From a virus, in IMG/VR virus record IMGVR_UViG_3300009155_000068, positions 1 through 61,479 of that record: DNA of 61,479 nucleotides. One strand, 5' to 3'. The position numbers and the translations under genes are program-made. The notes beneath the pieces are model-generated. The model saw only the letters and a program-made list of their open reading frames with translations, did not search any database and was not told the origin of the DNA. Numbering within the stretch: the stretch's first letter is position 1; each line of letters starts with the position of its first letter. This document shows positions 1 to 61,479 of the stretch, one piece after another.

Positions 1-259
1 CCGTGATGTATGGGAAAGCCTGTATCAGAATATTAACCTGCTGTTCATTGACGAACTTATTGACAACGGCTTGGACGCCAGCGGTGTTGAAAGTGCGCTG
101 GCAGTCTTAAAGAAGATGGCACGTGAACGCAACAAGAATATCTATCTAATCAGTCACAAAGACGAATTAATTGGTAGGGTAAACAATGTTCTTAAAGTAA
201 TTAAAGAAAATGGATTTACCAGTTACGATAATGATCTTGAAATATTAAATGAGCAGTAA
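1..259 (+). CDS. 46: Recombination endonuclease subunit gp46, C-terminal part
   Basis: The reading frame is open from base 2, so only the last 85 or so residues of the protein are present. They carry the ABC-ATPase Walker B segment (NLLFIDELIDNGLD) and the downstream switch histidine region (YLISHKDEL), as in the C-terminal lobe of SbcC/Rad50-type proteins. T4 gp46 works with gp47 in resecting DNA ends for recombination-dependent replication. The identification rests on these motifs and on the T4-like context. The start and the coiled coil lie outside the window. The stop overlaps the next gene by 11 bases. Confidence 0.85.
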   Translation, partial: RDVWESLYQNINLLFIDELIDNGLDASGVESALAVLKKMARERNKNIYLISHKDELIGRVNNVLKVIKENGFTSYDNDLEILNEQ

Positions 260-503
260 GCACGACGACATCATGAGTGCGTTTCGAAAGTATTTTGAAG
301 CCAATCAAAAGTGGGAAGTAGAACGGACTAAACGTAGTTCTATACAACTACGACAGAGTCTCAGCAGGATTAGAGAACTATGCTCAGATCAGCGTGTTAT
401 TGTGCGCGAGTGGGCAAGAATTAAAGAGGCAGAACTAGCAGAACGAGAGGCAAGAAGACAGGCTCAAAAGAGACAACAGGCAGAGGGCAGCGATGATAAC
501 TAA
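249..503 (+). CDS. Small basic helical protein, unknown function
   Basis: An 84-residue ORF starts inside the last codons of gp46 and ends 5 bases before the next gene, so it is probably co-transcribed with both. The sequence is highly charged (many Arg, Lys and Glu), has no hydrophobic segment and looks helical or coiled-coil from residue 20 to 78. No clear ribosome binding site precedes it, which is compatible with translational coupling to gp46. An alternative ATG exists at 273. I do not recognise a family. Confidence 0.6.
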   Translation: MSSKHDDIMSAFRKYFEANQKWEVERTKRSSIQLRQSLSRIRELCSDQRVIVREWARIKEAELAEREARRQAQKRQQAEGSDDN

Positions 504-508
504 GTGCC

Positions 509-934
509 ATGACATGGTACTTCCAAAATGAAATCGTTGAAACACTGCCCGAAGATTGTGTTGGATTTGTGTATCTAATTACAAATAATATCACAGGCAG
601 AAAATATATAGGCAAGAAGTTAGCCAAATTTGCAAAAACAACATATAAAACAGTAAAATTAAAAAACGGTACTAAAAAGAAAAAGAAGATTAGATCTAAG
701 ATTGATTCAGATTGGCGCGACTACTACGGGTCAAATCTAGAATTAAGCAAAGACGTAGACACACTAGGCAAAGAAAATTTCAAACGAGAGATAATGTTTT
801 ACTGTAAAAGTAAATCAGAATGTTCTTACATAGAGGCCAGAGAACAATTTACACACAAAGTTCTAGAATCAAAAGATTATTACAACGGACAAATTTCAGT
901 CCGTATACATGGCTCACACATATTAAAATCATAG
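509..934 (+). CDS. GIY-YIG type endonuclease, SegE-like
   Basis: This 141-residue protein has the start of a GIY-YIG nuclease domain at residues 18-37: GFVYLITN, then GRKYIGKK, matching the two beta strands bearing the catalytic tyrosines. A Lys-rich stretch and DWRDYYGSN follow, then a Glu-containing helix (ECSYIEAREQF) that could provide the metal-binding glutamate. The size and arrangement resemble the free-standing Seg-type homing nucleases of T4. It directly follows the recombination genes and directly precedes a long hairpin-rich region without genes. Whether it is an active homing nuclease or a fixed phage gene cannot be told from the sequence. Confidence 0.7.
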   Translation: MTWYFQNEIVETLPEDCVGFVYLITNNITGRKYIGKKLAKFAKTTYKTVKLKNGTKKKKKIRSKIDSDWRDYYGSNLELSKDVDTLGKENFKREIMFYCKSKSECSYIEAREQFTHKVLESKDYYNGQISVRIHGSHILKS

Positions 935-1370
935 GCTCCTAAGCGGTATAAGCAAGCACAAGCTAAAGTCGTGTGCCCACGCCAACTCGATAATAAGAGG
1001 GACGGAAATCTCTAGCCGCCAGAGTACTCAATCACTACCCGAAAGGATGATGATAGCAAAGCCCTTGCTGTTTGATTGTTTTAGAAATAATAGGCGAAAA
1101 GAGGGAGAAAAACCCACGTTTGCTGGCATGTTAGCGTATGCCTGTAGACCGCCGTCGTAATAAAGACTAAGCTCGAGGTACCGGACGACCGCCTCTGTAA
1201 TGCTTTAACGCTAAGTGACATAAGTGCAACTCAGATAATGTCCATTTCTTTGCCCGGTCAGGGCAAAGTGTGACTGAACAATCTAGATAATATCTTAAGT
1301 GCTTCGCACAATTACTTCTAGATAAATGCATTGAGCCTAGCGAAATGCAAGTGAGCGTAAGCTCACTTTT
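932..1370 (+). ncRNA. Candidate structured non-coding RNA
   Basis: These bases hold no convincing ORF on either strand. The two ends are complementary: TAGGCTC (932-938) pairs with GAGCCTA (1333-1339). Inside are GCACA/TGTGC (956-960/972-976), CAATCA/TGATTG (1029-1034/1073-1078) enclosing AGCAA/TTGCT (1055-1059/1065-1069), and GGCAT/ATGCC (1125-1129/1138-1142). Further on are GAGG/CCTC (1175-1178/1192-1195) around CGG-ACGA-CCG, GACAT/ATGTC (1217-1221/1238-1242), an 8-bp hairpin CTTTGCCC/GGGCAAAG (1248-1255/1261-1268) and GTGC-TTC-GCAC (1299-1309). A terminator closes the region. I found no tmRNA, RNase P or group I intron core motifs. No promoter is obvious, so the RNA may be processed from the gp46 transcript. 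The strand is inferred from the terminator. Confidence 0.5.
1349..1370 (+). terminator. Rho-independent terminator after the hairpin-rich region
   Basis: AAGTGAGC and GCTCACTT form a perfect 8-bp stem with a GTAA loop. The stem runs into TTTT. A late promoter begins two bases further on, so this separates the upstream transcript from the next gene. Confidence 0.75.
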
Positions 1371-1371
1371 A

Positions 1372-1378
1372 ATAAATA
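1372..1378 (+). promoter_or_regulatory. T4-type late promoter
   Basis: ATAAATA is followed by AACTATAATTC. The T4 late promoter is TATAAATA, with transcription starting about 6 bases past the octamer. This predicts a leader of about 15 bases for the gene at 1399, with no clear Shine-Dalgarno sequence. Confidence 0.65.
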
Positions 1379-1398
1379 AACTATAATTCAATATTCCT

Positions 1399-2283
1399 AT
1401 GAAAATTAAAGAACTTATCTCAGAAGCTGCCCCAATTAATTTTGTACAATGGTCGCCTAGTAATCCTAGTCTACGTGGCCCTTCGTCTCAGATAAGAGTA
1501 GCTCAAAAAAGTGCGGTTGCTAAAGGTGTACAAAGTGGACGTATTTTACTTAAAAGAGTAGATAGATTTTTGGCCAAAGGTCGATATGCTCCTATAATTA
1601 AATCTAAAAGTGCATTCTGGCGTAATAGTGGTAGGCTTATGCGCCTATGGACCCTAATAGGATTTGCCGGGTTAATTGAATCGTACTATGACAAGAAGTC
1701 TGCATTGGCAATTATGCGAGGATTACCTCCAGACGACGAAGATTATATGAGCGAGGATGATTATAATATTGCGTCTCGTCTGGCACTTGAATCACTGGCT
1801 GTGGAAATATTACTATCTCAAGGATTTGTGAGACTCCTACAGATGATGAAGATAGGCAAATGGGTAGTAACACTAGCTGGAGCATTTGGTAGTGCAGCAT
1901 CTCTAGGCACTAGTTTTGCTTTATTTCTAGCATCAGAATATGCTATGATTAAATTTCAAGATTGGTTAAAAACTGACAGTGGTCAAAAAATAGTTTCTTT
2001 TGCAGTGGCCTGGTGTGTAGATCCTATTCTTGGAGATCAATTTAAATTCATGGAACCATTTACTGCAAAACTTGGAGAGTTTGTCGGCCTAGCTAAATCA
2101 AAACCCAATGTAGTTGATCAACCAAATAAAGATAAACTAACTCCAGATGATAAGAAATCAAATTCTGGACAAGCAGGACAAGCAGAAAGACCAGATACTA
2201 CTATTCCAACACCTAATGTAGCACCAAGTTACAAAGGTGATCCCAATGAGTTAACTAAACGTGCGCCAATGCCGTTTACTTAA
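1399..2283 (+). CDS. Putative head-internal membrane-active protein with prohead-targeting-like N-terminus
   Basis: This 294-residue protein starts MKIKELISEAAP. That resembles the short capsid-targeting sequences of T4 internal proteins, which end in a (I/L)-x-E site cut by gp21 (here ISE, residues 7-9). A basic segment (residues 30-80) is followed by hydrophobic stretches near 83-97 and 153-185 that could span or insert into a membrane. The C-terminal 80 residues are polar and rich in Pro, Asn and Asp. The gene has its own late promoter and converges with the minus-strand gene at 2280, overlapping it by 4 bases. No known family is recognised. A role as a packaged, possibly ejected protein is inferred only from the N-terminus and the hydrophobic segments. 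Confidence 0.6.
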   Translation: MKIKELISEAAPINFVQWSPSNPSLRGPSSQIRVAQKSAVAKGVQSGRILLKRVDRFLAKGRYAPIIKSKSAFWRNSGRLMRLWTLIGFAGLIESYYDKKSALAIMRGLPPDDEDYMSEDDYNIASRLALESLAVEILLSQGFVRLLQMMKIGKWVVTLAGAFGSAASLGTSFALFLASEYAMIKFQDWLKTDSGQKIVSFAVAWCVDPILGDQFKFMEPFTAKLGEFVGLAKSKPNVVDQPNKDKLTPDDKKSNSGQAGQAERPDTTIPTPNVAPSYKGDPNELTKRAPMPFT

Positions 2284-2504
2284 ACTAAGGGCATCTGAGT
2301 TTTTTCTGTAATTTCTATATTTTCTTTAACAATTTTACTCAGTATTTCTCTATCTTCATAAGAATATATGTAGAGTAAGTCATTAATTGTGACTCCCCCT
2401 CTCATATACCAACTGAGTCTAAATAAATTTTCTTTAAAACTTTTTGCGCTTGAGTCGATGCTGACTAGATATGGTTCTATGTCAGAGTTGGGCAGTTCGA
2501 TCAA
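2280..2504 (-). CDS. Small conserved protein paired with gp26, possible tail assembly chaperone
   Basis: This is a 74-residue ORF. Its predicted TTG start overlaps the gp26 stop codon (TTGA), which indicates translational coupling. The core (RLSWYMRGGVTINDLLYIYSYEDREILSKIVKENIE, residues 29-64) is amphipathic and I associate it with small proteins next to gp26 in T4-like phages. Its position between the baseplate hub gene and the tape measure gene suggests a role in hub or tape-measure assembly (gp51-like or chaperone). The exact function is not established from the sequence. An internal ATG at residue 34 would give a much shorter product that loses part of this core. Confidence 0.6.
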   Translation of the reverse strand: MIELPNSDIEPYLVSIDSSAKSFKENLFRLSWYMRGGVTINDLLYIYSYEDREILSKIVKENIEITEKTQMPLV

Positions 2505-3325
2505 GCGTCTACGAAAAAATTTGATTGATCCATCTGAATAGCCACTGCGCTGTCATGCTCGCAAGATTCGCATTTTACCTGCATGTCGGGCACACGCCAT
2601 GTTTGATTATTTTTTTCTATCTGTTGTTTAATAGCATCAAACATACTTTTTTCTGAATTAATAATCCATTCTGCAATAAACGCCCGTTCGTCAACTACAG
2701 TCTGTGGTGCTTGTACACTTTCAATGCTGGCAATGTATGATTCATTTTGAATTATGGCTAATTTTTCATAGAGCTCTGCAATTATTTTAGACTTAGCATC
2801 TTCATCTTCTAAATTTAAACTTTGTCGAAGTTGTCTTTGAAGTTCAAAATTCTTTAAATTAAACTCAGTCATTGTTTTATAATCCAACGGTCTAATTGAT
2901 ATAGTTAACTCATCAATAGTAACCTTGTTGTCATACTTACATTTGCTAAAATGATCAATCAATGACATTAAATCAACATTATACTCATTCTCAGTTCCGC
3001 AGTTAGGACAATTATGCTCAATGCCCATGTTGCTACCATAGGTAGCAATACGTATAGCCACTAGTAGCATGTCTAAGTCTAAATTACAAATTTCCCAAGC
3101 ATTTTTAATGTTTGGGACACAACTTTGTATGACTCTAATAGTAGCTTCTCCATTCATTAGAGCATCAGGTGTTTTCAACAATAGTTCGTCCATGCCGGTC
3201 ATTGACATAACGGGCAGTTGTCCTATGGCATTGTCCACTGCATCTCCGCTATAGTACATGCCTTGACTGGGTAGCGTGATATAAATTTTTGGTTGACGAA
3301 AATATTTCTGTAGCGGATTATTCAT
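2501..3325 (-). CDS. 26: Baseplate hub subunit gp26-like
   Basis: This 274-residue protein resembles the T4 gp26 baseplate family (T4 gp26 has 208 residues). The N-terminal part (KIYITLPSQGMYY ... MTGMDELLLKTPDALMNGEATIRVIQSCVP) is the typical signature. Two Cys pairs, CPNC near residue 105 and CESC near residue 254, probably bind a zinc ion. It starts at ATG with a good GAGGT site 6 bases upstream. It is transcribed leftward from a perfect TATAAATA on the minus strand at 3362-3355. It is the first gene of a two-gene minus-strand operon, divergent from the tape measure gene. Confidence 0.8.
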   Translation of the reverse strand: MNNPLQKYFRQPKIYITLPSQGMYYSGDAVDNAIGQLPVMSMTGMDELLLKTPDALMNGEATIRVIQSCVPNIKNAWEICNLDLDMLLVAIRIATYGSNMGIEHNCPNCGTENEYNVDLMSLIDHFSKCKYDNKVTIDELTISIRPLDYKTMTEFNLKNFELQRQLRQSLNLEDEDAKSKIIAELYEKLAIIQNESYIASIESVQAPQTVVDERAFIAEWIINSEKSMFDAIKQQIEKNNQTWRVPDMQVKCESCEHDSAVAIQMDQSNFFVDA

Positions 3326-3338
3326 ATTTTTACCTCGG

Positions 3339-3362
3339 ATAAATATAATACGTGTATTTATA
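3339..3362. promoter_or_regulatory. Face-to-face overlapping late promoters
   Basis: On the plus strand ATAAATA (3339-3345) points right toward the tape measure gene. On the minus strand a perfect TATAAATA (3362-3355) points left toward gp26. By T4 spacing the starts would fall near 3351 (plus) and 3349 (minus), so each promoter lies inside the initially transcribed region of the other. Only one polymerase could occupy the site at a time. Confidence 0.65.
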
Positions 3363-3386
3363 TACCCACTTTTTTGGTAAAAAATT

Positions 3387-5714
3387 ATGTCATTAACTCA
3401 ACAGGATCTATTAGACGTACTGCGAACAGCTAACCGCCAGGGCTATTTTGCTAGTATGGGTGGAGGTGGAGGTGGTGGTGGAGGAGGTGGTGGAGGAGGT
3501 GGTGGAGGAGGTGGCCTCAATAATACAGTAGAAAAAGAAACTAATCCTGCCTTAGAAAAATTAGGAAATATTCTTAAAACTGGTGCTGGCGAAATATATG
3601 ACGGATTTAAAAAGATTTCTGATCAAAGTTACACTGTTGCTGATGCCAGTAAAGGCCTAGCAAATGTATTTGATACTATGGGCGGCACTGCTGGTCATGC
3701 AGCAGCTACGGTCATAGGCGATCTTGGAAAATATGGACAAGAAAGTGTAGAAAAATTTCGAGAAGTTAGCAAGTTTGGGGCTAGCTTTGGCAATGATGCT
3801 ATAGGATTTAGAGCAGGAGCAGCACAAACTCGTATGAGTTTTGATGAATATACTAATTTTATATCTAAGAATAAAGATAATCTAGTGGGACTTGGTGGAA
3901 CAGTTACTGAAAGTGCTAAATCATTTAATAAGTTTTCTAAAGATTTTATGGATACCGATGTAGCAGATAAGATGAGATCCATGGGTTATTCTACTGAAGA
4001 ACTTAATACTGTGTTAATAGGCACTATGGCCACACAACGATTAGTGGATCGCAGCAACGCAGATGCAAACAAAGTTGCAGTACACGCCGCAGAAGATCTA
4101 GCCACACAGATGGATGCAGTGGCCAAGATAACTGGTAAGAGTAGACAAGAACAAGAAGAAGCAATGAAAGCTAGGGCCACTGATGCACAATATCAAGCCA
4201 TGGAAAAACTATCATTAATGGGACTTAATGAGAAAGAAAAAGCAGCTAGGGCAGCATCCATTGCACAAATGCAGGCCAGCGCACACTCACTGGGACCAGC
4301 AGTTGAAGGTGTAGTCAAAGAAATGGCCACAGGCGGTGTTCGAAGCAAAGAAGCCAGCGAACAGATGGCAGCACTTGGTCCTGCTGGCAAACAATTACAA
4401 GACGCTGTCAACGCTAGTAAAAGTGCTAAAACAGAAGAAGATAAAATCCGTGCTGATAGATTAATGAAAGATGCTGAAGCAGCAATTATAGCACAGCAGA
4501 ACAGTAAAGGATATTTAGAAGCTCAACAATTAGGTATAGGCGCATTTAAAACCGGTGCTGAAAGTACTATGAGTTATAGTAAGTCTATGGATGCTACTCT
4601 TATAGAGATGAATTCTAGTAGATCAGAAGGTAACAAATTAAACTTAGCCAATGCAGAAGATGCTAAAAAAGTTAAAGCAGAAATGGATAAGCAGGTTAAG
4701 AATGAACAAGAAAGTAAAGATAAAGCTGGTAAGAAGATAGAAGGCGCAGCTACTACTGATGCTATTATTAAATTTGAAAGTCGTGCCAAAGATGCAGGAG
4801 CAGCCATTAATGCAAATCTAGTGGCACCATTAAATGAAGCACTGGGTAAGAGTATTAGAGAGTATGCTGAGAAAACAGATCCAAAGACTGGAAAAGCTCG
4901 CGGGAATCCTTTAGATAACGTTCAAGATGGTGTAAGTTATAGATCTAGAGTAGAAGCACCAATTGGAGCATTGACTAATTCAATACTGGGCGGACAAGAT
5001 ATAGCTGCTCAACCTAAGAAAATCACTGATAAAGATACAGGAAAAACATATCAAAAACCCAGAGAACTTGAAGCATTTAAGAACAAAGAATCATTAACTA
5101 ATACAATAAGTAATTTGACTAAGATGAATGTAACTGATTTAACAGTATTAGGAAAATTTAATCCCGGAGTAGGTAGACAGAAAGGCTCGCTAGGAGAAAC
5201 TGGTAGTTTATTTGAAAACTTTGGCTCTGGTACATTGGCCATGCTGCACGGAAAAGAATCTGTGGTAACAGAAGAGCAAATGAAATCTTTAATGACAGGA
5301 ATTCAAAGTTCTAATGTAGAAGGCATGCTTAAAAATCTAACCAGTAGTGTGGGATCGGTTAAAGGTGAATCAGGAATTGATATTGGTAAGATGTCTAAAG
5401 ATTTTAGTACTAGTATTAGTTCAATTGCACCAAAAATAGCATCTCCGTCTATGAATGGACTAAGAAAAAATGTAGACGGCCCAGGCAAGGCGGAATTAGA
5501 AATGGCTGCAATGGGTATGACTCCGTCTAGTGCTAACACTAAATCAGAAAGTACAACTCCTACTAAAGAAAAAACCATATCTGATTTGGACGACAAGCTA
5601 GATCAATTAAATAAGACTATGATGCAATTGGTTGCAATATCAGCACAGACTGCTGAAAATAGCGGTAAACAGATCAAAGCCACTAAAGGGTTGGGCGGAA
5701 ACTTATTCGCTTAA
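3387..5714 (+). CDS. 29: Tail length tape measure protein (gp29-like)
   Basis: This 775-residue protein is Ala-, Lys- and Glu-rich and mostly helical, with no Cys-rich or enzymatic motif. It sits beside gp26, as expected of the tape measure/hub protein (T4 gp29, 590 residues). The N-terminus has an uninterrupted run of 19 glycines (residues 25-43). The middle (about 150-470) is a long helical region. The C-terminus (SDLDDKLDQLNKTMMQLVAISAQTAENSGKQIKATKGLGGNLFA) is an amphipathic helix typical of this group. The length predicts a tail longer than that of T4 if the usual length-per-residue rule holds. Translation would start after a leader of about 36 bases with a weak GGT-type site. Confidence 0.75.
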   Translation: MSLTQQDLLDVLRTANRQGYFASMGGGGGGGGGGGGGGGGGGGLNNTVEKETNPALEKLGNILKTGAGEIYDGFKKISDQSYTVADASKGLANVFDTMGGTAGHAAATVIGDLGKYGQESVEKFREVSKFGASFGNDAIGFRAGAAQTRMSFDEYTNFISKNKDNLVGLGGTVTESAKSFNKFSKDFMDTDVADKMRSMGYSTEELNTVLIGTMATQRLVDRSNADANKVAVHAAEDLATQMDAVAKITGKSRQEQEEAMKARATDAQYQAMEKLSLMGLNEKEKAARAASIAQMQASAHSLGPAVEGVVKEMATGGVRSKEASEQMAALGPAGKQLQDAVNASKSAKTEEDKIRADRLMKDAEAAIIAQQNSKGYLEAQQLGIGAFKTGAESTMSYSKSMDATLIEMNSSRSEGNKLNLANAEDAKKVKAEMDKQVKNEQESKDKAGKKIEGAATTDAIIKFESRAKDAGAAINANLVAPLNEALGKSIREYAEKTDPKTGKARGNPLDNVQDGVSYRSRVEAPIGALTNSILGGQDIAAQPKKITDKDTGKTYQKPRELEAFKNKESLTNTISNLTKMNVTDLTVLGKFNPGVGRQKGSLGETGSLFENFGSGTLAMLHGKESVVTEEQMKSLMTGIQSSNVEGMLKNLTSSVGSVKGESGIDIGKMSKDFSTSISSIAPKIASPSMNGLRKNVDGPGKAELEMAAMGMTPSSANTKSESTTPTKEKTISDLDDKLDQLNKTMMQLVAISAQTAENSGKQIKATKGLGGNLFA

Positions 5715-5717
5715 ATA
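5711..5717 (+). promoter_or_regulatory. Late promoter abutting the portal start codon
   Basis: TTAAATA ends 7 bases before the ATG of gp20 and follows AATACACT-type sequence like the T4 late consensus. The predicted transcript starts within two or three bases of the ATG, and no Shine-Dalgarno sequence is visible. Confidence 0.6.
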
Positions 5718-5724
5718 ATACACT

Positions 5725-7452
5725 ATGTCATGGAAAAAATACTTTTCGCCTGTACCTACTGGTAGTAGTACCAGTAATGTTACATCAATGAACTCTGCTA
5801 GTAAAGCAGGGCCAGCACGAACAAACTACAGTTCATATCTACCAGATATCTACTCTGGCAGTCCAAATCGTGTTGAACGTTATCTACAGTATGATACTAT
5901 GGACAGCGATCCAGAAGTTAATGCAGCCTTAGATATTTTAGCTGAATTTTGTACACAGCTATCAAAAGAAAACAACACTCCGTTTACTGTACAATGGCGC
6001 AGTAAGGCCACTAACAGTGAAATACATATCCTAAAAGAATACCTACAACAGTGGACAAAACTACAAAAGTTTGACACTAGAATGTTTCGTATCATTAGAA
6101 ATATTTTCAAATACGGTGATGGATTCTTTATCCGTGATCCAGAGAATCAAAAATGGTTCTATGTTGATTCAGGTAAAGTTGTTAAGATCATTGTCAACGA
6201 AAGTGACGGGAAAAAGCCCGAACAATATGTTATCCGTGACCTAAATCCAAACTTTATGAATTTAGTTGTAACACAGATTACACCCAATATTCATCAAACA
6301 ACCAACGGTGGATCTAGTTATGTAGCAGGCGGCGGCGCCGCACGTGGAATGACTGGAGCATATCCTACTCAAGCAGGAACACGTTTTAGTACAGGTGAAC
6401 AAGAGCTGGCAGTTGATGCTAGACACGTGATACACCTAAGTCTATCAGAAGGATTAGACAACAACTATCCGTTTGGTAATAGTCTACTTGAAAACGTTTT
6501 TAAAACTTATAAACAAAAAGAATTGCTAGAAGATGCGATTCTAATCTATCGTATACAACGTGCGCCAGAGCGCAGAATTTTTTATATTGACGTGGGAAAT
6601 ATGCCCAGTCACTTGGCCATGAGCTTTGTTGAACGAGTTAAAAATGAAATTCATCAACGCAGAATTCCTAGCCAAAGCGGTGGCGGCAACAATGTTATTG
6701 ACAGTGCCTACAACCCATTGAGTATCAACGAAGACTACTTCTTCCCGCAGACAGCAGAGGGTCGTGGATCAAAAGTTGACACACTTCCAGGTGGTACTAA
6801 CCTAGGTGAAATTGACGATTTAAAATACTTTACCAACAAGTTGTTCCGTGGTTTAAGAATTCCAAGTAGCTATCTGCCAACAGGTGCAGATGACAGCCAA
6901 GCACAGTATAACGATGGTCGCGTTGGCACAGCATATATTCAAGAACTACGTTTTAACAAGTACTGTGAACGTTTACAAGCACTAGTTTCAAGTATTTTTG
7001 ACCAAGAATTTAAAATGTTCTTGTACTCAAAAGGTGTAAACATTGACTCATCATTGTTTGATCTTAAGTTTAATCCACCAATGAACTTTGCTAGCCAGCG
7101 CCAAGCAGAGCTGGACGGCAATAGAATTAATACATTTAACACAGTACAGGCAGTGCCCTTTATGTCAAAACGTTTTGTACTAAAACGATTCTTAGGATTA
7201 ACCGACGAAGAAGTTGCAGAAAACGAACGTCTATGGGCAGAAGAGAAAGGTGAATCTATACCTGTACACACTGACAGCGCCGGAGAATTACGTTCAGCAG
7301 GTCTAAGTCAAGCCGGTATTGAAGCAGATATTGAAGCCAGCGCACCAGAAGGTGCACCTGAAGATATGATGCCACCTGAGCCAGGTGCTGGAGGCGGAGC
7401 ACCAATGCCAGCACCCACAGGTGCACCGGCTACTCCACCGCCGGCAGCATAA
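5725..7452 (+). CDS. 20: Portal vertex protein gp20
   Basis: This 575-residue protein matches T4 gp20 (524 residues) in overall plan. It has the segment PDIYSGSPNRVERYLQYDTMDSDPEVNAALDILAEFCTQ near the N-terminus, and EGLDNNYPFGNSLLENVFKTYKQKELLEDAILIYRIQRAPERR. The canonical core LPGGTNLGEIDDLKYFTNKLFRGLRIPSSYL lies near residues 352-383. The C-terminal 50 residues are Pro-, Gly- and Ala-rich and probably disordered. As the portal dodecamer it is the nucleus of prohead assembly and the docking site for terminase. It follows the tape measure gene and heads the head operon. Its start has no ribosome binding site but lies at the predicted late transcription start. Confidence 0.95.
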   Translation: MSWKKYFSPVPTGSSTSNVTSMNSASKAGPARTNYSSYLPDIYSGSPNRVERYLQYDTMDSDPEVNAALDILAEFCTQLSKENNTPFTVQWRSKATNSEIHILKEYLQQWTKLQKFDTRMFRIIRNIFKYGDGFFIRDPENQKWFYVDSGKVVKIIVNESDGKKPEQYVIRDLNPNFMNLVVTQITPNIHQTTNGGSSYVAGGGAARGMTGAYPTQAGTRFSTGEQELAVDARHVIHLSLSEGLDNNYPFGNSLLENVFKTYKQKELLEDAILIYRIQRAPERRIFYIDVGNMPSHLAMSFVERVKNEIHQRRIPSQSGGGNNVIDSAYNPLSINEDYFFPQTAEGRGSKVDTLPGGTNLGEIDDLKYFTNKLFRGLRIPSSYLPTGADDSQAQYNDGRVGTAYIQELRFNKYCERLQALVSSIFDQEFKMFLYSKGVNIDSSLFDLKFNPPMNFASQRQAELDGNRINTFNTVQAVPFMSKRFVLKRFLGLTDEEVAENERLWAEEKGESIPVHTDSAGELRSAGLSQAGIEADIEASAPEGAPEDMMPPEPGAGGGAPMPAPTGAPATPPPAA

Positions 7453-7455
7453 ATA
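7449..7455 (+). promoter_or_regulatory. Late promoter overlapping the portal stop codon
   Basis: ATAAATA contains the TAA stop of gp20 (7450-7452) and ends 5 bases before the next ATG (7461). By T4 spacing the A of the ATG is the +1 base. Confidence 0.55.
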
Positions 7456-7460
7456 ATATC

Positions 7461-7703
7461 ATGATTCTAAGAGAACTTTTTTATATTGATCCAGATACCA
7501 AGGCCATGGCCACGGATCTGCGCTACGATCAAAGCCGTGATACGTCTTTAATTCGTCGTAGCGACACTAGAAAAACTAGACTAAGTCTAGGACAGATCAA
7601 CGAGTTAAGAAAAAATTCCGAAAGTCACATACTTGAGCAAGAAGACGAATTAAGTTTTATCAACACAATGTACGGACAAGAGCCAGCAGCTCCTGCCGCT
7701 TAA
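7461..7703 (+). CDS. Small protein at the gp67/gp68 position, probable prohead core component
   Basis: This 80-residue polar protein has a conserved-looking core (YIDPDTKAMATDLRYDQSRDTSLIRRSDTRKTRLSLGQINELRKNSE) and an Ala/Pro-rich tail. In T4 the genes between portal and protease (67, 68) encode small prohead core proteins, and this gene occupies that place. Sequence similarity to gp67 or gp68 is not evident, so the role is inferred from position. A terminator follows the gene. Confidence 0.65.
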   Translation: MILRELFYIDPDTKAMATDLRYDQSRDTSLIRRSDTRKTRLSLGQINELRKNSESHILEQEDELSFINTMYGQEPAAPAA

Positions 7704-7711
7704 CATTATTA

Positions 7712-7740
7712 CAGAAGTTTAAGGCAAAACTTCTGCTTTT
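7712..7740 (+). terminator. Rho-independent terminator
   Basis: CAGAAGTTT (7712-7720) pairs with AAACTTCTG (7727-7735) over 9 bp with a 6-base loop, followed by CTTTT. It ends the portal transcript before the core/protease/capsid operon. Confidence 0.75.
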
Positions 7741-7773
7741 CCACCATTATAATACCGTTTTTTACATTTATAT

Positions 7774-7780
7774 GTAAATA
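7774..7780 (+). promoter_or_regulatory. Late promoter of the core-protease-scaffold-capsid operon
   Basis: GTAAATA lies at the right edge of a palindrome (TTTACAT-TTAT-ATGTAAA, 7761-7778). The predicted leader is about 30 bases and carries a strong TAGGAG site 8 bases before the ATG at 7816. It is unlike the leaderless-type starts elsewhere. Confidence 0.55.
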
Positions 7781-7815
7781 TAATCGACAGCCTTATACTA
7801 TATAGGAGACCTAAT

Positions 7816-8685
7816 ATGACTGATCGTTCTAAGTTTGAGCTTATGCTCGATGCTCTAATTAATGAGCAACAAGATAAAGCAAAAGAAATTTTTCATGATA
7901 TCGTAGTTGAAAAAAGCCGCGAAATCTATGAAAACCTTCTAGCTGATGACATGGAAGAAGAAGACATGGAAGAAAATCTATACGTTGAACCTACTGACGG
8001 CCAAGAAGAAAGTTTTGGCGAAGAAGACGACAGCGATAGCGACATTGGTGGCGATGCCAGCGATGACTTCATGAGTGACGTCGGAGACGATGAAGAAGGT
8101 AGCGAAGACGACATGGGCGACGAAGGTGATATTGAAGATCGCGTAATGGATCTAGAAGATGCATTAGACGAACTAAAAGCAGAATTTGAACAACTAATGT
8201 CCGGCGAAGAAGGCGAAGGACATGAGATGGATGACATGGGTGGAGACGACATGGGCGGCATGGATGACATGGGCGGCATGGGCATGGATGAGCCAGAAGA
8301 AGAAAGCTACTCCTTTGAAGCTCATAAAAATGACGACGAAGACGAAGATGACTTAGAAGAAAGTCTAATGCGTGAATACGTTGAAAAAGTTTCTGCTCCA
8401 AAGCACGGTGACAATGGTGTTAACACACGTTCCGTAGTAGCAAAACCAAACCGCATGGGTGGCACAAGTGCTAACATTGCAAAGAGTTTCTCAACAGAGA
8501 AAGGCGGTACACAAGGTGGGCTACTAAATCCTTCTACTAAAGAAGAAAACTTTGGTAACATCAATGTACCAGGCGGAAAAGCTGGAAAGTCAGCTTTTAA
8601 GAAATCTGAGCCAGGTCATGGCGCAGAGAAAAAAGGCAAGCCAGAGCAAGCCGATAATAGAAAAAGTATTGTAGGTTCAAGGTAA
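7816..8685 (+). CDS. Acidic prohead core protein
   Basis: This 289-residue protein has a helical N-terminus (1-45). It is followed by an extremely acidic Asp/Glu/Gly/Met region (about 46-175, with DDMGG repeats) and a basic, Gly/Lys-rich C-terminal half containing GGTSANIAKSF, GGLLNPSTKEENFG and PGHGAEKKGKPEQADNRKS. The C-terminal motifs resemble those of proteins between portal and protease genes in T4-like phages of aquatic bacteria. T4 gp67 is also a small acidic core protein. It probably fills the prohead core and is cleaved and expelled during maturation. It has a strong ribosome binding site and is separated from gp21 by a single base. Confidence 0.75.
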   Translation: MTDRSKFELMLDALINEQQDKAKEIFHDIVVEKSREIYENLLADDMEEEDMEENLYVEPTDGQEESFGEEDDSDSDIGGDASDDFMSDVGDDEEGSEDDMGDEGDIEDRVMDLEDALDELKAEFEQLMSGEEGEGHEMDDMGGDDMGGMDDMGGMGMDEPEEESYSFEAHKNDDEDEDDLEESLMREYVEKVSAPKHGDNGVNTRSVVAKPNRMGGTSANIAKSFSTEKGGTQGGLLNPSTKEENFGNINVPGGKAGKSAFKKSEPGHGAEKKGKPEQADNRKSIVGSR

Positions 8686-8686
8686 G

Positions 8687-9316
8687 ATGAAATATCTTCG
8701 TGAGAACTTGAGTTTTGATCAAGCTCAGATTACCCTCTTAGAAAGCGATGACAAAGAGGGTAAGAGTCTATATATGAGTGGCATTTGCATTCAAGGAGGA
8801 ATCCGTAATGCAAATCAGCGTATATATCCTGTACATGAAATTAGCAAGGCTGTCGAAACCCTAAACGATCAGTGTGCCGGTGGATACTCAGTACTCGGCG
8901 AAGTAGATCATCCAGATGACCTAAAAATTAACCTGGATCGCGTCAGCCATATGATAACGCAAATGTGGATGGACGGTCCTAATGGTTATGGAAAGTTGAA
9001 AATTCTACCTACACCTATGGGTAACCTTGTTAAAAGCATGGTTCAAAGTGGCGTGAAGTTAGGAGTATCAAGTCGTGGATCTGGAAACGTTCGTGAGGAC
9101 GGTTCCGGTGAAGTGTCAGATTTTGAGATTATCACAGTGGATGTGGTAGCTCAACCAAGTGCCCCAGGGGCTTATCCTACAGCAATATATGAACACCTGA
9201 TGAATAGTCGTGGTGGTAATAGAGCCGTTCGCATAGCGAATGAAGTGCAGGGTGATCCTAAGGCACAGCGTTATCTCAAAGAGAGCTTATTATCTGTAAT
9301 AAGCAAGCTCCAATAA
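8687..9316 (+). CDS. 21: Prohead core scaffold protease gp21
   Basis: This 209-residue protein is close in size to T4 gp21 (212 residues), a serine protease with a herpesvirus-type fold. The catalytic His is in GEVDHPDD (His75) and the nucleophile is in KLGVSSRGSG (Ser128 or Ser129). A conserved Asp follows in SDFEIITVDVV. It degrades the scaffold and trims gp23 and internal proteins after (L/I)-x-E. It carries such a site itself near the C-terminus (LKE, residues 198-200), which fits autocleavage. It is tightly coupled to the acidic core gene and has an AAGGT site. Confidence 0.92.
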   Translation: MKYLRENLSFDQAQITLLESDDKEGKSLYMSGICIQGGIRNANQRIYPVHEISKAVETLNDQCAGGYSVLGEVDHPDDLKINLDRVSHMITQMWMDGPNGYGKLKILPTPMGNLVKSMVQSGVKLGVSSRGSGNVREDGSGEVSDFEIITVDVVAQPSAPGAYPTAIYEHLMNSRGGNRAVRIANEVQGDPKAQRYLKESLLSVISKLQ

Positions 9317-9329
9317 AGAGGAGAATCAC

Positions 9330-10433
9330 ATGTTGGATGCATTAAAAACGTTAATTGAGAATAATGTGATTTCTGAAGAGACTAAAGTGGCTATTGAGTC
9401 AGCTTGGGAATCTCGTATCAACGAGAACCGTGAACAAGTTACTCAACAACTACGCGAAGAGTTCGCTCAACGCTATGAGCACGATAAGGCCGCAATGGTA
9501 GAAGCTGTTGACAGAATGTTAACAGATTCACTATCAGCTGAAATCGTAGAGTTTGAAGAAGATCGTCGTCAACTAGCAGAAGCTAAGGCAAAGTATGCAG
9601 TAAAAATGCATCAAGCTGGCAATGTAATGAAGGAATTTGTTACACGTCAACTAGCCAATGAAGTTCGCGAGTTACATGAAGATCAAATGCAAATGGTTCA
9701 TAAGTTTGGTAAACTAGAAGAATTCGTAGTAGAAGCTCTAGCTCAAGAAATTGCAGAATTTTATAAAGACAAAACCGACCTAGCAGAAACTAAAGTTCGT
9801 TTAGTTCGCGAAGGCCGTGACGCATTAGCACAAATGAAAACAAAATTTGTACAACGTGCCGCTAAGATGGTTGAAAATGTAGTTGAGTCTAGCCTATCAA
9901 AAGAGATTAGACAACTAAAAGAAGACATCGATGCTGCCCGTAAAGCAGACTTTGGTCGTAAGTTATTCGAAGCATTTGCTAATGAATATCAAACCAGTTA
10001 TCTTTCTGAGAAATCAGAAACCAGTAAATTGCTCAAAGTTATAAACTTGAAAGATCTAGAAATTGCAGAGGCTCAACACGCTGTGGCCGAAGCAAAACAG
10101 ATCGCAGAAAGCAAACAAACAGAGGCTCGTGCTCTTAAAGAAAGTATTGAGCGCCAAAAGATTATGCATGAATTGTTGAATCCTTTATCTAAAGAACAAC
10201 AAGGCATCATGACAGAATTGTTGGAAAGTGTGCAAACTGTAAAACTTGAAAATAGTTTTAACAAGTACCTTCCCGCAGTAATTGAAGGCAAAGCACCGCA
10301 GAAGAAACAGGCACTAGTAGAGGCTAAAGAAATTACAGGCAATAAAGTAAGTAACAGCGTAAGTAGTGGCGAGCACGATTCAACAAATAATAATATTGTT
10401 GATATTCGTAGACTTGCCGGGTTAAAAATTTAA
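9330..10433 (+). CDS. 22: Prohead scaffold protein gp22
   Basis: This 367-residue, nearly wholly helical Glu/Lys/Ala-rich protein lies between protease and major capsid genes, exactly as T4 gp22 (269 residues). Long coiled-coil segments span about residues 15-290. The first residues contain ISE (19-21) and other (L/I)-x-E sites expected for digestion by gp21. Its C-terminus (NNNIVDIRRLAGLKI) resembles the conserved basic end of gp22 proteins, thought to contact the capsid. AGAGGAG precedes the start. Confidence 0.9.
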   Translation: MLDALKTLIENNVISEETKVAIESAWESRINENREQVTQQLREEFAQRYEHDKAAMVEAVDRMLTDSLSAEIVEFEEDRRQLAEAKAKYAVKMHQAGNVMKEFVTRQLANEVRELHEDQMQMVHKFGKLEEFVVEALAQEIAEFYKDKTDLAETKVRLVREGRDALAQMKTKFVQRAAKMVENVVESSLSKEIRQLKEDIDAARKADFGRKLFEAFANEYQTSYLSEKSETSKLLKVINLKDLEIAEAQHAVAEAKQIAESKQTEARALKESIERQKIMHELLNPLSKEQQGIMTELLESVQTVKLENSFNKYLPAVIEGKAPQKKQALVEAKEITGNKVSNSVSSGEHDSTNNNIVDIRRLAGLKI

Positions 10434-10444
10434 GGAGAATTTAA

Positions 10445-11614
10445 ATGTCAGAACTACTACATGGCCGCTGGACAGAAACTAAAGAAGCCCTATTAGAAGG
10501 CTTATCAGGCACTAAAAAATCAGTAATGGGTGTTACACTAGACAATACACGCAAGTATCTACTAGAAAGCCCAACAGCTGGTGCCACTTCTGCCGGCAAC
10601 GTCGCAACATTAAACCGCGTGATTCTTCCAGTGATTCGTCGCGTTATGCCAACCGTTATTGCTAACGAGTTAGTTGGTGTACAACCAATGACTGGTCCAG
10701 TGGGTCAGATCCATACTCTACGTGTTCGTTATGCAGATAACGGCGATGGCGTAGTAGCTGGTGAAGAAGCACTAAGCCCATTCAAGATTGCAGAAGCTTA
10801 TTCTGGTAACAACAATGCATCTAACGCTAAAGCAGCTTCTACAGCTACTCTAGAAGGTGCTGCTGGTAAGCGTATGTCTATTCAAATCTTGAAACAGACA
10901 GTTGAAGCCAAGACACGTAAATTGTCTGCTCGCTGGACGTTTGAAGCTGCTCAAGACGCACAAGCCCAACAAGGCATTGACGTTGAAGCAGAAATTATGG
11001 CTGCTCTTGCACAAGAAATTACTGCTGAAATTGACCAAGAGATTCTAGCTAGCCTAGCATCACTAGCTGGTTCAGCAACAGAAGCATACGAACAACAAAA
11101 CGTTTCTGGTACAGCAACATTCGTTGGTGATGAACACGCTGCTCTAGCTGTTCAGATCAATCGCGTAAGCAATTTGATCGCTCAACGTACACGTCGCGGT
11201 GCTGGTAACTGGGCCGTTGTAAGTCCATTTGCTTTAACAATTCTACAATCTGCTACTACAAGCGCATTTGCTCGTACAACAGAAGGTACATTCGAAGCTC
11301 CTACAAACACTAAGTTTGTTGGTACATTGAACAGTGCTATGAAGATCTATGTTAACACCTACGCTACTGATGCAACTGCTGTTCTTATTGGTTACAAAGG
11401 TTCTAGCGAATCAGACGCAGCAGCATTCTATTGCCCATACATTCCATTGATGAGCAGTGGTGTTGTTCTAGATCCATCAACATTTGAACCAGTCGTATCA
11501 TTCATGACACGTTATGGTTATGTTGAGTTGTCAAACACAGCTTCTTCTCTAGGTAACGCAGCTGATTACCTAGGTAAAGTTAGTATTGATAGCGCAAACG
11601 TTTCTTTCAAGTAA
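10445..11614 (+). CDS. 23: Major capsid protein gp23
   Basis: This 389-residue protein has an HK97-fold capsid layout. The prohead protease site LLE (residues 39-41) is followed by SPTAGATSAGNVATLNRVILPVIRRVMPTVIANELVGVQPMTGPVGQIHTLRVRY, the classical gp23 core start. The mature protein would be about 348 residues, much shorter than T4 gp23 (521, mature 456), which suggests a reduced insertion domain. The C-terminal region (YCPYIPLMSSGVVLDPSTFEPVVSFMTRYGYVELSN) is typical. The ribosome binding site TAAGGAG is strong and a terminator follows. No gp24-type vertex paralogue is in the window. Confidence 0.95.
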   Translation: MSELLHGRWTETKEALLEGLSGTKKSVMGVTLDNTRKYLLESPTAGATSAGNVATLNRVILPVIRRVMPTVIANELVGVQPMTGPVGQIHTLRVRYADNGDGVVAGEEALSPFKIAEAYSGNNNASNAKAASTATLEGAAGKRMSIQILKQTVEAKTRKLSARWTFEAAQDAQAQQGIDVEAEIMAALAQEITAEIDQEILASLASLAGSATEAYEQQNVSGTATFVGDEHAALAVQINRVSNLIAQRTRRGAGNWAVVSPFALTILQSATTSAFARTTEGTFEAPTNTKFVGTLNSAMKIYVNTYATDATAVLIGYKGSSESDAAAFYCPYIPLMSSGVVLDPSTFEPVVSFMTRYGYVELSNTASSLGNAADYLGKVSIDSANVSFK

Positions 11615-11637
11615 TCCAATTACTTGTTGTAACAAGC

Positions 11638-11660
11638 AAGGGCTCTTCGGAGCCCTTTTT
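11638..11660 (+). terminator. Rho-independent terminator after the capsid gene
   Basis: AAGGGCTC and GAGCCCTT form an 8-bp stem with a TTCG tetraloop, running into TTTTT. A second small hairpin (CTTGTT/AACAAG) lies just upstream. Confidence 0.9.
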
Positions 11661-11666
11661 ATTGAC

Positions 11667-11673
11667 TTAAATA
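11667..11673 (+). promoter_or_regulatory. Late promoter directly before an oxygenase start codon
   Basis: TTAAATA ends 4 bases before the ATG at 11678 and begins 7 bases after the capsid terminator. No ribosome binding site fits in between. Confidence 0.6.
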
Positions 11674-11677
11674 TCAT

Positions 11678-12145
11678 ATGTTCGATCAAATCCAACAATA
11701 CAATCTTCCAGTGCCTGATAACTTTATTGACGAAATTTATAAGTTAAAATTAGTAGTTAAGAAACAACTGAGATCAAACCAACTAGGCTGGCAAAGCCAG
11801 CAGTTAAAAAATACTAAATTAATACCTTGGGCTAACGATTTTGTAAATTTGTGTTTGACAACAATAAATGCTATCCAGCCTATTGAGTATCTATGGTTTA
11901 ATATCAGCCCTCCGGGAGCATTTCATAAAAGGCATTTTCATGGCGGAGCAAGCCAAGCAGGAGTATTTTATATTAAAACTCCCGTAAATTGTGGCTGCAT
12001 AGAGTTTAAGCATAAAGAACAACTGTTAAGTATAGAACCTTATAGTGGGCTATTACTACTATTTCCGGCAATTCTTGAACACAGGGTGTTAGAAAACACA
12101 TCTAATGAAGATAGAATCACCTTGGTATTTAACTTAAGACTATAA
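11678..12145 (+). CDS. 2OG-Fe(II) oxygenase-like protein
   Basis: This 155-residue protein has the pattern of small phage 2-oxoglutarate/Fe(II) oxygenases. AFHKRHFHGGASQAGVFYIKTP (about residues 86-107) carries the iron-binding HxH and the following beta strand. LLLLFPAILEHRVLENTSNEDRITLVFNLRL at the C-terminus carries the distal His and the Arg for 2-oxoglutarate. It would hydroxylate a protein or small-molecule substrate, which cannot be told from the sequence. The gene is a single unit, expressed as a late gene from its own promoter between the major capsid gene and a structural protein gene. This raises the possibility of virion protein modification. Confidence 0.7.
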   Translation: MFDQIQQYNLPVPDNFIDEIYKLKLVVKKQLRSNQLGWQSQQLKNTKLIPWANDFVNLCLTTINAIQPIEYLWFNISPPGAFHKRHFHGGASQAGVFYIKTPVNCGCIEFKHKEQLLSIEPYSGLLLLFPAILEHRVLENTSNEDRITLVFNLRL

Positions 12146-12146
12146 C

Positions 12147-12153
12147 ATAAATA
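12147..12153 (+). promoter_or_regulatory. Late promoter with a structured leader
   Basis: ATAAATA, preceded by C, is followed by an unusually long leader of about 80 bases before the ATG at 12242. Confidence 0.6.
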
Positions 12154-12185
12154 CATTGTACGACTTATAATTATGTAAGTTTTAT

Positions 12186-12220
12186 GCGGAAATCCAACCG
12201 CGTATGGCCTAGAACGCCAT
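12186..12220 (+). other. Two hairpins in the 5-prime leader of the 12242 gene
   Basis: GCGG/CCGC (12186-12189/12198-12201) and ATGGC/GCCAT (12204-12208/12216-12220) lie between the late promoter and the TAAGGAG ribosome binding site. They may stabilise an abundant late mRNA. No known riboswitch is recognised. Confidence 0.4.
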
Positions 12221-12241
12221 CTTTCTTAAGGAGAAAATAAA

Positions 12242-13483
12242 ATGGGACGTCCTCTAAACAAAAAATATTTTGGTAACCGAAACATCGGTACCGGTGGCAA
12301 CCAAGTTGGTGGCAATAATTCAAACAATCAAAACTATGCCGATGACCGTATTGGCGGTGAAGGTGTAGCCAGCTATGGTACAATCGTAGCAGGCTCAGGT
12401 TGGACAGCAACTCCGACAGTTACATTCAGCACACCGAATATCCCAGGCGGTGTTAGTGTTGCTGGTACAGCACATTACAAAGCATTATCAGCCGCAGTCG
12501 CAGTGGGCGGAACAACAGCTTACCCTGTTGGCACAGTAGTAGGTGTTACTGGCGGTTCAACTTTTACTGTGGCTACATTAGCAGGTGCTACCACACTTTC
12601 AACAGTGACTATTGGTACAACAGCAAACCTAACATTTTCTACAACTACACTACCAATTGCAGTTGGTACATCAATTTTAGTCGGAGGCACTGACACAGAA
12701 CCTTGCGGACTAATACCATCAACATACTATGTTTCTGCTAGCCCAGCACCAACCGCTACCGCATTCACACTAACAGACACGTTTGCTAATGCCGTTGCTG
12801 GTACTAATAATCTTGGCGCAACAACTGCTGGAGCTACAACTGGTTTGACATTTACAACACGTAGTGGTACAGCACCTGCAGGTGTAGTAGCAACTGTAAC
12901 TACAACCGCCGCCGGTGATCGTACAACATTTGCCGCAACACCACTAGCTACAACTAACACAGCGAGCGCAACAGGCCTAACATTAAATGTAACTTATGGA
13001 TTGTTAAGCATTGTGGTAACAGAAAAAGGTTCTGGTTATACAGCACCAGCAGATGCCGCAGTAACTTTTGGTGGCGCAACTGGTGCTGCCGCAACAGCAG
13101 TATTAACAACTGATAGCGGTAACATTGGTTCAGCAACTAATCAAGAAAACGCAATCATTATCCGTGCTAATACAGGTAACGAAGGCGCTAACATTTCTGA
13201 TATTATTCGTCAAGTTTCTGGTCGTCGATATAAAGTTATATCAGACGGTACTATTGCAATTTGCAAATTAGTTGCCGACGATACCCCAGCACTTCGCGAA
13301 GCATACATTAAAGCAACAGATGCTAATGGTAATACATATTATGTTATGAAATTAACAGCTCGCAAAGCAACATTAACTCAGTGGACAAACAATGAAACAA
13401 CTTGGTTGTTTGCCACAGGTGCAACTGCTCCGTGGTCATTTACTTCAACAGCAAATGGTCGTGTAATTATTGAAAACGCTTAA
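12242..13483 (+). CDS. Virion structural protein, beta-rich, with GSGY module
   Basis: This 413-residue protein starts MGRPLNKKYFGNRN, a beginning I associate with structural proteins of T4-like aquatic phages. The middle is Thr/Ala/Gly-rich and beta-structured. It includes a GSGYTAPADAAVTFGGATGAAATA module near residues 266-289 and a degenerate copy near 50-80 (GSGWTATPTVTF). The last 120 residues (ISDIIRQVSGRRYKVISDGTIAICKLV ... TWLFATG) form a distinct, less repetitive domain. It has a very strong ribosome binding site and a structured leader, which suggests high expression, as for a capsid decoration or major surface protein. That role is inference. Confidence 0.7.
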   Translation: MGRPLNKKYFGNRNIGTGGNQVGGNNSNNQNYADDRIGGEGVASYGTIVAGSGWTATPTVTFSTPNIPGGVSVAGTAHYKALSAAVAVGGTTAYPVGTVVGVTGGSTFTVATLAGATTLSTVTIGTTANLTFSTTTLPIAVGTSILVGGTDTEPCGLIPSTYYVSASPAPTATAFTLTDTFANAVAGTNNLGATTAGATTGLTFTTRSGTAPAGVVATVTTTAAGDRTTFAATPLATTNTASATGLTLNVTYGLLSIVVTEKGSGYTAPADAAVTFGGATGAAATAVLTTDSGNIGSATNQENAIIIRANTGNEGANISDIIRQVSGRRYKVISDGTIAICKLVADDTPALREAYIKATDANGNTYYVMKLTARKATLTQWTNNETTWLFATGATAPWSFTSTANGRVIIENA

Positions 13484-13490
13484 TTAAGAC

Positions 13491-13508
13491 TAGGGGCTTT
13501 GGCCCCTA
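13491..13508 (+). other. Intergenic hairpin without T-tract
   Basis: TAGGGGC and GCCCCTA form a 7-bp stem with a TTTG loop. The next gene's AAGGA site follows directly rather than a T run. It is more likely an mRNA processing or stability element, or an attenuator, than a full terminator. Confidence 0.5.
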
Positions 13509-13520
13509 CTAAGGATAAAC

Positions 13521-14435
13521 ATGGCAAAGATAGTTAAAGTTACTAGCGGTGGGTCAAACAGCTATGCTGGCTCTTCGGCTGACTATAAAATTGTTGTAGA
13601 TTCAGGTGGTAAAATTCTTTTTAACACCGGCAATCAATTAGGTGAAGTTATTATCACAGGTAGTTTAACTGTCCTTGGAACAACTACATCTCTTGAAACA
13701 ACAAATACTCAAATTAATGACAACGTTATTGTTCTTAATAAAGGTGAAAGTAGTGCAGGGGTTACGCTGGGCACCAGCGGATTAGAAATTGATAGAGGAT
13801 CTGTTGATTCTGCCCAATGGGTCTATGATGAAAGTACAGATGCATGGAGTGCAAAGTATAAGACCAGCGGCAATTATATACCTGTTGCTACTAATAGTAT
13901 TGTTACAGGCGGTAATGATTTAACTTTAATCGGATCTGGAACTGGCGTAATTACTGTATCTGGTACCGTTGATTATGAAAACTATGTCACTAATGATGAT
14001 ATAGTCCCAAACAAGAAATATGTTGATGATTATGTTGCCTACTATGTAGCAACTCACCCACCAGATGAGATTATTGATGCTGATAGTAGAGTAACTGTAA
14101 GTGATTTTGCTACTTCAGGTAGTCCTAGTCAGATTGAATTTGTAATAGATAATCTTACAAAAGGAACTATTGACTCAACTGGATTTGTAGCTGGTACTGT
14201 GAGGCTTGAAGGAAACGCAATTAGTGAAGATACTAGTGATACATTGCATATTGATGCATACCTAGCGTTGGATAATAGAGTAACAACTCCGTCAACACCT
14301 AGTACTAATGTAAAATTATATTCTAAAGCAACTCCGGGTAATGGAGGAACTGGTGTATACTTTGTTAATACGCAGGGTACAAATGACGAATTAATTAGTA
14401 AAACCAAAGCACTTTTATTTGCTTTAATATTATAA
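13521..14435 (+). CDS. Fibre-like virion protein
   Basis: This 304-residue protein is rich in Gly, Ser, Thr, Val and Asp. The segment LGEVIITGSLTVLGTTTSLETTNTQINDNVIVLNKGESSAGVT (about 40-83) is the repeated beta-strand pattern common at the base of phage tail fibres (the TGSLTVLGTTTxVxTTNxxIxDNxIxLN motif). The C-terminal half is beta-rich without repeats. It is preceded by AAGGA and followed after 9 bases by the next gene, so it belongs to an operon with the two following genes. Confidence 0.65.
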   Translation: MAKIVKVTSGGSNSYAGSSADYKIVVDSGGKILFNTGNQLGEVIITGSLTVLGTTTSLETTNTQINDNVIVLNKGESSAGVTLGTSGLEIDRGSVDSAQWVYDESTDAWSAKYKTSGNYIPVATNSIVTGGNDLTLIGSGTGVITVSGTVDYENYVTNDDIVPNKKYVDDYVAYYVATHPPDEIIDADSRVTVSDFATSGSPSQIEFVIDNLTKGTIDSTGFVAGTVRLEGNAISEDTSDTLHIDAYLALDNRVTTPSTPSTNVKLYSKATPGNGGTGVYFVNTQGTNDELISKTKALLFALIL

Positions 14436-14444
14436 GGAAGAATA

Positions 14445-15023
14445 ATGGCTTTAGTAAGCACAATCTTAACAAATTCAGCACAGCCAATCAGCGATGATCT
14501 AGCTACATCTTCTGCTGTGACTGTGATGTTATTTTGTAACTATAACACTCCTAGCAGTGTTGACAGTGCTTTAGGTAGACAGTGGTTAGAAGTATATGCA
14601 GTAAAAGATGGCGACAGCGTAGGAACTGCAAATAAATTAATGCACCGAGTACCTTTAGATGCAGGCGACACTTTTACTTTTAGTACTGAAAGAATTGTTT
14701 TAGATGCACATGATAGGATACATGCTAACACTCTAGGACAGGGTGTTGCAAGCGTAATCATGGGCGGTGCCGGCAGCTCATATGTCAATGGAGATCCAAT
14801 TTATTTTGCTGACCCAGATTTTGCCGAAGGTGTAACTGCTACTGGATATGCACTGGTAACCGGAGGAGCTGTGACTGGAGTTTACATCACAGAGGCCGGA
14901 TCAGGCTATATTAGTCCTCCGTCTATTGATTTTACACAATCTGGCGATGGCCTAGCAACTGGGACCGCAGTATTATCAAGTACTAGTCAAGTTACTTGTA
15001 CAACTAGTTATGTGTTAATCTAA
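14445..15023 (+). CDS. Virion-associated protein with GSGY module
   Basis: This is a 192-residue protein. Residues 1-100 (SDDLATSSAVTVMLFCNYNTPS ... LMHRVPLDAGDTFTFSTERIVLDAHDRIHA) look like a compact beta-sandwich. The end carries VYITEAGSGYISPPSIDFTQSGDGLATGTAVLSS (about 146-180), the same GSGY module as in the neighbouring structural proteins. It has a ribosome binding site AAGGAAG and is 2 bases from the giant gene that follows. A role as a small adaptor or fibre-tip protein is possible. Confidence 0.6.
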   Translation: MALVSTILTNSAQPISDDLATSSAVTVMLFCNYNTPSSVDSALGRQWLEVYAVKDGDSVGTANKLMHRVPLDAGDTFTFSTERIVLDAHDRIHANTLGQGVASVIMGGAGSSYVNGDPIYFADPDFAEGVTATGYALVTGGAVTGVYITEAGSGYISPPSIDFTQSGDGLATGTAVLSSTSQVTCTTSYVLI

Positions 15024-15025
15024 TC

Positions 15026-18000
15026 ATGAAATATATCCGTAGACAAAACCTTAATCAACAAAATGCACTTGATAAGAAAGTTCTAATAAAGCCAAACGGT
15101 GATATTGAATTTAATCCTACATCATCTGTAACTGTCAACGGCGAATTTATCACTGTTGGTACACAGGTTGCTAGTCCCGAAGTTACTAATGTAATGTATG
15201 TTACCTTAGACGGTGATGATGCAAATGATGGTATGGGCGAAGGTCCTCGCCAGGCAAAACGTACAGTCAAATCAGCCTGTGATGTAGCGCAAGAGGGCAC
15301 AACTATTTTTGTTAGAAGCGGAACTTATTACGAGGACAATCCTATTAGAGTACCGCCTAAGGTAAGTATCATTGGTGACAACCTACGTAGAACAATTATA
15401 AAACCCTTAAATGGCACAACAAAATGGAACATAACACACATTCAAAGAATTGATGGTCTAGTTACAGTTACCCTTGATGTTGAACACGATTTAACAGTAG
15501 CTGATAGAGTAAGAGTAATATGCTCACAAGCAGACATTGATGATGAAAATGCAACGATTGTAACAATTCCAGACTCGATGTCATTTACCTATAATGACTA
15601 TGGTACCAATCTTACCTATGCAGCAGCTACTGGGACTGTAGAACGCGGTACAGACCTTTTCCTAGTTAACAGCCAAGTTTACATAGCACAACTGGTTATT
15701 AGAAGCTTACCTGCTCCGGCATACTGTATCAACATTGATAACGAAGCTATTGTTGATACATCACCCTACATTCAAAATTGTTCAAACATTAACGGACCAT
15801 GGTTAAACAATGGTGAAGAATGGTTACCTTTTATAACAGAACAACGTAATACAGCAGGTGTTATGGTAACTGGTCCCCGTCCTCTATTAGACGAAGAGTT
15901 AGATCCTGCATACTTAGATGTCTACGGTATAAATCAACGTGGTGGCGGTGGTGGTATGTTAATTGACGGTGACAGATACAGTTCTGTATCACCAATACAG
16001 TCAATGGTAGCAGATGCGTTTACACAGGTAGCGCAAGGAGCTGTTGGATTTCATATTACTAACTTTGGTTATATGCAGTTAGTGTCATGCTTCAACGTGT
16101 TTTGCCACATTGCTTATTATACAACCAAAGGCGGTTATCTAAGTATATCAAACTCTGTATGTGACTTTGGTAATTATGCATTTGTTGCAAACGGCTATTA
16201 TCGAACTCCTTATGATAGCGGTGTAATAACTACAGATTATTATTCAAGCGTTGGCTCAGTTACTATCGATACCACTGGCAGTAATTATACTATTGCACCA
16301 ACAGTTATATTTGACCCGCCGACTACCCCAGGCAGTGTCCAAGCAGAAGGCACAGCAGTTATTGATACAATAACTGGAAAACTAGTTGCAATTAGCATAG
16401 ACGTGCCAGGGTCAGGTTATGACTTTCAACCAAATATTACACTCACCGGCGGCGGCGTAGATCCAGGCCTTGTACAAGGCTCAGCCACAGCTAATCTTCA
16501 AAAGAATATAACAGTTACAGTAGATAATTTAAGCAATAAACCACAAGTTGGTAGTATAATTTTCTTTGGCGATGATCCCACAGGTTATTACATAAGTTCT
16601 ACATCAAATTCAAATCAAACATTTGTATACAACGAGAGAAAATGTCGTAGAGATGTTGAATTAATTTTAAATTCCGTCTTAACAGATATGACGTTTGGAT
16701 CAAACTATTCTAGTGTTGCTGCCGGCCTATCTTATATAAGGTCATATGCAGCAAAAGTTACAAGCCTACAAAAAGCACAGACCATTGCTGGATTAAATGA
16801 AGCAAGAGATCTTGCAATAGCACTAACTGTTAATCTATCGGCACAAACTGCAATAACTGACAATTTTGGTATAGTCACCGATATTATTGATTCCGGTGTC
16901 GGCGCTGCACCAGCTGTTAGCATACCTAGTTCGTTAACTAGAGAAGAAGGGTATTCACAGGCTAAAGATATTTTATTAGCAAATAAATTGTTTATTCAAG
17001 ATGAAATTACTGCTTGGATTGCCTACAATTATTCCGTATTAGACTATGATAGTGTAACTTGTTCGAGAGATGTAGGATTAATTATTGATGCGCTATGTTA
17101 TGATTTAATGTTTGGTTCTAATTTTAGATCAATTACAGCCGCACGTAGTTACTATAGAGCAGGCGCGGCAGTGGTAACACAATCCCAGAAAGAAGCTACA
17201 CTTGGCGCATTTCGTTACTTAAAGACAATAGCGGCTGCAAAAATCAACGATAATAATACCGCAGTGGCTAGTGTCGAAAGTAACATGGACATTATTATTA
17301 ATGTTCTTGAAAACGGCCTAGACGAAATAGGTGCATTAATAAGACCCGATCCAACAGGATACAGTAACAATTATAAATTTGCTAGAAACTTAATTGATGA
17401 GAATAAAGAATTTATTAAAGCAGAAGTTAGTGCATATCTCAACATAAACTATACAGCAATATGGACTGCATTAAGCCCAGCGGGCCAAGCCAATTGCCAA
17501 CGTGACACTGGTTATATTCTTGACGCACTATATTATGATCTTACCTATGGCGGCAATTTAGAAACTACTATTGCCGGTAGAGCTTATTATTCTTTTAGTG
17601 TATTACAAATAGATCCTGCAGAAAAAGCAGCCACTTTAGCTGCCTATGATCACATGAGAATTATCATAGGTGATATTGCTCAAAATATAGATATTGTTCA
17701 ACTACAAGGTTCTGTACTACAAGTCACAGGATTACCCGGATCGTTGGCAGCTGCAAATACTGCCAAAGATTTAATACAAAATGTCATCGACATTATCGAT
17801 ACAAATGTCTACACTGACGTAGAACCTAGTACTGCTTGGGTTGATACAGAGTTAGTAGAAAAGAATACAGCACTACAATATGCAAGAAGTTCTATACAAG
17901 ATTCTGTAATCAAATACATCAACAGTAATAATTTTATCTATAATTCAACTACTTGCCGCCGAGATGTTAGTTATATTATTGACGCTATGGCCTATGATTT

Positions 18001-20536
18001 AGCCTACGGCGGAAATACACAAACAGCCAATGCCGCAGCAGCCTATGTTGAAGGTAGTGTGATTGCAGGGCAAGTAGAAGAAACATTAGCGGCATACAAA
18101 TATTGGAAAACTATTGTTGGAAATATTGTAAGAAATATTGAAATTAATACTACCCCTGGAAATAACACAGCTCAAAATATTAGCATTAGCAAAGGTTCTC
18201 CGGTACCTGTTAGCGGACCAGCTAGTTACGCACAAGAATTGTTACAGATTATTATTGATGTAGTAGATCACGGAACTGGATATATCCCTGATCCAGTCAC
18301 ACTTCCAGAATATAGTGTAGGTGACGGCGCCCTTTCAATTATTAGAACTGATATACTGGATAATGTAGCAACAATACAAGACAGTGTAATTGACTACTTG
18401 AATAGTGCATATGGCGGAAATATTGATGTGACATTATTTCCAGCAGTGCAACAAATAACTTCGGGTACTGTTGCACGATTACATAATGTAAGTACAATTA
18501 GTACTGGCGGTACAGCCATGGAATATGTTGGTGCAGGGGTTACCTATAATGCACTTCCATTCTTTGGCGGAGAACCAATCCCAGAAAACGAACGCATAGA
18601 AATTAACAACGGAAAATGTTTCACCGTTACTAACGATCAAGTAGGTAATTTTAGAGTTGGTTCAATCTTTAGAGTTAATGCACTAACCGGTGAAGTAACT
18701 ATTGATGCTGAAAATATTAGCTTATCTGGTATATCTTCAATTGGCCCATTTAAACGTAATGGCATTTATGTTGGTGTACAGCTAAAAGAAGTTAGTGATA
18801 ATACAAATTTAATAGCCAGTATTGGCACACAAGATAACAATACTGTACCTACACAGTATGCTGTCAGCCAATATGTAGAAAGTAGATATCTTAATAAGGT
18901 AACCACTGATCCAGAAACAGTGGCTAGCAATTCCATAACATTTGATGGTAGCATTGCAGTTAATGGTGGAACATTAAGTACAACTTATAGCAATTTTAGT
19001 CTAGTCAATGCCGCAGCAACCACTGTTAATTTTGCTGGAGAAGCTACCACAGTTAACATTGGCGATGCTACGGGTATTGTTTATATCAACGGCGACCTAC
19101 AGGTCAAAGGTGGAGACCTAACCACTGATCAAACAACATTTAATTTATTAGACACTACTGCTACTACTATAAATTTTGGTGGTGATGCTACTGTTATTAG
19201 CATTGGTAAAGACAGCGGTACCACTACGGTTAATAATAATTTTAAAGTTAATATTAATTCAACACTAGGCGATGACACCACTGCTCAGAATACTCTTAAT
19301 GGTAAATTAATATCTAATATTCCCGACAACATTGGATCAGCTGTTGAATTTAAAGAAAGTACAAATAGCTATTTAAAATTTGATACTTCAAACAGCGTTG
19401 AGCTTACAACATTTGGCACACTGCCAAAAGTATCATTTAAGAATACTACAGATGCCAGCAGTGCAACAAGTGCTGCTATAACTTTTGATGGCGGTGTTGG
19501 CATTGCTAAGAAATTATATGTGGGCACAGACTTAACTGTTAATGGAAATAGTGCTCTAGGTAATGATAGAGCTGTGGATACACATACAGTAGATGGCACA
19601 CTATCAATTAATGTGCCTGATAATACTGCTGTGGCATTTCAAGTTAAAGAAAACACACAAACTTATATCACGGCAGTTACTACAGATGGCAGTGAAAGTG
19701 TAACAATTGAATCAACTCCGTTACTATTAGTTAAAAATACTACTGATAACACCTTAGGAACAAATACCAGTGGTGCTCTACAAATTACTGGCGGTGTAGG
19801 CATTGCAAAGAATTTAACCGTTGGCAAAGGGTTAAGTGTAACTGAAGATGTAGAAATTAAAGGCGGCGACTTAACCACCAATCAAACAACTTTTAATTTA
19901 CTAAACACTACTGCTACTACCTTGAATATAGGCGGCGCCAGTACATCAACTAATATTAGTAGCGTTGCCAGCGGTACTACTACTATAGGATATGATCTTG
20001 TAGTTAATGCCGACTTGCAGGTTAAAGGTGGCGACCTAACCACCAATCAAACAACATTTAATTTACTAAACACTACTGCTACTACAATTAATTTTGCTGG
20101 AGTAAGTACTAGTACAGCCATTGGTTCTACAGGCAGTGGCACTACTACCATTGGTTATGACCTTGTGGTTAATTCAGACCTACAGGTCAAAGGTGGCGAT
20201 TTAACCACTAATCAAACAACATTTAATCTATTAAACACCACTGCTACAACTTTGAACATTGGCGGCGACGCCACCACAGTCAATCTTGGCAAGAGTACGG
20301 GAACGGTAAATATTGGTGTACTAGCATTAACCACAGATCTTGAAGTACAGTATGGTGGCACAGGTGTAAGCAGTTTTACAGCCAAGGGGGTAGTATATGG
20401 AAATAGTACCAGCGGATTGTTAGTTACTGCCGCTAGTAATCCAGGTAGCAATGCTACTGCTAGTTATGGAATTTTAACCACAGACGGAACTAATGTTCCA
20501 GTCTGGACAGATGTGATAGATGGCGGTACTTATTAA
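15026..20536 (+). CDS. Giant virion protein: beta-helix, four helical repeats, fibre repeats
   Basis: This 1836-residue protein has several zones. Residues 54-130 (MYVTLDGDDANDG ... RTVKSACDVAQEGTTIFVRSGTYYEDNPIRVPPKVSIIGDNLRRTIIKP) start a right-handed beta-helix of the pectin-lyase type, running to about 400. GSNY/GSGY modules lie at about 415-490. Four copies of an all-helical domain follow, marked by C-x-RD (Cys540, Cys679, Cys824, Cys977) and YDL-x-(F/Y)G-x-N. The C-terminal third has thin beta repeats, GGDLTTNQTTFNLLNTTATT. No catalytic residues of a polysaccharide lyase are evident. A tail fibre, collar or baseplate-periphery adhesin is likely. Confidence 0.75.
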   Translation: MKYIRRQNLNQQNALDKKVLIKPNGDIEFNPTSSVTVNGEFITVGTQVASPEVTNVMYVTLDGDDANDGMGEGPRQAKRTVKSACDVAQEGTTIFVRSGTYYEDNPIRVPPKVSIIGDNLRRTIIKPLNGTTKWNITHIQRIDGLVTVTLDVEHDLTVADRVRVICSQADIDDENATIVTIPDSMSFTYNDYGTNLTYAAATGTVERGTDLFLVNSQVYIAQLVIRSLPAPAYCINIDNEAIVDTSPYIQNCSNINGPWLNNGEEWLPFITEQRNTAGVMVTGPRPLLDEELDPAYLDVYGINQRGGGGGMLIDGDRYSSVSPIQSMVADAFTQVAQGAVGFHITNFGYMQLVSCFNVFCHIAYYTTKGGYLSISNSVCDFGNYAFVANGYYRTPYDSGVITTDYYSSVGSVTIDTTGSNYTIAPTVIFDPPTTPGSVQAEGTAVIDTITGKLVAISIDVPGSGYDFQPNITLTGGGVDPGLVQGSATANLQKNITVTVDNLSNKPQVGSIIFFGDDPTGYYISSTSNSNQTFVYNERKCRRDVELILNSVLTDMTFGSNYSSVAAGLSYIRSYAAKVTSLQKAQTIAGLNEARDLAIALTVNLSAQTAITDNFGIVTDIIDSGVGAAPAVSIPSSLTREEGYSQAKDILLANKLFIQDEITAWIAYNYSVLDYDSVTCSRDVGLIIDALCYDLMFGSNFRSITAARSYYRAGAAVVTQSQKEATLGAFRYLKTIAAAKINDNNTAVASVESNMDIIINVLENGLDEIGALIRPDPTGYSNNYKFARNLIDENKEFIKAEVSAYLNINYTAIWTALSPAGQANCQRDTGYILDALYYDLTYGGNLETTIAGRAYYSFSVLQIDPAEKAATLAAYDHMRIIIGDIAQNIDIVQLQGSVLQVTGLPGSLAAANTAKDLIQNVIDIIDTNVYTDVEPSTAWVDTELVEKNTALQYARSSIQDSVIKYINSNNFIYNSTTCRRDVSYIIDAMAYDLAYGGNTQTANAAAAYVEGSVIAGQVEETLAAYKYWKTIVGNIVRNIEINTTPGNNTAQNISISKGSPVPVSGPASYAQELLQIIIDVVDHGTGYIPDPVTLPEYSVGDGALSIIRTDILDNVATIQDSVIDYLNSAYGGNIDVTLFPAVQQITSGTVARLHNVSTISTGGTAMEYVGAGVTYNALPFFGGEPIPENERIEINNGKCFTVTNDQVGNFRVGSIFRVNALTGEVTIDAENISLSGISSIGPFKRNGIYVGVQLKEVSDNTNLIASIGTQDNNTVPTQYAVSQYVESRYLNKVTTDPETVASNSITFDGSIAVNGGTLSTTYSNFSLVNAAATTVNFAGEATTVNIGDATGIVYINGDLQVKGGDLTTDQTTFNLLDTTATTINFGGDATVISIGKDSGTTTVNNNFKVNINSTLGDDTTAQNTLNGKLISNIPDNIGSAVEFKESTNSYLKFDTSNSVELTTFGTLPKVSFKNTTDASSATSAAITFDGGVGIAKKLYVGTDLTVNGNSALGNDRAVDTHTVDGTLSINVPDNTAVAFQVKENTQTYITAVTTDGSESVTIESTPLLLVKNTTDNTLGTNTSGALQITGGVGIAKNLTVGKGLSVTEDVEIKGGDLTTNQTTFNLLNTTATTLNIGGASTSTNISSVASGTTTIGYDLVVNADLQVKGGDLTTNQTTFNLLNTTATTINFAGVSTSTAIGSTGSGTTTIGYDLVVNSDLQVKGGDLTTNQTTFNLLNTTATTLNIGGDATTVNLGKSTGTVNIGVLALTTDLEVQYGGTGVSSFTAKGVVYGNSTSGLLVTAASNPGSNATASYGILTTDGTNVPVWTDVIDGGTY
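19109..20290 (+). repeat. Tandem 165-bp repeats in the fibre gene
   Basis: Units begin at about 19862, 20027 and 20192 (165-bp period, 55 residues). A more diverged copy begins at 19109. Each encodes GGDLTTNQTTFNLLNTTATT followed by a short variable strand. High identity between the copies makes unequal recombination likely. Confidence 0.8.
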
Positions 20537-20602
20537 CGGGCGATAGTAATATCCTGACCCAGGGCGACGAAAGTCTTGACCCAACCTAGATAGGAAGATG
20601 AG

Positions 20603-23600
20603 ATGGCGACAAAAATTAAACATAGACGGTCCAGCGTATCTGGAAATGTTCCAACGGCTGGACAAATTGATGTAGCAGAATTTGCCTTCAATACCACAGA
20701 CGGATCAATCTTCATTAAGAATGAAGCCAGCGACATCATTGATGTAACGGCAAATTTATACAAGAAAAATACCAGTATTGCCCTAACAGATACCGGCACT
20801 GATGGTACTATCACCATGAAGGCCGACGGTGATATAACGATTGAAGCCACTTCAACTTTAATATCCCTTAAACAAAATGCCAGTATTGAAGACGCCAAAG
20901 AACTGCGATTAAAAGAACTGGCCGCCAATGGCACAAACTATTCTGGATTTAAATCGTCTGACAGTTTGGCTAGCAGTTATATTCTAACGCTGCCAACAAC
21001 TAATGGTACTGTTGGACAAATAATGTCTACTGACGGCGATGGGCAACTGTACTTTTCTGACTCTGATGTGTTTGGTGGTAACAGAGTTTATGTATCTGCT
21101 AGCAAAGGTGATGATACTAATGACGGTATAACAGCTCCTGTACTAACAATTAAACGTGCTTGCCAAATTGCTTCTGGTTTAGTTTATACATCTGGTAGTC
21201 TAGTTAATGGACAAAAAATAAACGTCATTGTTGCAGCAGGTGATTATACAGAACAAAATCCTATCATTATTCCAGACAATGTCACAGTTAAAGGTGATAG
21301 TCTACGTTCAGTGGTCATACGTCCTGCTAATGCCAATCAAGACATGCTGCGTGTGCGTAACGGTTGTTACTTTGGTGAATTTACATTCCGTGACGGACTC
21401 AGCGGAAATACCCCAACCTATACTTGGAATTATGCTGTGTCATTTGACGACCCGTTAGACCTTACAGTAAGTAGAACACTGTATACCTATCTTCCTTCGA
21501 CTAAGCCACTGATCACACAATCTCCTTATATTCAAAACTGTTCAATTATTTCATTCTTAGGGGGCAATGGTGCACTAGTTGACGGCAGTAAAGTAGTTAC
21601 TCCAAATACTTCAGCAAATCAAATTGAAGCAGAAAATCCAGTAAGCGGACCAGCACCTGATCAAGGTAAGTCAATGGTGGCCAACGCCTTTACCATGCTG
21701 TCGTTTGGGGGTACAGGCTGGCGATTGATCAATGATGCTTATGCACAGATCGTTTCATGTTTCCAAATTTTCATGTTGAACGGTGTGTACACACAGAGTG
21801 GCGGTTATTGTTCTATTACTAACTCAGCTACTAACTTTGGTTTATATGCTCTACGTGCCAGCGGTTACAGTCCTCACGCATTTGCCTTTGACAAGGGTTA
21901 TATTGGTACAACTGGTACAACAGGAAGTACTCAAACAATCACCGCATTTGGATGGACTCGACCCGACGGTCCAATAAACGAATTTGTCATAAGAATATAT
22001 GATCCAACAACAACGGCAGACCTAACCAGCACTTATAAAACTACTTTGCCCGGATATCTAGCTACAAGTTTTAATGCAGCCACTGCGGTAAACACTGCAA
22101 CTAACATATTTACAATCAGCAGTCATGGATTTTTAAATGGTGACACGGTTACCTATGACTCAAACAGCGGCACTGATATTAGTCCCTTATTCAGCGGAGA
22201 TACAGTTTACATAGGTTATCTAAGTAGCAGCACTTTTAAAATTTATTACGACGACAGTCTTACACGAGAAATAGACATTATCAGCGTGGGTGTGGGAACG
22301 CAATATTTTAGAAAACAAGATTATGAAATGTATGTTGATGAGGTCACTGATACGCATAATCAATTTCAAACACTGACTTTAGATGCAGGAAGCCCATCGG
22401 GATACTCATTTACCATAGGTGATTTAGTTGAAGGAACTACAGGCGCTTACCCCAATAAGGCCTATGTATACAGTTATAACAGCGGCACTAAACAATTAGT
22501 AGTCTGTGTCAATAAAGTAACGATAGGATTAACTGAAACTAGAAATAATTTTACCACACTAAGCCAAATTACCAGTGTTGCAGGTGTTGCAGCCAGTTAT
22601 TTTATGACTTCTGGTGTAGCATCAAGGACTGACTTGTATGGTGCAGACTTTGAAATACAACCTACTGTGGTCAGTGGCGCACTTACCACGGTGGTCACAC
22701 TCCCAGGTAAACAAATTTGGTTCCACAGACCCAGTGTTACTAACTCATCTGGACACACTTGGGAGTACGCAGGTTCAGGTACAGACTATAATGCTCTACC
22801 ACAGAACGGCGGCAAAGGTGTTGCTGCCTATGAGCAGGTAAGTGAAAATACTGGTAAAGTTTATACATCAGGAACCAACGAACTAGGTGACTTTAAAGTT
22901 GGTAATTTTATCACTGCTTATAACAGAACAGGTAACGTAACATTTACCAACAAAATTACTGTTGATACACTGGACGTTCTACGACTAGGTGTAGGTGGAG
23001 TCACAGTTGAAAGTATCAGTATTGATCCTGAGTTGGGACTAAACGAAACTGGCGGTCCAAAAGATACTAGAATTAGCACTCAGTTGGCTGTATACAGTTA
23101 CAATCAAATTCACCTTGGCAACGTTATTGATAAAAACGTGAGTACAAATGCAGTGCCAGGCTCACTGGTCCAGTTAAATTCTAATGGTCAAATTAACAGC
23201 GACCTAATCCCCACTTCAAGAAGTTTTAGCAGTTTTAGCTCTGCAGGTGTTAACAGCAGATTAGATCTAGCAGACGGTATACCAGCAGGTGATGTTCTTA
23301 GTGGCGACATCGCAGTTGAATCTTTTTACCAGCAAGAATTAACCATTGATTATCCAATAACTGCCGCTATTGGTACAGCAGTTATACAAACTACTGGAAA
23401 TACAGCCACAACTTCAATAACATCTACTGCAAACTCATTTACAGTAACACACACTGGTACACTGACCAACTCAACATACGTGTTAATTGAGGGAGTGACT
23501 CCCACTGCCTACAACGGAGTATGGCTAATCAACAAGGCAAGCTCAGGATCATTTACTGTATTTTCTAACAGTAATCCTGGAACTGCCACTGTACAAGGTA

Positions 23601-26600
23601 CAATTTACTATGGCGGGGCCAGTGGCCGGTTAACAGGTTCTTATACTGCCGCCACTGCTATCGTTGTGGGCAGTGTGTTCACGAACTTTAATACACCATT
23701 TGTCACAGGTGCCAGCACTCTAATTATTGGTACAGATAGAACACCAAGTGACACCAATACCTCGGTAACTGTAAGTATTGCCACTACCGCAGCCAGTGCC
23801 AGTTTGAATTATTTCTTGAATGTCGGTACATATTCACAATATCTAGTATTAGAAAACACAGCTACACCAACATTTACCAATGGCAGCATCAGCGCGGCAC
23901 TTAGATATAGTAATGTAGGATACATTACAACCAGCTCTGCACATAACTTTAGCACAGGCAATGAAGTTAAAGTCAATGCTGTCACAGATAGTTTTGATGG
24001 AACTGCCTATGTCACTGTAATTTCTTCAACTGAATTTAGTTATAGTAGCAGCGGTACTGACACTACTGCCACTGCAACAACCACATCAACTGCTACTCTA
24101 GTAGCAGTTACTGGTACAAGTACCACAGGCAGTGTGGCAACCGCTGGTCTAACCGGCACTATTGCAGTAGGAGATTATGCATTTGGTGCCACATTACCCT
24201 ACGGTGCCAAAGTCACTGTGGTTAACATGGCGGTTAACCCAAGAACATTTACCATAGCCTGGCCAACATCAGCTACAGTCACAGGAACCAGCACGGCTGC
24301 ACTGACATTCATCACTCCTGCTAGTGAAACCGGCACAGTTCGATCAGTACTAACAGCGGCTGACTCTTCAAGCCAGGGTGAATTTACAGAACTACGTTCA
24401 GGCGTATTAACCGCAGTTAACAACTTATCAGGATTAACTGGAGGTAGTAGTTATGTAGCCGGTATATATTCTAGAGTACCTTTGACTAATCAAACAGTGG
24501 CAACAACCAGTATTAGTAGCACAGCCACAGTGGCTACTATTACACATGGTACTACAAGTATAAACACATTCACCACAAGCTCTCAAGTGGTCATTGCAGG
24601 CACCACAGCATCCAGTGGCAGTGCAGGACAGTACAACGGTACATGGACTGTGACCAGCGGTTCAGCAGGATCATTTACTATTACTGGAACATTTACCAAC
24701 GGTGCAACAGCCAGCGTACAAGGTACAGTGGCCAGCGGTGTTGGCGAGTGTGCTCTTGCAGCCATCACAGTGTCTGGCGCAGGAGCAGTCACCGATGTTG
24801 ACCTAGTATTTGGTGGTGCCAACTATGCTGTAGGTAGTACACTAACTACCAGTAATGCGTACCTAGGCGGTGCAGGTTCTGGATTTAAAATAACAACCAC
24901 TGCCATAGAAAAACGTGCCTATATAAACTTATTTGGTGGTCAAACATTCATTGCCACAGCAGTTTCTCCGGACTTTGTAGAAGAAAATGCCAGCACTGTG
25001 CTAACAGCAACAGCAACTGGTACTGTGGTTGCAACATTTAATGCCCAATCAACTGGTTCCGGCGGCGGCGTTGACACCCTATTGAATAGAATTACTACAT
25101 TATCGGCACACGGATTTACCACCGGTGATCCTGTACTCTACAATCCCGGAAGTGATCCTGCTGTTGGAGGATTAACCAGCGGAGTTATCTATTATGCTAA
25201 AGTTATTAGTGCCAGCACCATAGAACTTTATACAAATTATGGCATATCAACAATAATAGTATTGTCTACATCAACAGGCACTGGCCATACATTCACTAGA
25301 AGTACAGTGGATATTATCGACAATACAATAACCATACCAAGTCATGGATTTAGTACAGGTGATGCGTTCCGCATAAACGGCAGTGATTTACCCTACATAA
25401 GCAGCGTACAAATCACATCCGGAAGTCGTTATTTTGTTGGTTCTGTTACAACCAACAGTTTTAGTATCCACGAACTACGCAGTGATGCACTGGATAGTAT
25501 TAGTGGTGTTACTATCAACACACTTAATATTACAGCCACTGGTTCCGGTACTATTACTATTACAAAAAATAACATTAAGGTAACTTCAACGGTTAATACC
25601 AGTAGCAGTAATTTTGATGATTGGAATAGTCTAACAACCACTACCATTGACGCAAGTAGTATTATTTCGGGTATTATTAGTACATCAAGACTGGCCTCAG
25701 GTAGTGCAAGCAGTAGCACATTCTTACGCGGCGACTCAATTTGGAGTCCTGTGGTACAAAGTGCTGTACTAGCATCAAGTTCCGCATTGACATTAAGTGG
25801 CACAGGCGTTGGTCCTTATACAGGTGCACTGACATTTGATGTTGTCAAAGCAGATAAGACTGGAGGTAGTGGCGGTTATTCAACTACAGGTGTAGCCAGT
25901 TTTAATACCACACAATTTTCAGTTGGGGTCGGCGACAGTCTAAGTGCTGGTCAAGTATTGATCAAAGCAGGCGTTGTTGATGCAGGCACACTAGATACCT
26001 ATGATTCAACATATTTTTTAAATCCCAGTAATTTAACCAGTGCTGTGCCAGTGAACAAAGGTGGTACTGCTCTTGTTACATACACTGTTGGTGATACTCT
26101 CTACGCCAGTGGTTCAACTACTTTAAACACCGTGGCTATTGGGGTAGCAGATACTGTAATGACCAGCACTGGGTCAGCACCCCAATGGAGTCCAGCATTA
26201 ACAATAGCAAAAAATATTAGTGTTTCTGGAGCAGATGTTACTACATCAAGCACTGGCGCAAGCACATTGTTTAACACCAATTCACTGGCATTGAAATTAG
26301 GCGGAGCTGCAAATAATATCAATATTGGTTCAAGTACGGCTAGTCAAAGTTTGTCTTCTACAGTAAAAAGTTATACCACCGGAGGCAGTGCCAGTACCAC
26401 TGTTACAGTGAACGTAGGATTAACCGCAGCTATCAGCACTGTGGCTAGAGCAACAAATACTAGTACAATTACTACCAGTGCTAATCATGGATTAACCACA
26501 GGCGATGTAGTCACAGTAGTTTGTACAAGTGATACAGCGTTTAGTGCAATAGCAGTGAGTGTAACAGTTACAGGACTAACTACATTTACCTATGCAAATA

Positions 26601-27922
26601 GCGGAACTAATACTGGAAGCACAGGCGGAACAGGCAGTGTTTATATTGGCGTAACTGGAATTGATCTTGGAACTACAGCAAGTAACGGTGATACAGCACT
26701 GATATTTGTCAGCACCACAGGTGTTAGAGCAGGCATGCTGGTACAAAGTGCTGCCAGCGTTGCCGCAGGCACTACAGTTGTTGGCGTTAATGCCACTAGA
26801 GTATATCTAAGTGCAGCATTAACTGGCACAATTACCAGTGGCGTTGCTATAATTTTTACCAATACTAATACCAGTTTAGGTATTAGCACAGGTGATCAAA
26901 TTACTATTGCTAGTTCAACAGTGACTAATTTAGATGGTACTTGGCCGGTGACCAGTGCGGGAGCAACATCAACAACATTTAACGTTAAAGTAACCACTGC
27001 TGTTACAAGTACAAATGCTACCAGAGCAGGTACTGTAGTAAGAATAAACAACTTGATGTTAAAGAACAGAACTGTGACACTGGGCAGTTCAGAAGCCAGT
27101 GCTAGCCCTGTGGCGGCAACATTAAAAGGTGAAAATGCTGTAGGTACCAATGTCGCTGGTGCGGCCCTAACTGTTCGTCCAGGTCTGTCAACTGGCAGTG
27201 CCACTGGCGCTGTGATCAACTTCCAAACAGGCACTACGAGTACTACTGGTGATACTACTCAGTCAGCTGTAACTAGAATGACAGTGACTCAGAGTACTGC
27301 CGATACTACACTAGATTTAACCACAGCAATGACCACTGCTAATGTGTTTAACACAACAGCAACCACAGTCAATGCTTTTGGAGCAGCTACCAGCATCAGT
27401 ATGGGCACCGGCAGCAGTGGAACATTTACCATTGGCAGTGCTCTAGTAGTAATTAATAGCACTAAGTCTATTCAGATTCCAGTGGGTACTACATTAGAGA
27501 GACCTAGTGCAGTAACTGGACAAATACGTTTTAATTCAACGTTAAGCACATTTGAAGGCTATGGCGCCAGCGGGTGGGGCAGTCTAGGTGGCGTTAAATC
27601 AGTTGACGGTTTTACATACATTATCCCAGAAACAAGTCCAGGTGCAAGTAACGGTGAATTAGAATTTTATGTTGAAGATGCAGCCGGTACTGGTACGGTC
27701 AAGGCCGCTGGTTTAAATAGAACAAAGTTAGCAGTGCTACCAACTACAGCTTCTACTACTAGCACAACCGGTGCTCTTACAGTAGCAGGTGGCGTGGGAG
27801 TTAGTGGTAATGTCTATGTTGGATCAGGTAGTAAAGTAGGATTTGTAAATGCCAGCGATGTTAGTGTAGTATATCAAGTTTACAACAGTGTGGCAAATAG
27901 TTTAGATACAATTTTTGGATGA
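20603..27922 (+). CDS. Giant tail-fibre-like adhesin, 2439 residues
   Basis: This is the largest gene in the window. The N-terminus (MATKIKHRRSSVSGNVPTAGQIDVAEFAFNTTDGSIFIKN) is the small attachment-type domain found at the start of many phage fibres. A beta-helix begins near residue 162 (RVYVSASKGDDTNDG ... INVIVAAGDYTEQNPIIIPDNVTVKGDSLRSVVIRP), with SPYIQNCS as in the 1836-residue neighbour. The remainder alternates several HG(L/F)-x-x-GD beta modules (near 505, 1120, 1505, 1590 and 1960) with long Thr/Ser/Gly-rich strands. It ends with a GALTVAGGVGVSGNVYVGSGSKVGF segment. It has a ribosome binding site AGGAAG. It is probably a long host-binding or fibre-shaft protein. No enzyme motif is recognised. 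Confidence 0.75.
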   Translation: MATKIKHRRSSVSGNVPTAGQIDVAEFAFNTTDGSIFIKNEASDIIDVTANLYKKNTSIALTDTGTDGTITMKADGDITIEATSTLISLKQNASIEDAKELRLKELAANGTNYSGFKSSDSLASSYILTLPTTNGTVGQIMSTDGDGQLYFSDSDVFGGNRVYVSASKGDDTNDGITAPVLTIKRACQIASGLVYTSGSLVNGQKINVIVAAGDYTEQNPIIIPDNVTVKGDSLRSVVIRPANANQDMLRVRNGCYFGEFTFRDGLSGNTPTYTWNYAVSFDDPLDLTVSRTLYTYLPSTKPLITQSPYIQNCSIISFLGGNGALVDGSKVVTPNTSANQIEAENPVSGPAPDQGKSMVANAFTMLSFGGTGWRLINDAYAQIVSCFQIFMLNGVYTQSGGYCSITNSATNFGLYALRASGYSPHAFAFDKGYIGTTGTTGSTQTITAFGWTRPDGPINEFVIRIYDPTTTADLTSTYKTTLPGYLATSFNAATAVNTATNIFTISSHGFLNGDTVTYDSNSGTDISPLFSGDTVYIGYLSSSTFKIYYDDSLTREIDIISVGVGTQYFRKQDYEMYVDEVTDTHNQFQTLTLDAGSPSGYSFTIGDLVEGTTGAYPNKAYVYSYNSGTKQLVVCVNKVTIGLTETRNNFTTLSQITSVAGVAASYFMTSGVASRTDLYGADFEIQPTVVSGALTTVVTLPGKQIWFHRPSVTNSSGHTWEYAGSGTDYNALPQNGGKGVAAYEQVSENTGKVYTSGTNELGDFKVGNFITAYNRTGNVTFTNKITVDTLDVLRLGVGGVTVESISIDPELGLNETGGPKDTRISTQLAVYSYNQIHLGNVIDKNVSTNAVPGSLVQLNSNGQINSDLIPTSRSFSSFSSAGVNSRLDLADGIPAGDVLSGDIAVESFYQQELTIDYPITAAIGTAVIQTTGNTATTSITSTANSFTVTHTGTLTNSTYVLIEGVTPTAYNGVWLINKASSGSFTVFSNSNPGTATVQGTIYYGGASGRLTGSYTAATAIVVGSVFTNFNTPFVTGASTLIIGTDRTPSDTNTSVTVSIATTAASASLNYFLNVGTYSQYLVLENTATPTFTNGSISAALRYSNVGYITTSSAHNFSTGNEVKVNAVTDSFDGTAYVTVISSTEFSYSSSGTDTTATATTTSTATLVAVTGTSTTGSVATAGLTGTIAVGDYAFGATLPYGAKVTVVNMAVNPRTFTIAWPTSATVTGTSTAALTFITPASETGTVRSVLTAADSSSQGEFTELRSGVLTAVNNLSGLTGGSSYVAGIYSRVPLTNQTVATTSISSTATVATITHGTTSINTFTTSSQVVIAGTTASSGSAGQYNGTWTVTSGSAGSFTITGTFTNGATASVQGTVASGVGECALAAITVSGAGAVTDVDLVFGGANYAVGSTLTTSNAYLGGAGSGFKITTTAIEKRAYINLFGGQTFIATAVSPDFVEENASTVLTATATGTVVATFNAQSTGSGGGVDTLLNRITTLSAHGFTTGDPVLYNPGSDPAVGGLTSGVIYYAKVISASTIELYTNYGISTIIVLSTSTGTGHTFTRSTVDIIDNTITIPSHGFSTGDAFRINGSDLPYISSVQITSGSRYFVGSVTTNSFSIHELRSDALDSISGVTINTLNITATGSGTITITKNNIKVTSTVNTSSSNFDDWNSLTTTTIDASSIISGIISTSRLASGSASSSTFLRGDSIWSPVVQSAVLASSSALTLSGTGVGPYTGALTFDVVKADKTGGSGGYSTTGVASFNTTQFSVGVGDSLSAGQVLIKAGVVDAGTLDTYDSTYFLNPSNLTSAVPVNKGGTALVTYTVGDTLYASGSTTLNTVAIGVADTVMTSTGSAPQWSPALTIAKNISVSGADVTTSSTGASTLFNTNSLALKLGGAANNINIGSSTASQSLSSTVKSYTTGGSASTTVTVNVGLTAAISTVARATNTSTITTSANHGLTTGDVVTVVCTSDTAFSAIAVSVTVTGLTTFTYANSGTNTGSTGGTGSVYIGVTGIDLGTTASNGDTALIFVSTTGVRAGMLVQSAASVAAGTTVVGVNATRVYLSAALTGTITSGVAIIFTNTNTSLGISTGDQITIASSTVTNLDGTWPVTSAGATSTTFNVKVTTAVTSTNATRAGTVVRINNLMLKNRTVTLGSSEASASPVAATLKGENAVGTNVAGAALTVRPGLSTGSATGAVINFQTGTTSTTGDTTQSAVTRMTVTQSTADTTLDLTTAMTTANVFNTTATTVNAFGAATSISMGTGSSGTFTIGSALVVINSTKSIQIPVGTTLERPSAVTGQIRFNSTLSTFEGYGASGWGSLGGVKSVDGFTYIIPETSPGASNGELEFYVEDAAGTGTVKAAGLNRTKLAVLPTTASTTSTTGALTVAGGVGVSGNVYVGSGSKVGFVNASDVSVVYQVYNSVANSLDTIFG

Positions 27923-27930
27923 TAATTTAA

Positions 27931-30900
27931 ATGGCAAATAGATATTGGGTCGGCGGAGCAGGTACATGGGATGCATCCAGCACCACACACTGGAGTGCGT
28001 CTTCAGGTGGTGCCAGTGGTGCGTCTGTGCCTACCGCAGCCGACAATGTGTTCTTTGATTCGGCCAGCAATGCCACAGCGTATGCAGTCACACTTGGCAG
28101 TAACTTTGTGGGTACAGCATCATTTTCAACTATAACTGCGTTGACCTCCACGGTTACTGTGGCCGCTGTGACCAGTGGGTCGTTGACTGTGGGAGCTTTA
28201 ATTGTTATTTCAGTAACATTGTTCAGGATCACTAGTCTTGGAACTGGCACAGGTGGCGTGGGCACTTATAACTGTAATGTGTTGCGTGGAAATAATGGCA
28301 ATGGCGGCGGCACACAGGCCGTATTTTCTCCAACGCCAATTTGTGCTGATATTAGTTTTTCAGGACCCACAGCAGGATCACTAACATGGGTTGTGACCAA
28401 CAGTGCCATTGAAGTTGCCGGTAGTGCAACAGTGGCTGCATCGGGTGTGACCATGAGTCCAATACTGATCTACACTGGTTCCAGCACCCACACCATCACA
28501 ACTAACAGTGTGAGCATGGCTAGTGCATATTTGGCCGGAACTGGCACATATACCTTGGGGTCTGCATACACTGCTAGCAATTTATATTTCTGTCTCGGCA
28601 CGTTCAACACCGCCAATTTTGCTTTGACCGTTGTTGTATTTGACCAAGATTCTGCTACCACCAGAACGATAAATTTGGGATCAAGTACTGTGACTATCAG
28701 TGGCGGCAGCTATCCTGTAGGGAGTGGTAATCCTAGTAGTGTCTTTGGCACTAATGTAACATTTAACGCAGGTACCTCTCAGGTAAATTTCACTGCCACT
28801 AGTAGCTTTTACATTAGTTTTGGTTTGAACAAAACTTGGTATAATGTTTCGTTGACAAGCACTAGTGTAAACAAAAGTGTCACTGGTGGTATACAACTTG
28901 GGTATGGCGCTACTGATACTCCTACATTCAACAACTTTAGCATTGCTGGACAAGCAATAACAAATACAGGAGTAGCACAGATACTTTTGCGAACCAGCAT
29001 GACCATCAATGGTACATTTACCATTGGTGCTGCCGCTTCGGTCATAACCAGATTGATGTTAAGGTCAAATGCTACCGGCACCGTAAGAACTATCACAGCG
29101 GCTGCGTTTGCTGCTGGTGCCACTGATGTTGACTGGATGGATATTACCATTGCTGGTGCAGCCGGCACCATCAGTGGCACAAGATTTGGCAACTGTGGCG
29201 GATGTACCAACATCACCTTTGACGCGGCCAAAACTGTTTACTGGAATCTAGCAGGCGCACAAAACTGGTCAGCAACTGCATGGGCCACATTATCAGGTGG
29301 ATCTCCGGCTGTGAACAATTTCCCCTTGGCACAAGACACAGCAGTGTTTGACAATACTGGCAGTGTCACAGGTACAATCACAATCAATGCTGGTGGTACA
29401 AACCAAGGATGGAACATTGGCACCCTAGACATGAGTGCCAGAACCAGTGCCATGACCTTGGCTGCCAGCAGCAGCACCAGCTACCCTTGGATATTTGGGT
29501 CCTGGATCAATGGGTCAGGGGTCACTGTGTCTGGTGTAACTGGGGTGATAACATTCTCAAATCGCAGTACAAAAACCATTAATTCAGCAGGTAAGACATT
29601 CACACAGCCTATCACAATTGATGCGCCGAGTGGTGGATTGCAACTGCTGACAAACAATTTGACCGTGGATACTACTGCTACAACAACATTGTCCGCAGGT
29701 ACACTGGACTTGAACAGTTTGGTATTGAGCACTGGACTGTTTAGTGCAAGCGCCACCGTCACAAGAACCTTGGCATTTGGCACCTCATACATCAATTTGA
29801 CCGGCACAAACGGCACTATATTAACCATGTTTACTGGAACAGGATTAACAATCACTGGCACCCCAGTATTCAATGCCACAAACGCTGGCAGCGTTGGCAC
29901 AAGAGCATTACAAGTTAATGGTGTAACCAGCAATTTCCCCTCACTGAATGTCTCAGCCGGCGCCGATTCTATTTCAGCCACTGGAGCTTGGACTGATCTA
30001 AATTTTACCGGATTCACTGGTGTATGGAACAACAACTCTTTCAGCATTTATGGTAATTTGACCCTGGCATCAGGCATGGCAACACCAACAGCTGGAACTA
30101 ATACAATAACTTTTGCTGCCACCTCGGGCACCAAAACCATAACTACTGCTACAAAAACGCTAGACTTTCCCATCACATTCAACGGTGTTGGCGGCACCTG
30201 GTCTTTGCAAGATGCAATGACCTTGGGCTCAACAAGAACTTTGACAATAAACAACGGCACATTGAACTTGAATGGACAAACACTGACTGTTGGCACTGCA
30301 TTTTCAACCTCAACCGGCACCAAGAATTTAACATTCAACGGTGGCACACTAGTGTGTCCCACATCGGGCGTGACTGCATTTAATAACGCTGCTCCCACAG
30401 GATTTACCACCACAGCAGGCACAGGCACTGGTTACATACAGATGACTGGTGCCACAGCCAAGACATTTGTGGGCGGTGGATCAACATTCAACTGTGTGCT
30501 ACAACAAGCAGGTGCTGGTGATTTGACCATAACAGGATCAAACAGTTTCCTTGATCTACAGGCCACTGTGGCCGGCCAACCATCTATTATTTTGTTCACT
30601 GCTGCCACAACCACTACATTTACCAACTTCACACTGTCAGGCACAGCCGGTAATTTGGTCACTATCGGCTCGGTCACAGCCGCTAGTCACACCTTGAGCA
30701 AGGCCAGCGGAACAGTTTCAGTCAGCTACTTGAGTATCAGTAGATCCACAGCCGCTGGTGGCGCAACTTGGAATGCTGCTAATTCTACAAACGGCGGAAA
30801 TAATAGCGGCTGGATTTTTGCCGCAGTTATCGCAGTAGCATCAAGAATTACATCAACTGGGGTATTATCAATAGCTGGGGAGTTAGACGAAGTTACTCAG

Positions 30901-31056
30901 GCTACAATTAGACTCACGCCAACTTTTTTATACTCAAGTGAATTTGATGAATATACCCTGCAAGGTGCAGGTGGAGGCCTAGCAAAAAGAGAAACAGCCG
31001 CTGGCAAAATTCAAGTAACTGGATCGTTTGATGAGTACAACAAACCTTATGCATAA
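27931..31056 (+). CDS. Large beta-solenoid virion protein
   Basis: This 1041-residue protein begins MANRYWVGGAGTWDASSTTHWSASSGG, an N-terminus common to long Thr/Gly-rich phage surface proteins. A related segment recurs at about 436 (YWNLAGAQNWSATAWATLSGG). Most of the chain is short beta strands with N/T/S/G turns (LTINNGTLNLNGQTLTVG and similar), consistent with a beta-solenoid. The last 75 residues (ITSTGVLSIAGELDEVTQ ... IQVTGSFDEYNKPYA) form a separate C-terminal piece. It starts 8 bases after the giant gene with no strong ribosome site. No catalytic residues are seen. Confidence 0.7.
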   Translation: MANRYWVGGAGTWDASSTTHWSASSGGASGASVPTAADNVFFDSASNATAYAVTLGSNFVGTASFSTITALTSTVTVAAVTSGSLTVGALIVISVTLFRITSLGTGTGGVGTYNCNVLRGNNGNGGGTQAVFSPTPICADISFSGPTAGSLTWVVTNSAIEVAGSATVAASGVTMSPILIYTGSSTHTITTNSVSMASAYLAGTGTYTLGSAYTASNLYFCLGTFNTANFALTVVVFDQDSATTRTINLGSSTVTISGGSYPVGSGNPSSVFGTNVTFNAGTSQVNFTATSSFYISFGLNKTWYNVSLTSTSVNKSVTGGIQLGYGATDTPTFNNFSIAGQAITNTGVAQILLRTSMTINGTFTIGAAASVITRLMLRSNATGTVRTITAAAFAAGATDVDWMDITIAGAAGTISGTRFGNCGGCTNITFDAAKTVYWNLAGAQNWSATAWATLSGGSPAVNNFPLAQDTAVFDNTGSVTGTITINAGGTNQGWNIGTLDMSARTSAMTLAASSSTSYPWIFGSWINGSGVTVSGVTGVITFSNRSTKTINSAGKTFTQPITIDAPSGGLQLLTNNLTVDTTATTTLSAGTLDLNSLVLSTGLFSASATVTRTLAFGTSYINLTGTNGTILTMFTGTGLTITGTPVFNATNAGSVGTRALQVNGVTSNFPSLNVSAGADSISATGAWTDLNFTGFTGVWNNNSFSIYGNLTLASGMATPTAGTNTITFAATSGTKTITTATKTLDFPITFNGVGGTWSLQDAMTLGSTRTLTINNGTLNLNGQTLTVGTAFSTSTGTKNLTFNGGTLVCPTSGVTAFNNAAPTGFTTTAGTGTGYIQMTGATAKTFVGGGSTFNCVLQQAGAGDLTITGSNSFLDLQATVAGQPSIILFTAATTTTFTNFTLSGTAGNLVTIGSVTAASHTLSKASGTVSVSYLSISRSTAAGGATWNAANSTNGGNNSGWIFAAVIAVASRITSTGVLSIAGELDEVTQATIRLTPTFLYSSEFDEYTLQGAGGGLAKRETAAGKIQVTGSFDEYNKPYA

Positions 31057-31077
31057 GTAACTATATGGACAACTAAC

Positions 31078-34000
31078 ATGGCAAAACTACTATCAGGAAC
31101 AAGAATATACGGAACAGCAACAGTTGATTCCACGCTAACACTACAAGATCTAGTAACATCTGCTGCCACTGCTAATATAGCAAATACAACATCGACTACA
31201 GTTAATGCGTTTGGTGCAGCAACTACATTGGGGATAGGATCATCTAGTGCCGGTACACTGACAATAAACAACCCAACAATTGCCACAAGCGTAACTAGCG
31301 GTACACTGGCATTGTTCAATACTGGCCTAACAGGCACATTAAATCTAGGTGGTGCTGCTGGTACATTTAGTATTGGTTCAAGTTCGTCTACTGTTACATT
31401 TAACGGCACAACAATTAACTTAAACGGGACAAATCCCAGCATAGCTAGTACTGCTACAGGAACTGCCAGTGTGTTCAATGCCAACATTACCACTGTCAAC
31501 TTTGGCCAAGCAGCAGATATAACCATGAGTGCCACAGGAAAAACAGTTACAGTAAACGGATCTATATCAATTAAAGGCAACACAACCTTAGGTGATGCAT
31601 CGGGTGACAGTGTAACTTATACAGCCAGCACAGGTACCGTGACTACCACATACGCATTTACCAATAATGATGCTGGCACAACTACAGTAGTTTATCCAAT
31701 TAAATTTGCACATACTTTATCGTCTGGCACAGCAGCAGTGGGCATCGGATCAGGATTCCAATTTACTGCACCTAATGCATCGGGTACTATAATTGCTGGT
31801 GGAAGTATTGAAGCAGTTTCGACAAATGTAACTGCTACATCAGAAGCTTATGATGTTGTTGTGAGAGCATACACAGCGGGATCAAGCGGACAAGTAATAA
31901 AAGCCAACGGTACCTCACTAGAAGTAGGTGCAAGTAATTCTAACACTACAATTAAAACACTGGGCACTGGCACACTAACTGTGACTACAGGTACTACAGG
32001 TGCGTCAAGTGCTGGCGCCACTGTTACAGTCAGTGGTGGTGCAGGTGGTGCCACCAATGGCGCTGGCGGCCAAGGCGTATTCAAAGGCGGTGACGGTACT
32101 ACTTCAAGTGCTGGCGGAGTGGCCACACTTAAAGGTGGTGCAGCAACGGGTACAAACATCACTGGCGCAAACACTGTAATTGAAGCAGGCAACGGTACTG
32201 GTTCAGGTGGTTCAGGTAGTATTGTTTTTAGAACTGCTAGTGCAGGATCAAGCGGTGCCAGCGCAGATACAATGACTGATAGATTGACTATCAGTAGTAC
32301 TGGTAATATTGCATTTGCTGGTGCAGTTACTATTGGCGGAGATTTAACCGTTAACGGAACTGTGACCACGGTCAATTCTAGCACAGTTACCATTGATGAT
32401 AAAAACATTGAACTGGCCAGTGTAGCAGCAATAACAGGCTTAACAGTGACACTGACCAGCGGTAGTGCAATAGTTACATTTATTGGTGCAAGTACAACTA
32501 CAGGTTTACTAGCGGGACAAACACTTTCAATTACCACTGTACAAACTGGTAGTCCGGCATTTGGTGTTGGTGCAACTATTCAGAGTGTTGACAGTCTAAC
32601 ACAGGTAACAATGACTGGTAATGCTACAGGTACAACAGGTAACGTAACTGTTAGCTCAAGCGGCAGTTCAGATGCCACAGCAGATGGCGGCGGCATCACA
32701 GTCAAAGGCGCCACAGATAAGACATGGAGTTATGTATTTGCCAATACTGCATGGACCAGTAATCAAAATATTGATGCTGCCACGGGAAAAACTTATAAGA
32801 TTAACGCATCTGATGTATTGAGTGCCAGTGCTGTGTTGTCTAATGCAACCACAGCCAGCATTGGTGCAACTGGCAGCGGCACAACAGTGAACGTTGGTGG
32901 TATTACTAATAACAATACTTTAAATATTCAAGCAAATGGTACTACAGGTACTGCTACCTTAGGTACTAACGTAACCAACGGAACAGTCAATGTATTTGCA
33001 GGCGTAACTGGCACTGCCAATTACAGTGATTCAACGCTGGCAATTACTATAGGTAATAGCATAACAGCATCGCAAAGTGTAAGTATTGCCACAGGTGCTA
33101 CACTCAATGGAAATACCAAAACTATTAACATTGGTACTGCTGGTGTCAGCGGATCAATAACTAATATTACCATTGGTAGCGTTGTAAGTGGAGCAACCAG
33201 TACAACCACAGTCAACAATACGCTAAAAGTTGCTGTTGGAAGCACTAGTGGCACTGCCAACATAACAACAGATGTAACCACGGGCACATTAAATATTGCA
33301 CAATCAGTAACAGGCACCGTAGCCATTGGTTCAAGTGGGACGGTCCAACTAGGTACTAGTGCAAGTGTGGCAACTACTGCACAAGTTGGTGGGGCCATTG
33401 ACGGCAATACCCTAAAAATTGCAGGCACTGCCGCAGGAACAACCAGCGGTATTACTACAGATGTTACATCAGGCACATTTAACATTGCTCAGAGTGTAAC
33501 TGGTACAGTAAAAATTGGAGCTAGTGGTACTGTACAGTTAGGTACCAGTGCAAGTGTAACCACTGTGGCACAAGTAGGTGGTGCTGTTGATGGTAATACC
33601 TTAAAGATTGCTGGTACAACCACAGGAACAACCAGTGGTATTACCACTGATGTAACCACTGGTACATTCAATATTGCACAATCAGTAACTGGCACTGTGA
33701 AGATTGGCCTAAGTGGTACAGTTCAATTAGGTACCAGTGCAAGTGTGGCAACAACAGCACAAGTTGGCGGTGCAGTAACTGGTAATACTCTAAAAATTGC
33801 CGGTACTGCTGCGGGCGCAGTTAACATCAGTTCTGATGTTACCACAGGTACCGTTAGTTTATTCACAGGATTGACTACTGCTGTGATGACTGTTGGTAGC
33901 GCAGCAGCAGGTACATTGGCTATTGCGTTTAATAAAGCCAGCACAAGTACTACAACAGGGGCTGTGACCATTGCAGGCGGACTTGGTGTTGCTGGTGCTG

Positions 34001-34347
34001 TTAATGCACAGACCAAGAGCTTCATTATCAGTCACCCAACTAAACCTGGTAAACTACTAAAACACGGTAGCTTAGAAGGTCCTGAATTTGGTGTGTATGT
34101 ACGTGGACGTTGTACAGGAAAATATATTCAACTTCCTGACTACTGGACGGGCCTAGTTGCCGCTGACTCAGTAACAGTTGATCTAACACCCATTGGAAGT
34201 CATCAGAAATTATACGTAGAAAAGATAGATGGCGATCGAGTCTATATCGCCAACGATGCACTATTTGGTCGATCAGTTGACTGTTTCTACACAGTATGGG
34301 GCGCACGTAAAGATGTGGCCGCTCTAGAGATTGAGGCAGATGAGTAA
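31078..34347 (+). CDS. Repeat-rich tail fibre with conserved C-terminal domain
   Basis: This is a 1089-residue fibre. Residues 1-975 are Thr/Gly/Ala-rich strands, including LTVNGTVTTVNSSTVTIDDKNIELAS near 422 (the fibre-base motif) and three near-identical 63-residue units near 720-920. The last 110 residues (KSFIISHPTKPGKLLKHGSLEGPEFGVYVRGRCTGKYIQLPDYWTGLV ...) are a non-repetitive domain. This HP-x-(K/D)P ... H-x-x-LEGPE-x-GVY signature recurs at the C-termini of many viral fibres and probably forms the trimeric tip. The stop overlaps the next start (TAATG), so the next protein is translationally coupled. Confidence 0.75.
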   Translation: MAKLLSGTRIYGTATVDSTLTLQDLVTSAATANIANTTSTTVNAFGAATTLGIGSSSAGTLTINNPTIATSVTSGTLALFNTGLTGTLNLGGAAGTFSIGSSSSTVTFNGTTINLNGTNPSIASTATGTASVFNANITTVNFGQAADITMSATGKTVTVNGSISIKGNTTLGDASGDSVTYTASTGTVTTTYAFTNNDAGTTTVVYPIKFAHTLSSGTAAVGIGSGFQFTAPNASGTIIAGGSIEAVSTNVTATSEAYDVVVRAYTAGSSGQVIKANGTSLEVGASNSNTTIKTLGTGTLTVTTGTTGASSAGATVTVSGGAGGATNGAGGQGVFKGGDGTTSSAGGVATLKGGAATGTNITGANTVIEAGNGTGSGGSGSIVFRTASAGSSGASADTMTDRLTISSTGNIAFAGAVTIGGDLTVNGTVTTVNSSTVTIDDKNIELASVAAITGLTVTLTSGSAIVTFIGASTTTGLLAGQTLSITTVQTGSPAFGVGATIQSVDSLTQVTMTGNATGTTGNVTVSSSGSSDATADGGGITVKGATDKTWSYVFANTAWTSNQNIDAATGKTYKINASDVLSASAVLSNATTASIGATGSGTTVNVGGITNNNTLNIQANGTTGTATLGTNVTNGTVNVFAGVTGTANYSDSTLAITIGNSITASQSVSIATGATLNGNTKTINIGTAGVSGSITNITIGSVVSGATSTTTVNNTLKVAVGSTSGTANITTDVTTGTLNIAQSVTGTVAIGSSGTVQLGTSASVATTAQVGGAIDGNTLKIAGTAAGTTSGITTDVTSGTFNIAQSVTGTVKIGASGTVQLGTSASVTTVAQVGGAVDGNTLKIAGTTTGTTSGITTDVTTGTFNIAQSVTGTVKIGLSGTVQLGTSASVATTAQVGGAVTGNTLKIAGTAAGAVNISSDVTTGTVSLFTGLTTAVMTVGSAAAGTLAIAFNKASTSTTTGAVTIAGGLGVAGAVNAQTKSFIISHPTKPGKLLKHGSLEGPEFGVYVRGRCTGKYIQLPDYWTGLVAADSVTVDLTPIGSHQKLYVEKIDGDRVYIANDALFGRSVDCFYTVWGARKDVAALEIEADE
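33230..33840 (+). repeat. Three tandem 189-bp repeats in a fibre gene
   Basis: Copies of GGTACYAGTGCAAGTGT-type sequence start at 33352, 33541 and 33730, a 189-bp (63-residue) period. Each encodes GTVQLGTSASV ... AQVGGA(V/I)DGNTLKIAGT ... TDVTTGTFNIAQSVTGTVKIG. Being a multiple of three, gain or loss of a unit keeps the frame. Confidence 0.8.
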
Positions 34348-36326
34348 TGGGAATTAACTATAACGCTAGAGTTGTAAATCGCGGATTAGTATTATACTTA
34401 GATGCGGCCAATCCTGCAAGCCTTCCTGTAAACTCTGCAATATGGAAAGATTTAACTACTGCGGGGTATACTGCGTATATTCGAGGAACACCAACAACCT
34501 CAACATCATACGGTGGAGCAGTAACAACACCACAAAATCAAACTACAACTTATGTTGAGTTGCCCGAAGCTGCACTCCAATCGCTACCCAATGGATTGAC
34601 TTGGACAATGGAATGGGCATTGACTATACTATCGCACAGCGGCACACGATATGGCCCGCATATGACAGTCTCCGGTGGTAACGATTTTATCTGGCAGTGG
34701 TCAACAACAGATAGCCAGCTGTTTGCCGGTTCACTAACGTCTGGTACAAATCCACCATGGACCCTGAATGTTCCTGCAAATTACACACTTACTAGAAACG
34801 ACTCGGTTTGGAGAATATACAAGGATGGTGTATTTGCTGCCGAATATTCTTTATCTACAACTGATACTAGATTAATTCAGGGCTGGATATTAGACCAAGA
34901 AGCTGACGGATTAAAAGGATCATTTGATCCGGCTCAAAATTTACATGCAGACTGGCACTACATTAAATTGTACAATAGTGTGCTAACAGATGCAGAAATT
35001 TTAGAAAACTTTATTGCATTACGTGGGAGATCTACCCTTCCAAATTATATATTTGGAGTAATACCCGCATCAATCAATGAAGGAAGTTCCGGTACATTTA
35101 ATGTGGTGACAAATAATGTTGCCGACAGTACTACTCTATACTGGACTATAGCTACTAACTCGGGTGACTTTTCTACCATTAACGGGTCATTTACAATTAC
35201 ATCTAATGCTGGTTCTTTCTCAGTAACTCCTACTGCTGATTTAACCACAGAGGGTGCTGAGACATTTACAGTTAGCATTAGAACAGTCAGTATTACCGGT
35301 ACTGTGGTTGCCACTAGTTCATCAGTTACTATTAATGATACAAGTCTTACACCGGCCATACCCACCTATATATTTGGAGTAATACCTGCATCAATAAATG
35401 AAGGAAGTTCCGGTACATTTAATGTCACCACTACCGATGTAGCCAATGCAACTACTCTATACTGGACTATAGCTACTAACGCAGGTGACTTTTCCACCAT
35501 TAACGGGTCATTTACAATTACATCTAATGCTGGCTCTTTCTCAGTAACACCCACCGCTGACCTATTGACAGAGGGTGCTGAGACATTTACAGTCAGCGTT
35601 AGAACAGTCAGTATTACCGGTACTGTGGTTGCCACTAGTTCATCAGTTACTATTAATGATACAAGTCTATCAAGTCTGATCACATCTGGACTACAGCTTT
35701 GGTTAGATGTAGGACGAACTGCAAGTTATCCAGGGACAGGTACAGCCTGGACTGATTTAACTGTTAACGGCAGAAATGGTACGATAGTTAATAGTCCTAC
35801 ATATACATCTGCCGGTGCCAGTAGTTATCTTAGTTTTGGAAGTGGTGCATCGCAGAGAACCAGTTTCACTTATCAAACGCCAGTTCAATCAGCAGCCACA
35901 GCGTTTACTTGGGATATATGGGCGTATCCTGTCGCAAACCAAGACAGTTATATTCTAATGGGTTATAGGGGAACTACACCGTTACAGTTTTACAAACTAA
36001 CCACTCAAAAATTTGAAATGTATCCTGCTGAAATATTCTACTTGTTCGCTCTCAATGTCTGGCAAAATATTACCGCAGTCTATGATGGGTCACAAAGCGG
36101 AACAGCTAATATGAAACTGTATGTAAATGGCACAGCCGTGGGATTACGAGATGCTGACCAACCAGATTTTAGTCCTAGTGCTATGCCGTTTTATGTTGGC
36201 GGTGACCCTATTAGCAGTGAATTTGCCACTGCAAGGATTAATCAAGTTGCAGTGTACAATCGTGCTTTATCAGCAGGTGAAATTAGCACAAACTTTAATA
36301 CGTTTAAAGGACGATTTGGATTATGA
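34347..36326 (+). CDS. LamG / Calx-beta / LamG adhesin
   Basis: This 659-residue protein starts MGINYNARVVNRGLVLYLDAANPASLPV, a concanavalin-like (LamG) domain spanning to about 230. Two tandem Calx-beta domains follow at about 233-340 and 341-445, marked by INEGSSGTFNV and TEGAETFTVSIRTVS. A second LamG-type domain runs from about 450 to 659 (LQLWLDVGRTASYPGTGTAWTDLTVNGRNGTI ... RINQVAVYNRALSAGEISTNF). Such domains bind glycans or proteins at the cell surface. Calx-beta modules usually coordinate calcium. It is coupled to its neighbours by TAATG upstream and ATGA downstream. It is a likely receptor-binding or virion-surface decoration protein. Confidence 0.8.
   Translation: MGINYNARVVNRGLVLYLDAANPASLPVNSAIWKDLTTAGYTAYIRGTPTTSTSYGGAVTTPQNQTTTYVELPEAALQSLPNGLTWTMEWALTILSHSGTRYGPHMTVSGGNDFIWQWSTTDSQLFAGSLTSGTNPPWTLNVPANYTLTRNDSVWRIYKDGVFAAEYSLSTTDTRLIQGWILDQEADGLKGSFDPAQNLHADWHYIKLYNSVLTDAEILENFIALRGRSTLPNYIFGVIPASINEGSSGTFNVVTNNVADSTTLYWTIATNSGDFSTINGSFTITSNAGSFSVTPTADLTTEGAETFTVSIRTVSITGTVVATSSSVTINDTSLTPAIPTYIFGVIPASINEGSSGTFNVTTTDVANATTLYWTIATNAGDFSTINGSFTITSNAGSFSVTPTADLLTEGAETFTVSVRTVSITGTVVATSSSVTINDTSLSSLITSGLQLWLDVGRTASYPGTGTAWTDLTVNGRNGTIVNSPTYTSAGASSYLSFGSGASQRTSFTYQTPVQSAATAFTWDIWAYPVANQDSYILMGYRGTTPLQFYKLTTQKFEMYPAEIFYLFALNVWQNITAVYDGSQSGTANMKLYVNGTAVGLRDADQPDFSPSAMPFYVGGDPISSEFATARINQVAVYNRALSAGEISTNFNTFKGRFGL
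35046..35670 (+). repeat. Tandem duplication of a 321-bp Calx-beta unit
   Basis: The segment beginning at about 35046 is repeated 321 bp (107 residues) further on with very few differences. The differences cluster in the codons around residues 250-262 (VVTNNVADSTTL versus VTTTDVANATTL). This looks like a recent in-frame duplication. Confidence 0.85.
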
Positions 36327-36973
36327 GTTTAGCCCACAGCCCCAGGATAGTTACTAGCAATTTGATATTATATCTTGATGCTGCTAATACAACAAGTTAT
36401 CCCGGGTCTGGAACCACTTGGACTGACCTAAGTGGCAATGGTTATACAGGAACATTAACAAATGGACCAACCTATACCAGTACAAATAGTGGATCCATTG
36501 TTTTTGACGGAGCTGATGATAGAGTAGATTTATCATCAGCCATCGGACTAGTATCTCAATACACAATATCCTACTGGGCAAAAAGAGATGCAGAAGGTAG
36601 AATGCCTGTAACAACTACCACTATGTCTGATTTTTATTGGTTTGGGGATAATAGTTGGTATTATACCCACGGCGGGGTTAGTGGAGAATATTACTATTCA
36701 AAACCAACTTCAATACCATTGGGAACTTGGGGATACTATGCTGTTGTGTATGATGGAAGTAATGTATCTATTTACAGGCAAGGAATATATCAAGGGCAAC
36801 AGGCAACAACAGGAACCGCAAACTTTTCAGCTCCATTGAGAATTGGATGGTGGAATAATGCTACGTATGCTTATTTAGGAAATATCTCTAATGTACAAGC
36901 ATATAGTCGAGCACTATCAGCAGACGAAATAACACAAAACTTTAATGCTATTCGTGGGAGATATGGAATATGA
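36323..36973 (+). CDS. LamG-domain virion protein
   Basis: This 216-residue protein is a single concanavalin-like domain: ILYLDAANTTSYPGSGTTWTDLSGNGYTGTLTNGPTYTS at the start, YYAVVYDGSNVSIYRQG in the middle and YSRALSADEITQNFNAIRGRYGI at the end. It overlaps both neighbours by ATGA, so the three LamG genes are translated as a coupled set. It is related to the C-terminal domain of the preceding protein and to the next gene, which suggests family expansion by duplication. Confidence 0.8.
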   Translation: MSLAHSPRIVTSNLILYLDAANTTSYPGSGTTWTDLSGNGYTGTLTNGPTYTSTNSGSIVFDGADDRVDLSSAIGLVSQYTISYWAKRDAEGRMPVTTTTMSDFYWFGDNSWYYTHGGVSGEYYYSKPTSIPLGTWGYYAVVYDGSNVSIYRQGIYQGQQATTGTANFSAPLRIGWWNNATYAYLGNISNVQAYSRALSADEITQNFNAIRGRYGI

Positions 36974-37644
36974 GTACCATAGCAGGACCGCAAATTGTTT
37001 CTAGTGGATTAATCTATGACCTAGATGCTGGTAATAGTTCCGTGAGTTTACCAGTCAATAATGCTGTTATCAAAAACTGGTATGATGTATCCGGAAACGG
37101 TTTTGTTGCCACTGCACCAAACGGTATAGTATACAGTGCGTTATATGGCGGAACTCTTATATTCGATGGATTAACGCAACTCATTGACTTGGGAATCAGT
37201 GCATACGGACTAGGCATTGTAAGAAAAGCAACATTTAGTGGCTGGATGATGACCAATTCATCAGCCGCATACCTAGTCAGCGATTGGAATGGATTAGGAA
37301 TGACCCTAAGATTTAATGGCCCAACGTCAGCAGATTTTTATGTCTATGGAAGTAATCGCAGAATTACAGCAACTTACACTTTTAATGTAGGATCTTGGTA
37401 CAATATTGTTGGAGTTATGGACGGGGACAACATGTATATGTATATTAACAGCGCTCTTGTAGGAACACAAACCCTAGCAGAAGATATTGGAGCTAGTCCT
37501 AGCACATTGAAAATAGGAACCAGAGGTGATGGCTCCGACCGGCCTGCCCAGACAATAGGGTGTCTTCAGATTTACAATAGGGCACTTTCTGCCGAAGAAA
37601 TACTGCAAAACTACAATGCCCTACGCATTAGATATGGACTGTAA
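36970..37644 (+). CDS. LamG-domain virion protein
   Basis: This 224-residue protein has the same domain as the preceding gene: GLIYDLDAGNSSVSLPV, WYDVSGNGFVATAPNG, WYNIVGVMDGDNMYMYINSALVGTQ and IYNRALSAEEILQNYNALRIRYGL. It is the third consecutive gene with this fold and the last before a late promoter. The N-terminal VSLPVNNAVIKNWYDVSG resembles the first domain of the 659-residue protein more than its immediate neighbour. Confidence 0.8.
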   Translation: MSTIAGPQIVSSGLIYDLDAGNSSVSLPVNNAVIKNWYDVSGNGFVATAPNGIVYSALYGGTLIFDGLTQLIDLGISAYGLGIVRKATFSGWMMTNSSAAYLVSDWNGLGMTLRFNGPTSADFYVYGSNRRITATYTFNVGSWYNIVGVMDGDNMYMYINSALVGTQTLAEDIGASPSTLKIGTRGDGSDRPAQTIGCLQIYNRALSAEEILQNYNALRIRYGL

Positions 37645-37651
37645 CTAAATA
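37645..37651 (+). promoter_or_regulatory. Late promoter directly before a start codon
   Basis: CTAAATA is followed by TACTAT and then the ATG at 37658. The ATG is at about +2 by T4 spacing. No ribosome binding site is present. Confidence 0.6.
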
Positions 37652-37657
37652 TACTAT

Positions 37658-38290
37658 ATGGCAAACGCAGACAAAAATATCGTTATTACCCCCAATGTAG
37701 GCAGTACAACAGCACAGCCTAACATTGTTTTTACCGGTCAAAACGCCGTTCCTATTACTCTAAGGATAACAGACACTGGCGTACTAAGCTGGGAAGGATC
37801 AGCTGGACAACTTTTTAGTATCACCAACAGCTTAACTGGTACATTGTTCAGCATTAACGATATATCAGGACTGCCTATATTAGAAATAACAGATGCGCCT
37901 GCAATACTGACCTACGCACCAATAACAGGCGCAGCCGGTAAAACTATTTTAAATGATATTAGCAACCAATGTGACGGTAATAAATGTGTGTTTAATCTAA
38001 TAAACGATCAAACAGCACTTTCAACCACATATCTAGTAGATTCAAAAGATTTAGAAGTTGTTGTTAACGGACAGCAACTAACACCTTATACACAACCACA
38101 GCCCAGTGCTTGGATACCGGTATTTGACAGCTATTCCAGCAAGATGTTTAGGATAAGAGAAAATCGGCTAATTATATACAACGCACCAGAGGTTGGTAGT
38201 CAAGTAAGAGTTACAGTGACTAAGACTTCCTCAACACGACAAAGACAGAGATATCCGTTTAGACCAGCAACAATCGCACTAGGAGATTAA
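37658..38290 (+). CDS. Conserved virion structural protein
   Basis: This is a 210-residue protein. The N-terminal 90 residues (SWEGSAGQLFSITNSLTGTLFSINDISGLPILEI) are a beta-strand repeat typical of phage surface proteins. The C-terminal part (KCVFNLINDQTALSTTYLVDSKDLEVVVNGQQLTPYT ... RYPFRPATIALGD) is a compact domain I associate with virion proteins of T4-like aquatic phages. It heads an operon with the 1050-residue protein 5 bases downstream, a pairing I also associate with these phages. Confidence 0.7.
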   Translation: MANADKNIVITPNVGSTTAQPNIVFTGQNAVPITLRITDTGVLSWEGSAGQLFSITNSLTGTLFSINDISGLPILEITDAPAILTYAPITGAAGKTILNDISNQCDGNKCVFNLINDQTALSTTYLVDSKDLEVVVNGQQLTPYTQPQPSAWIPVFDSYSSKMFRIRENRLIIYNAPEVGSQVRVTVTKTSSTRQRQRYPFRPATIALGD

Positions 38291-38295
38291 CAAAA

Positions 38296-41200
38296 ATGGC
38301 CAAGCACGTAATTTTAGAAGCATATACATTTACACCAAGCACTCGCACAGTGGCGATCACGGGTAAAAACATCAGAAGAGAACAACTGCTGCTAATCACC
38401 AACACCACTACTAACACAGTAGTTTACAATTTTTCTGACCCAGATCTAAAAGCAACAAGTTATACCAATGCTATTAGTGCAACAACTGGACAGGAAACAA
38501 CCACAGTTGTCCTAAACTATAATACAACATCAATGTCGGCTACTGACAAGTTGAGTATCATGGTTGAAGAAACCTACACTGAAATAGTGCCCTCAGAAAC
38601 CATGCGGGATCCAGTGGATAAACTGCGTGTGTCAACTCCGCAGAGTTTAATTGACACTGACTTTGAATATGGCACACAGCCCACTAAGTGGGAAAGTCTA
38701 CAGATGTTGAACAATCGCCCCAGCGCATTTTTTGATTCAACACAGTATAACTTGATCAGTGCAATGACCAGCTCAACAACCACAGTGACTGTGACCATGC
38801 AGGCATTCAATGCCTCTACAGGTATTGTCTCTGCTGCCGCTATTTCAACTATCACTGGTATTGGTAGTACAGTGGGTCTTTACCCTGGTATGACCATAAT
38901 CAAACAAAGCGGTACTGGTGCATTTGGTAGTGGTACTACAACTATTCTATCAGTTGACAGCGCAACGCAGATCACTGCACAAAGTGGCAGTGCAATGAGC
39001 ACTGGTACGCTAGTGTTTACTCTGGCCATGCCCTCTGTGGGACAACCAATATTTGTACAAGGTACATTGGATGCTGGCTATGCAGACGGTTGGTGGTTGT
39101 GTAGTGCCAGCACTACTGGTACTGGTGTGTTTACCTATACAACCATTGCTTCACCAACTATGGTAGGCGGTACACTGTTTGACGCTCAAAAGACCTATGT
39201 GTACTTTGGTACATTCTACACTGGTGCTGCAATTCCAGCAGGCACAACAGCCATAGTCACAGATGCTACTAGAGCCACAGTGACTACAACCAATGCTCAT
39301 GGCCTACGCATTGGAGACAGTATTTTTGTTGTTGGCTCAAGTACCAATACTGCCCTAAATTCAACATGGGTCGTTGAACGTACACTGACCAGCAATACAT
39401 TTACATTCCTAACATCAGCAGCGGCCACAACACATACTACACCATTAAACGCTTGTATCTATCCACGAGCACAGGGGTATGTGGTACACAGACCATTTGA
39501 CGGTGGTGTACAGTTTAGTGATGTAGCACCATATCATGGCTATCAAGTTATTCGTCAAACACGTAGACAGTTCCGCTATCAAAGCGGTAAAGCCATGCAG
39601 TTCTCCACTGGTTCTATCCTGAAACCATCGTTAGCAGTTGATAATGTTACAAGTTCAGGAGCAACTGTCACAGTGACTTGTAAGTACCCACATGGTCTAT
39701 TAGCAGGCGGATATATTAAAGTCAGCGGCAGTGCTGACACTGCCTACAACGGTATTTTTGCTGTGGCCACAGTGACCAGTACACTGGTATTCACTTATAC
39801 CAGTACATCATTGTACACTGCTTCAGGTAATACTACCACTCTAACATTGACCACTGGTACAACTCCTAGCACTACACCTGCTCCAGGATTTCCAATAACA
39901 ATAAGCCCCTATGCTTGGTACGGAAGTCAGAACAGAGTGGGCTTATTTGACCAACAAAACGGTTTCTTCTTTGAATTTGATGGACAAAATATCTATTGTG
40001 TTAAAAGATCAAGTACTCAACAGATCAGCGGTACTATCGCAGTCACTAGCGGCAGTGCTTCAGTAACTGGTACCAGCACTAAATTCAGTCAAGAACTTAA
40101 ACCAGGCGACTACATTGTTATTCGTGGTATGAGCTACCTTGTGCAGGCCATTACTGCTGACTCAGGTGCAGGCGCACTCATTATCTATCCTGAGTATAGA
40201 GGCCTTGCCAATATTACCAGCGTGACTGTGAGTAAGACCATTGAAACTAGAACTGTACAAAGTTCATGGAACATTGACAAGATGGACGGCACAGGTGCAA
40301 GCCAATATAACCTAGATCTTACACGTATGCAGATGTACTACATTGACTATACTTGGTATGGTGCAGGTGCAATCAGATTTGGATTTAAAAATGCCCGCGG
40401 CGAAGTAGTCTACTGCCATAGAATACCAAATAACAACTTGAACACTGAAGCATATATGCGTAGTGGTAACTTGGTAGCACGTTATGAAACTAATAGTCTT
40501 GCACCTATTACATATTTGACCAGTACATTAACCAGCGGTGTCACAGCCAGTATGGCAGTGGCAGATACCAGTGCGTTCCCAAGTGCAGGTACACTGGTAT
40601 TAAGTCAAGCTGCCAATACAGGAGCAGTCATTGAATACGTTACCTATACTGGTAAAACTGCAACAACATTTACCACTTTAACACGTAACTATCAAGGTGT
40701 TACTATTCCAGGCGCTGGCTCAGCAGCAGGTGGCAGTGCTACAGCCACTACATTCACAGTCTCAGGTGTGACCACAGCCAGTGCAGGCGGAACTGCGCCA
40801 ATTAAAGTTGAGCTATATGGACCAAGTCAGGCCAGTACTATTGGCCACTGGGGCTCGGCAGTTATCATGGACGGACGTTACGACGATGATAAATCGCTGG
40901 TGTTCGTTGGCGGTATGAACAGAAGCCAGTTGATCACCAACGTGGCTCAAGATGCCACTGTTCCTTTGGTCAGTATTCGTATTAGTCCAAGCATTGACAA
41001 CGGTCTAACTGGTGTACTGGGATCTAGAGAAATTATTAATCGTATGCAGTTGGTCATGCGATCACTGTCAACTATTACCACAGGTACAAATATGACATTC
41101 TTGATCTCATTGAGATTGAATGGTCGTGTAAGTTCGGGCGTGTTTAGCTCAGTAGGTGGCTCAAGTCTAGCGCAACTGGCCATTCATTCTAGCGGATCAA

Positions 41201-41448
41201 CTATTACTGGTGGCGAAAACGTGTTTGGTTTCTATACTGCCACTGGTGTTAATACAGAAGACTTGAACCAAGTTCGTGATCTAGGTAATAGTATTCTAGG
41301 CGGCGGCACAACCCTTACATGTCCAACCACTGCCAATAACGTATATCCAGACGGTCCTGACATTATTACCATCTGTGCTACCAACGTGACCACAGTGACT
41401 ACAAACTCAATTCTAGCACGTATTAGCTGGACAGAAGCACAGGCCTAA
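38296..41448 (+). CDS. Large conserved virion structural protein
   Basis: This is a 1050-residue protein. The N-terminal region (VILEAYTFTPSTRTVAITGKNIRREQLLLITNTTTNTVVYNFSDP) and PVDKLRVSTPQSLIDTDFEYGTQPTKWESLQMLNNRPSAFF (about 104-144) look conserved. HG(L/F)-type beta modules occur at about 325-375 and 445-525. RRQFRYQSGKAMQFSTGSILKPS and GLFDQQNGFFFEFDGQNIYCVKRSS form the central body. The C-terminal part is a non-repetitive globular domain. It is less repetitive than the fibres, so a baseplate-associated or tail-periphery role is plausible. The precise T4 counterpart is not clear. AGGAG precedes it. Confidence 0.7.
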   Translation: MAKHVILEAYTFTPSTRTVAITGKNIRREQLLLITNTTTNTVVYNFSDPDLKATSYTNAISATTGQETTTVVLNYNTTSMSATDKLSIMVEETYTEIVPSETMRDPVDKLRVSTPQSLIDTDFEYGTQPTKWESLQMLNNRPSAFFDSTQYNLISAMTSSTTTVTVTMQAFNASTGIVSAAAISTITGIGSTVGLYPGMTIIKQSGTGAFGSGTTTILSVDSATQITAQSGSAMSTGTLVFTLAMPSVGQPIFVQGTLDAGYADGWWLCSASTTGTGVFTYTTIASPTMVGGTLFDAQKTYVYFGTFYTGAAIPAGTTAIVTDATRATVTTTNAHGLRIGDSIFVVGSSTNTALNSTWVVERTLTSNTFTFLTSAAATTHTTPLNACIYPRAQGYVVHRPFDGGVQFSDVAPYHGYQVIRQTRRQFRYQSGKAMQFSTGSILKPSLAVDNVTSSGATVTVTCKYPHGLLAGGYIKVSGSADTAYNGIFAVATVTSTLVFTYTSTSLYTASGNTTTLTLTTGTTPSTTPAPGFPITISPYAWYGSQNRVGLFDQQNGFFFEFDGQNIYCVKRSSTQQISGTIAVTSGSASVTGTSTKFSQELKPGDYIVIRGMSYLVQAITADSGAGALIIYPEYRGLANITSVTVSKTIETRTVQSSWNIDKMDGTGASQYNLDLTRMQMYYIDYTWYGAGAIRFGFKNARGEVVYCHRIPNNNLNTEAYMRSGNLVARYETNSLAPITYLTSTLTSGVTASMAVADTSAFPSAGTLVLSQAANTGAVIEYVTYTGKTATTFTTLTRNYQGVTIPGAGSAAGGSATATTFTVSGVTTASAGGTAPIKVELYGPSQASTIGHWGSAVIMDGRYDDDKSLVFVGGMNRSQLITNVAQDATVPLVSIRISPSIDNGLTGVLGSREIINRMQLVMRSLSTITTGTNMTFLISLRLNGRVSSGVFSSVGGSSLAQLAIHSSGSTITGGENVFGFYTATGVNTEDLNQVRDLGNSILGGGTTLTCPTTANNVYPDGPDIITICATNVTTVTTNSILARISWTEAQA

Positions 41449-41461
41449 CGGGAGAAGCAAC

Positions 41462-41845
41462 GTGGCAACTAGAGACTATGGCCTGCATCAAGTTACTTCA
41501 ACTGCTCCCCTTGGGGGCAAGGTTGGTGACGAATACTACAATCCCACAACTAACAAGCTCTACAAGTATGTGGCACTAAACGGCACCAGTCCTGCTTATG
41601 CAGAAACACTGACTGCAGACGCTAATGGCAATGTGGGATTCAGCAAGACTGCTAGTTATAAACTTGATGTAGCTGGTGTTGTAAATGCCACTGCGGTAAG
41701 AGCAGGAGTATTTCTCAGCGGACAATACATTGACACAAATCTTGTCATCGGCGGCGGCACCAACGGACTCAGTGTTGGCCCATTAAACTTATCACCGGGT
41801 GCTAGTCTTACAGTATCTCCGGGACAACGACATGTTATACTATGA
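41462..41845 (+). CDS. Short fibre-like protein with GTG start
   Basis: This 127-residue protein starts at GTG, preceded by GGGAGAAG at good spacing. It opens with RDYGLHQVTSTAPLGGKVGDEYYNPTTNKLYKYVALNGTSPAY, a small domain resembling the G-D-x-Y/W ... W-x-G modules of virion proteins. It ends in a strand-rich NGLSVGPLNLSPGASLTVSPGQRHVIL. It overlaps the next gene by ATGA and may be the N-terminal attachment part of a split fibre. Confidence 0.65.
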   Translation: MATRDYGLHQVTSTAPLGGKVGDEYYNPTTNKLYKYVALNGTSPAYAETLTADANGNVGFSKTASYKLDVAGVVNATAVRAGVFLSGQYIDTNLVIGGGTNGLSVGPLNLSPGASLTVSPGQRHVIL

Positions 41846-43089
41846 CTACGATAATTACAGGCACAACACTAACCAGCGGCTACCAACTAACAGCTGACTC
41901 AACTGGTACACTGACCATACAGACTGGTAGTGGACCTACCACTGCCATGTATATCAATAGTAGTCAGAACGTGGGCATTGGATCAGATAATAGTGCAGCA
42001 GGCCCAAATCTTTGGCCTTCAGCGGTCCTACATTCTCGAGCGCAGGCTATCACAGCAGCCGCACCAAATTTAGGATGGCCATATTATATTAGCCCTGAGT
42101 CCGATGCCAATGCAAAACTTGTAGCTATATTTGACACTGGTGGTAATGGAGCAGTTCAAACTGCGGGCTATGGTGCTACTGCTGTGGTAAGAATAGGTAG
42201 TTATTATGACAGTCGTGCATTAATTACGCCAACAGGCTCAGGCGGCAGTGGCCCTAGTGATCAAAGCACTGGTTCTGGTAAAGATCTAATGGTCAAAGGC
42301 GGCCAATCAGATAACACCAATGGGAAACTAGGAGGCAGACTATTTCTTAATGGTGGTTCAGGATATTTTGGTGGTGCGTATGGTGCCACTGGCTATTATG
42401 GTGATGTAATTATTCAAGGCCATGGTACTGGAAATGTAGGTATTAATACCACAGTGATGAATGTCTACGATGCTGTGGCCGTTAATAGGCCCTTAGTTGT
42501 AGCACGATCTGATACTAGTACTAGTAGCATTGGCAGTGCTGCTTCCATAACTATCAGCAATCTTGACACAACAACTAGCAATGTTTCTCAAATAAACTTT
42601 GCTGCAATCACTGGTGCAAACGCCAATCATTTTTCATCGGCGATTATTTCTGCCATACACGGTGCAAGAACCAATGGTCAATATCCAACTGGTCAACTAA
42701 CATTTTCAACATCAACGTCACTTAATTCAGCGCCAAGCGAAAAGTTAAGAATTACCAACGTTGGAACTGTTCAATACAGTAACGCTTATGCTAGTAGTTT
42801 TCATGTTGATACAACTCCAGCGTCAATATCAGTGGCTACATCGGGAACTATTGACATTGGCTCTACTACGATTCCTTTTTCAGGAATGGTTGTGGTTAAT
42901 AGTTACACCACAGGCGGAGTGACCATATACCTTTGCGGCGGTGGCTCAGTTACTGTAGTGTCATCTGTAATTGGCCAAGTGGGAACTATGACTTATGTTT
43001 CCGGCAATAACGGATATCGTTGGACCAACAATACTGCGCTTGCTGTCACAGTTGGCATGTTCATAGTTCGCACTAGAACTAACGCATAA
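41842..43089 (+). CDS. Tail-fibre-like protein
   Basis: This 415-residue protein starts MTTIITGTTLTSGYQLTADSTGTLTIQTGSGPTTAMYINSSQNVGIG, the repeat typical of fibres whose bodies list N-V-G-I-G strands. The middle includes SGKDLMVKGGQSDNTNGKLGGRLFLNGG (glycine-rich loops). The last 100 residues end in a compact beta domain (IPFSGMVVVNSYTTGGVTIYLCGGGSVTVVS ... ALAVTVGMFIVRTRTNA) that may be the receptor-facing tip. It is coupled to the 127-residue protein upstream. A small helper-like gene follows after 8 bases. Confidence 0.7.
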   Translation: MTTIITGTTLTSGYQLTADSTGTLTIQTGSGPTTAMYINSSQNVGIGSDNSAAGPNLWPSAVLHSRAQAITAAAPNLGWPYYISPESDANAKLVAIFDTGGNGAVQTAGYGATAVVRIGSYYDSRALITPTGSGGSGPSDQSTGSGKDLMVKGGQSDNTNGKLGGRLFLNGGSGYFGGAYGATGYYGDVIIQGHGTGNVGINTTVMNVYDAVAVNRPLVVARSDTSTSSIGSAASITISNLDTTTSNVSQINFAAITGANANHFSSAIISAIHGARTNGQYPTGQLTFSTSTSLNSAPSEKLRITNVGTVQYSNAYASSFHVDTTPASISVATSGTIDIGSTTIPFSGMVVVNSYTTGGVTIYLCGGGSVTVVSSVIGQVGTMTYVSGNNGYRWTNNTALAVTVGMFIVRTRTNA

Positions 43090-43097
43090 GGAAGACC

Positions 43098-43403
43098 ATG
43101 ACTAGAGAATTTACACATGAGCCAGTGGGTAACAACATGTATGCAGTTACCACAGAGATAGAAGGCCAAGCTGAAACTTTTTATTGTGTAGTGGCCAATG
43201 ATGCTACTGAGCTGGCTGAATTATTAGAGCTGGCCATTGCGTCTAAATACGGACCTCCTGCAGAATATGTGTTAACCTATGCTCAGCAACGTGCTGCTGC
43301 ATATCCGTCTATTGTTGATCAACTTGATCTATTGTATCACGTTGGATATGAAGGCTGGCGAACCGCTATACAAGCCATCAAAGACACATACCCAAAGGAA
43401 TAA
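43098..43403 (+). CDS. Small protein between fibre genes, possible fibre chaperone or adaptor
   Basis: This is a 101-residue acidic protein. The C-terminal stretch RAAAYPSIVDQLDLLYHVGYEGWRTAIQAIKDTYPKE (residues 65-101) matches a pattern widespread at the ends of small phage proteins next to tail fibre genes (YPS-x-x-DQLD-x-LYH-x-G ... I-x-x-(I/V)K-x-x-YPK). The N-terminal half looks alpha/beta. It has a TAAGGAAG ribosome site and is 3 bases from the next gene. Chaperone or fibre-assembly function is inferred from context only. Confidence 0.6.
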   Translation: MTREFTHEPVGNNMYAVTTEIEGQAETFYCVVANDATELAELLELAIASKYGPPAEYVLTYAQQRAAAYPSIVDQLDLLYHVGYEGWRTAIQAIKDTYPKE

Positions 43404-43406
43404 TCT

Positions 43407-44189
43407 ATGGCACTAGTACTAGACGGAACTTTAGGCATCGCGATTACCGGTGACAGCACAATTACACAAAATTTTACAATCCCTCAAAATCTTATTGTCG
43501 GTAGTGGTGGATCTATCTCAACAAACAACGGTTCTGTAGATAAAGTACTCAACATTTATGGAGGAAATAACGTTGTTGTTGGTGGTGTTTCCACTAATGT
43601 AGGGTTTGGTTTGTGCCTTGAGGCTAGTAGAACTGGTAGGGCTAGTACAGCAAGGTTTGCTCAAATTAGTTTGGGAAATGATGCATCAGACAACGGATCT
43701 ATACTTTTTTACACAGCGCCATCAGGGGCAGGTGTATCAGAACGTATGCGTATTGACAGTGCCGGTAGATTCACATTAGCTAGTCAGCCATTCTTTTATG
43801 CTACATTGACTGTTGCACAAACAGGATATAATTCATCAAATACAGGAGATGCTCCTGTAATTTATAATTCAACTACTACAAATACAGGTAGCCATTTTAA
43901 TACATCAACTGGTAAATTTACTGCACCAGTTGCAGGAAATTATATATTTCACGCATCAGCATACGCCTCGGGATCTTCATTTCAGCAAAATTGGCTAGTT
44001 GTAAATGGATCAAGGATGACTGGTACTGACTGGGTACATGCCTCTTCAACTATGTCGCTAGGTTTTTGGTTGATAAAACTTGCGGCAAATGATACTGTGG
44101 GATTTCATGCATACAACGGAGCAGTAACCAGTACAACAATTAATACCAATAGTGAACACACTTATTTTCGCGGATATTTATTAAGTTAA
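43407..44189 (+). CDS. Fibre protein with C1q/TNF-like tip
   Basis: This is a 260-residue protein. Residues 1-120 are a short strand-rich shaft with the GVSERMRIDSAGRFTL motif seen in fibres. Residues 127-260 (PFFYATLTVAQTGYNSSNTG ... SHFNTSTGKFTAPVAGNYIFHASAYASG ... FWLIKLAANDTVGFHAYNG ... HTYFRGYLLS) have the C1q jelly-roll signature, including FNTSTGKFTAPVAGNYIF. C1q-like domains trimerise and are used as receptor-binding tips. It is flanked by two small accessory genes. Confidence 0.8.
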   Translation: MALVLDGTLGIAITGDSTITQNFTIPQNLIVGSGGSISTNNGSVDKVLNIYGGNNVVVGGVSTNVGFGLCLEASRTGRASTARFAQISLGNDASDNGSILFYTAPSGAGVSERMRIDSAGRFTLASQPFFYATLTVAQTGYNSSNTGDAPVIYNSTTTNTGSHFNTSTGKFTAPVAGNYIFHASAYASGSSFQQNWLVVNGSRMTGTDWVHASSTMSLGFWLIKLAANDTVGFHAYNGAVTSTTINTNSEHTYFRGYLLS

Positions 44190-44197
44190 GGACACTC

Positions 44198-44461
44198 ATG
44201 ACAACATATACAGTGACATTATCACAAGCAGAGGATCTAGCACTTGGCTATGTGGCCTACAGTCAAGACAATTGGATTCAAACTGCCGCACACGAAAGAT
44301 GCAGAGTGGCCATAGAAGAAATTGTAAGAATTTGTGTGGAAAAATGTTTAGAAAATAACATACAAATTCCCGGCAGCAAAGAAGACATGGTCTTACTGGC
44401 TTTTGAACAAGCGTGGGTTATTTCTTCCGCTGATAGAATTGCTGCTTCAACACCTATATAA
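44198..44461 (+). CDS. Small helical protein between fibre genes
   Basis: This 87-residue protein is predicted helical: MTTYTVTLSQAEDLALGYVAYSQDNWIQTAAHERCRVAIEEIVRICVEKCLENN. It has AAGGA 6 bases before the start. It lies 8 bases after the C1q-type fibre and just before a late promoter. I associate such small proteins with fibre operons of aquatic phages but know no function. A chaperone or assembly factor is a guess. Confidence 0.6.
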   Translation: MTTYTVTLSQAEDLALGYVAYSQDNWIQTAAHERCRVAIEEIVRICVEKCLENNIQIPGSKEDMVLLAFEQAWVISSADRIAASTPI

Positions 44462-44468
44462 TGAACAA

Positions 44469-44475
44469 CTAAATA
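44469..44475 (+). promoter_or_regulatory. Late promoter directly before a start codon
   Basis: CTAAATA is followed by CACT and then the ATG at 44480. The stop of the previous gene is just upstream and no ribosome binding site is present. Confidence 0.6.
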
Positions 44476-44479
44476 CACT

Positions 44480-45874
44480 ATGGCACAAACAATCAATGCA
44501 GATGATGGTGTAATCTCAGGGTCAACAGGACTCAAGTTCACTGCTGACACCACAAGTACTTTGGCATTGCAAAACAATGGCACTACTAACCTAACAATTG
44601 ACAGCAACGGCTCAGTAACCATACCAAATGCAACTAGTACATCTGTGAGTAGCGGCGCACTATTATTAACTGGCACTGGTGGTGCAATAGTTATAGATAG
44701 TTATGGACACAAGCGTATATCATGGAATGACGGCGGCGGCAATTTTAACATACGTGCAGGGCATTATTACAATGGTGGCTTACTTTATCTAGCTGACGGC
44801 GCAACCAACGGTGGCGCTGCATCTATAACAATGAACAGTGACGGTACCGCCGGTGCTATGACATTTAACGTTGCCGCCATTGGTGTCGGCGGCACTGCTG
44901 TGACATGGTCTAATAATATGACCTATAATGCCACAGGCCTAGCCATAGGTTATGGTCTTAGTCCAAGTTATCCACTACACATATCTATGGCAACAGGTGA
45001 AGTATATGTAAGTTCTTCTACTGGAACAAACTATGTTCGTTATACTGCTAGTAACACTGGCGGATCTTTTCAGTTTGGTATAGACAATTCTGGTGGCACA
45101 AATTACTTTGGCGCAACTGCCTACGGTAGAGCTATATTTTCTGACGGGGCATATCCGGTGGGTATCTTTACCAACGGCTCAGAACGTATGCGTATTGACT
45201 CCTCTGGTAATGTGGGCATTAATGGTACTCCGACGTATAAGTTAGATGTTGGCATTAATAATCAAACACAATCTGCCACGGTTGGTTCCAATGGATTAAT
45301 TCGTAATGCCACAGGCGCAGACAATAGTCCATTCACACAGGCTCGTATTGTTGTTTATGGCGGCACCACTGTTGATGTTACTAACTGGGGATACCTAGCC
45401 TACGGCAGCGATGCTAGTATGAGAATAGTATATGGTAAAACAGGCGCTGGCGGCCCGCTGTTATTTGGAACAACCAGTGCCCTTGACGGCACAGGAGCAT
45501 TTACTGAGCGTATGCGTATCTCCATGGCTGGTGTTGTCACGTTAACTAATTTAATTTACCACACGGCCAGCACCGCAGTCACCGCAGCAGGAACCACACA
45601 AGGCACTGCCACAGCCCTAACCGCTGAAATTAATAACGTTACCACAGTTGGTGCCTCATCAGGTGTTAGACTGCCCACGCCTGCAGCCGCTGGCCTAAGA
45701 ATTATGGTGCGTAACGGATCTGCTGCCACGGCCCTAAACGTGTATCCTCATAGTAGTGGCAACATTGCTGGCGTCGGTGTCGATGCTGCAATTTCTGTGG
45801 ACTTTGGTGTAACGTTAGAATTTATTGCCTTTGACACAACCAACTGGTACATACCCAGCGCGGTACTTGGTTAA
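44480..45874 (+). CDS. Tail-fibre-like protein
   Basis: This 464-residue protein starts MAQTINADDGVISGSTGLKFTADTTSTLALQNNGTTNLTIDSNGSVTIPNATS, a fibre-shaft pattern. Repeated SERMRIDSSGNVGI and TERMRISMAGVVTL segments are present, and the same motif occurs in the C1q-type fibre. The end (TALTAEINNVTTVGASSGVRLPTPAAAGLRIMVRNGSAATALNVYPHSSGNIAGVGVDAAISVDFGVTLEFIAFDTTNWYI) is a separate compact beta domain frequent in phage fibres. It abuts the convergent Nudix gene stop-to-stop with no terminator between them. Confidence 0.7.
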   Translation: MAQTINADDGVISGSTGLKFTADTTSTLALQNNGTTNLTIDSNGSVTIPNATSTSVSSGALLLTGTGGAIVIDSYGHKRISWNDGGGNFNIRAGHYYNGGLLYLADGATNGGAASITMNSDGTAGAMTFNVAAIGVGGTAVTWSNNMTYNATGLAIGYGLSPSYPLHISMATGEVYVSSSTGTNYVRYTASNTGGSFQFGIDNSGGTNYFGATAYGRAIFSDGAYPVGIFTNGSERMRIDSSGNVGINGTPTYKLDVGINNQTQSATVGSNGLIRNATGADNSPFTQARIVVYGGTTVDVTNWGYLAYGSDASMRIVYGKTGAGGPLLFGTTSALDGTGAFTERMRISMAGVVTLTNLIYHTASTAVTAAGTTQGTATALTAEINNVTTVGASSGVRLPTPAAAGLRIMVRNGSAATALNVYPHSSGNIAGVGVDAAISVDFGVTLEFIAFDTTNWYIPSAVLG

Positions 45875-46324
45875 TTATATTAGATCAATTAAGTCAAATA
45901 TTGTCTGTAGTTTTGTTCTAATCGTACGATTGGTAAAACTATTACGCAGCCCTTGATGGAGAGGTTTTGGTGCATAGTCAATGGTTGTCCACGACCAACC
46001 AATGTGTTCGTCACTGAGTGTAGGTACAAACTCAGATTCTATTACACATAGATAAGTGTGAAAATTAAACACAAGATCATTGCTGACAAATGTTTCAAGA
46101 GGTATTGTTTTTAATACCTTGGGACTGAATCCAATTTCTTCAACAATTTCTCGTTGTAGACCTTGCCATGGATTTTCATCTTCATGTGTAGTGCCGCCTA
46201 CTAAGCCCCAAGTGCCTTGATGCTTGCCCTTGGCCTTTTGTACCAGTAGAAATCTACCAGTTGACTTGGCATAGAACAATGCGCCTGAACAGATAATTTT
46301 ATCACTTATAGTTCTAGAATCCAC
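45875..46324 (-). CDS. Nudix hydrolase
   Basis: This 149-residue protein has a perfect Nudix box (Gx5Ex7REUxEExGU) from Gly44 to Phe66: GTTHEDENPWQGLQREIVEEIGF. This predicts Mg-dependent hydrolysis of a nucleoside diphosphate linked to another group. The substrate (oxidised dNTP, ADP-ribose or similar, or capped RNA) cannot be read from the sequence. The N-terminal strand IICSGALFYAKSTGRFLLVQKAKGKHQGTWGLVGG is typical. The probable start is GTG, lying inside the last codons of gp15 with a 19-base overlap. It is the third gene of the minus-strand gp14-gp15 operon, an unexpected enzyme among late structural genes. Confidence 0.85.
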   Translation of the reverse strand: MDSRTISDKIICSGALFYAKSTGRFLLVQKAKGKHQGTWGLVGGTTHEDENPWQGLQREIVEEIGFSPKVLKTIPLETFVSNDLVFNFHTYLCVIESEFVPTLSDEHIGWSWTTIDYAPKPLHQGLRNSFTNRTIRTKLQTIFDLIDLI

Positions 46325-47763
46325 ATACCCTCTCTATACTCGCCCTCAAAACTCTTGGTCCAAGAGTAACCATCCCACTTGTATTGTATACCAGTGTATA
46401 TATTAGTTTGATAGATAGGCTCCGCTGTTTCTGAATTTTCTCCAGCGGCAAATATGATATGCCATGCTCCTGAACTCCACTCAATAATGTCATTTTCTTC
46501 TGCAACAAAGTCACTGTCGTCATCATTCTTCCAAGCATCTGCGCCATCTATATTATCCACCGAACCAATACGTTCTATGATTAGATAACGTTGACCTTCA
46601 ACTGGAGCAGGCAATCCAGCACCTGGTCCTTTAGTCTGTGGATTAATAATAGCATCAAATGTGCCATGGCTAACGGACCTAACGCTGGTATAAGCGTCGT
46701 TGACATCAATCATGGTGTTAGTTGGATATGTGTCACTGTCCCAAATAATTGATACTAGTGTCTCATCTAGAGCGTTGACAGCAAACGTGCCAAACACTTC
46801 ATGATCGTTCTCCTGTATCAATCTAATGCTGCTATAGCCAGCAATATACTTTCCAGGATATTGATCTAACAAGGTTCTCCAGTTAATACCCGGGCCAATT
46901 TTATTGGGTATACCGTAGGGATCATCAATGACCACAGGTTCATGTGCTGCCAATAATCTAGCGGCACCGGCATAGACCATTATACCATACCCTGATACGG
47001 TGGTTCTAACTCTGGCCAAGACAGCACCACCAGGTGGACCGTAGTCATTGAGTGCAGGATCTATGCCCAGGCCTTCAATGTAAGTTTCTGAATCATTGAT
47101 ACCACCGTCTAATACACTGGTAATAATTTTAGTGATAATACCCAGTTGACGTACTTTAACTGGAGGACTTAGCCATATGGGTGTAGTGATATTGATAGAA
47201 GCAATGTCAATGGGGCTGTCTACGCCCACTGGAATTTGTCTTGATGAGAATACGATGTCATCTAAATTTAACACACTTAGGCTGGTCCAATCAATGTAGT
47301 TGTCAGTGGTCAGAATTTCAACACTGGGATTAAACAAGACCAGTATCTGCTCCATGATCTGTAATTTCTGATCAGTACTAGTACTCCATACTTCAACTTT
47401 AAGAGACAGTTTGTAGGGAGTAGGCATGATGCGTTCAACTGTATAGTTTGCACCTTGCTCGCCTGTGTAGACATCATCAACTATGTCACGCTCTCTAATG
47501 TGCAGTTTACCAACGTAGGTACTGTCACCTAGTCGATCTCGTTCTAGAGCCAATCCGCTGATACTGACAGCAATACGTGGCGCACTATTAATTTTATTTT
47601 CTGAATTTTGTTTGACTATGTTGGCCACTTGGCGATCACTGTCACCGTACATCACGGGCACACGATGCAGTGTACCATCACCGTACTTGACATAAAAATT
47701 ACTAAAGAATCTTGTGACCTGTAGAATATATCGACGGATTTGCCCATCGTAGAAAAATTGCAT
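46306..47763 (-). CDS. 15: Tail sheath stabiliser gp15-like, with extra C-terminal domain
   Basis: This is a 485-residue protein. The N-terminal half resembles T4 gp15 (272 residues): FFYDGQIRRYILQVTRFFSNFYVKYGDGTLHRVPVMYGDSDRQVANIV, then MPTPYKLSLKVEVWSTSTDQKLQIMEQILVLFNPSVEI, and SINITTPIWLSPPVKVRQLGIITKI. gp15 caps the tail and joins it to the neck. The last 200 residues are an addition ending in W-x-x-G-x-W modules (DIIEWSSGAWHIIF and QYKWDGYSWTKSF) that also appear in gp14 and gp18 here. The start overlaps the gp14 stop (TAATG). Confidence 0.8.
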   Translation of the reverse strand: MQFFYDGQIRRYILQVTRFFSNFYVKYGDGTLHRVPVMYGDSDRQVANIVKQNSENKINSAPRIAVSISGLALERDRLGDSTYVGKLHIRERDIVDDVYTGEQGANYTVERIMPTPYKLSLKVEVWSTSTDQKLQIMEQILVLFNPSVEILTTDNYIDWTSLSVLNLDDIVFSSRQIPVGVDSPIDIASINITTPIWLSPPVKVRQLGIITKIITSVLDGGINDSETYIEGLGIDPALNDYGPPGGAVLARVRTTVSGYGIMVYAGAARLLAAHEPVVIDDPYGIPNKIGPGINWRTLLDQYPGKYIAGYSSIRLIQENDHEVFGTFAVNALDETLVSIIWDSDTYPTNTMIDVNDAYTSVRSVSHGTFDAIINPQTKGPGAGLPAPVEGQRYLIIERIGSVDNIDGADAWKNDDDSDFVAEENDIIEWSSGAWHIIFAAGENSETAEPIYQTNIYTGIQYKWDGYSWTKSFEGEYREGMWILEL

Positions 47764-49154
47764 TATACGTCTGCCTCTGGTTTATATTTGATTGCCTTGC
47801 TGAGTGCCTGGCGTTCTGGTACTGAACTGGCAAACAACTTCCACTGTACTTGATCACCGTCGGCTGCGGTCTTACTCAGGGTAATAAGAGTGTTACCGCC
47901 AAGTCCCGATGATGCCGTGGCATTAATCTTAGTGTTGTTGATATAGGCAGTGGCAATCACTCCAGTGGCATAGGCAATGGTAGTTTGAATAGTTGAAGTA
48001 TCCCCAACTGCGGTAATGTAGTCTCGACCAATTTGATTCTTTCCAGTGATATTGGTATTGTTGATAAAGCTGGTTTTCTGTGTTTGACGTTGGTCATTGT
48101 TGGTCATTGTCATGCGTAGATTGTCTTCTACTTTGACCCAAGTTGTACCATTAAAACGGAATAGTCTGTTGGGCATAAAATCAGTACGCAAGAAGAAATC
48201 ATCCTTGGCAGCAGCCGCAGGAAATTGTATACCATGACCAAATGGATTTAATAAATTGTTAACTCCATTTGGTTCATTGCCATCGCTGACTAGATATCCA
48301 GTGTAGCCCTTACGCAGTGCTTTACCGGCTACTTCGCTGGCGTCTTCGTTGGCATTACTAGCGTCAATATCATCCTCGTCAGTACTTCTAAGTATTGGAT
48401 TACCGTTAACATCGACTGCTAGAGTATAAAATTGTTTCGTTTCATATCCACTTAATGGCGCATCTGCTTCTGCTTGGGCAAGCATGGCATCATTGATCTC
48501 GTACTCTTTTCCTCTAGTGCTTAACAAGTCACGTAGAGTAGTATCGCTGTCTGTGCCGTCTGCATTAACAGCTTTCTGATCAAGTATGTCAGCAAACTGC
48601 TGTCCGTCAATGATCTTTTTAAGTTTTAGTCTGTATAGGTGTGGCCACCATGTCATACTAAAGCCTTCACTGGCACGACCCACGTCTTCTATAACATAGT
48701 AACGGGGCAGGCCTATGCTAAACTCGTTTAAGGCAAAATCATCACGTAGATGCGGGAATTCAAGCACATCGCCGCTGAGTGGTTTGCGGCCCACAAGTTT
48801 GATCCAATCGTTAATATGCACGGTTAGAAAAACTGTATCGTTATCAATGAACAGGCCAAATTGACTTAAGTTAAAGTCAATATTTTGTACGTTATATATT
48901 CCACGTAGGCGATAAATTTCCGGTTCATATTTGCGATCTCTGTTTTCTAAAAACAAGAGATCTTGTATGTTTGTAGGTGATAAAGTATCATAGTGTGGCT
49001 CAGCTGCGGTAGCATTAGCCTCATCGGTGTTGACACCTAGGTATTTGTGCAGATAAAGCTCAGTCCCGCCAATCTGAAACATCTCAGCAACTTGGCGGTC
49101 AATGAACTTATAATCGTTGCCCTTTTCGGGTTTGTATAGGCTTAAGCGTGGCAT
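47763..49154 (-). CDS. 14: Neck protein gp14-like, expanded
   Basis: The start was chosen at MPRLSLYKPEKGNDY (49154). It sits 7 bases from a minus-strand late promoter. A longer frame reaching back to 49208 would include the promoter. The product has 463 residues versus 256 in T4 gp14. The region GDVLEFPHLRDDFALNEFSIGLPRYYVIEDVGRASEGFSMTWWPHLYRLKLK (about 132-183) matches the gp14-type core. Extra segments follow, including LFRFNGTTWVKVEDNLRMTMTN. It works with gp13 to complete the neck after packaging. The assignment is supported by gp13 and gp15 on either side. Confidence 0.75.
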   Translation of the reverse strand: MPRLSLYKPEKGNDYKFIDRQVAEMFQIGGTELYLHKYLGVNTDEANATAAEPHYDTLSPTNIQDLLFLENRDRKYEPEIYRLRGIYNVQNIDFNLSQFGLFIDNDTVFLTVHINDWIKLVGRKPLSGDVLEFPHLRDDFALNEFSIGLPRYYVIEDVGRASEGFSMTWWPHLYRLKLKKIIDGQQFADILDQKAVNADGTDSDTTLRDLLSTRGKEYEINDAMLAQAEADAPLSGYETKQFYTLAVDVNGNPILRSTDEDDIDASNANEDASEVAGKALRKGYTGYLVSDGNEPNGVNNLLNPFGHGIQFPAAAAKDDFFLRTDFMPNRLFRFNGTTWVKVEDNLRMTMTNNDQRQTQKTSFINNTNITGKNQIGRDYITAVGDTSTIQTTIAYATGVIATAYINNTKINATASSGLGGNTLITLSKTAADGDQVQWKLFASSVPERQALSKAIKYKPEADV

Positions 49155-49161
49155 AGTAGTA

Positions 49162-49180
49162 TATTTATCGATACTAAATA
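49162..49180. promoter_or_regulatory. Back-to-back late promoters between gp14 and gp13
   Basis: The minus strand carries ATAAATA (49168-49162), ending 7 bases before the gp14 ATG. The plus strand carries CTAAATA (49174-49180), followed by a short leader with AGGA before the gp13 ATG at 49199. The cores point away from each other, so both neck operons can be transcribed together. Confidence 0.65.
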
Positions 49181-49198
49181 TGTAATAGGACGAATGAT

Positions 49199-49969
49199 AT
49201 GGACACAACTACAGCAAATCAAGCGATACAGGAAGTTTATAACTATGTTAAAACCATGCTGGGCGACGGCATGGTTGAAGTAGAACTTGATCCTGTACAC
49301 TATGAAACAGCACTAAAACGTGCGCTATCACGATTCCGCCAACGTAGCAGCGCAGCCGTAGAAGAAGCCTATTATTTCTTAGAGCTACAAAAAGATGTAA
49401 ACGAATATCGTTTACCCGACGAAATTATCAACGTACAGAGCCTATATCGTAGAGCCATTGGTTCTAGAAGTGGTGGTGGCGCTGGCGGTACACTGTTTGA
49501 ACCCTTTAACTTGGCCTATACCAACACCTACTTGCTCAACAGCACTATGATGGGCGGCATTGCTACCTACGATATGTTTGCACAATATCAAGAAATGGTG
49601 GGACGCATGTTTGGTGCCTACATTGAATTTCAGTGGGTGCAACACAGCCATATGCTACGCATACTACAACGTCCATTTGCCGAAGGCGAACAAATCATGA
49701 TACGCGGTCAAAATTACAAACCTGACTGGGTCATCATTGGTGACCTATATGCAGGACAATGGGTTAAAGATTATACTCTGGCTATATGTAAAACCATCCT
49801 AGGTGAAGCTCGCGGTAAATTTGCTCAAATTGCAGGACCCGGCGGAGCAGGCGGCCTAAATGGTGCAGACTTGAAATCAGCAGGCAAAGAAGAAATTGAA
49901 AAGCTAGAAAAAGAAATTGAAATGTATGTAACTGGACACAGCGGCACTTACACATTCGTAATTGGTTAA
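49199..49969 (+). CDS. 13: Neck protein gp13
   Basis: This 256-residue protein (T4 gp13 has 309) has TANQAIQEVYNYVKTMLGDGMVEVELDPVHYETALKRALSRFRQRSSAAVEEAYYFLELQKDVNEYRLPDEIINVQSLYRR at the N-terminus. WVQHSHMLRILQRPFAEGEQIMIRGQNYKPDWVIIGDLYAGQWVKDYTLAICKTILGEARGKFAQI lies in the second half. Both look like the conserved gp13 head-tail connector core. It ends with a Gly-rich loop and a helical tail. It is transcribed from the plus arm of the divergent promoter pair and has an AGGA site. Confidence 0.85.
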   Translation: MDTTTANQAIQEVYNYVKTMLGDGMVEVELDPVHYETALKRALSRFRQRSSAAVEEAYYFLELQKDVNEYRLPDEIINVQSLYRRAIGSRSGGGAGGTLFEPFNLAYTNTYLLNSTMMGGIATYDMFAQYQEMVGRMFGAYIEFQWVQHSHMLRILQRPFAEGEQIMIRGQNYKPDWVIIGDLYAGQWVKDYTLAICKTILGEARGKFAQIAGPGGAGGLNGADLKSAGKEEIEKLEKEIEMYVTGHSGTYTFVIG

Positions 49970-49977
49970 AGAAAATA

Positions 49978-50006
49978 TTGACCTTGTAATAAAACTGTTA
50001 TATAAT
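49978..50006 (+). promoter_or_regulatory. Host sigma70-type promoter for dNMP kinase
   Basis: TTGACC (49978-49983) and TATAAT (50001-50006) are separated by exactly 17 bases. This is close to the bacterial consensus and unlike the late promoters around it. It predicts early or middle expression of the kinase gene by host-type holoenzyme. The transcript starts about 15 bases upstream of the ATG, with GAGGTG as ribosome binding site. Confidence 0.85.
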
Positions 50007-50026
50007 ACACTATACGAGGTGTTTAT

Positions 50027-50725
50027 ATGATCATAGGCGTTTGCGGTTTTATTGGTTCAGGAAAAGATACAGTTGCTGATTATCTAACTAACTTTCACGG
50101 ATTTCGAAGAGAAAGTTTTGCCAACACACTTAAAGATGCTGTGGCACAGGTGTTTGGTTGGGATCGAACCATGCTAGAAGGGCGTACAACGCAGGCACGT
50201 ACCTGGCGTGAACAAGTAGATCCATGGTGGGCAGAACGACTAAACATGCCTAATCTTACACCGCGCTGGGTCTTACAGTATTGGGGTACAGAAGTTTGTC
50301 GTCAAGGGTTTCACGATGATATATGGATTGCCAGCCTGGAAAATAAACTACGTAAAAGTACCGACGACATTGTTATCTCAGACTGTCGCTTTCCCAACGA
50401 AATCAAATCAATTAAGGCCGCAGGCGGCATTGTAGTTCGTGTGGTGCGCGGAGATGAACCTGAATGGTATGACGCAGCTCTAAGTGTCAATCGCGGTCCC
50501 AATGGTAATACCAGCTGGTCATTAAGTAAGAGTATACTAGACAAATACAAAATTCATGCCAGTGAAACAGCATGGGTTGGTACTGAGTTTGATCAGACAC
50601 TGGACAACAACAGTAGTATTGACGACTTGTTTGCTCGTGTTAGAGATCTGGTACCAAGTCGCCCTGCCTCCAACGACTCCCTTCTTTATGAAGCACTCTC
50701 TGACAGTTGGCGCATACCGTCTTAA
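50027..50725 (+). CDS. 1: Deoxynucleoside monophosphate kinase (T4 gene 1 type)
   Basis: This 232-residue protein (T4 gp1 has 241) has a P-loop in MIIGVCGFIGSGKDTVADYL (residues 7-15). WVLQYWGTEVCRQGFHDDIWI and DIVISDCRFPNEIKSIKAAGGIVVRVVR fit phage dNMP kinases, which convert dNMPs to dNDPs for phage DNA synthesis. It is an early-type gene embedded in a late region and has its own sigma70-like promoter. Its last 86 bases overlap, on the opposite strand, the end of the HNH-type gene. Confidence 0.9.
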   Translation: MIIGVCGFIGSGKDTVADYLTNFHGFRRESFANTLKDAVAQVFGWDRTMLEGRTTQARTWREQVDPWWAERLNMPNLTPRWVLQYWGTEVCRQGFHDDIWIASLENKLRKSTDDIVISDCRFPNEIKSIKAAGGIVVRVVRGDEPEWYDAALSVNRGPNGNTSWSLSKSILDKYKIHASETAWVGTEFDQTLDNNSSIDDLFARVRDLVPSRPASNDSLLYEALSDSWRIPS

Positions 50726-50975
50726 GATTTATTGGACGACAATTATCTAAATCGCCGTCGACATGGAACACATTAAACTGTTCTTTATTCTTTGATTTAA
50801 AGCCGCACTTTTCACACGCATCTTTTTGTCTATAGCCACTGGTATACCATTTAGGTAGACCAGTACCTAGTCCTCTGGCACAATGGTCACACTTAGACCT
50901 ATAGTAGGCTTTTTTTGCCTTATAATAATTAATGGCCACTGGTCTTTGACCACATTCTTTGCATAGACTTCTCAT
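50640..50975 (-). CDS. HNH-type zinc protein, possible homing endonuclease
   Basis: The start was chosen at MRSLCKECG (50975). It has an AAAGGGCAG site and lies about 25 bases into the predicted transcript. A longer TTG-started form lies too close to the promoter. The 111-residue product has four C-x-x-C pairs. It also has the HNH-like segment FHVDGDLDNCRPINLKTVCANC near its end (His71, Asn78, Asn83 in this numbering). This matches the compact HNH fold of phage nucleases. It lies antisense between dNMP kinase and the sheath gene and overlaps the 3-prime end of the kinase. It could be a free-standing homing nuclease or a DNA-binding regulator. Confidence 0.7.
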   Translation of the reverse strand: MRSLCKECGQRPVAINYYKAKKAYYRSKCDHCARGLGTGLPKWYTSGYRQKDACEKCGFKSKNKEQFNVFHVDGDLDNCRPINLKTVCANCQRVLHKEGSRWRQGDLVPDL

Positions 50976-51005
50976 AGCTGCCCTTTTCCTGCCCTTTTCC
51001 AAGTG

Positions 51006-51011
51006 TATTTA
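51006..51011 (-). promoter_or_regulatory. Late promoter for the antisense HNH-type gene
   Basis: The minus strand reads GTAAATACACTTGG, with the core at 51011-51006. A leader of about 25 bases follows, containing two copies of GGAAAAGGGCA. Confidence 0.5.
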
Positions 51012-51034
51012 CCCTTGATATTTTAACCAAATCA

Positions 51035-51041
51035 CTAAATA
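51035..51041 (+). promoter_or_regulatory. Late promoter of the sheath-tube operon
   Basis: CTAAATACTATT matches the T4 late consensus, including the CTATT after the core. The leader to 51074 is about 27 bases and carries CAAGGAG. Confidence 0.7.
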
Positions 51042-51073
51042 CTATTAGGAAAAGGACTCAAGGAGATTAACAA

Positions 51074-54000
51074 ATGGCCCAACTTAGTTCACCAGGTGTA
51101 GCAGTTACAGTTATAGATGAAAGTTTTTATACTCCAGCTGCTCCCGGAACAACCCCACTTATTATCGTAGCATCAAAACAAGATAAACAAAACGGCGCAG
51201 GCACTGGTGTTGCACCAGGTACTACAAAAGCAAATGCCGGCAAAGTATATCTGTTAACCAGTCAGAAAGATTTAGCAGACACATTTGGAACCCCAAGATT
51301 TATTACTGACAGTAATAATAATCCTGTACATGGTTCAGAATTAAACGAATACGGATTACAAGCAGCATATTCATATCTAGGTGTTAGTAACAGAGCCTAT
51401 GTAGTTCGTGCAGATGTTGACCTAGGTCAACTAGAAGCACGAGCAGATGAGCCAACTGGTGAACCTGTAAATGGCACTTACTGGGTAGATGTAGGATCAA
51501 CAAAATTTGGCATTTTCCAATGGAACGGTGAACCTGCTAATGTGACAGGCGCACAAACTTTTACAAATAAAGTTCCTCTAGTTATCACCGACTCGGCTAA
51601 ATTATTAGATGGCGGACAGCCTAGATCTAGTATAGGTTCAGTGGGCGATTATGCTGTAGTTGCAACCACTAGCACATTTAGATTCTGGTACAAAGCCGCA
51701 GCAATTGGCACTTTTAGGCCTGTATTATGGGTAGAATTAGGTAGTACTGAATGGATCCAAAGTTGGCCCACACTAGTTACTGATGTTGTTGACATTGGCG
51801 TGATTGCTGATTTGTCTCAATTTAATGTTAACGGAAGTTTAATAAGTATTGAAGCAGCAAGCCCCGGAAGTCCTACCCTGCAAGATATTGTGGATGCTAT
51901 TAATTTAAATACACCTGAAGGTACGGTTGCTGTTGCTCGAATAGGCAGAATTTTTATATATTCTGATTTTGACCCAATAGTAATAGATGGAGACGGAATA
52001 GCCCAAGAAGATCTTATTGATTTTGACGCACTTGGTGTAGAGCCAGAGATGTCAAGACCTACTCCAGCTATACAAATATCAAAACATACTCAAGTTCCTA
52101 ATTGGAGTCTGAAAGGTAATGATCCTCATACAACAGGTTGTGTATGGATTAAAACTACCGAGTTTAATGCTGGAGCAAAATGGGTTGTAAAACGTTATAA
52201 TTCTTCTACCTCATCTTGGGTGACACAGCTAGCACCATTATATGCCAACGGCTATGAAGCACTTTATGGTCTAGATGTTGTCGGCGGCGGATCTAAACTT
52301 CCAGTTAACACTCTCTACATTAAAACAAATGAAGGTGAAATAGATCCACCAGTTGCAAACTTTAAAATATTCCGTCGTAGTGCAACAGGTGCGACTACTA
52401 TTACATCTAGTGAAATTACAGATGCGACATTTACAATGGATGAGACGTATACTGTTTATATCCGTGAAAGTGTAGCGGGACAAGATACTTTAAGAGATCC
52501 TATCACTGTTAGTTTTGTAGGAGCTGATCCAGACAATTTACCAGAAGGAGCTGCCACTAAAGCACAAGCAGATGCAGAAGCATTAGCATCTGCTATCTTA
52601 AACGCAGAAGATGAAGATGGACATAATTTTAATAATATAACAGCAGAGGCAACTAGTGCCAACAAAGTTATTATTAAACATCTATTAGGCGGCGACTTTG
52701 AAATAGTAGACGACAGCGTTGACCGCGCAGTAGTAGTTCAATTTGTCGGAGATAATAATTTTTATGAAGCACCATCGTGGATTCAAGACGATGTTGATAA
52801 TCCTACTCACTTCTTAGCTTCTCTATGGAAACCACTAAGTGGTGCTGTGAATAGTGCAACTGAACCTACTACAGAACCAGAAGATGGCACACTATGGTAC
52901 AATTCAATATATGATGAACCTGATGTATTAGTTCATAATGGTACTGCGTGGGTTGGTTTACAATATGACGGATTGAGCGGATTGTCAGGTACAGCATCAC
53001 CGTTCTACGGTACAGCAGACCCCAATGGTCCTATTTCTTCCGCTACAGAACCACTTAAACAAAGTGATGGAGAAACAGATCTAGGTGAAGGCGATATTTG
53101 GATTGATCCTAGTAATTCTGAATTTTACCCTGTTATGTATAGATGGAATACTGCAACATTTAAATGGGATCGTTTAGATACATCGGATCAAACTACTGAA
53201 AATGGTGTGTTATTTGCAGATGCTCGTTGGGGTGTTGACGGTGGAACACCTACTGCTGCAACAGATAGCACTATCAAAGAATTATTATCAAGTGATTTCC
53301 TGGATCCAGATGCTCCAGATCCTGCATTGTATCCTAGAGGCATGCTGTTATTCAACACACGCCGTTCGGGCTGGAACGTAAAACAATATGTTAAAGGTAG
53401 GATAGACGTATCAAACGGCGCAGTTAATAGTCGTCAAGATGATGCTTCAACCACAAGTTACTTCCCAAATCGTTGGGTAAATGTTTCTGGTAATAATGCA
53501 TCTGGAGCAGGACGTTTTGGACGCCATGCTCAACGAGCAACAGCGTTAACTGCACTAAAAGCACTGGTTAATAGTAACCAAGAAATCCGAGATGAGGAAA
53601 GTCGAGTGTTTAATTTGATTGCTTGTCCCGGATATGAAGAACTTATTGGACCAATGGTCAACTTAAACTATGATCGAGGTTTAACAGCATTTGTCGTAGG
53701 CGACACTCCAAGTCGTGTGCCATCAGATGCCACAACTTTAAACCTGTGGGGCACAAATGCTAATAATAGTGTCGAAGACGATGTTATGGGATTAGTTACC
53801 AGCGACGAATATTTAGGGTTATTCTATCCATGGGGATTTACTAGTGACAACCTTGGCAGGAACATTGTTGTTCCACCAAGCCATATGATGCTACGTACTA
53901 TTGCACTAAGCGATAATGTTAGCTATCCATGGTTTGCACCAGCAGGTACACGTCGCGGCGGAATTACAAATGCAAGCGCAGTTGGTTATATTGATTATAT

Positions 54001-54472
54001 ATCGGGCGAGTTTCAAAGTGTGGCATTGAATACTGGACAACGTGATACACTTGCCAGTATTAAAGTTAATCCATTGACATTTATTACAGGTACTGGACTT
54101 GTTAACTACGGACAATATACTCGCGCTAGAAACGCAAGTAGTTTAGATCGTATTAACGTGGCACGACTAGTAGTATACCTACGCCGTCAACTAAACAATC
54201 TAGCTAAACCGTACATTTTTGAACCAAATGATAAGATTACTAGAGATGAAATTAAACAAGCCGCTGAAAGTCTAATGTTAGAATTAGTTGGACAACGTGC
54301 TATATACGACTTCTTGGTTGTATGTGACACCAGCAACAATACGCCGTCAAGAATTGATCGTAGTGAACTATATCTTGACATTGCCATTGAACCAGTTAAA
54401 GCAGTTGAATTTATCTACATTCCACTACGCTTGAAAAATACTGGCGAAATCAAAGGCCTTGGCGGCAAATAA
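51074..54472 (+). CDS. 18: Contractile tail sheath protein gp18, expanded
   Basis: This is a 1132-residue protein against 659 in T4. The conserved N-terminus is MAQLSSPGVAVTVIDESFYTPAAPGTTPLIIVASKQDKQNG. The conserved C-terminal contraction domain (about 870-1132) contains WGFTSDNLGRNIVVPPSHMMLRTIALSDN and PYIFEPNDKITRDEIKQAAESLMLELVGQRAIYDFLVVCDTSNNTPSRIDRSELYLDIAIEPVKAVEFIYIPLRLKN. Between them lies an enlarged surface region with several W-module copies: GTYWVDVGSTKFGIFQWNG, DGTLWYNSIYDEPDVLVHNGTAWVG and GDIWIDPSNSEFYPVMYRWNTATFKW. It has a strong ribosome site and is followed after 14 bases by gp19. Confidence 0.92.
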   Translation: MAQLSSPGVAVTVIDESFYTPAAPGTTPLIIVASKQDKQNGAGTGVAPGTTKANAGKVYLLTSQKDLADTFGTPRFITDSNNNPVHGSELNEYGLQAAYSYLGVSNRAYVVRADVDLGQLEARADEPTGEPVNGTYWVDVGSTKFGIFQWNGEPANVTGAQTFTNKVPLVITDSAKLLDGGQPRSSIGSVGDYAVVATTSTFRFWYKAAAIGTFRPVLWVELGSTEWIQSWPTLVTDVVDIGVIADLSQFNVNGSLISIEAASPGSPTLQDIVDAINLNTPEGTVAVARIGRIFIYSDFDPIVIDGDGIAQEDLIDFDALGVEPEMSRPTPAIQISKHTQVPNWSLKGNDPHTTGCVWIKTTEFNAGAKWVVKRYNSSTSSWVTQLAPLYANGYEALYGLDVVGGGSKLPVNTLYIKTNEGEIDPPVANFKIFRRSATGATTITSSEITDATFTMDETYTVYIRESVAGQDTLRDPITVSFVGADPDNLPEGAATKAQADAEALASAILNAEDEDGHNFNNITAEATSANKVIIKHLLGGDFEIVDDSVDRAVVVQFVGDNNFYEAPSWIQDDVDNPTHFLASLWKPLSGAVNSATEPTTEPEDGTLWYNSIYDEPDVLVHNGTAWVGLQYDGLSGLSGTASPFYGTADPNGPISSATEPLKQSDGETDLGEGDIWIDPSNSEFYPVMYRWNTATFKWDRLDTSDQTTENGVLFADARWGVDGGTPTAATDSTIKELLSSDFLDPDAPDPALYPRGMLLFNTRRSGWNVKQYVKGRIDVSNGAVNSRQDDASTTSYFPNRWVNVSGNNASGAGRFGRHAQRATALTALKALVNSNQEIRDEESRVFNLIACPGYEELIGPMVNLNYDRGLTAFVVGDTPSRVPSDATTLNLWGTNANNSVEDDVMGLVTSDEYLGLFYPWGFTSDNLGRNIVVPPSHMMLRTIALSDNVSYPWFAPAGTRRGGITNASAVGYIDYISGEFQSVALNTGQRDTLASIKVNPLTFITGTGLVNYGQYTRARNASSLDRINVARLVVYLRRQLNNLAKPYIFEPNDKITRDEIKQAAESLMLELVGQRAIYDFLVVCDTSNNTPSRIDRSELYLDIAIEPVKAVEFIYIPLRLKNTGEIKGLGGK

Positions 54473-54486
54473 TTAGGAGATAAAAA

Positions 54487-55113
54487 ATGGCAGTCGCAAC
54501 CCTTTCAAAATTTACAGTACCTTTAGCTAGCGATCAAAGTGCTAGCGCCCAGGGTCTGTTGATGCCCAAATTAAAATATCGCTTTAGAATGATGTTTGAA
54601 AATTTTGGTGTATCAACCCCAACAACTGAATTAACTAAACAAGTTGTGTCATCGGCTCGTCCTACAGTAACGTTTGCTGATCAAAAACTTGATATCTATA
54701 ATTCAACAATTCACTATGCTGGTAAACCTACATGGAGTGCTATAACTGTTGTTCTTCGTGATGATGTTACTGGTGCTGTTAGTAAACTAGTTGGTGAACA
54801 AATGCAGAAACAGTTTGACTTCTTTGAACAGAGTAGTGCAGCCAGCGGCGTTGACTACAAATTTACACTACGTATTGAAATGTTAGACGGCGGTAATGGA
54901 GCCAATGCACCCGTAGTATTAGAAACATGGGAATGTTATGGTTGTTATGTTGTAAGTGCAAACTATCAAAGTTTGGCCTACAGCGAGCAGACTGCTTCAA
55001 CAATCGATCTATCGATACAGATGGACAACTGCGTACAAACTCCGCAAGGAACAGGTATTGGCACTGTGGTAGGCCGTACAGTAAATACGCTGGTAACAGG
55101 CGGCGGCATTTAA
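54487..55113 (+). CDS. 19: Tail tube protein gp19
   Basis: This 208-residue protein (T4 gp19 has 163) follows the sheath gene. It shows the tube fold: LLMPKLKYRFRMMFENFGVSTPTTELTKQVVSSARPTVTFADQKLDIYNSTIHYAGKPTWSAITVVLRDDVTGAVSKLVGEQMQKQFDFF near the N-terminus, then YKFTLRIEMLDGG and VLETWECYGCYVVSANYQSLAYSEQTASTIDLSIQMDNC. It forms the inner tube of the tail. Its ribosome site is TTAGGAG. A terminator closes the sheath-tube operon directly after the stop. Confidence 0.92.
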   Translation: MAVATLSKFTVPLASDQSASAQGLLMPKLKYRFRMMFENFGVSTPTTELTKQVVSSARPTVTFADQKLDIYNSTIHYAGKPTWSAITVVLRDDVTGAVSKLVGEQMQKQFDFFEQSSAASGVDYKFTLRIEMLDGGNGANAPVVLETWECYGCYVVSANYQSLAYSEQTASTIDLSIQMDNCVQTPQGTGIGTVVGRTVNTLVTGGGI

Positions 55114-55115
55114 TA

Positions 55116-55142
55116 AAAAGGACTGGCAACAGTCCTTTTTTG
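55116..55142 (+). terminator. Rho-independent terminator after gp19
   Basis: AAAAGGACT and AGTCCTTTT pair over 9 bp with a GGCAAC loop, and the run of T continues past the stem. Confidence 0.9.
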
Positions 55143-55177
55143 TAGAATTTTATTAACTACCCAGTTAATTTGGTTCG

Positions 55178-55184
55178 ATAAATA
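55178..55184 (+). promoter_or_regulatory. Late promoter directly before a start codon
   Basis: ATAAATA ends 5 bases before the ATG at 55190, so the A of the start codon is the predicted +1. No ribosome binding site is present. Confidence 0.6.
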
Positions 55185-55189
55185 ATTAC

Positions 55190-56260
55190 ATGTCAAACTT
55201 ATTCGATGGTTTTCTAAACAACACACTTTACGGTGCCACACACCCTAAAGGGCAAATGGGCGACTATCAACATGCTGCCCGCACATTTACAGATGACACG
55301 TTTAGGCTAGCTCCTAAACAAAAATTCTTATATCATGTAAGTTTTAGCATCAATACTGATGCTCTTAAAAACACATCGCTTGATCAACGACACCGTAATG
55401 AAATTAATCTTATGGTTAAGACCATTGCATTACCCAATTTTACCATAGGTACTGAAACATTAAATCAATACAATAGAAAAAAGATAGTACACACAAAGAT
55501 TGATTATCTGCCAATAACAGTAAAATTTAATGACGATAACATGGGCCTAGTTAATCAGCTATGGCAAAATTACTATGGTTATTATTTTGCAGACAGTCGT
55601 ACATCAAAATCAATTCCCGGATCTTATAATAGAACCAGTATGCGCGGTAAAGAATTTATTAGAGGACGTTACGGTTTTGATAATGATAGTTCTATTCCTT
55701 TCTTCAGAAAAGTAACAATATATCAAATGGCCAGACATCAGTATGTCAGCTATACCCTAGTGAATCCTGTTATTACAGCCTGGAATCATGAACAATTAGA
55801 TTATAAGAGTAGTGAACCTCATGAAAACTCTATGACCCTGGGCTACGAATCAGTGTACTACGGTTCTGGCAGAGTGCGCCGTGGAGACCCAGAAGGATTT
55901 GCCCTAGAACATTATGATACAAGTCCAAGTCCGCTAAGTGTTGCCGGCGGCGGCACTGCAAATCTATTTGGTGACGGCGGAGTCATTGCCGGAGCCTCAG
56001 AAGTACTCGGTGATCTGTTCAGTGGAGAAGCATTTGAAAATCCTGCTAATTTTATTGCAACTGCAATTAAAACTGTTAATACTTATGAAAATTCTAAAAG
56101 ATTAACTAATGCAGGCATTGCGGCAGAGGGCAGGAATATAATCACTGGCACTCTTAATTCCGTGGCTAGACAAGGAGTGAGTGGAATTAGTGGCGTTGCA
56201 TTTCCACAGACAAAGGTCAACTCTACAACCACTACCGCCACTCCTAGATTTATACCATGA
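55190..56260 (+). CDS. Tail-tube-like baseplate or tube terminus protein (gp48/gp54 type)
   Basis: This is a 356-residue protein. Residues 40-215 look like a second copy of the tube fold: FLYHVSFSINTD, NLMVKTIALPNFTIGTETLNQYNRKKIVHTKIDYLPITVKFNDDNMGLVNQLWQNYYGYYF, then VTIYQMARHQYVSYTLVNPVITAWNHEQLDYKSSEPHENSMTLGYESVYYGSG. In T4 the tube initiator gp54 (320 residues) and tube cap gp48 (364) are tube-related proteins of this size. The C-terminal 130 residues are Gly/Ala/Asn-rich. It heads the operon running through gp4 and gp16. The choice between gp48 and gp54 is open. Confidence 0.65.
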   Translation: MSNLFDGFLNNTLYGATHPKGQMGDYQHAARTFTDDTFRLAPKQKFLYHVSFSINTDALKNTSLDQRHRNEINLMVKTIALPNFTIGTETLNQYNRKKIVHTKIDYLPITVKFNDDNMGLVNQLWQNYYGYYFADSRTSKSIPGSYNRTSMRGKEFIRGRYGFDNDSSIPFFRKVTIYQMARHQYVSYTLVNPVITAWNHEQLDYKSSEPHENSMTLGYESVYYGSGRVRRGDPEGFALEHYDTSPSPLSVAGGGTANLFGDGGVIAGASEVLGDLFSGEAFENPANFIATAIKTVNTYENSKRLTNAGIAAEGRNIITGTLNSVARQGVSGISGVAFPQTKVNSTTTTATPRFIP

Positions 56261-56625
56261 TAAACAATTTACCTCAATCAAATAATAAAGATAGTTCTAC
56301 AGAAGTCAAAAGTTTTTTTGATAAATTTTTCCTTCATGAAGTAAGTTTTCCAGCAGCTGAAATAGATGCTACAGTGGCTTTCTTTTTAAAGAAAGGGTTT
56401 AATACAGATGCTAGCCGTAGTGTTGCCATCGTATTATTAAATCAAGCTAAAAATGATAATGTTAACATTTTTAAATTACTCGACACACTGAAAGGATTAA
56501 CAGATCTTCAGCTTAGTCAAGTGGTTGCTGAAGTACTTAACTCCTATAGAGAACAAACTAGTATTATGGGTTATAAAATTGCACCTATCGAAGACACCTT
56601 TGAAAGCCGTAATATTCTAGTATGA
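56257..56625 (+). CDS. Conserved small protein, unknown function
   Basis: This 122-residue helical protein (EVKSFFDKFFLHEVSFPAAEIDATVAFFLKKGFNTDASRSVAIVLLNQAKNDNVNIFKLLDTLKGLTDLQLSQVVAEVLNSYREQTSIMGYKI) overlaps both neighbours by ATGA. It is therefore translated in step with the tube-like protein and gp4. I associate it with T4-like aquatic phages as a virion-linked hypothetical protein. A neck, tail-completion or baseplate role is suggested only by position. Confidence 0.65.
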   Translation: MINNLPQSNNKDSSTEVKSFFDKFFLHEVSFPAAEIDATVAFFLKKGFNTDASRSVAIVLLNQAKNDNVNIFKLLDTLKGLTDLQLSQVVAEVLNSYREQTSIMGYKIAPIEDTFESRNILV

Positions 56626-57053
56626 GTCGCTTTGCCCAAGGTAAATTTGTCCCAAAAAACCCCCAAAAATATATAGGATTAAAGACGCCCACGTATAGAA
56701 GCAGTTGGGAGTGGCAGTTTATGAGATTCTGTGATACCAATGCTGCCATACAACAATGGGCCTGTGAAGCAATACAAATCCCCTGTCGTAACCCGCTAAC
56801 TGGAAAAAATTCTATATATATTCCTGATTTTTTCATACAGTATGTTGATGCAAAGAATCGTACAAACGTAGACCTTATAGAAATAAAACCGCAGAATCAA
56901 ACAGTTCTTGAAAGTGTGGGTAAGAGTAAGGTACGGCAAGCACAGTACATTCAGAATCAAGCCAAGTGGGCAGCAGCCAACGCATGGTGTCGACATCAGG
57001 GCATAAAATTTAGAATTATCACAGAAAATGAACTGTTTCACAACGGCTCATGA
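56622..57053 (+). CDS. 4: Head completion protein gp4
   Basis: This 143-residue protein (T4 gp4 has 150) has a nuclease-like fold signature: SSWEWQFMRFCDTNAAIQQWACE, then SIYIPDFFIQYVDAKNRTNVDLIEIKPQNQ, with the D ... E-x-K arrangement of PD-(D/E)xK proteins, and QAKWAAANAWCRHQGIKFRIITENEL. In T4 it acts after packaging to make heads competent for tail joining. Start and stop are embedded in a tightly coupled operon. Confidence 0.85.
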   Translation: MSRFAQGKFVPKNPQKYIGLKTPTYRSSWEWQFMRFCDTNAAIQQWACEAIQIPCRNPLTGKNSIYIPDFFIQYVDAKNRTNVDLIEIKPQNQTVLESVGKSKVRQAQYIQNQAKWAAANAWCRHQGIKFRIITENELFHNGS

Positions 57054-57063
57054 TAAGTAAAGT

Positions 57064-57549
57064 ATGACTAAGAAACTTGAAGAGATTTTAAATCTCCCAG
57101 AAAATAAAAAATTAATTAAAGCTGAGGAACAGCGAAAAGAAGAGCTTCCTCAAGCACAGCCTTTCCTTAGAGACATTGAAGAATTTGATAAAATCTCAGC
57201 AAGTCTGCCGCAGGTCAAAGGTCTAGGCGATGCCAGCGATGCAGAATTTGATTCTCTGGCACAACGTGCTACTGATGCCTATGACGACTTAATGGATTTA
57301 GGCATGAATGTAGAAGCACGTTATAGCGGACGTATTTTTGAAGTAGCAGGCGGCATGCTTAAAAATGCCATTGATGCTAAGGCTGCAAAAATTGACAAAA
57401 AACTTAAAATGATCGAGCTACAACTTAAAAAAGCTAAGTTAGATCAGGATGCTCAAGGCGGTGATGGTGGACTTACAATTCCGGGCGACGGTTACATTGT
57501 TACAGATCGTAACAGTCTATTGGAAAAACTAAAAAATATGAATAAATAA
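57064..57549 (+). CDS. 16: Terminase small subunit gp16
   Basis: This 161-residue protein (T4 gp16 has 164) has an acidic, mostly helical core, DSLAQRATDAYDDLMDLGMNVEARYSGRIFEVAGGMLKNAIDAKAAKIDKKLKMIELQLKKAKLDQ, typical of T4-type small terminases that form rings and regulate the gp17 motor. In T4 gp16 and gp17 are adjacent. Here two prohead-type genes are inserted between them. It follows gp4 after 10 bases without a strong ribosome site. Confidence 0.85.
   Translation: MTKKLEEILNLPENKKLIKAEEQRKEELPQAQPFLRDIEEFDKISASLPQVKGLGDASDAEFDSLAQRATDAYDDLMDLGMNVEARYSGRIFEVAGGMLKNAIDAKAAKIDKKLKMIELQLKKAKLDQDAQGGDGGLTIPGDGYIVTDRNSLLEKLKNMNK
57542..57548 (+). promoter_or_regulatory. Late promoter overlapping the gp16 stop codon
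   Basis: ATAAATA runs into the gp16 stop (57547-57549). The ATG at 57549 would lie upstream of the predicted transcription start, so the next ATG at 57567 is the better start for the following gene. Confidence 0.5.
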
Positions 57550-57566
57550 TGTATACGGAATCTATT

Positions 57567-58184
57567 ATGACCTCATTTAAAGAATACCTATCAGAAAGCA
57601 AAAAAACTTACCCGTTCAGGGTTAAAGTTGCCGGCGAAATACAAAAAGATCTAGCATCTCGAGTTAAAGAAGCCTTGGCAAAATACGACTGCAAAAAAGT
57701 AAGTGCAGCCAAAAGAACACCTATTCAAGAAACTCACATGGACTTTCCAGAACTTAAAAATATAGAAGTTAATACATTTGAGATTGAATTAAACTATCCC
57801 ACAACTAGTTTTGTTTTAAGAAATGATCTAGCCGAAAGATTAAATATTTCTCAAGCATTGATCAAAGTACGTAATCCTATGGAAGAAGCAGAAGCAGAAA
57901 TGAATCATGCTCATATGCTTGCACCAGGACAGGGCGAGTCGTTATTAGAGAAAGATTACGAAACAAATGCCAACGGTCAAAAGTTAGTGGGACAAGATCA
58001 TGTTACCAGTTTCTTAAAAGAACTTAACAAGATTAATGCTGAACGCAAGGCAAAAATTGTAAAGCACGAAGGTAAAGAAGAAGGTGGCATGAGTGATCCA
58101 GAATTTGAAACTCCTAAAGAAGGTCGTAAAAGTCCATTAGGTGCTGTTAAGAATCCTGACCCTAGACAAGGAAAAACAAAATGA
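57567..58184 (+). CDS. Putative prohead-targeted protein with gp21 site
   Basis: The start was chosen at MTSFKEYLSESKK, because the ATG 18 bases upstream lies in the promoter. The first ten residues closely resemble T4 capsid-targeting sequences, with an LSE site at residues 8-10. The body (YPFRVKVAGEIQKDLASRVKEALAKYDCKKVSAAKRTPIQETHMDFPELKNIEVNTFEIELNYPTTSFVLRNDLAERLNI) is an alpha/beta domain. A charged C-terminal half (EAEAEMNHAHMLAPGQGESLLE ... GRKSPLGAVKNPDPRQGKTK) resembles processed internal proteins. The product has 205 residues. It overlaps the next gene by ATGA. The function is unknown. Confidence 0.65.
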   Translation: MTSFKEYLSESKKTYPFRVKVAGEIQKDLASRVKEALAKYDCKKVSAAKRTPIQETHMDFPELKNIEVNTFEIELNYPTTSFVLRNDLAERLNISQALIKVRNPMEEAEAEMNHAHMLAPGQGESLLEKDYETNANGQKLVGQDHVTSFLKELNKINAERKAKIVKHEGKEEGGMSDPEFETPKEGRKSPLGAVKNPDPRQGKTK

Positions 58185-59050
58185 ATTTTATAGACTTATA
58201 CAAAAAAATTAGAACGCTAGACGAAGCAGATCCGGGACAAGCTGCTCAACCTGTTAGTCCAGCAATGGCTAGAGTTGCCGCAGCAAAAGCAGCAGGGACA
58301 TTACCGGCTGCTCCTGTAGGGCTATCTACAACAAATACCGGAAACGTTCCGGGCGCACAACCAGTAGGCGGATCAAGTGCAGCAATGTCAAATCCAGTTG
58401 CTACAAAAACTAATATTGCTCCAGGTCAACCGTTGCCGGCAAATGCTGGCGCTGTAAAAGGCGAATCAATGGGAGATAAAGAAGTAGAAGAATGTGGTCC
58501 AATGGGTCCGAGTGGTATGATGGGTATGCGTGATCAACAGCCTGATAATGTCAGCATGAATCTCAGCATGAACGGACAAGGCCCAGGTGGTATCCGTGAC
58601 CTATTGGATATACTAAAAGACATCGGCAATACATCATCAGAACCAGATGCAGGCCCTGGCGATCTAGAATTAGCTATTGGAAGCATGAGTCATCCGCATG
58701 ACGAGCCTGAACATGACGAAGAAGACGGTCTTGTGTTTGGTAACGACTTAGAAGGAGTTGAACCTCCAAAACACTACGGCGGACAAGGAGTCCCAGGTGC
58801 AAAATTTGACCTTTACATGCAACAACGTAAAGATCAACTAGCCGGACAAAAACCAGTTGGAGAAGAATATGGCAATGAGCCTAACGAGATGTACTCTACA
58901 GTTGATGATGTAGTAAACATGGGTTCAAATGACGGTCGTGGCGATAACGAGCGTCCAAAAGTCAACGGTGGTGGTAATCCGTATGCTGTTACTTCAGAAG
59001 GCATTAAAAGACAATTACAAAATCTATATTACGAAGTTAAAAGTAGATAA
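58181..59050 (+). CDS. Putative prohead or internal virion protein
   Basis: This 289-residue protein starts MNFIDLYKKIRTLDEADPGQ, a helical N-terminus with an LDE site (residues 13-15) matching the gp21 (L/I)-x-E rule. The next 90 residues are Pro/Ala/Gly-rich and disordered. A core ECGPMGPSGMMGMRDQQPDNVSMNLSMNGQGPGGIRDLLDILKDIGN (about 103-149) resembles a motif I associate with structural proteins of T4-like aquatic phages. An acidic tract (HDEPEHDEEDG) and a helical basic end (EGIKRQLQNLYYEVKSR) follow. It is coupled to the upstream gene by ATGA and ends before a terminator. Confidence 0.65.
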   Translation: MNFIDLYKKIRTLDEADPGQAAQPVSPAMARVAAAKAAGTLPAAPVGLSTTNTGNVPGAQPVGGSSAAMSNPVATKTNIAPGQPLPANAGAVKGESMGDKEVEECGPMGPSGMMGMRDQQPDNVSMNLSMNGQGPGGIRDLLDILKDIGNTSSEPDAGPGDLELAIGSMSHPHDEPEHDEEDGLVFGNDLEGVEPPKHYGGQGVPGAKFDLYMQQRKDQLAGQKPVGEEYGNEPNEMYSTVDDVVNMGSNDGRGDNERPKVNGGGNPYAVTSEGIKRQLQNLYYEVKSR

Positions 59051-59070
59051 ACTGACTTTAAGTCGCTCAA

Positions 59071-59097
59071 ATGGGTTCTTCGGAGCCCATTTTTTTT
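59071..59097 (+). terminator. Rho-independent terminator before gp17
   Basis: ATGGGTTC and GAGCCCAT form an 8-bp stem (one G-T pair) with a TTCG loop, followed by seven T. An in-frame ATG at 59071 is part of the stem and is not a plausible start for gp17. Confidence 0.9.
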
Positions 59098-59104
59098 GTA
59101 AATA
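59098..59104 (+). promoter_or_regulatory. Late promoter directly before gp17
   Basis: GTAAATA follows the terminator T-run and ends 5 bases before the ATG at 59110, placing the start codon at the predicted +1. No ribosome binding site is present. Confidence 0.65.
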
Positions 59105-59109
59105 AACAT

Positions 59110-60702
59110 ATGGGAAAAAGCCTCGACGGCGTCTTAATCAAGAAAGCGCACAAACAAGAAAGATTTACTGAACAACAAGTTCAAGAAATGCTTGCCTGCG
59201 CGGATCCAGTCACGGGTTACGATTATTTTGTCAAACATTTCTTTTACATACAACATCCTGTAAAAGGAAAATTATTATTTGAACCTTATGGATATCAAGA
59301 ACGACTGCTACAAAGTTATCATGATAATAGATTTAACATCAACATGCTGCCACGTCAAAGCGGCAAGACTACCTGTGCTGCTGGATATTTGTTGTGGTTT
59401 GCCATGTTTCATCCTGATCAAACTATTCTTGTGGCTGCACACAAATATACAGGCGCACAAGAAATCATGCAGCGTATTCGCTATGCCTATGAAGATTGTC
59501 CAGATCATATTCGTGCAGGTGCCACAAACTATAATAAGGGCAGTATAGAATTTGACAACGGTAGTCGTATAGTCAGTGCAACAACTACGGGCAACACAGG
59601 ACGTGGTATGAGTATATCTTTACTCTACTGTGACGAGTTTGCCTTTGTTCAACCTAACATTGCTACAGAATTTTGGACTTCAATCTCACCAACACTGGCC
59701 ACTGGTGGTCGTGCAATTATTACATCAACGCCCAACAGTGACGAAGATGAATTTGCAACTATCTGGAAAGAGGCCAATAAGAAATTTGACGACTTTGGCA
59801 ACGAGACTCCCTTGGGGATCAATGGATTTTTTGCCTACACAGCACACTGGAACGAACATCCTGATAGAGATGATGCATGGGCATCAATTGAAAAAGGAAG
59901 GATTGGTGAAGAACGCTTCCGTCGTGAATACGGTTGCGAGTTCTTAATCTATGACGAAACATTGATTAACAGCATTAAACTTAGTGAGATCCAAGGCAAA
60001 GAGCCTATATCACGCATGGGACAGGCTAGAATCTATAAGAAGCCAACAGCAGGAAATATATATGTGATTAGCCTAGATCCTAGCCTAGGGACAGGCGGAA
60101 ACTATTCCGCTATTCAAGTTATTGAATTACCTAGCTTTGAGCAAGTTGCAGAATGGCATCACAACGAAACACCCATACAAGGACAAATCCGTGTGCTTAG
60201 AGACATATTAAAGTGGATTGAAGATAGTGTGGGATCAGACAACTCTGGCGACATATATTGGTCCATTGAAAACAATAATATTGGAGAAGCTGGGCTAGTA
60301 GTTATTAAAGACATAGGTGAAGATCAGTTTCCCGGATTGTTTGTATCAGAGCCAATGAAAAAAGGACATATACGTAAATTTCGAAAAGGTTTTAATACTA
60401 CACACGGTAGTAAAATTGCTGCATGTGCCAGACTAAAGCACTTAATTGAAGCAGATACTTTTAAAATCCATAGTAAACCCTTGATTATTGAGCTTAAAGC
60501 CTTCATAGCACACGGTGTTAGTTTCAAAGCAAAAGTTGGAGAATATGACGATCTAGTATCAGCAGTATTACTGATAGTACGCATGAGTCAAGTGCTTGCT
60601 GACTGGGACCCGAGGGTTTTTGAAACATTAAGCAGTCGCGGAGAATTTGATCAAGAAGATTACGAGCCGCCAATGCCAATATTTGTTTCTTCAGGCATGT
60701 GA
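59110..60702 (+). CDS. 17: Terminase large subunit gp17
   Basis: The start was chosen at MGKSLDGVLIKK because the upstream in-frame ATG (59071) is inside a terminator. The product has 530 residues; T4 gp17 has 610. The ATPase half has FEPYGYQERLL, Walker A MLPRQSGKTT (about residue 80) and Walker B SLLYCDEFAF. ITSTPNSDEDEFATIWKEA is the coupling motif. The nuclease half has VISLDPSLGTGGNYSAIQVIE (first Asp), IYWSIENNNIGEAG and YDDLVSAVLLIVRMSQV (last Asp). It powers DNA packaging and cuts the concatemer. Confidence 0.95.
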   Translation: MGKSLDGVLIKKAHKQERFTEQQVQEMLACADPVTGYDYFVKHFFYIQHPVKGKLLFEPYGYQERLLQSYHDNRFNINMLPRQSGKTTCAAGYLLWFAMFHPDQTILVAAHKYTGAQEIMQRIRYAYEDCPDHIRAGATNYNKGSIEFDNGSRIVSATTTGNTGRGMSISLLYCDEFAFVQPNIATEFWTSISPTLATGGRAIITSTPNSDEDEFATIWKEANKKFDDFGNETPLGINGFFAYTAHWNEHPDRDDAWASIEKGRIGEERFRREYGCEFLIYDETLINSIKLSEIQGKEPISRMGQARIYKKPTAGNIYVISLDPSLGTGGNYSAIQVIELPSFEQVAEWHHNETPIQGQIRVLRDILKWIEDSVGSDNSGDIYWSIENNNIGEAGLVVIKDIGEDQFPGLFVSEPMKKGHIRKFRKGFNTTHGSKIAACARLKHLIEADTFKIHSKPLIIELKAFIAHGVSFKAKVGEYDDLVSAVLLIVRMSQVLADWDPRVFETLSSRGEFDQEDYEPPMPIFVSSGM

Positions 60703-60708
60703 TAAATA
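60702..60708 (+). promoter_or_regulatory. Late promoter directly before the last gene
   Basis: ATAAATA overlaps the gp17 stop region and ends 5 bases before the ATG at 60714. The start codon is the predicted +1, with no ribosome binding site. Confidence 0.6.
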
Positions 60709-60713
60709 GTACT

Positions 60714-61479
60714 ATGAACGCAAATCTAAATAATATTGCAGAAGAACTTTTTGGAAAGATTCGTACAAGATTTCCTAAAATTGACATGGGTGACGAGCAA
60801 GGCAAAGTCATCGAAAATAATGAACAGGTCAAAAAGGCACGATTTTTTGACTTTGACTACATTAAAGAGGGTGTAAGTCTAGGCTCAGTTAGTATAAAGC
60901 TATCTGAAGATGACGGCCTTACTGTGATGTACAGCAATGACATTGCTGAAGGACAACCTCAAACTGTTGTCAACGAATGGTACGGATTTTTAAAATCTTT
61001 ACGCGAGTTTGCAAGAAGAAGATTACTAAATTTTGATACTAGAGATCTTGTAAAATCTAATCTAGACAAGAGAGACTATAATTTTTTAGCTAAGAATAGC
61101 GGAGAAGGCAAAATGACTGAAAGTAAATTAAGGGGAACTAATAGAACTAGTTTCCAAGATGTAGGTGAAGCCAAGATCATTGTTAGACATTCGCAGAATG
61201 TAAACTACGATAATCCCGCTGGACGTACACTGCACATTGAAAGCATCTTTATTGAAAATGCCAACGGTGAACGTTTCCTATACCCACACAAACACCTTAA
61301 TGGTGCAAGAGCCATGGCTCAGCATGTAGCACACGGCGGCAAACCATATGATGATATTGGCCAACACGTTATTGGACTCTCAGAAGAACTATCAAAACTA
61401 CGTTTCTTCAAGGGCTATGTTAGCCGTCAAGACCAAATATCAGAAGCAATGGGGTCAGTTACTGACAAAGTTATTGAAC
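60714..61479 (+). CDS. Conserved virion-linked protein, cut by the window end
   Basis: The frame is open to the end of the window (255 complete codons). It begins MNANLNNIAEELFGKIRTRFPKIDMGDEQGKVIENNEQVKKARFFDFDYIKEGVSLGSVSIKLSEDDGLTVMYSN. WYGFLKSLREFARRRLLNFDTRDLVKSNLDKRDYNFLAKNSGEGKMTESKLRGTNRTSFQDVGEAKIIVRHSQ follows. This layout resembles a large conserved protein I associate with T4-like aquatic phages that has no settled function. The C-terminal part is missing. It is a separate late transcription unit directly after gp17. Confidence 0.75.
   Translation, partial: MNANLNNIAEELFGKIRTRFPKIDMGDEQGKVIENNEQVKKARFFDFDYIKEGVSLGSVSIKLSEDDGLTVMYSNDIAEGQPQTVVNEWYGFLKSLREFARRRLLNFDTRDLVKSNLDKRDYNFLAKNSGEGKMTESKLRGTNRTSFQDVGEAKIIVRHSQNVNYDNPAGRTLHIESIFIENANGERFLYPHKHLNGARAMAQHVAHGGKPYDDIGQHVIGLSEELSKLRFFKGYVSRQDQISEAMGSVTDKVIE

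Follow-up and report, generated by a model that had tools for sequence, protein, structure and literature searches.

The window, a stretch of 61,479 nucleotides of viral DNA (IMG/VR record IMGVR_UViG_3300009155_000068), is part of a T4-like phage, and the features discussed here are listed in Table 1. The left end holds the end of a gp46/SbcC-like gene, followed by a gene for a SegE-type GIY-YIG endonuclease and then by an interval, from the SegE stop codon (934) to the next ORF (1399), in which the ORF listing contains no gene, as a preliminary description of this DNA had pointed out. Genes for a T4 baseplate protein and a T4 portal lie to the right; the nearest relatives of the portal occur in jumbo phages, Phosso and Atu_ph07 among them, with identities of at most 53%. 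The ORF immediately downstream of the interval (1399–2283, + strand) encodes a 294-residue late protein with the N-terminus MKIKELISEA, which we take to resemble the leader that targets internal head proteins of T4 to the capsid; a similar start, MKTFKQLFES, is present in contig L226, which carries a distant relative of the RNA described below. A second structured RNA in the same phage is the Rfam freshwater-2 RNA (RF02980) at 12163–12244 (+ strand; 69.9 bits, gathering cut-off 49.9), directly 5′ of an ORF at 12242.

Table 1. Genes, RNA elements and signals at the left end of the window.
Feature	Position	Strand	Evidence or remarks
gp46/SbcC-like gene, C-terminal end	2–259		
SegE-type GIY-YIG endonuclease ORF, directly 5′ of the RNA	509–934	+	Pfam PF19835, E 1.2e-32
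Full-length structured RNA (5′ end approximate)	940–1370	+	Full-length homologues in >170 viral loci; + strand covariation
Polynucleobacter-1 RNA (RF01718), known 5′ third	951–1081	+	81.6 bits, gathering 37, full model 1–141
Hairpin P4 with 7-nt pairing loop	1118–1149	+	Double-sided changes in all 11 pairs; 92.1% paired
PK2 5′ strand, P4 loop UUAGCGU	1131–1137	+	Double changes in each of the 7 pairs; 98.3% paired
PK1 5′ strand (GUYGU/GUCAU)	1154–1158	+	99.4% paired; covariation E 0.0036
Helix P5 (1169–1172/1202–1205 + 1175–1178/1192–1195)	1169–1205	+	Covariation E 5e-6
PK1 3′ strand (ACRAC/AUGAC)	1185–1189	+	Pairs with 1154–1158
PK2 3′ strand ACGCUAA	1208–1214	+	Pairs with 1131–1137 in P4 loop
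Twin heptamer copy 1 (RSAURAW, here AGAUAAU), 5′ flank invariant ACUC	1233–1239	+	Identical to copy 2, 116/118
Hairpin between heptamers (CUUUGCCC/GGGCAAAG)	1248–1268	+	96.9% paired, mostly invariant
Twin heptamer copy 2 (AGAUAAU), 5′ flank UCU	1285–1291	+	Identical to copy 1 in later set, 51/51
Intrinsic terminator hairpin (1349–1368) and U-run closing the RNA	1349–1370	+	Several pairs covary, E 1e-4 to 0.1
T4-type late-promoter-like AATAAATA	1371–1378	+	TATAAATA exact at same place in 26/181 relatives
T4 baseplate protein	2501–3325	−	
T4 portal	5725–7452		

The gene-free interval had been proposed to hold a structured RNA of a new class, and a scan of all Rfam families shows that this is so in part. 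First, the whole model of the Polynucleobacter-1 RNA matches the 5′ third well above its gathering cut-off (Table 1), and the same family matches all 20 of the relatives scanned; this RNA was listed in 2010 from Burkholderiales and fresh water, with no function assigned (Weinberg et al., PMC2864571). Secondly, conservation and covariation do not stop at the 141-nt boundaries of that family and run on to about position 1370, and the 3′ two thirds of the RNA are without an Rfam model, yet are better conserved than the 5′ third. Compared with the Rfam entry the window RNA is about 290 nt longer, adds two pseudoknots, twin heptamers and a terminator, is phage-borne, and adjoins a SegE gene. The 5′ third is thus a known class, whereas neither Rfam nor the literature searched contains the remainder of the RNA, its pseudoknots and heptamers, or its linkage to SegE. 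We hold with high confidence that the element is the full-length Polynucleobacter-1 RNA, a stand-alone structured RNA of about 430 nt belonging to T4-like jumbo phages from fresh water.

The same scan gave no match to the models of GOLLD, ROOL or OLE, so that the earlier suggestion of a GOLLD-like or ROOL-like variant receives no support from Rfam; GOLLD and ROOL are likewise large pseudoknotted phage RNAs without an assigned function, but have no detectable match to the window RNA in sequence or structure. ARAGORN detected neither a tRNA nor a tmRNA, no Rfam group I or group II intron family matched, and no gene is interrupted, in agreement with the earlier failure to see hallmarks of these elements. 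SegE is a GIY-YIG protein, and GIY-YIG enzymes ride with introns in T4, so a group I intron or a SegE homing cassette might be considered; its probability is close to negligible given the lack of an intron family hit and of an interrupted gene, and the finding that the SegE–RNA module has a single syntenic location, with gp46 on one side and the baseplate and portal genes on the other.

Relatives were gathered as 80 viral contigs by way of the SegE protein, and further ones with two DNA patterns taken from the 3′ half of the RNA; nearly all are uncultivated contigs. Profile searches recovered the RNA at full length (~930–1370) in nearly all of the gathered contigs, and in about 180 distinct viral contigs altogether, some of them larger than 300 kb. 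About 50,700 isolate phage records contained no DNA match, nine complete isolate genomes searched with a model of the core yielded nothing except one chance-level match, and the RNA was not found in plasmids. The exact pattern gave one genuine hit in bacterial genome contigs, in a Bacteroidetes MAG (L203, a contig of 4.5 kb that is likely to be phage DNA); seven other pattern hits fail the profile or match over 32 bases only. A second subtype (L023, L059, L070, L071 and L076) retains SegE and the core with a different 5′ domain, and the twin motif is also present where the contig extends that far. Clear but more distant relatives, L226 and L281, have the core without the twin motif and without an adjacent SegE gene; we note an HNH-like ORF near the L226 RNA, at 5584–6312 on the opposite strand. 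In Sinorhizobium phage Phosso (L351) a gene-free stretch of about 1 kb (2127–3140) occupies a comparable place before the portal region and contains a sub-threshold match to the EGFOA RNA (29 bits, E 0.0046), and is perhaps another large jumbo-phage RNA.

The proposal of a structured RNA is borne out by strong covariation on the + strand. The RNA folds with lower energy than shuffled sequences (z = −2.5); because the − strand folds equally well, the strand is assigned by covariation and not by energy. Stop codons interrupt all three + frames in 118 of 118 homologues. Covariation among these 118 distinct homologues, in sequence-based alignments, was assessed against a tree-based null that was custom-written and is approximate, with rough E-values, and supports pairs on the + strand in three regions: the segment known to Rfam, the newly described segment, and the terminator. 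The named structure comprises 39 pairs with two crossing pseudoknots; counted over all pairs in 68 sequences, 96.5% of cells form standard pairs, and 28 of the 39 pairs have changed on both sides, with 349 double-changed cells compared to 84 in shuffles. Its covariation score is 0.437, against 0.171 in shuffles and at most 0.09 in slid controls, which are only 37–46% paired. PK1 (1154–1158/1185–1189), in which C-G/U-A swaps occur in 28 of the 68 sequences, crosses helix P5 (1169–1178/1192–1205), and the P5 region holds the invariant GGUACCGG..ACCGCC core. Complementary ends had also been pointed out, and TAGGCTC (932–938) and GAGCCTA (1333–1339) do exist in this sequence; however, most pairs of this closing helix are not conserved, being kept in only 26/115, 24/106, 14/114 and 25/114 sequences, and the complementarity is probably a chance match. 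Within the Polynucleobacter-1 part, positions 1038 and 1048 form a non-canonical covarying pair that alternates between U-C and C-U (82 versus 36 sequences), perhaps a tertiary contact.

The core also resembles a second orphan family, cow-rumen-2 (RF02947). Of 31 Polynucleobacter-1 records, 28 have a weak match of about 9–23 bits at the site of the core, and in 27, of up to 346 kb, it is the best match of the record. None of the matches exceeds 23.2 bits, far short of the gathering cut-off of 66 bits. In the reverse search, a model of the RNA core has a single match in a 411-kb contig, which is a cow-rumen-2 site (E 0.008), and none in three other contigs. Both RNAs have the core order CCGCC–PK1–AGC–GUACNGGAURACC, whereas cow-rumen-2 has no SegE, no twin heptamers, and a different 5′ domain. 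From these sequence similarities the two cores are probably related. The 411-kb viral contig (G036; L206) contains three cow-rumen-2 copies above the cut-off, and downstream of one of them lie a TATAAATA late promoter and a late gene.

The strongest non-complementary covariation connects two short segments in the 3′ part, NA-CUC-RSAURAW-G and NA-UCU-RSAURAW-A. The seven-base words they contain are identical within the same RNA in nearly all homologues (Table 1; the later set was obtained with another search pattern), and in 221 of 224 loci overall with overlapping loci counted, and eight variants occur. Because kin sequences are not independent and shuffle controls overstate significance, we report the sharing of changes on the branches of a tree built without the heptamer columns. 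About 42 heptamer changes are deduced, nearly all on the same branches in both copies: 22 and 23 changes at position 1 with 22 shared, three in each copy at position 2 and seven in each at position 5, all of them shared, and 11 and 10 at position 7 with 10 shared. Directly 5′ of the word, copy 1 has CUC and copy 2 has UCU without exception (176/176), and gene conversion is thus no explanation for the identity of the words. The copies are 47–61 nt apart, and this variable spacing argues against one rigid duplex site.

The words have no evident partner inside the RNA. No third segment covaries with them among the 118 homologues, tandem or third-site pairing was not found, a hairpin closed at −3/+7 round each heptamer has a folding probability of 0.01–0.02, and folding calculations show no clean hairpin loops presenting them. 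Neither sense nor antisense copies exceed chance in the window, in 179 loci, or in one 345-kb phage contig, and allowing for a wobble-tolerant GGG flank gave no partner beyond chance. These results bear on two alternatives. GOLLD, ROOL and OLE form homo-oligomers (PMC12286853), and this RNA, also large, pseudoknotted and phage-borne with a similar ecology, could form an RNA-only assembly of that type in which the twin words are equivalent contacts in a symmetrical particle; we think this quite unlikely, as pairing between molecules would require a further segment, complementary to the words and covarying with them, and none was found; nor is there an Rfam hit to any of the three families. The heptamers could instead act as DNA, as two binding sites of a single protein from phage or host, and fall inside an RNA gene by chance, since same-sequence direct repeats with a coevolving reader would yield covariation by identity. 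This is very unlikely: the words lie inside a covarying RNA and before its terminator, further copies are not enriched elsewhere, and the ACUC and UCU flanks are copy-specific and invariant.

Of the 130 loci that were found by RNA sequence alone and are long enough to judge, 128 have a SegE gene on the same strand immediately 5′ of the RNA. The distance from SegE to the RNA deviates from its median by no more than 100 nt in 97% of loci; for the gp46–SegE and RNA–baseplate intervals the corresponding figures are 8% and 7%. This near-constant upstream gene and tight gap indicate that SegE and the RNA travel as a unit. Such a near-absolute, tight, same-strand order of nuclease then RNA, together with the conserved GIY-YIG residues of SegE, raises the question of whether the two form a ribonucleoprotein, with SegE an RNA-guided or RNA-dependent nuclease and the heptamers helping to pick the target. 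A comparable layout is that of IS607 TnpB, whose gene is followed directly by an RNA derived from the orphan Rfam family RAGATH-18 (PMC11061315); TnpB differs in being RuvC-type and transposon-borne, and the likeness is one of gene layout. We consider a SegE ribonucleoprotein unlikely. A coevolution search of the heptamer columns against SegE residues gave no outstanding coupling, SegE homologues occur without the RNA in L066, L073 and isolates, the distant relatives L226 and L281 have no adjacent SegE, and the heptamers vary little for a guide. The fuller claim, that this is the first phage-borne RNA-dependent GIY-YIG nuclease, with an RNA bearing two identical, jointly evolving recognition words, is a little less probable still.

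A terminator followed at once by a late promoter had been noted at the right end of the interval. The terminator is strongly supported by covariation, and the promoter by its presence in many relatives, with 58 near-matches in addition to the exact ones in Table 1 against a background of 0.001; the window itself carries the near-match AATAAATA and not the exact TATAAATA. With a late promoter and late genes coming next, the RNA could be a leader that regulates the following late gene in cis. We regard this as highly improbable, because the terminator closes the RNA ahead of the late promoter, and because the gene that comes next is not a conserved one (a homologue of orf294 is found in one locus), which speaks against a cis role on it.

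Taken overall, the best explanation has in our estimate slightly better than an even chance, and is that of a stand-alone phage RNA that acts in trans and meets one putative partner at two sites. The RNA would be transcribed together with SegE and released from that transcript as a 3′-UTR-derived RNA, and its pseudoknotted core would be a scaffold presenting the two RSAURAW words, both of which would meet one and the same partner. The two-site trans mechanism, taken by itself, is tentative, and we put it somewhat below even. We lean somewhat towards a nucleic acid and away from a protein as the partner, since single-base changes in the words are frequent and free, and since the copies differ consistently at four positions (CUC/UCU and G/A), in each case by a transition, which G-U wobble to a single partner would tolerate. 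The putative partner is probably not phage-encoded.

Two orphan Rfam families, known so far as fragments with no assigned function, appear to be parts of a single large superfamily of phage RNA. The pair of words evolves by identity and not by complementarity, a pattern rarely described in RNA, and the full-length RNA offers features through which its function can be tested: a constant nuclease gene next to it, a pair of interlocked pseudoknots, and the co-evolving seven-base words.
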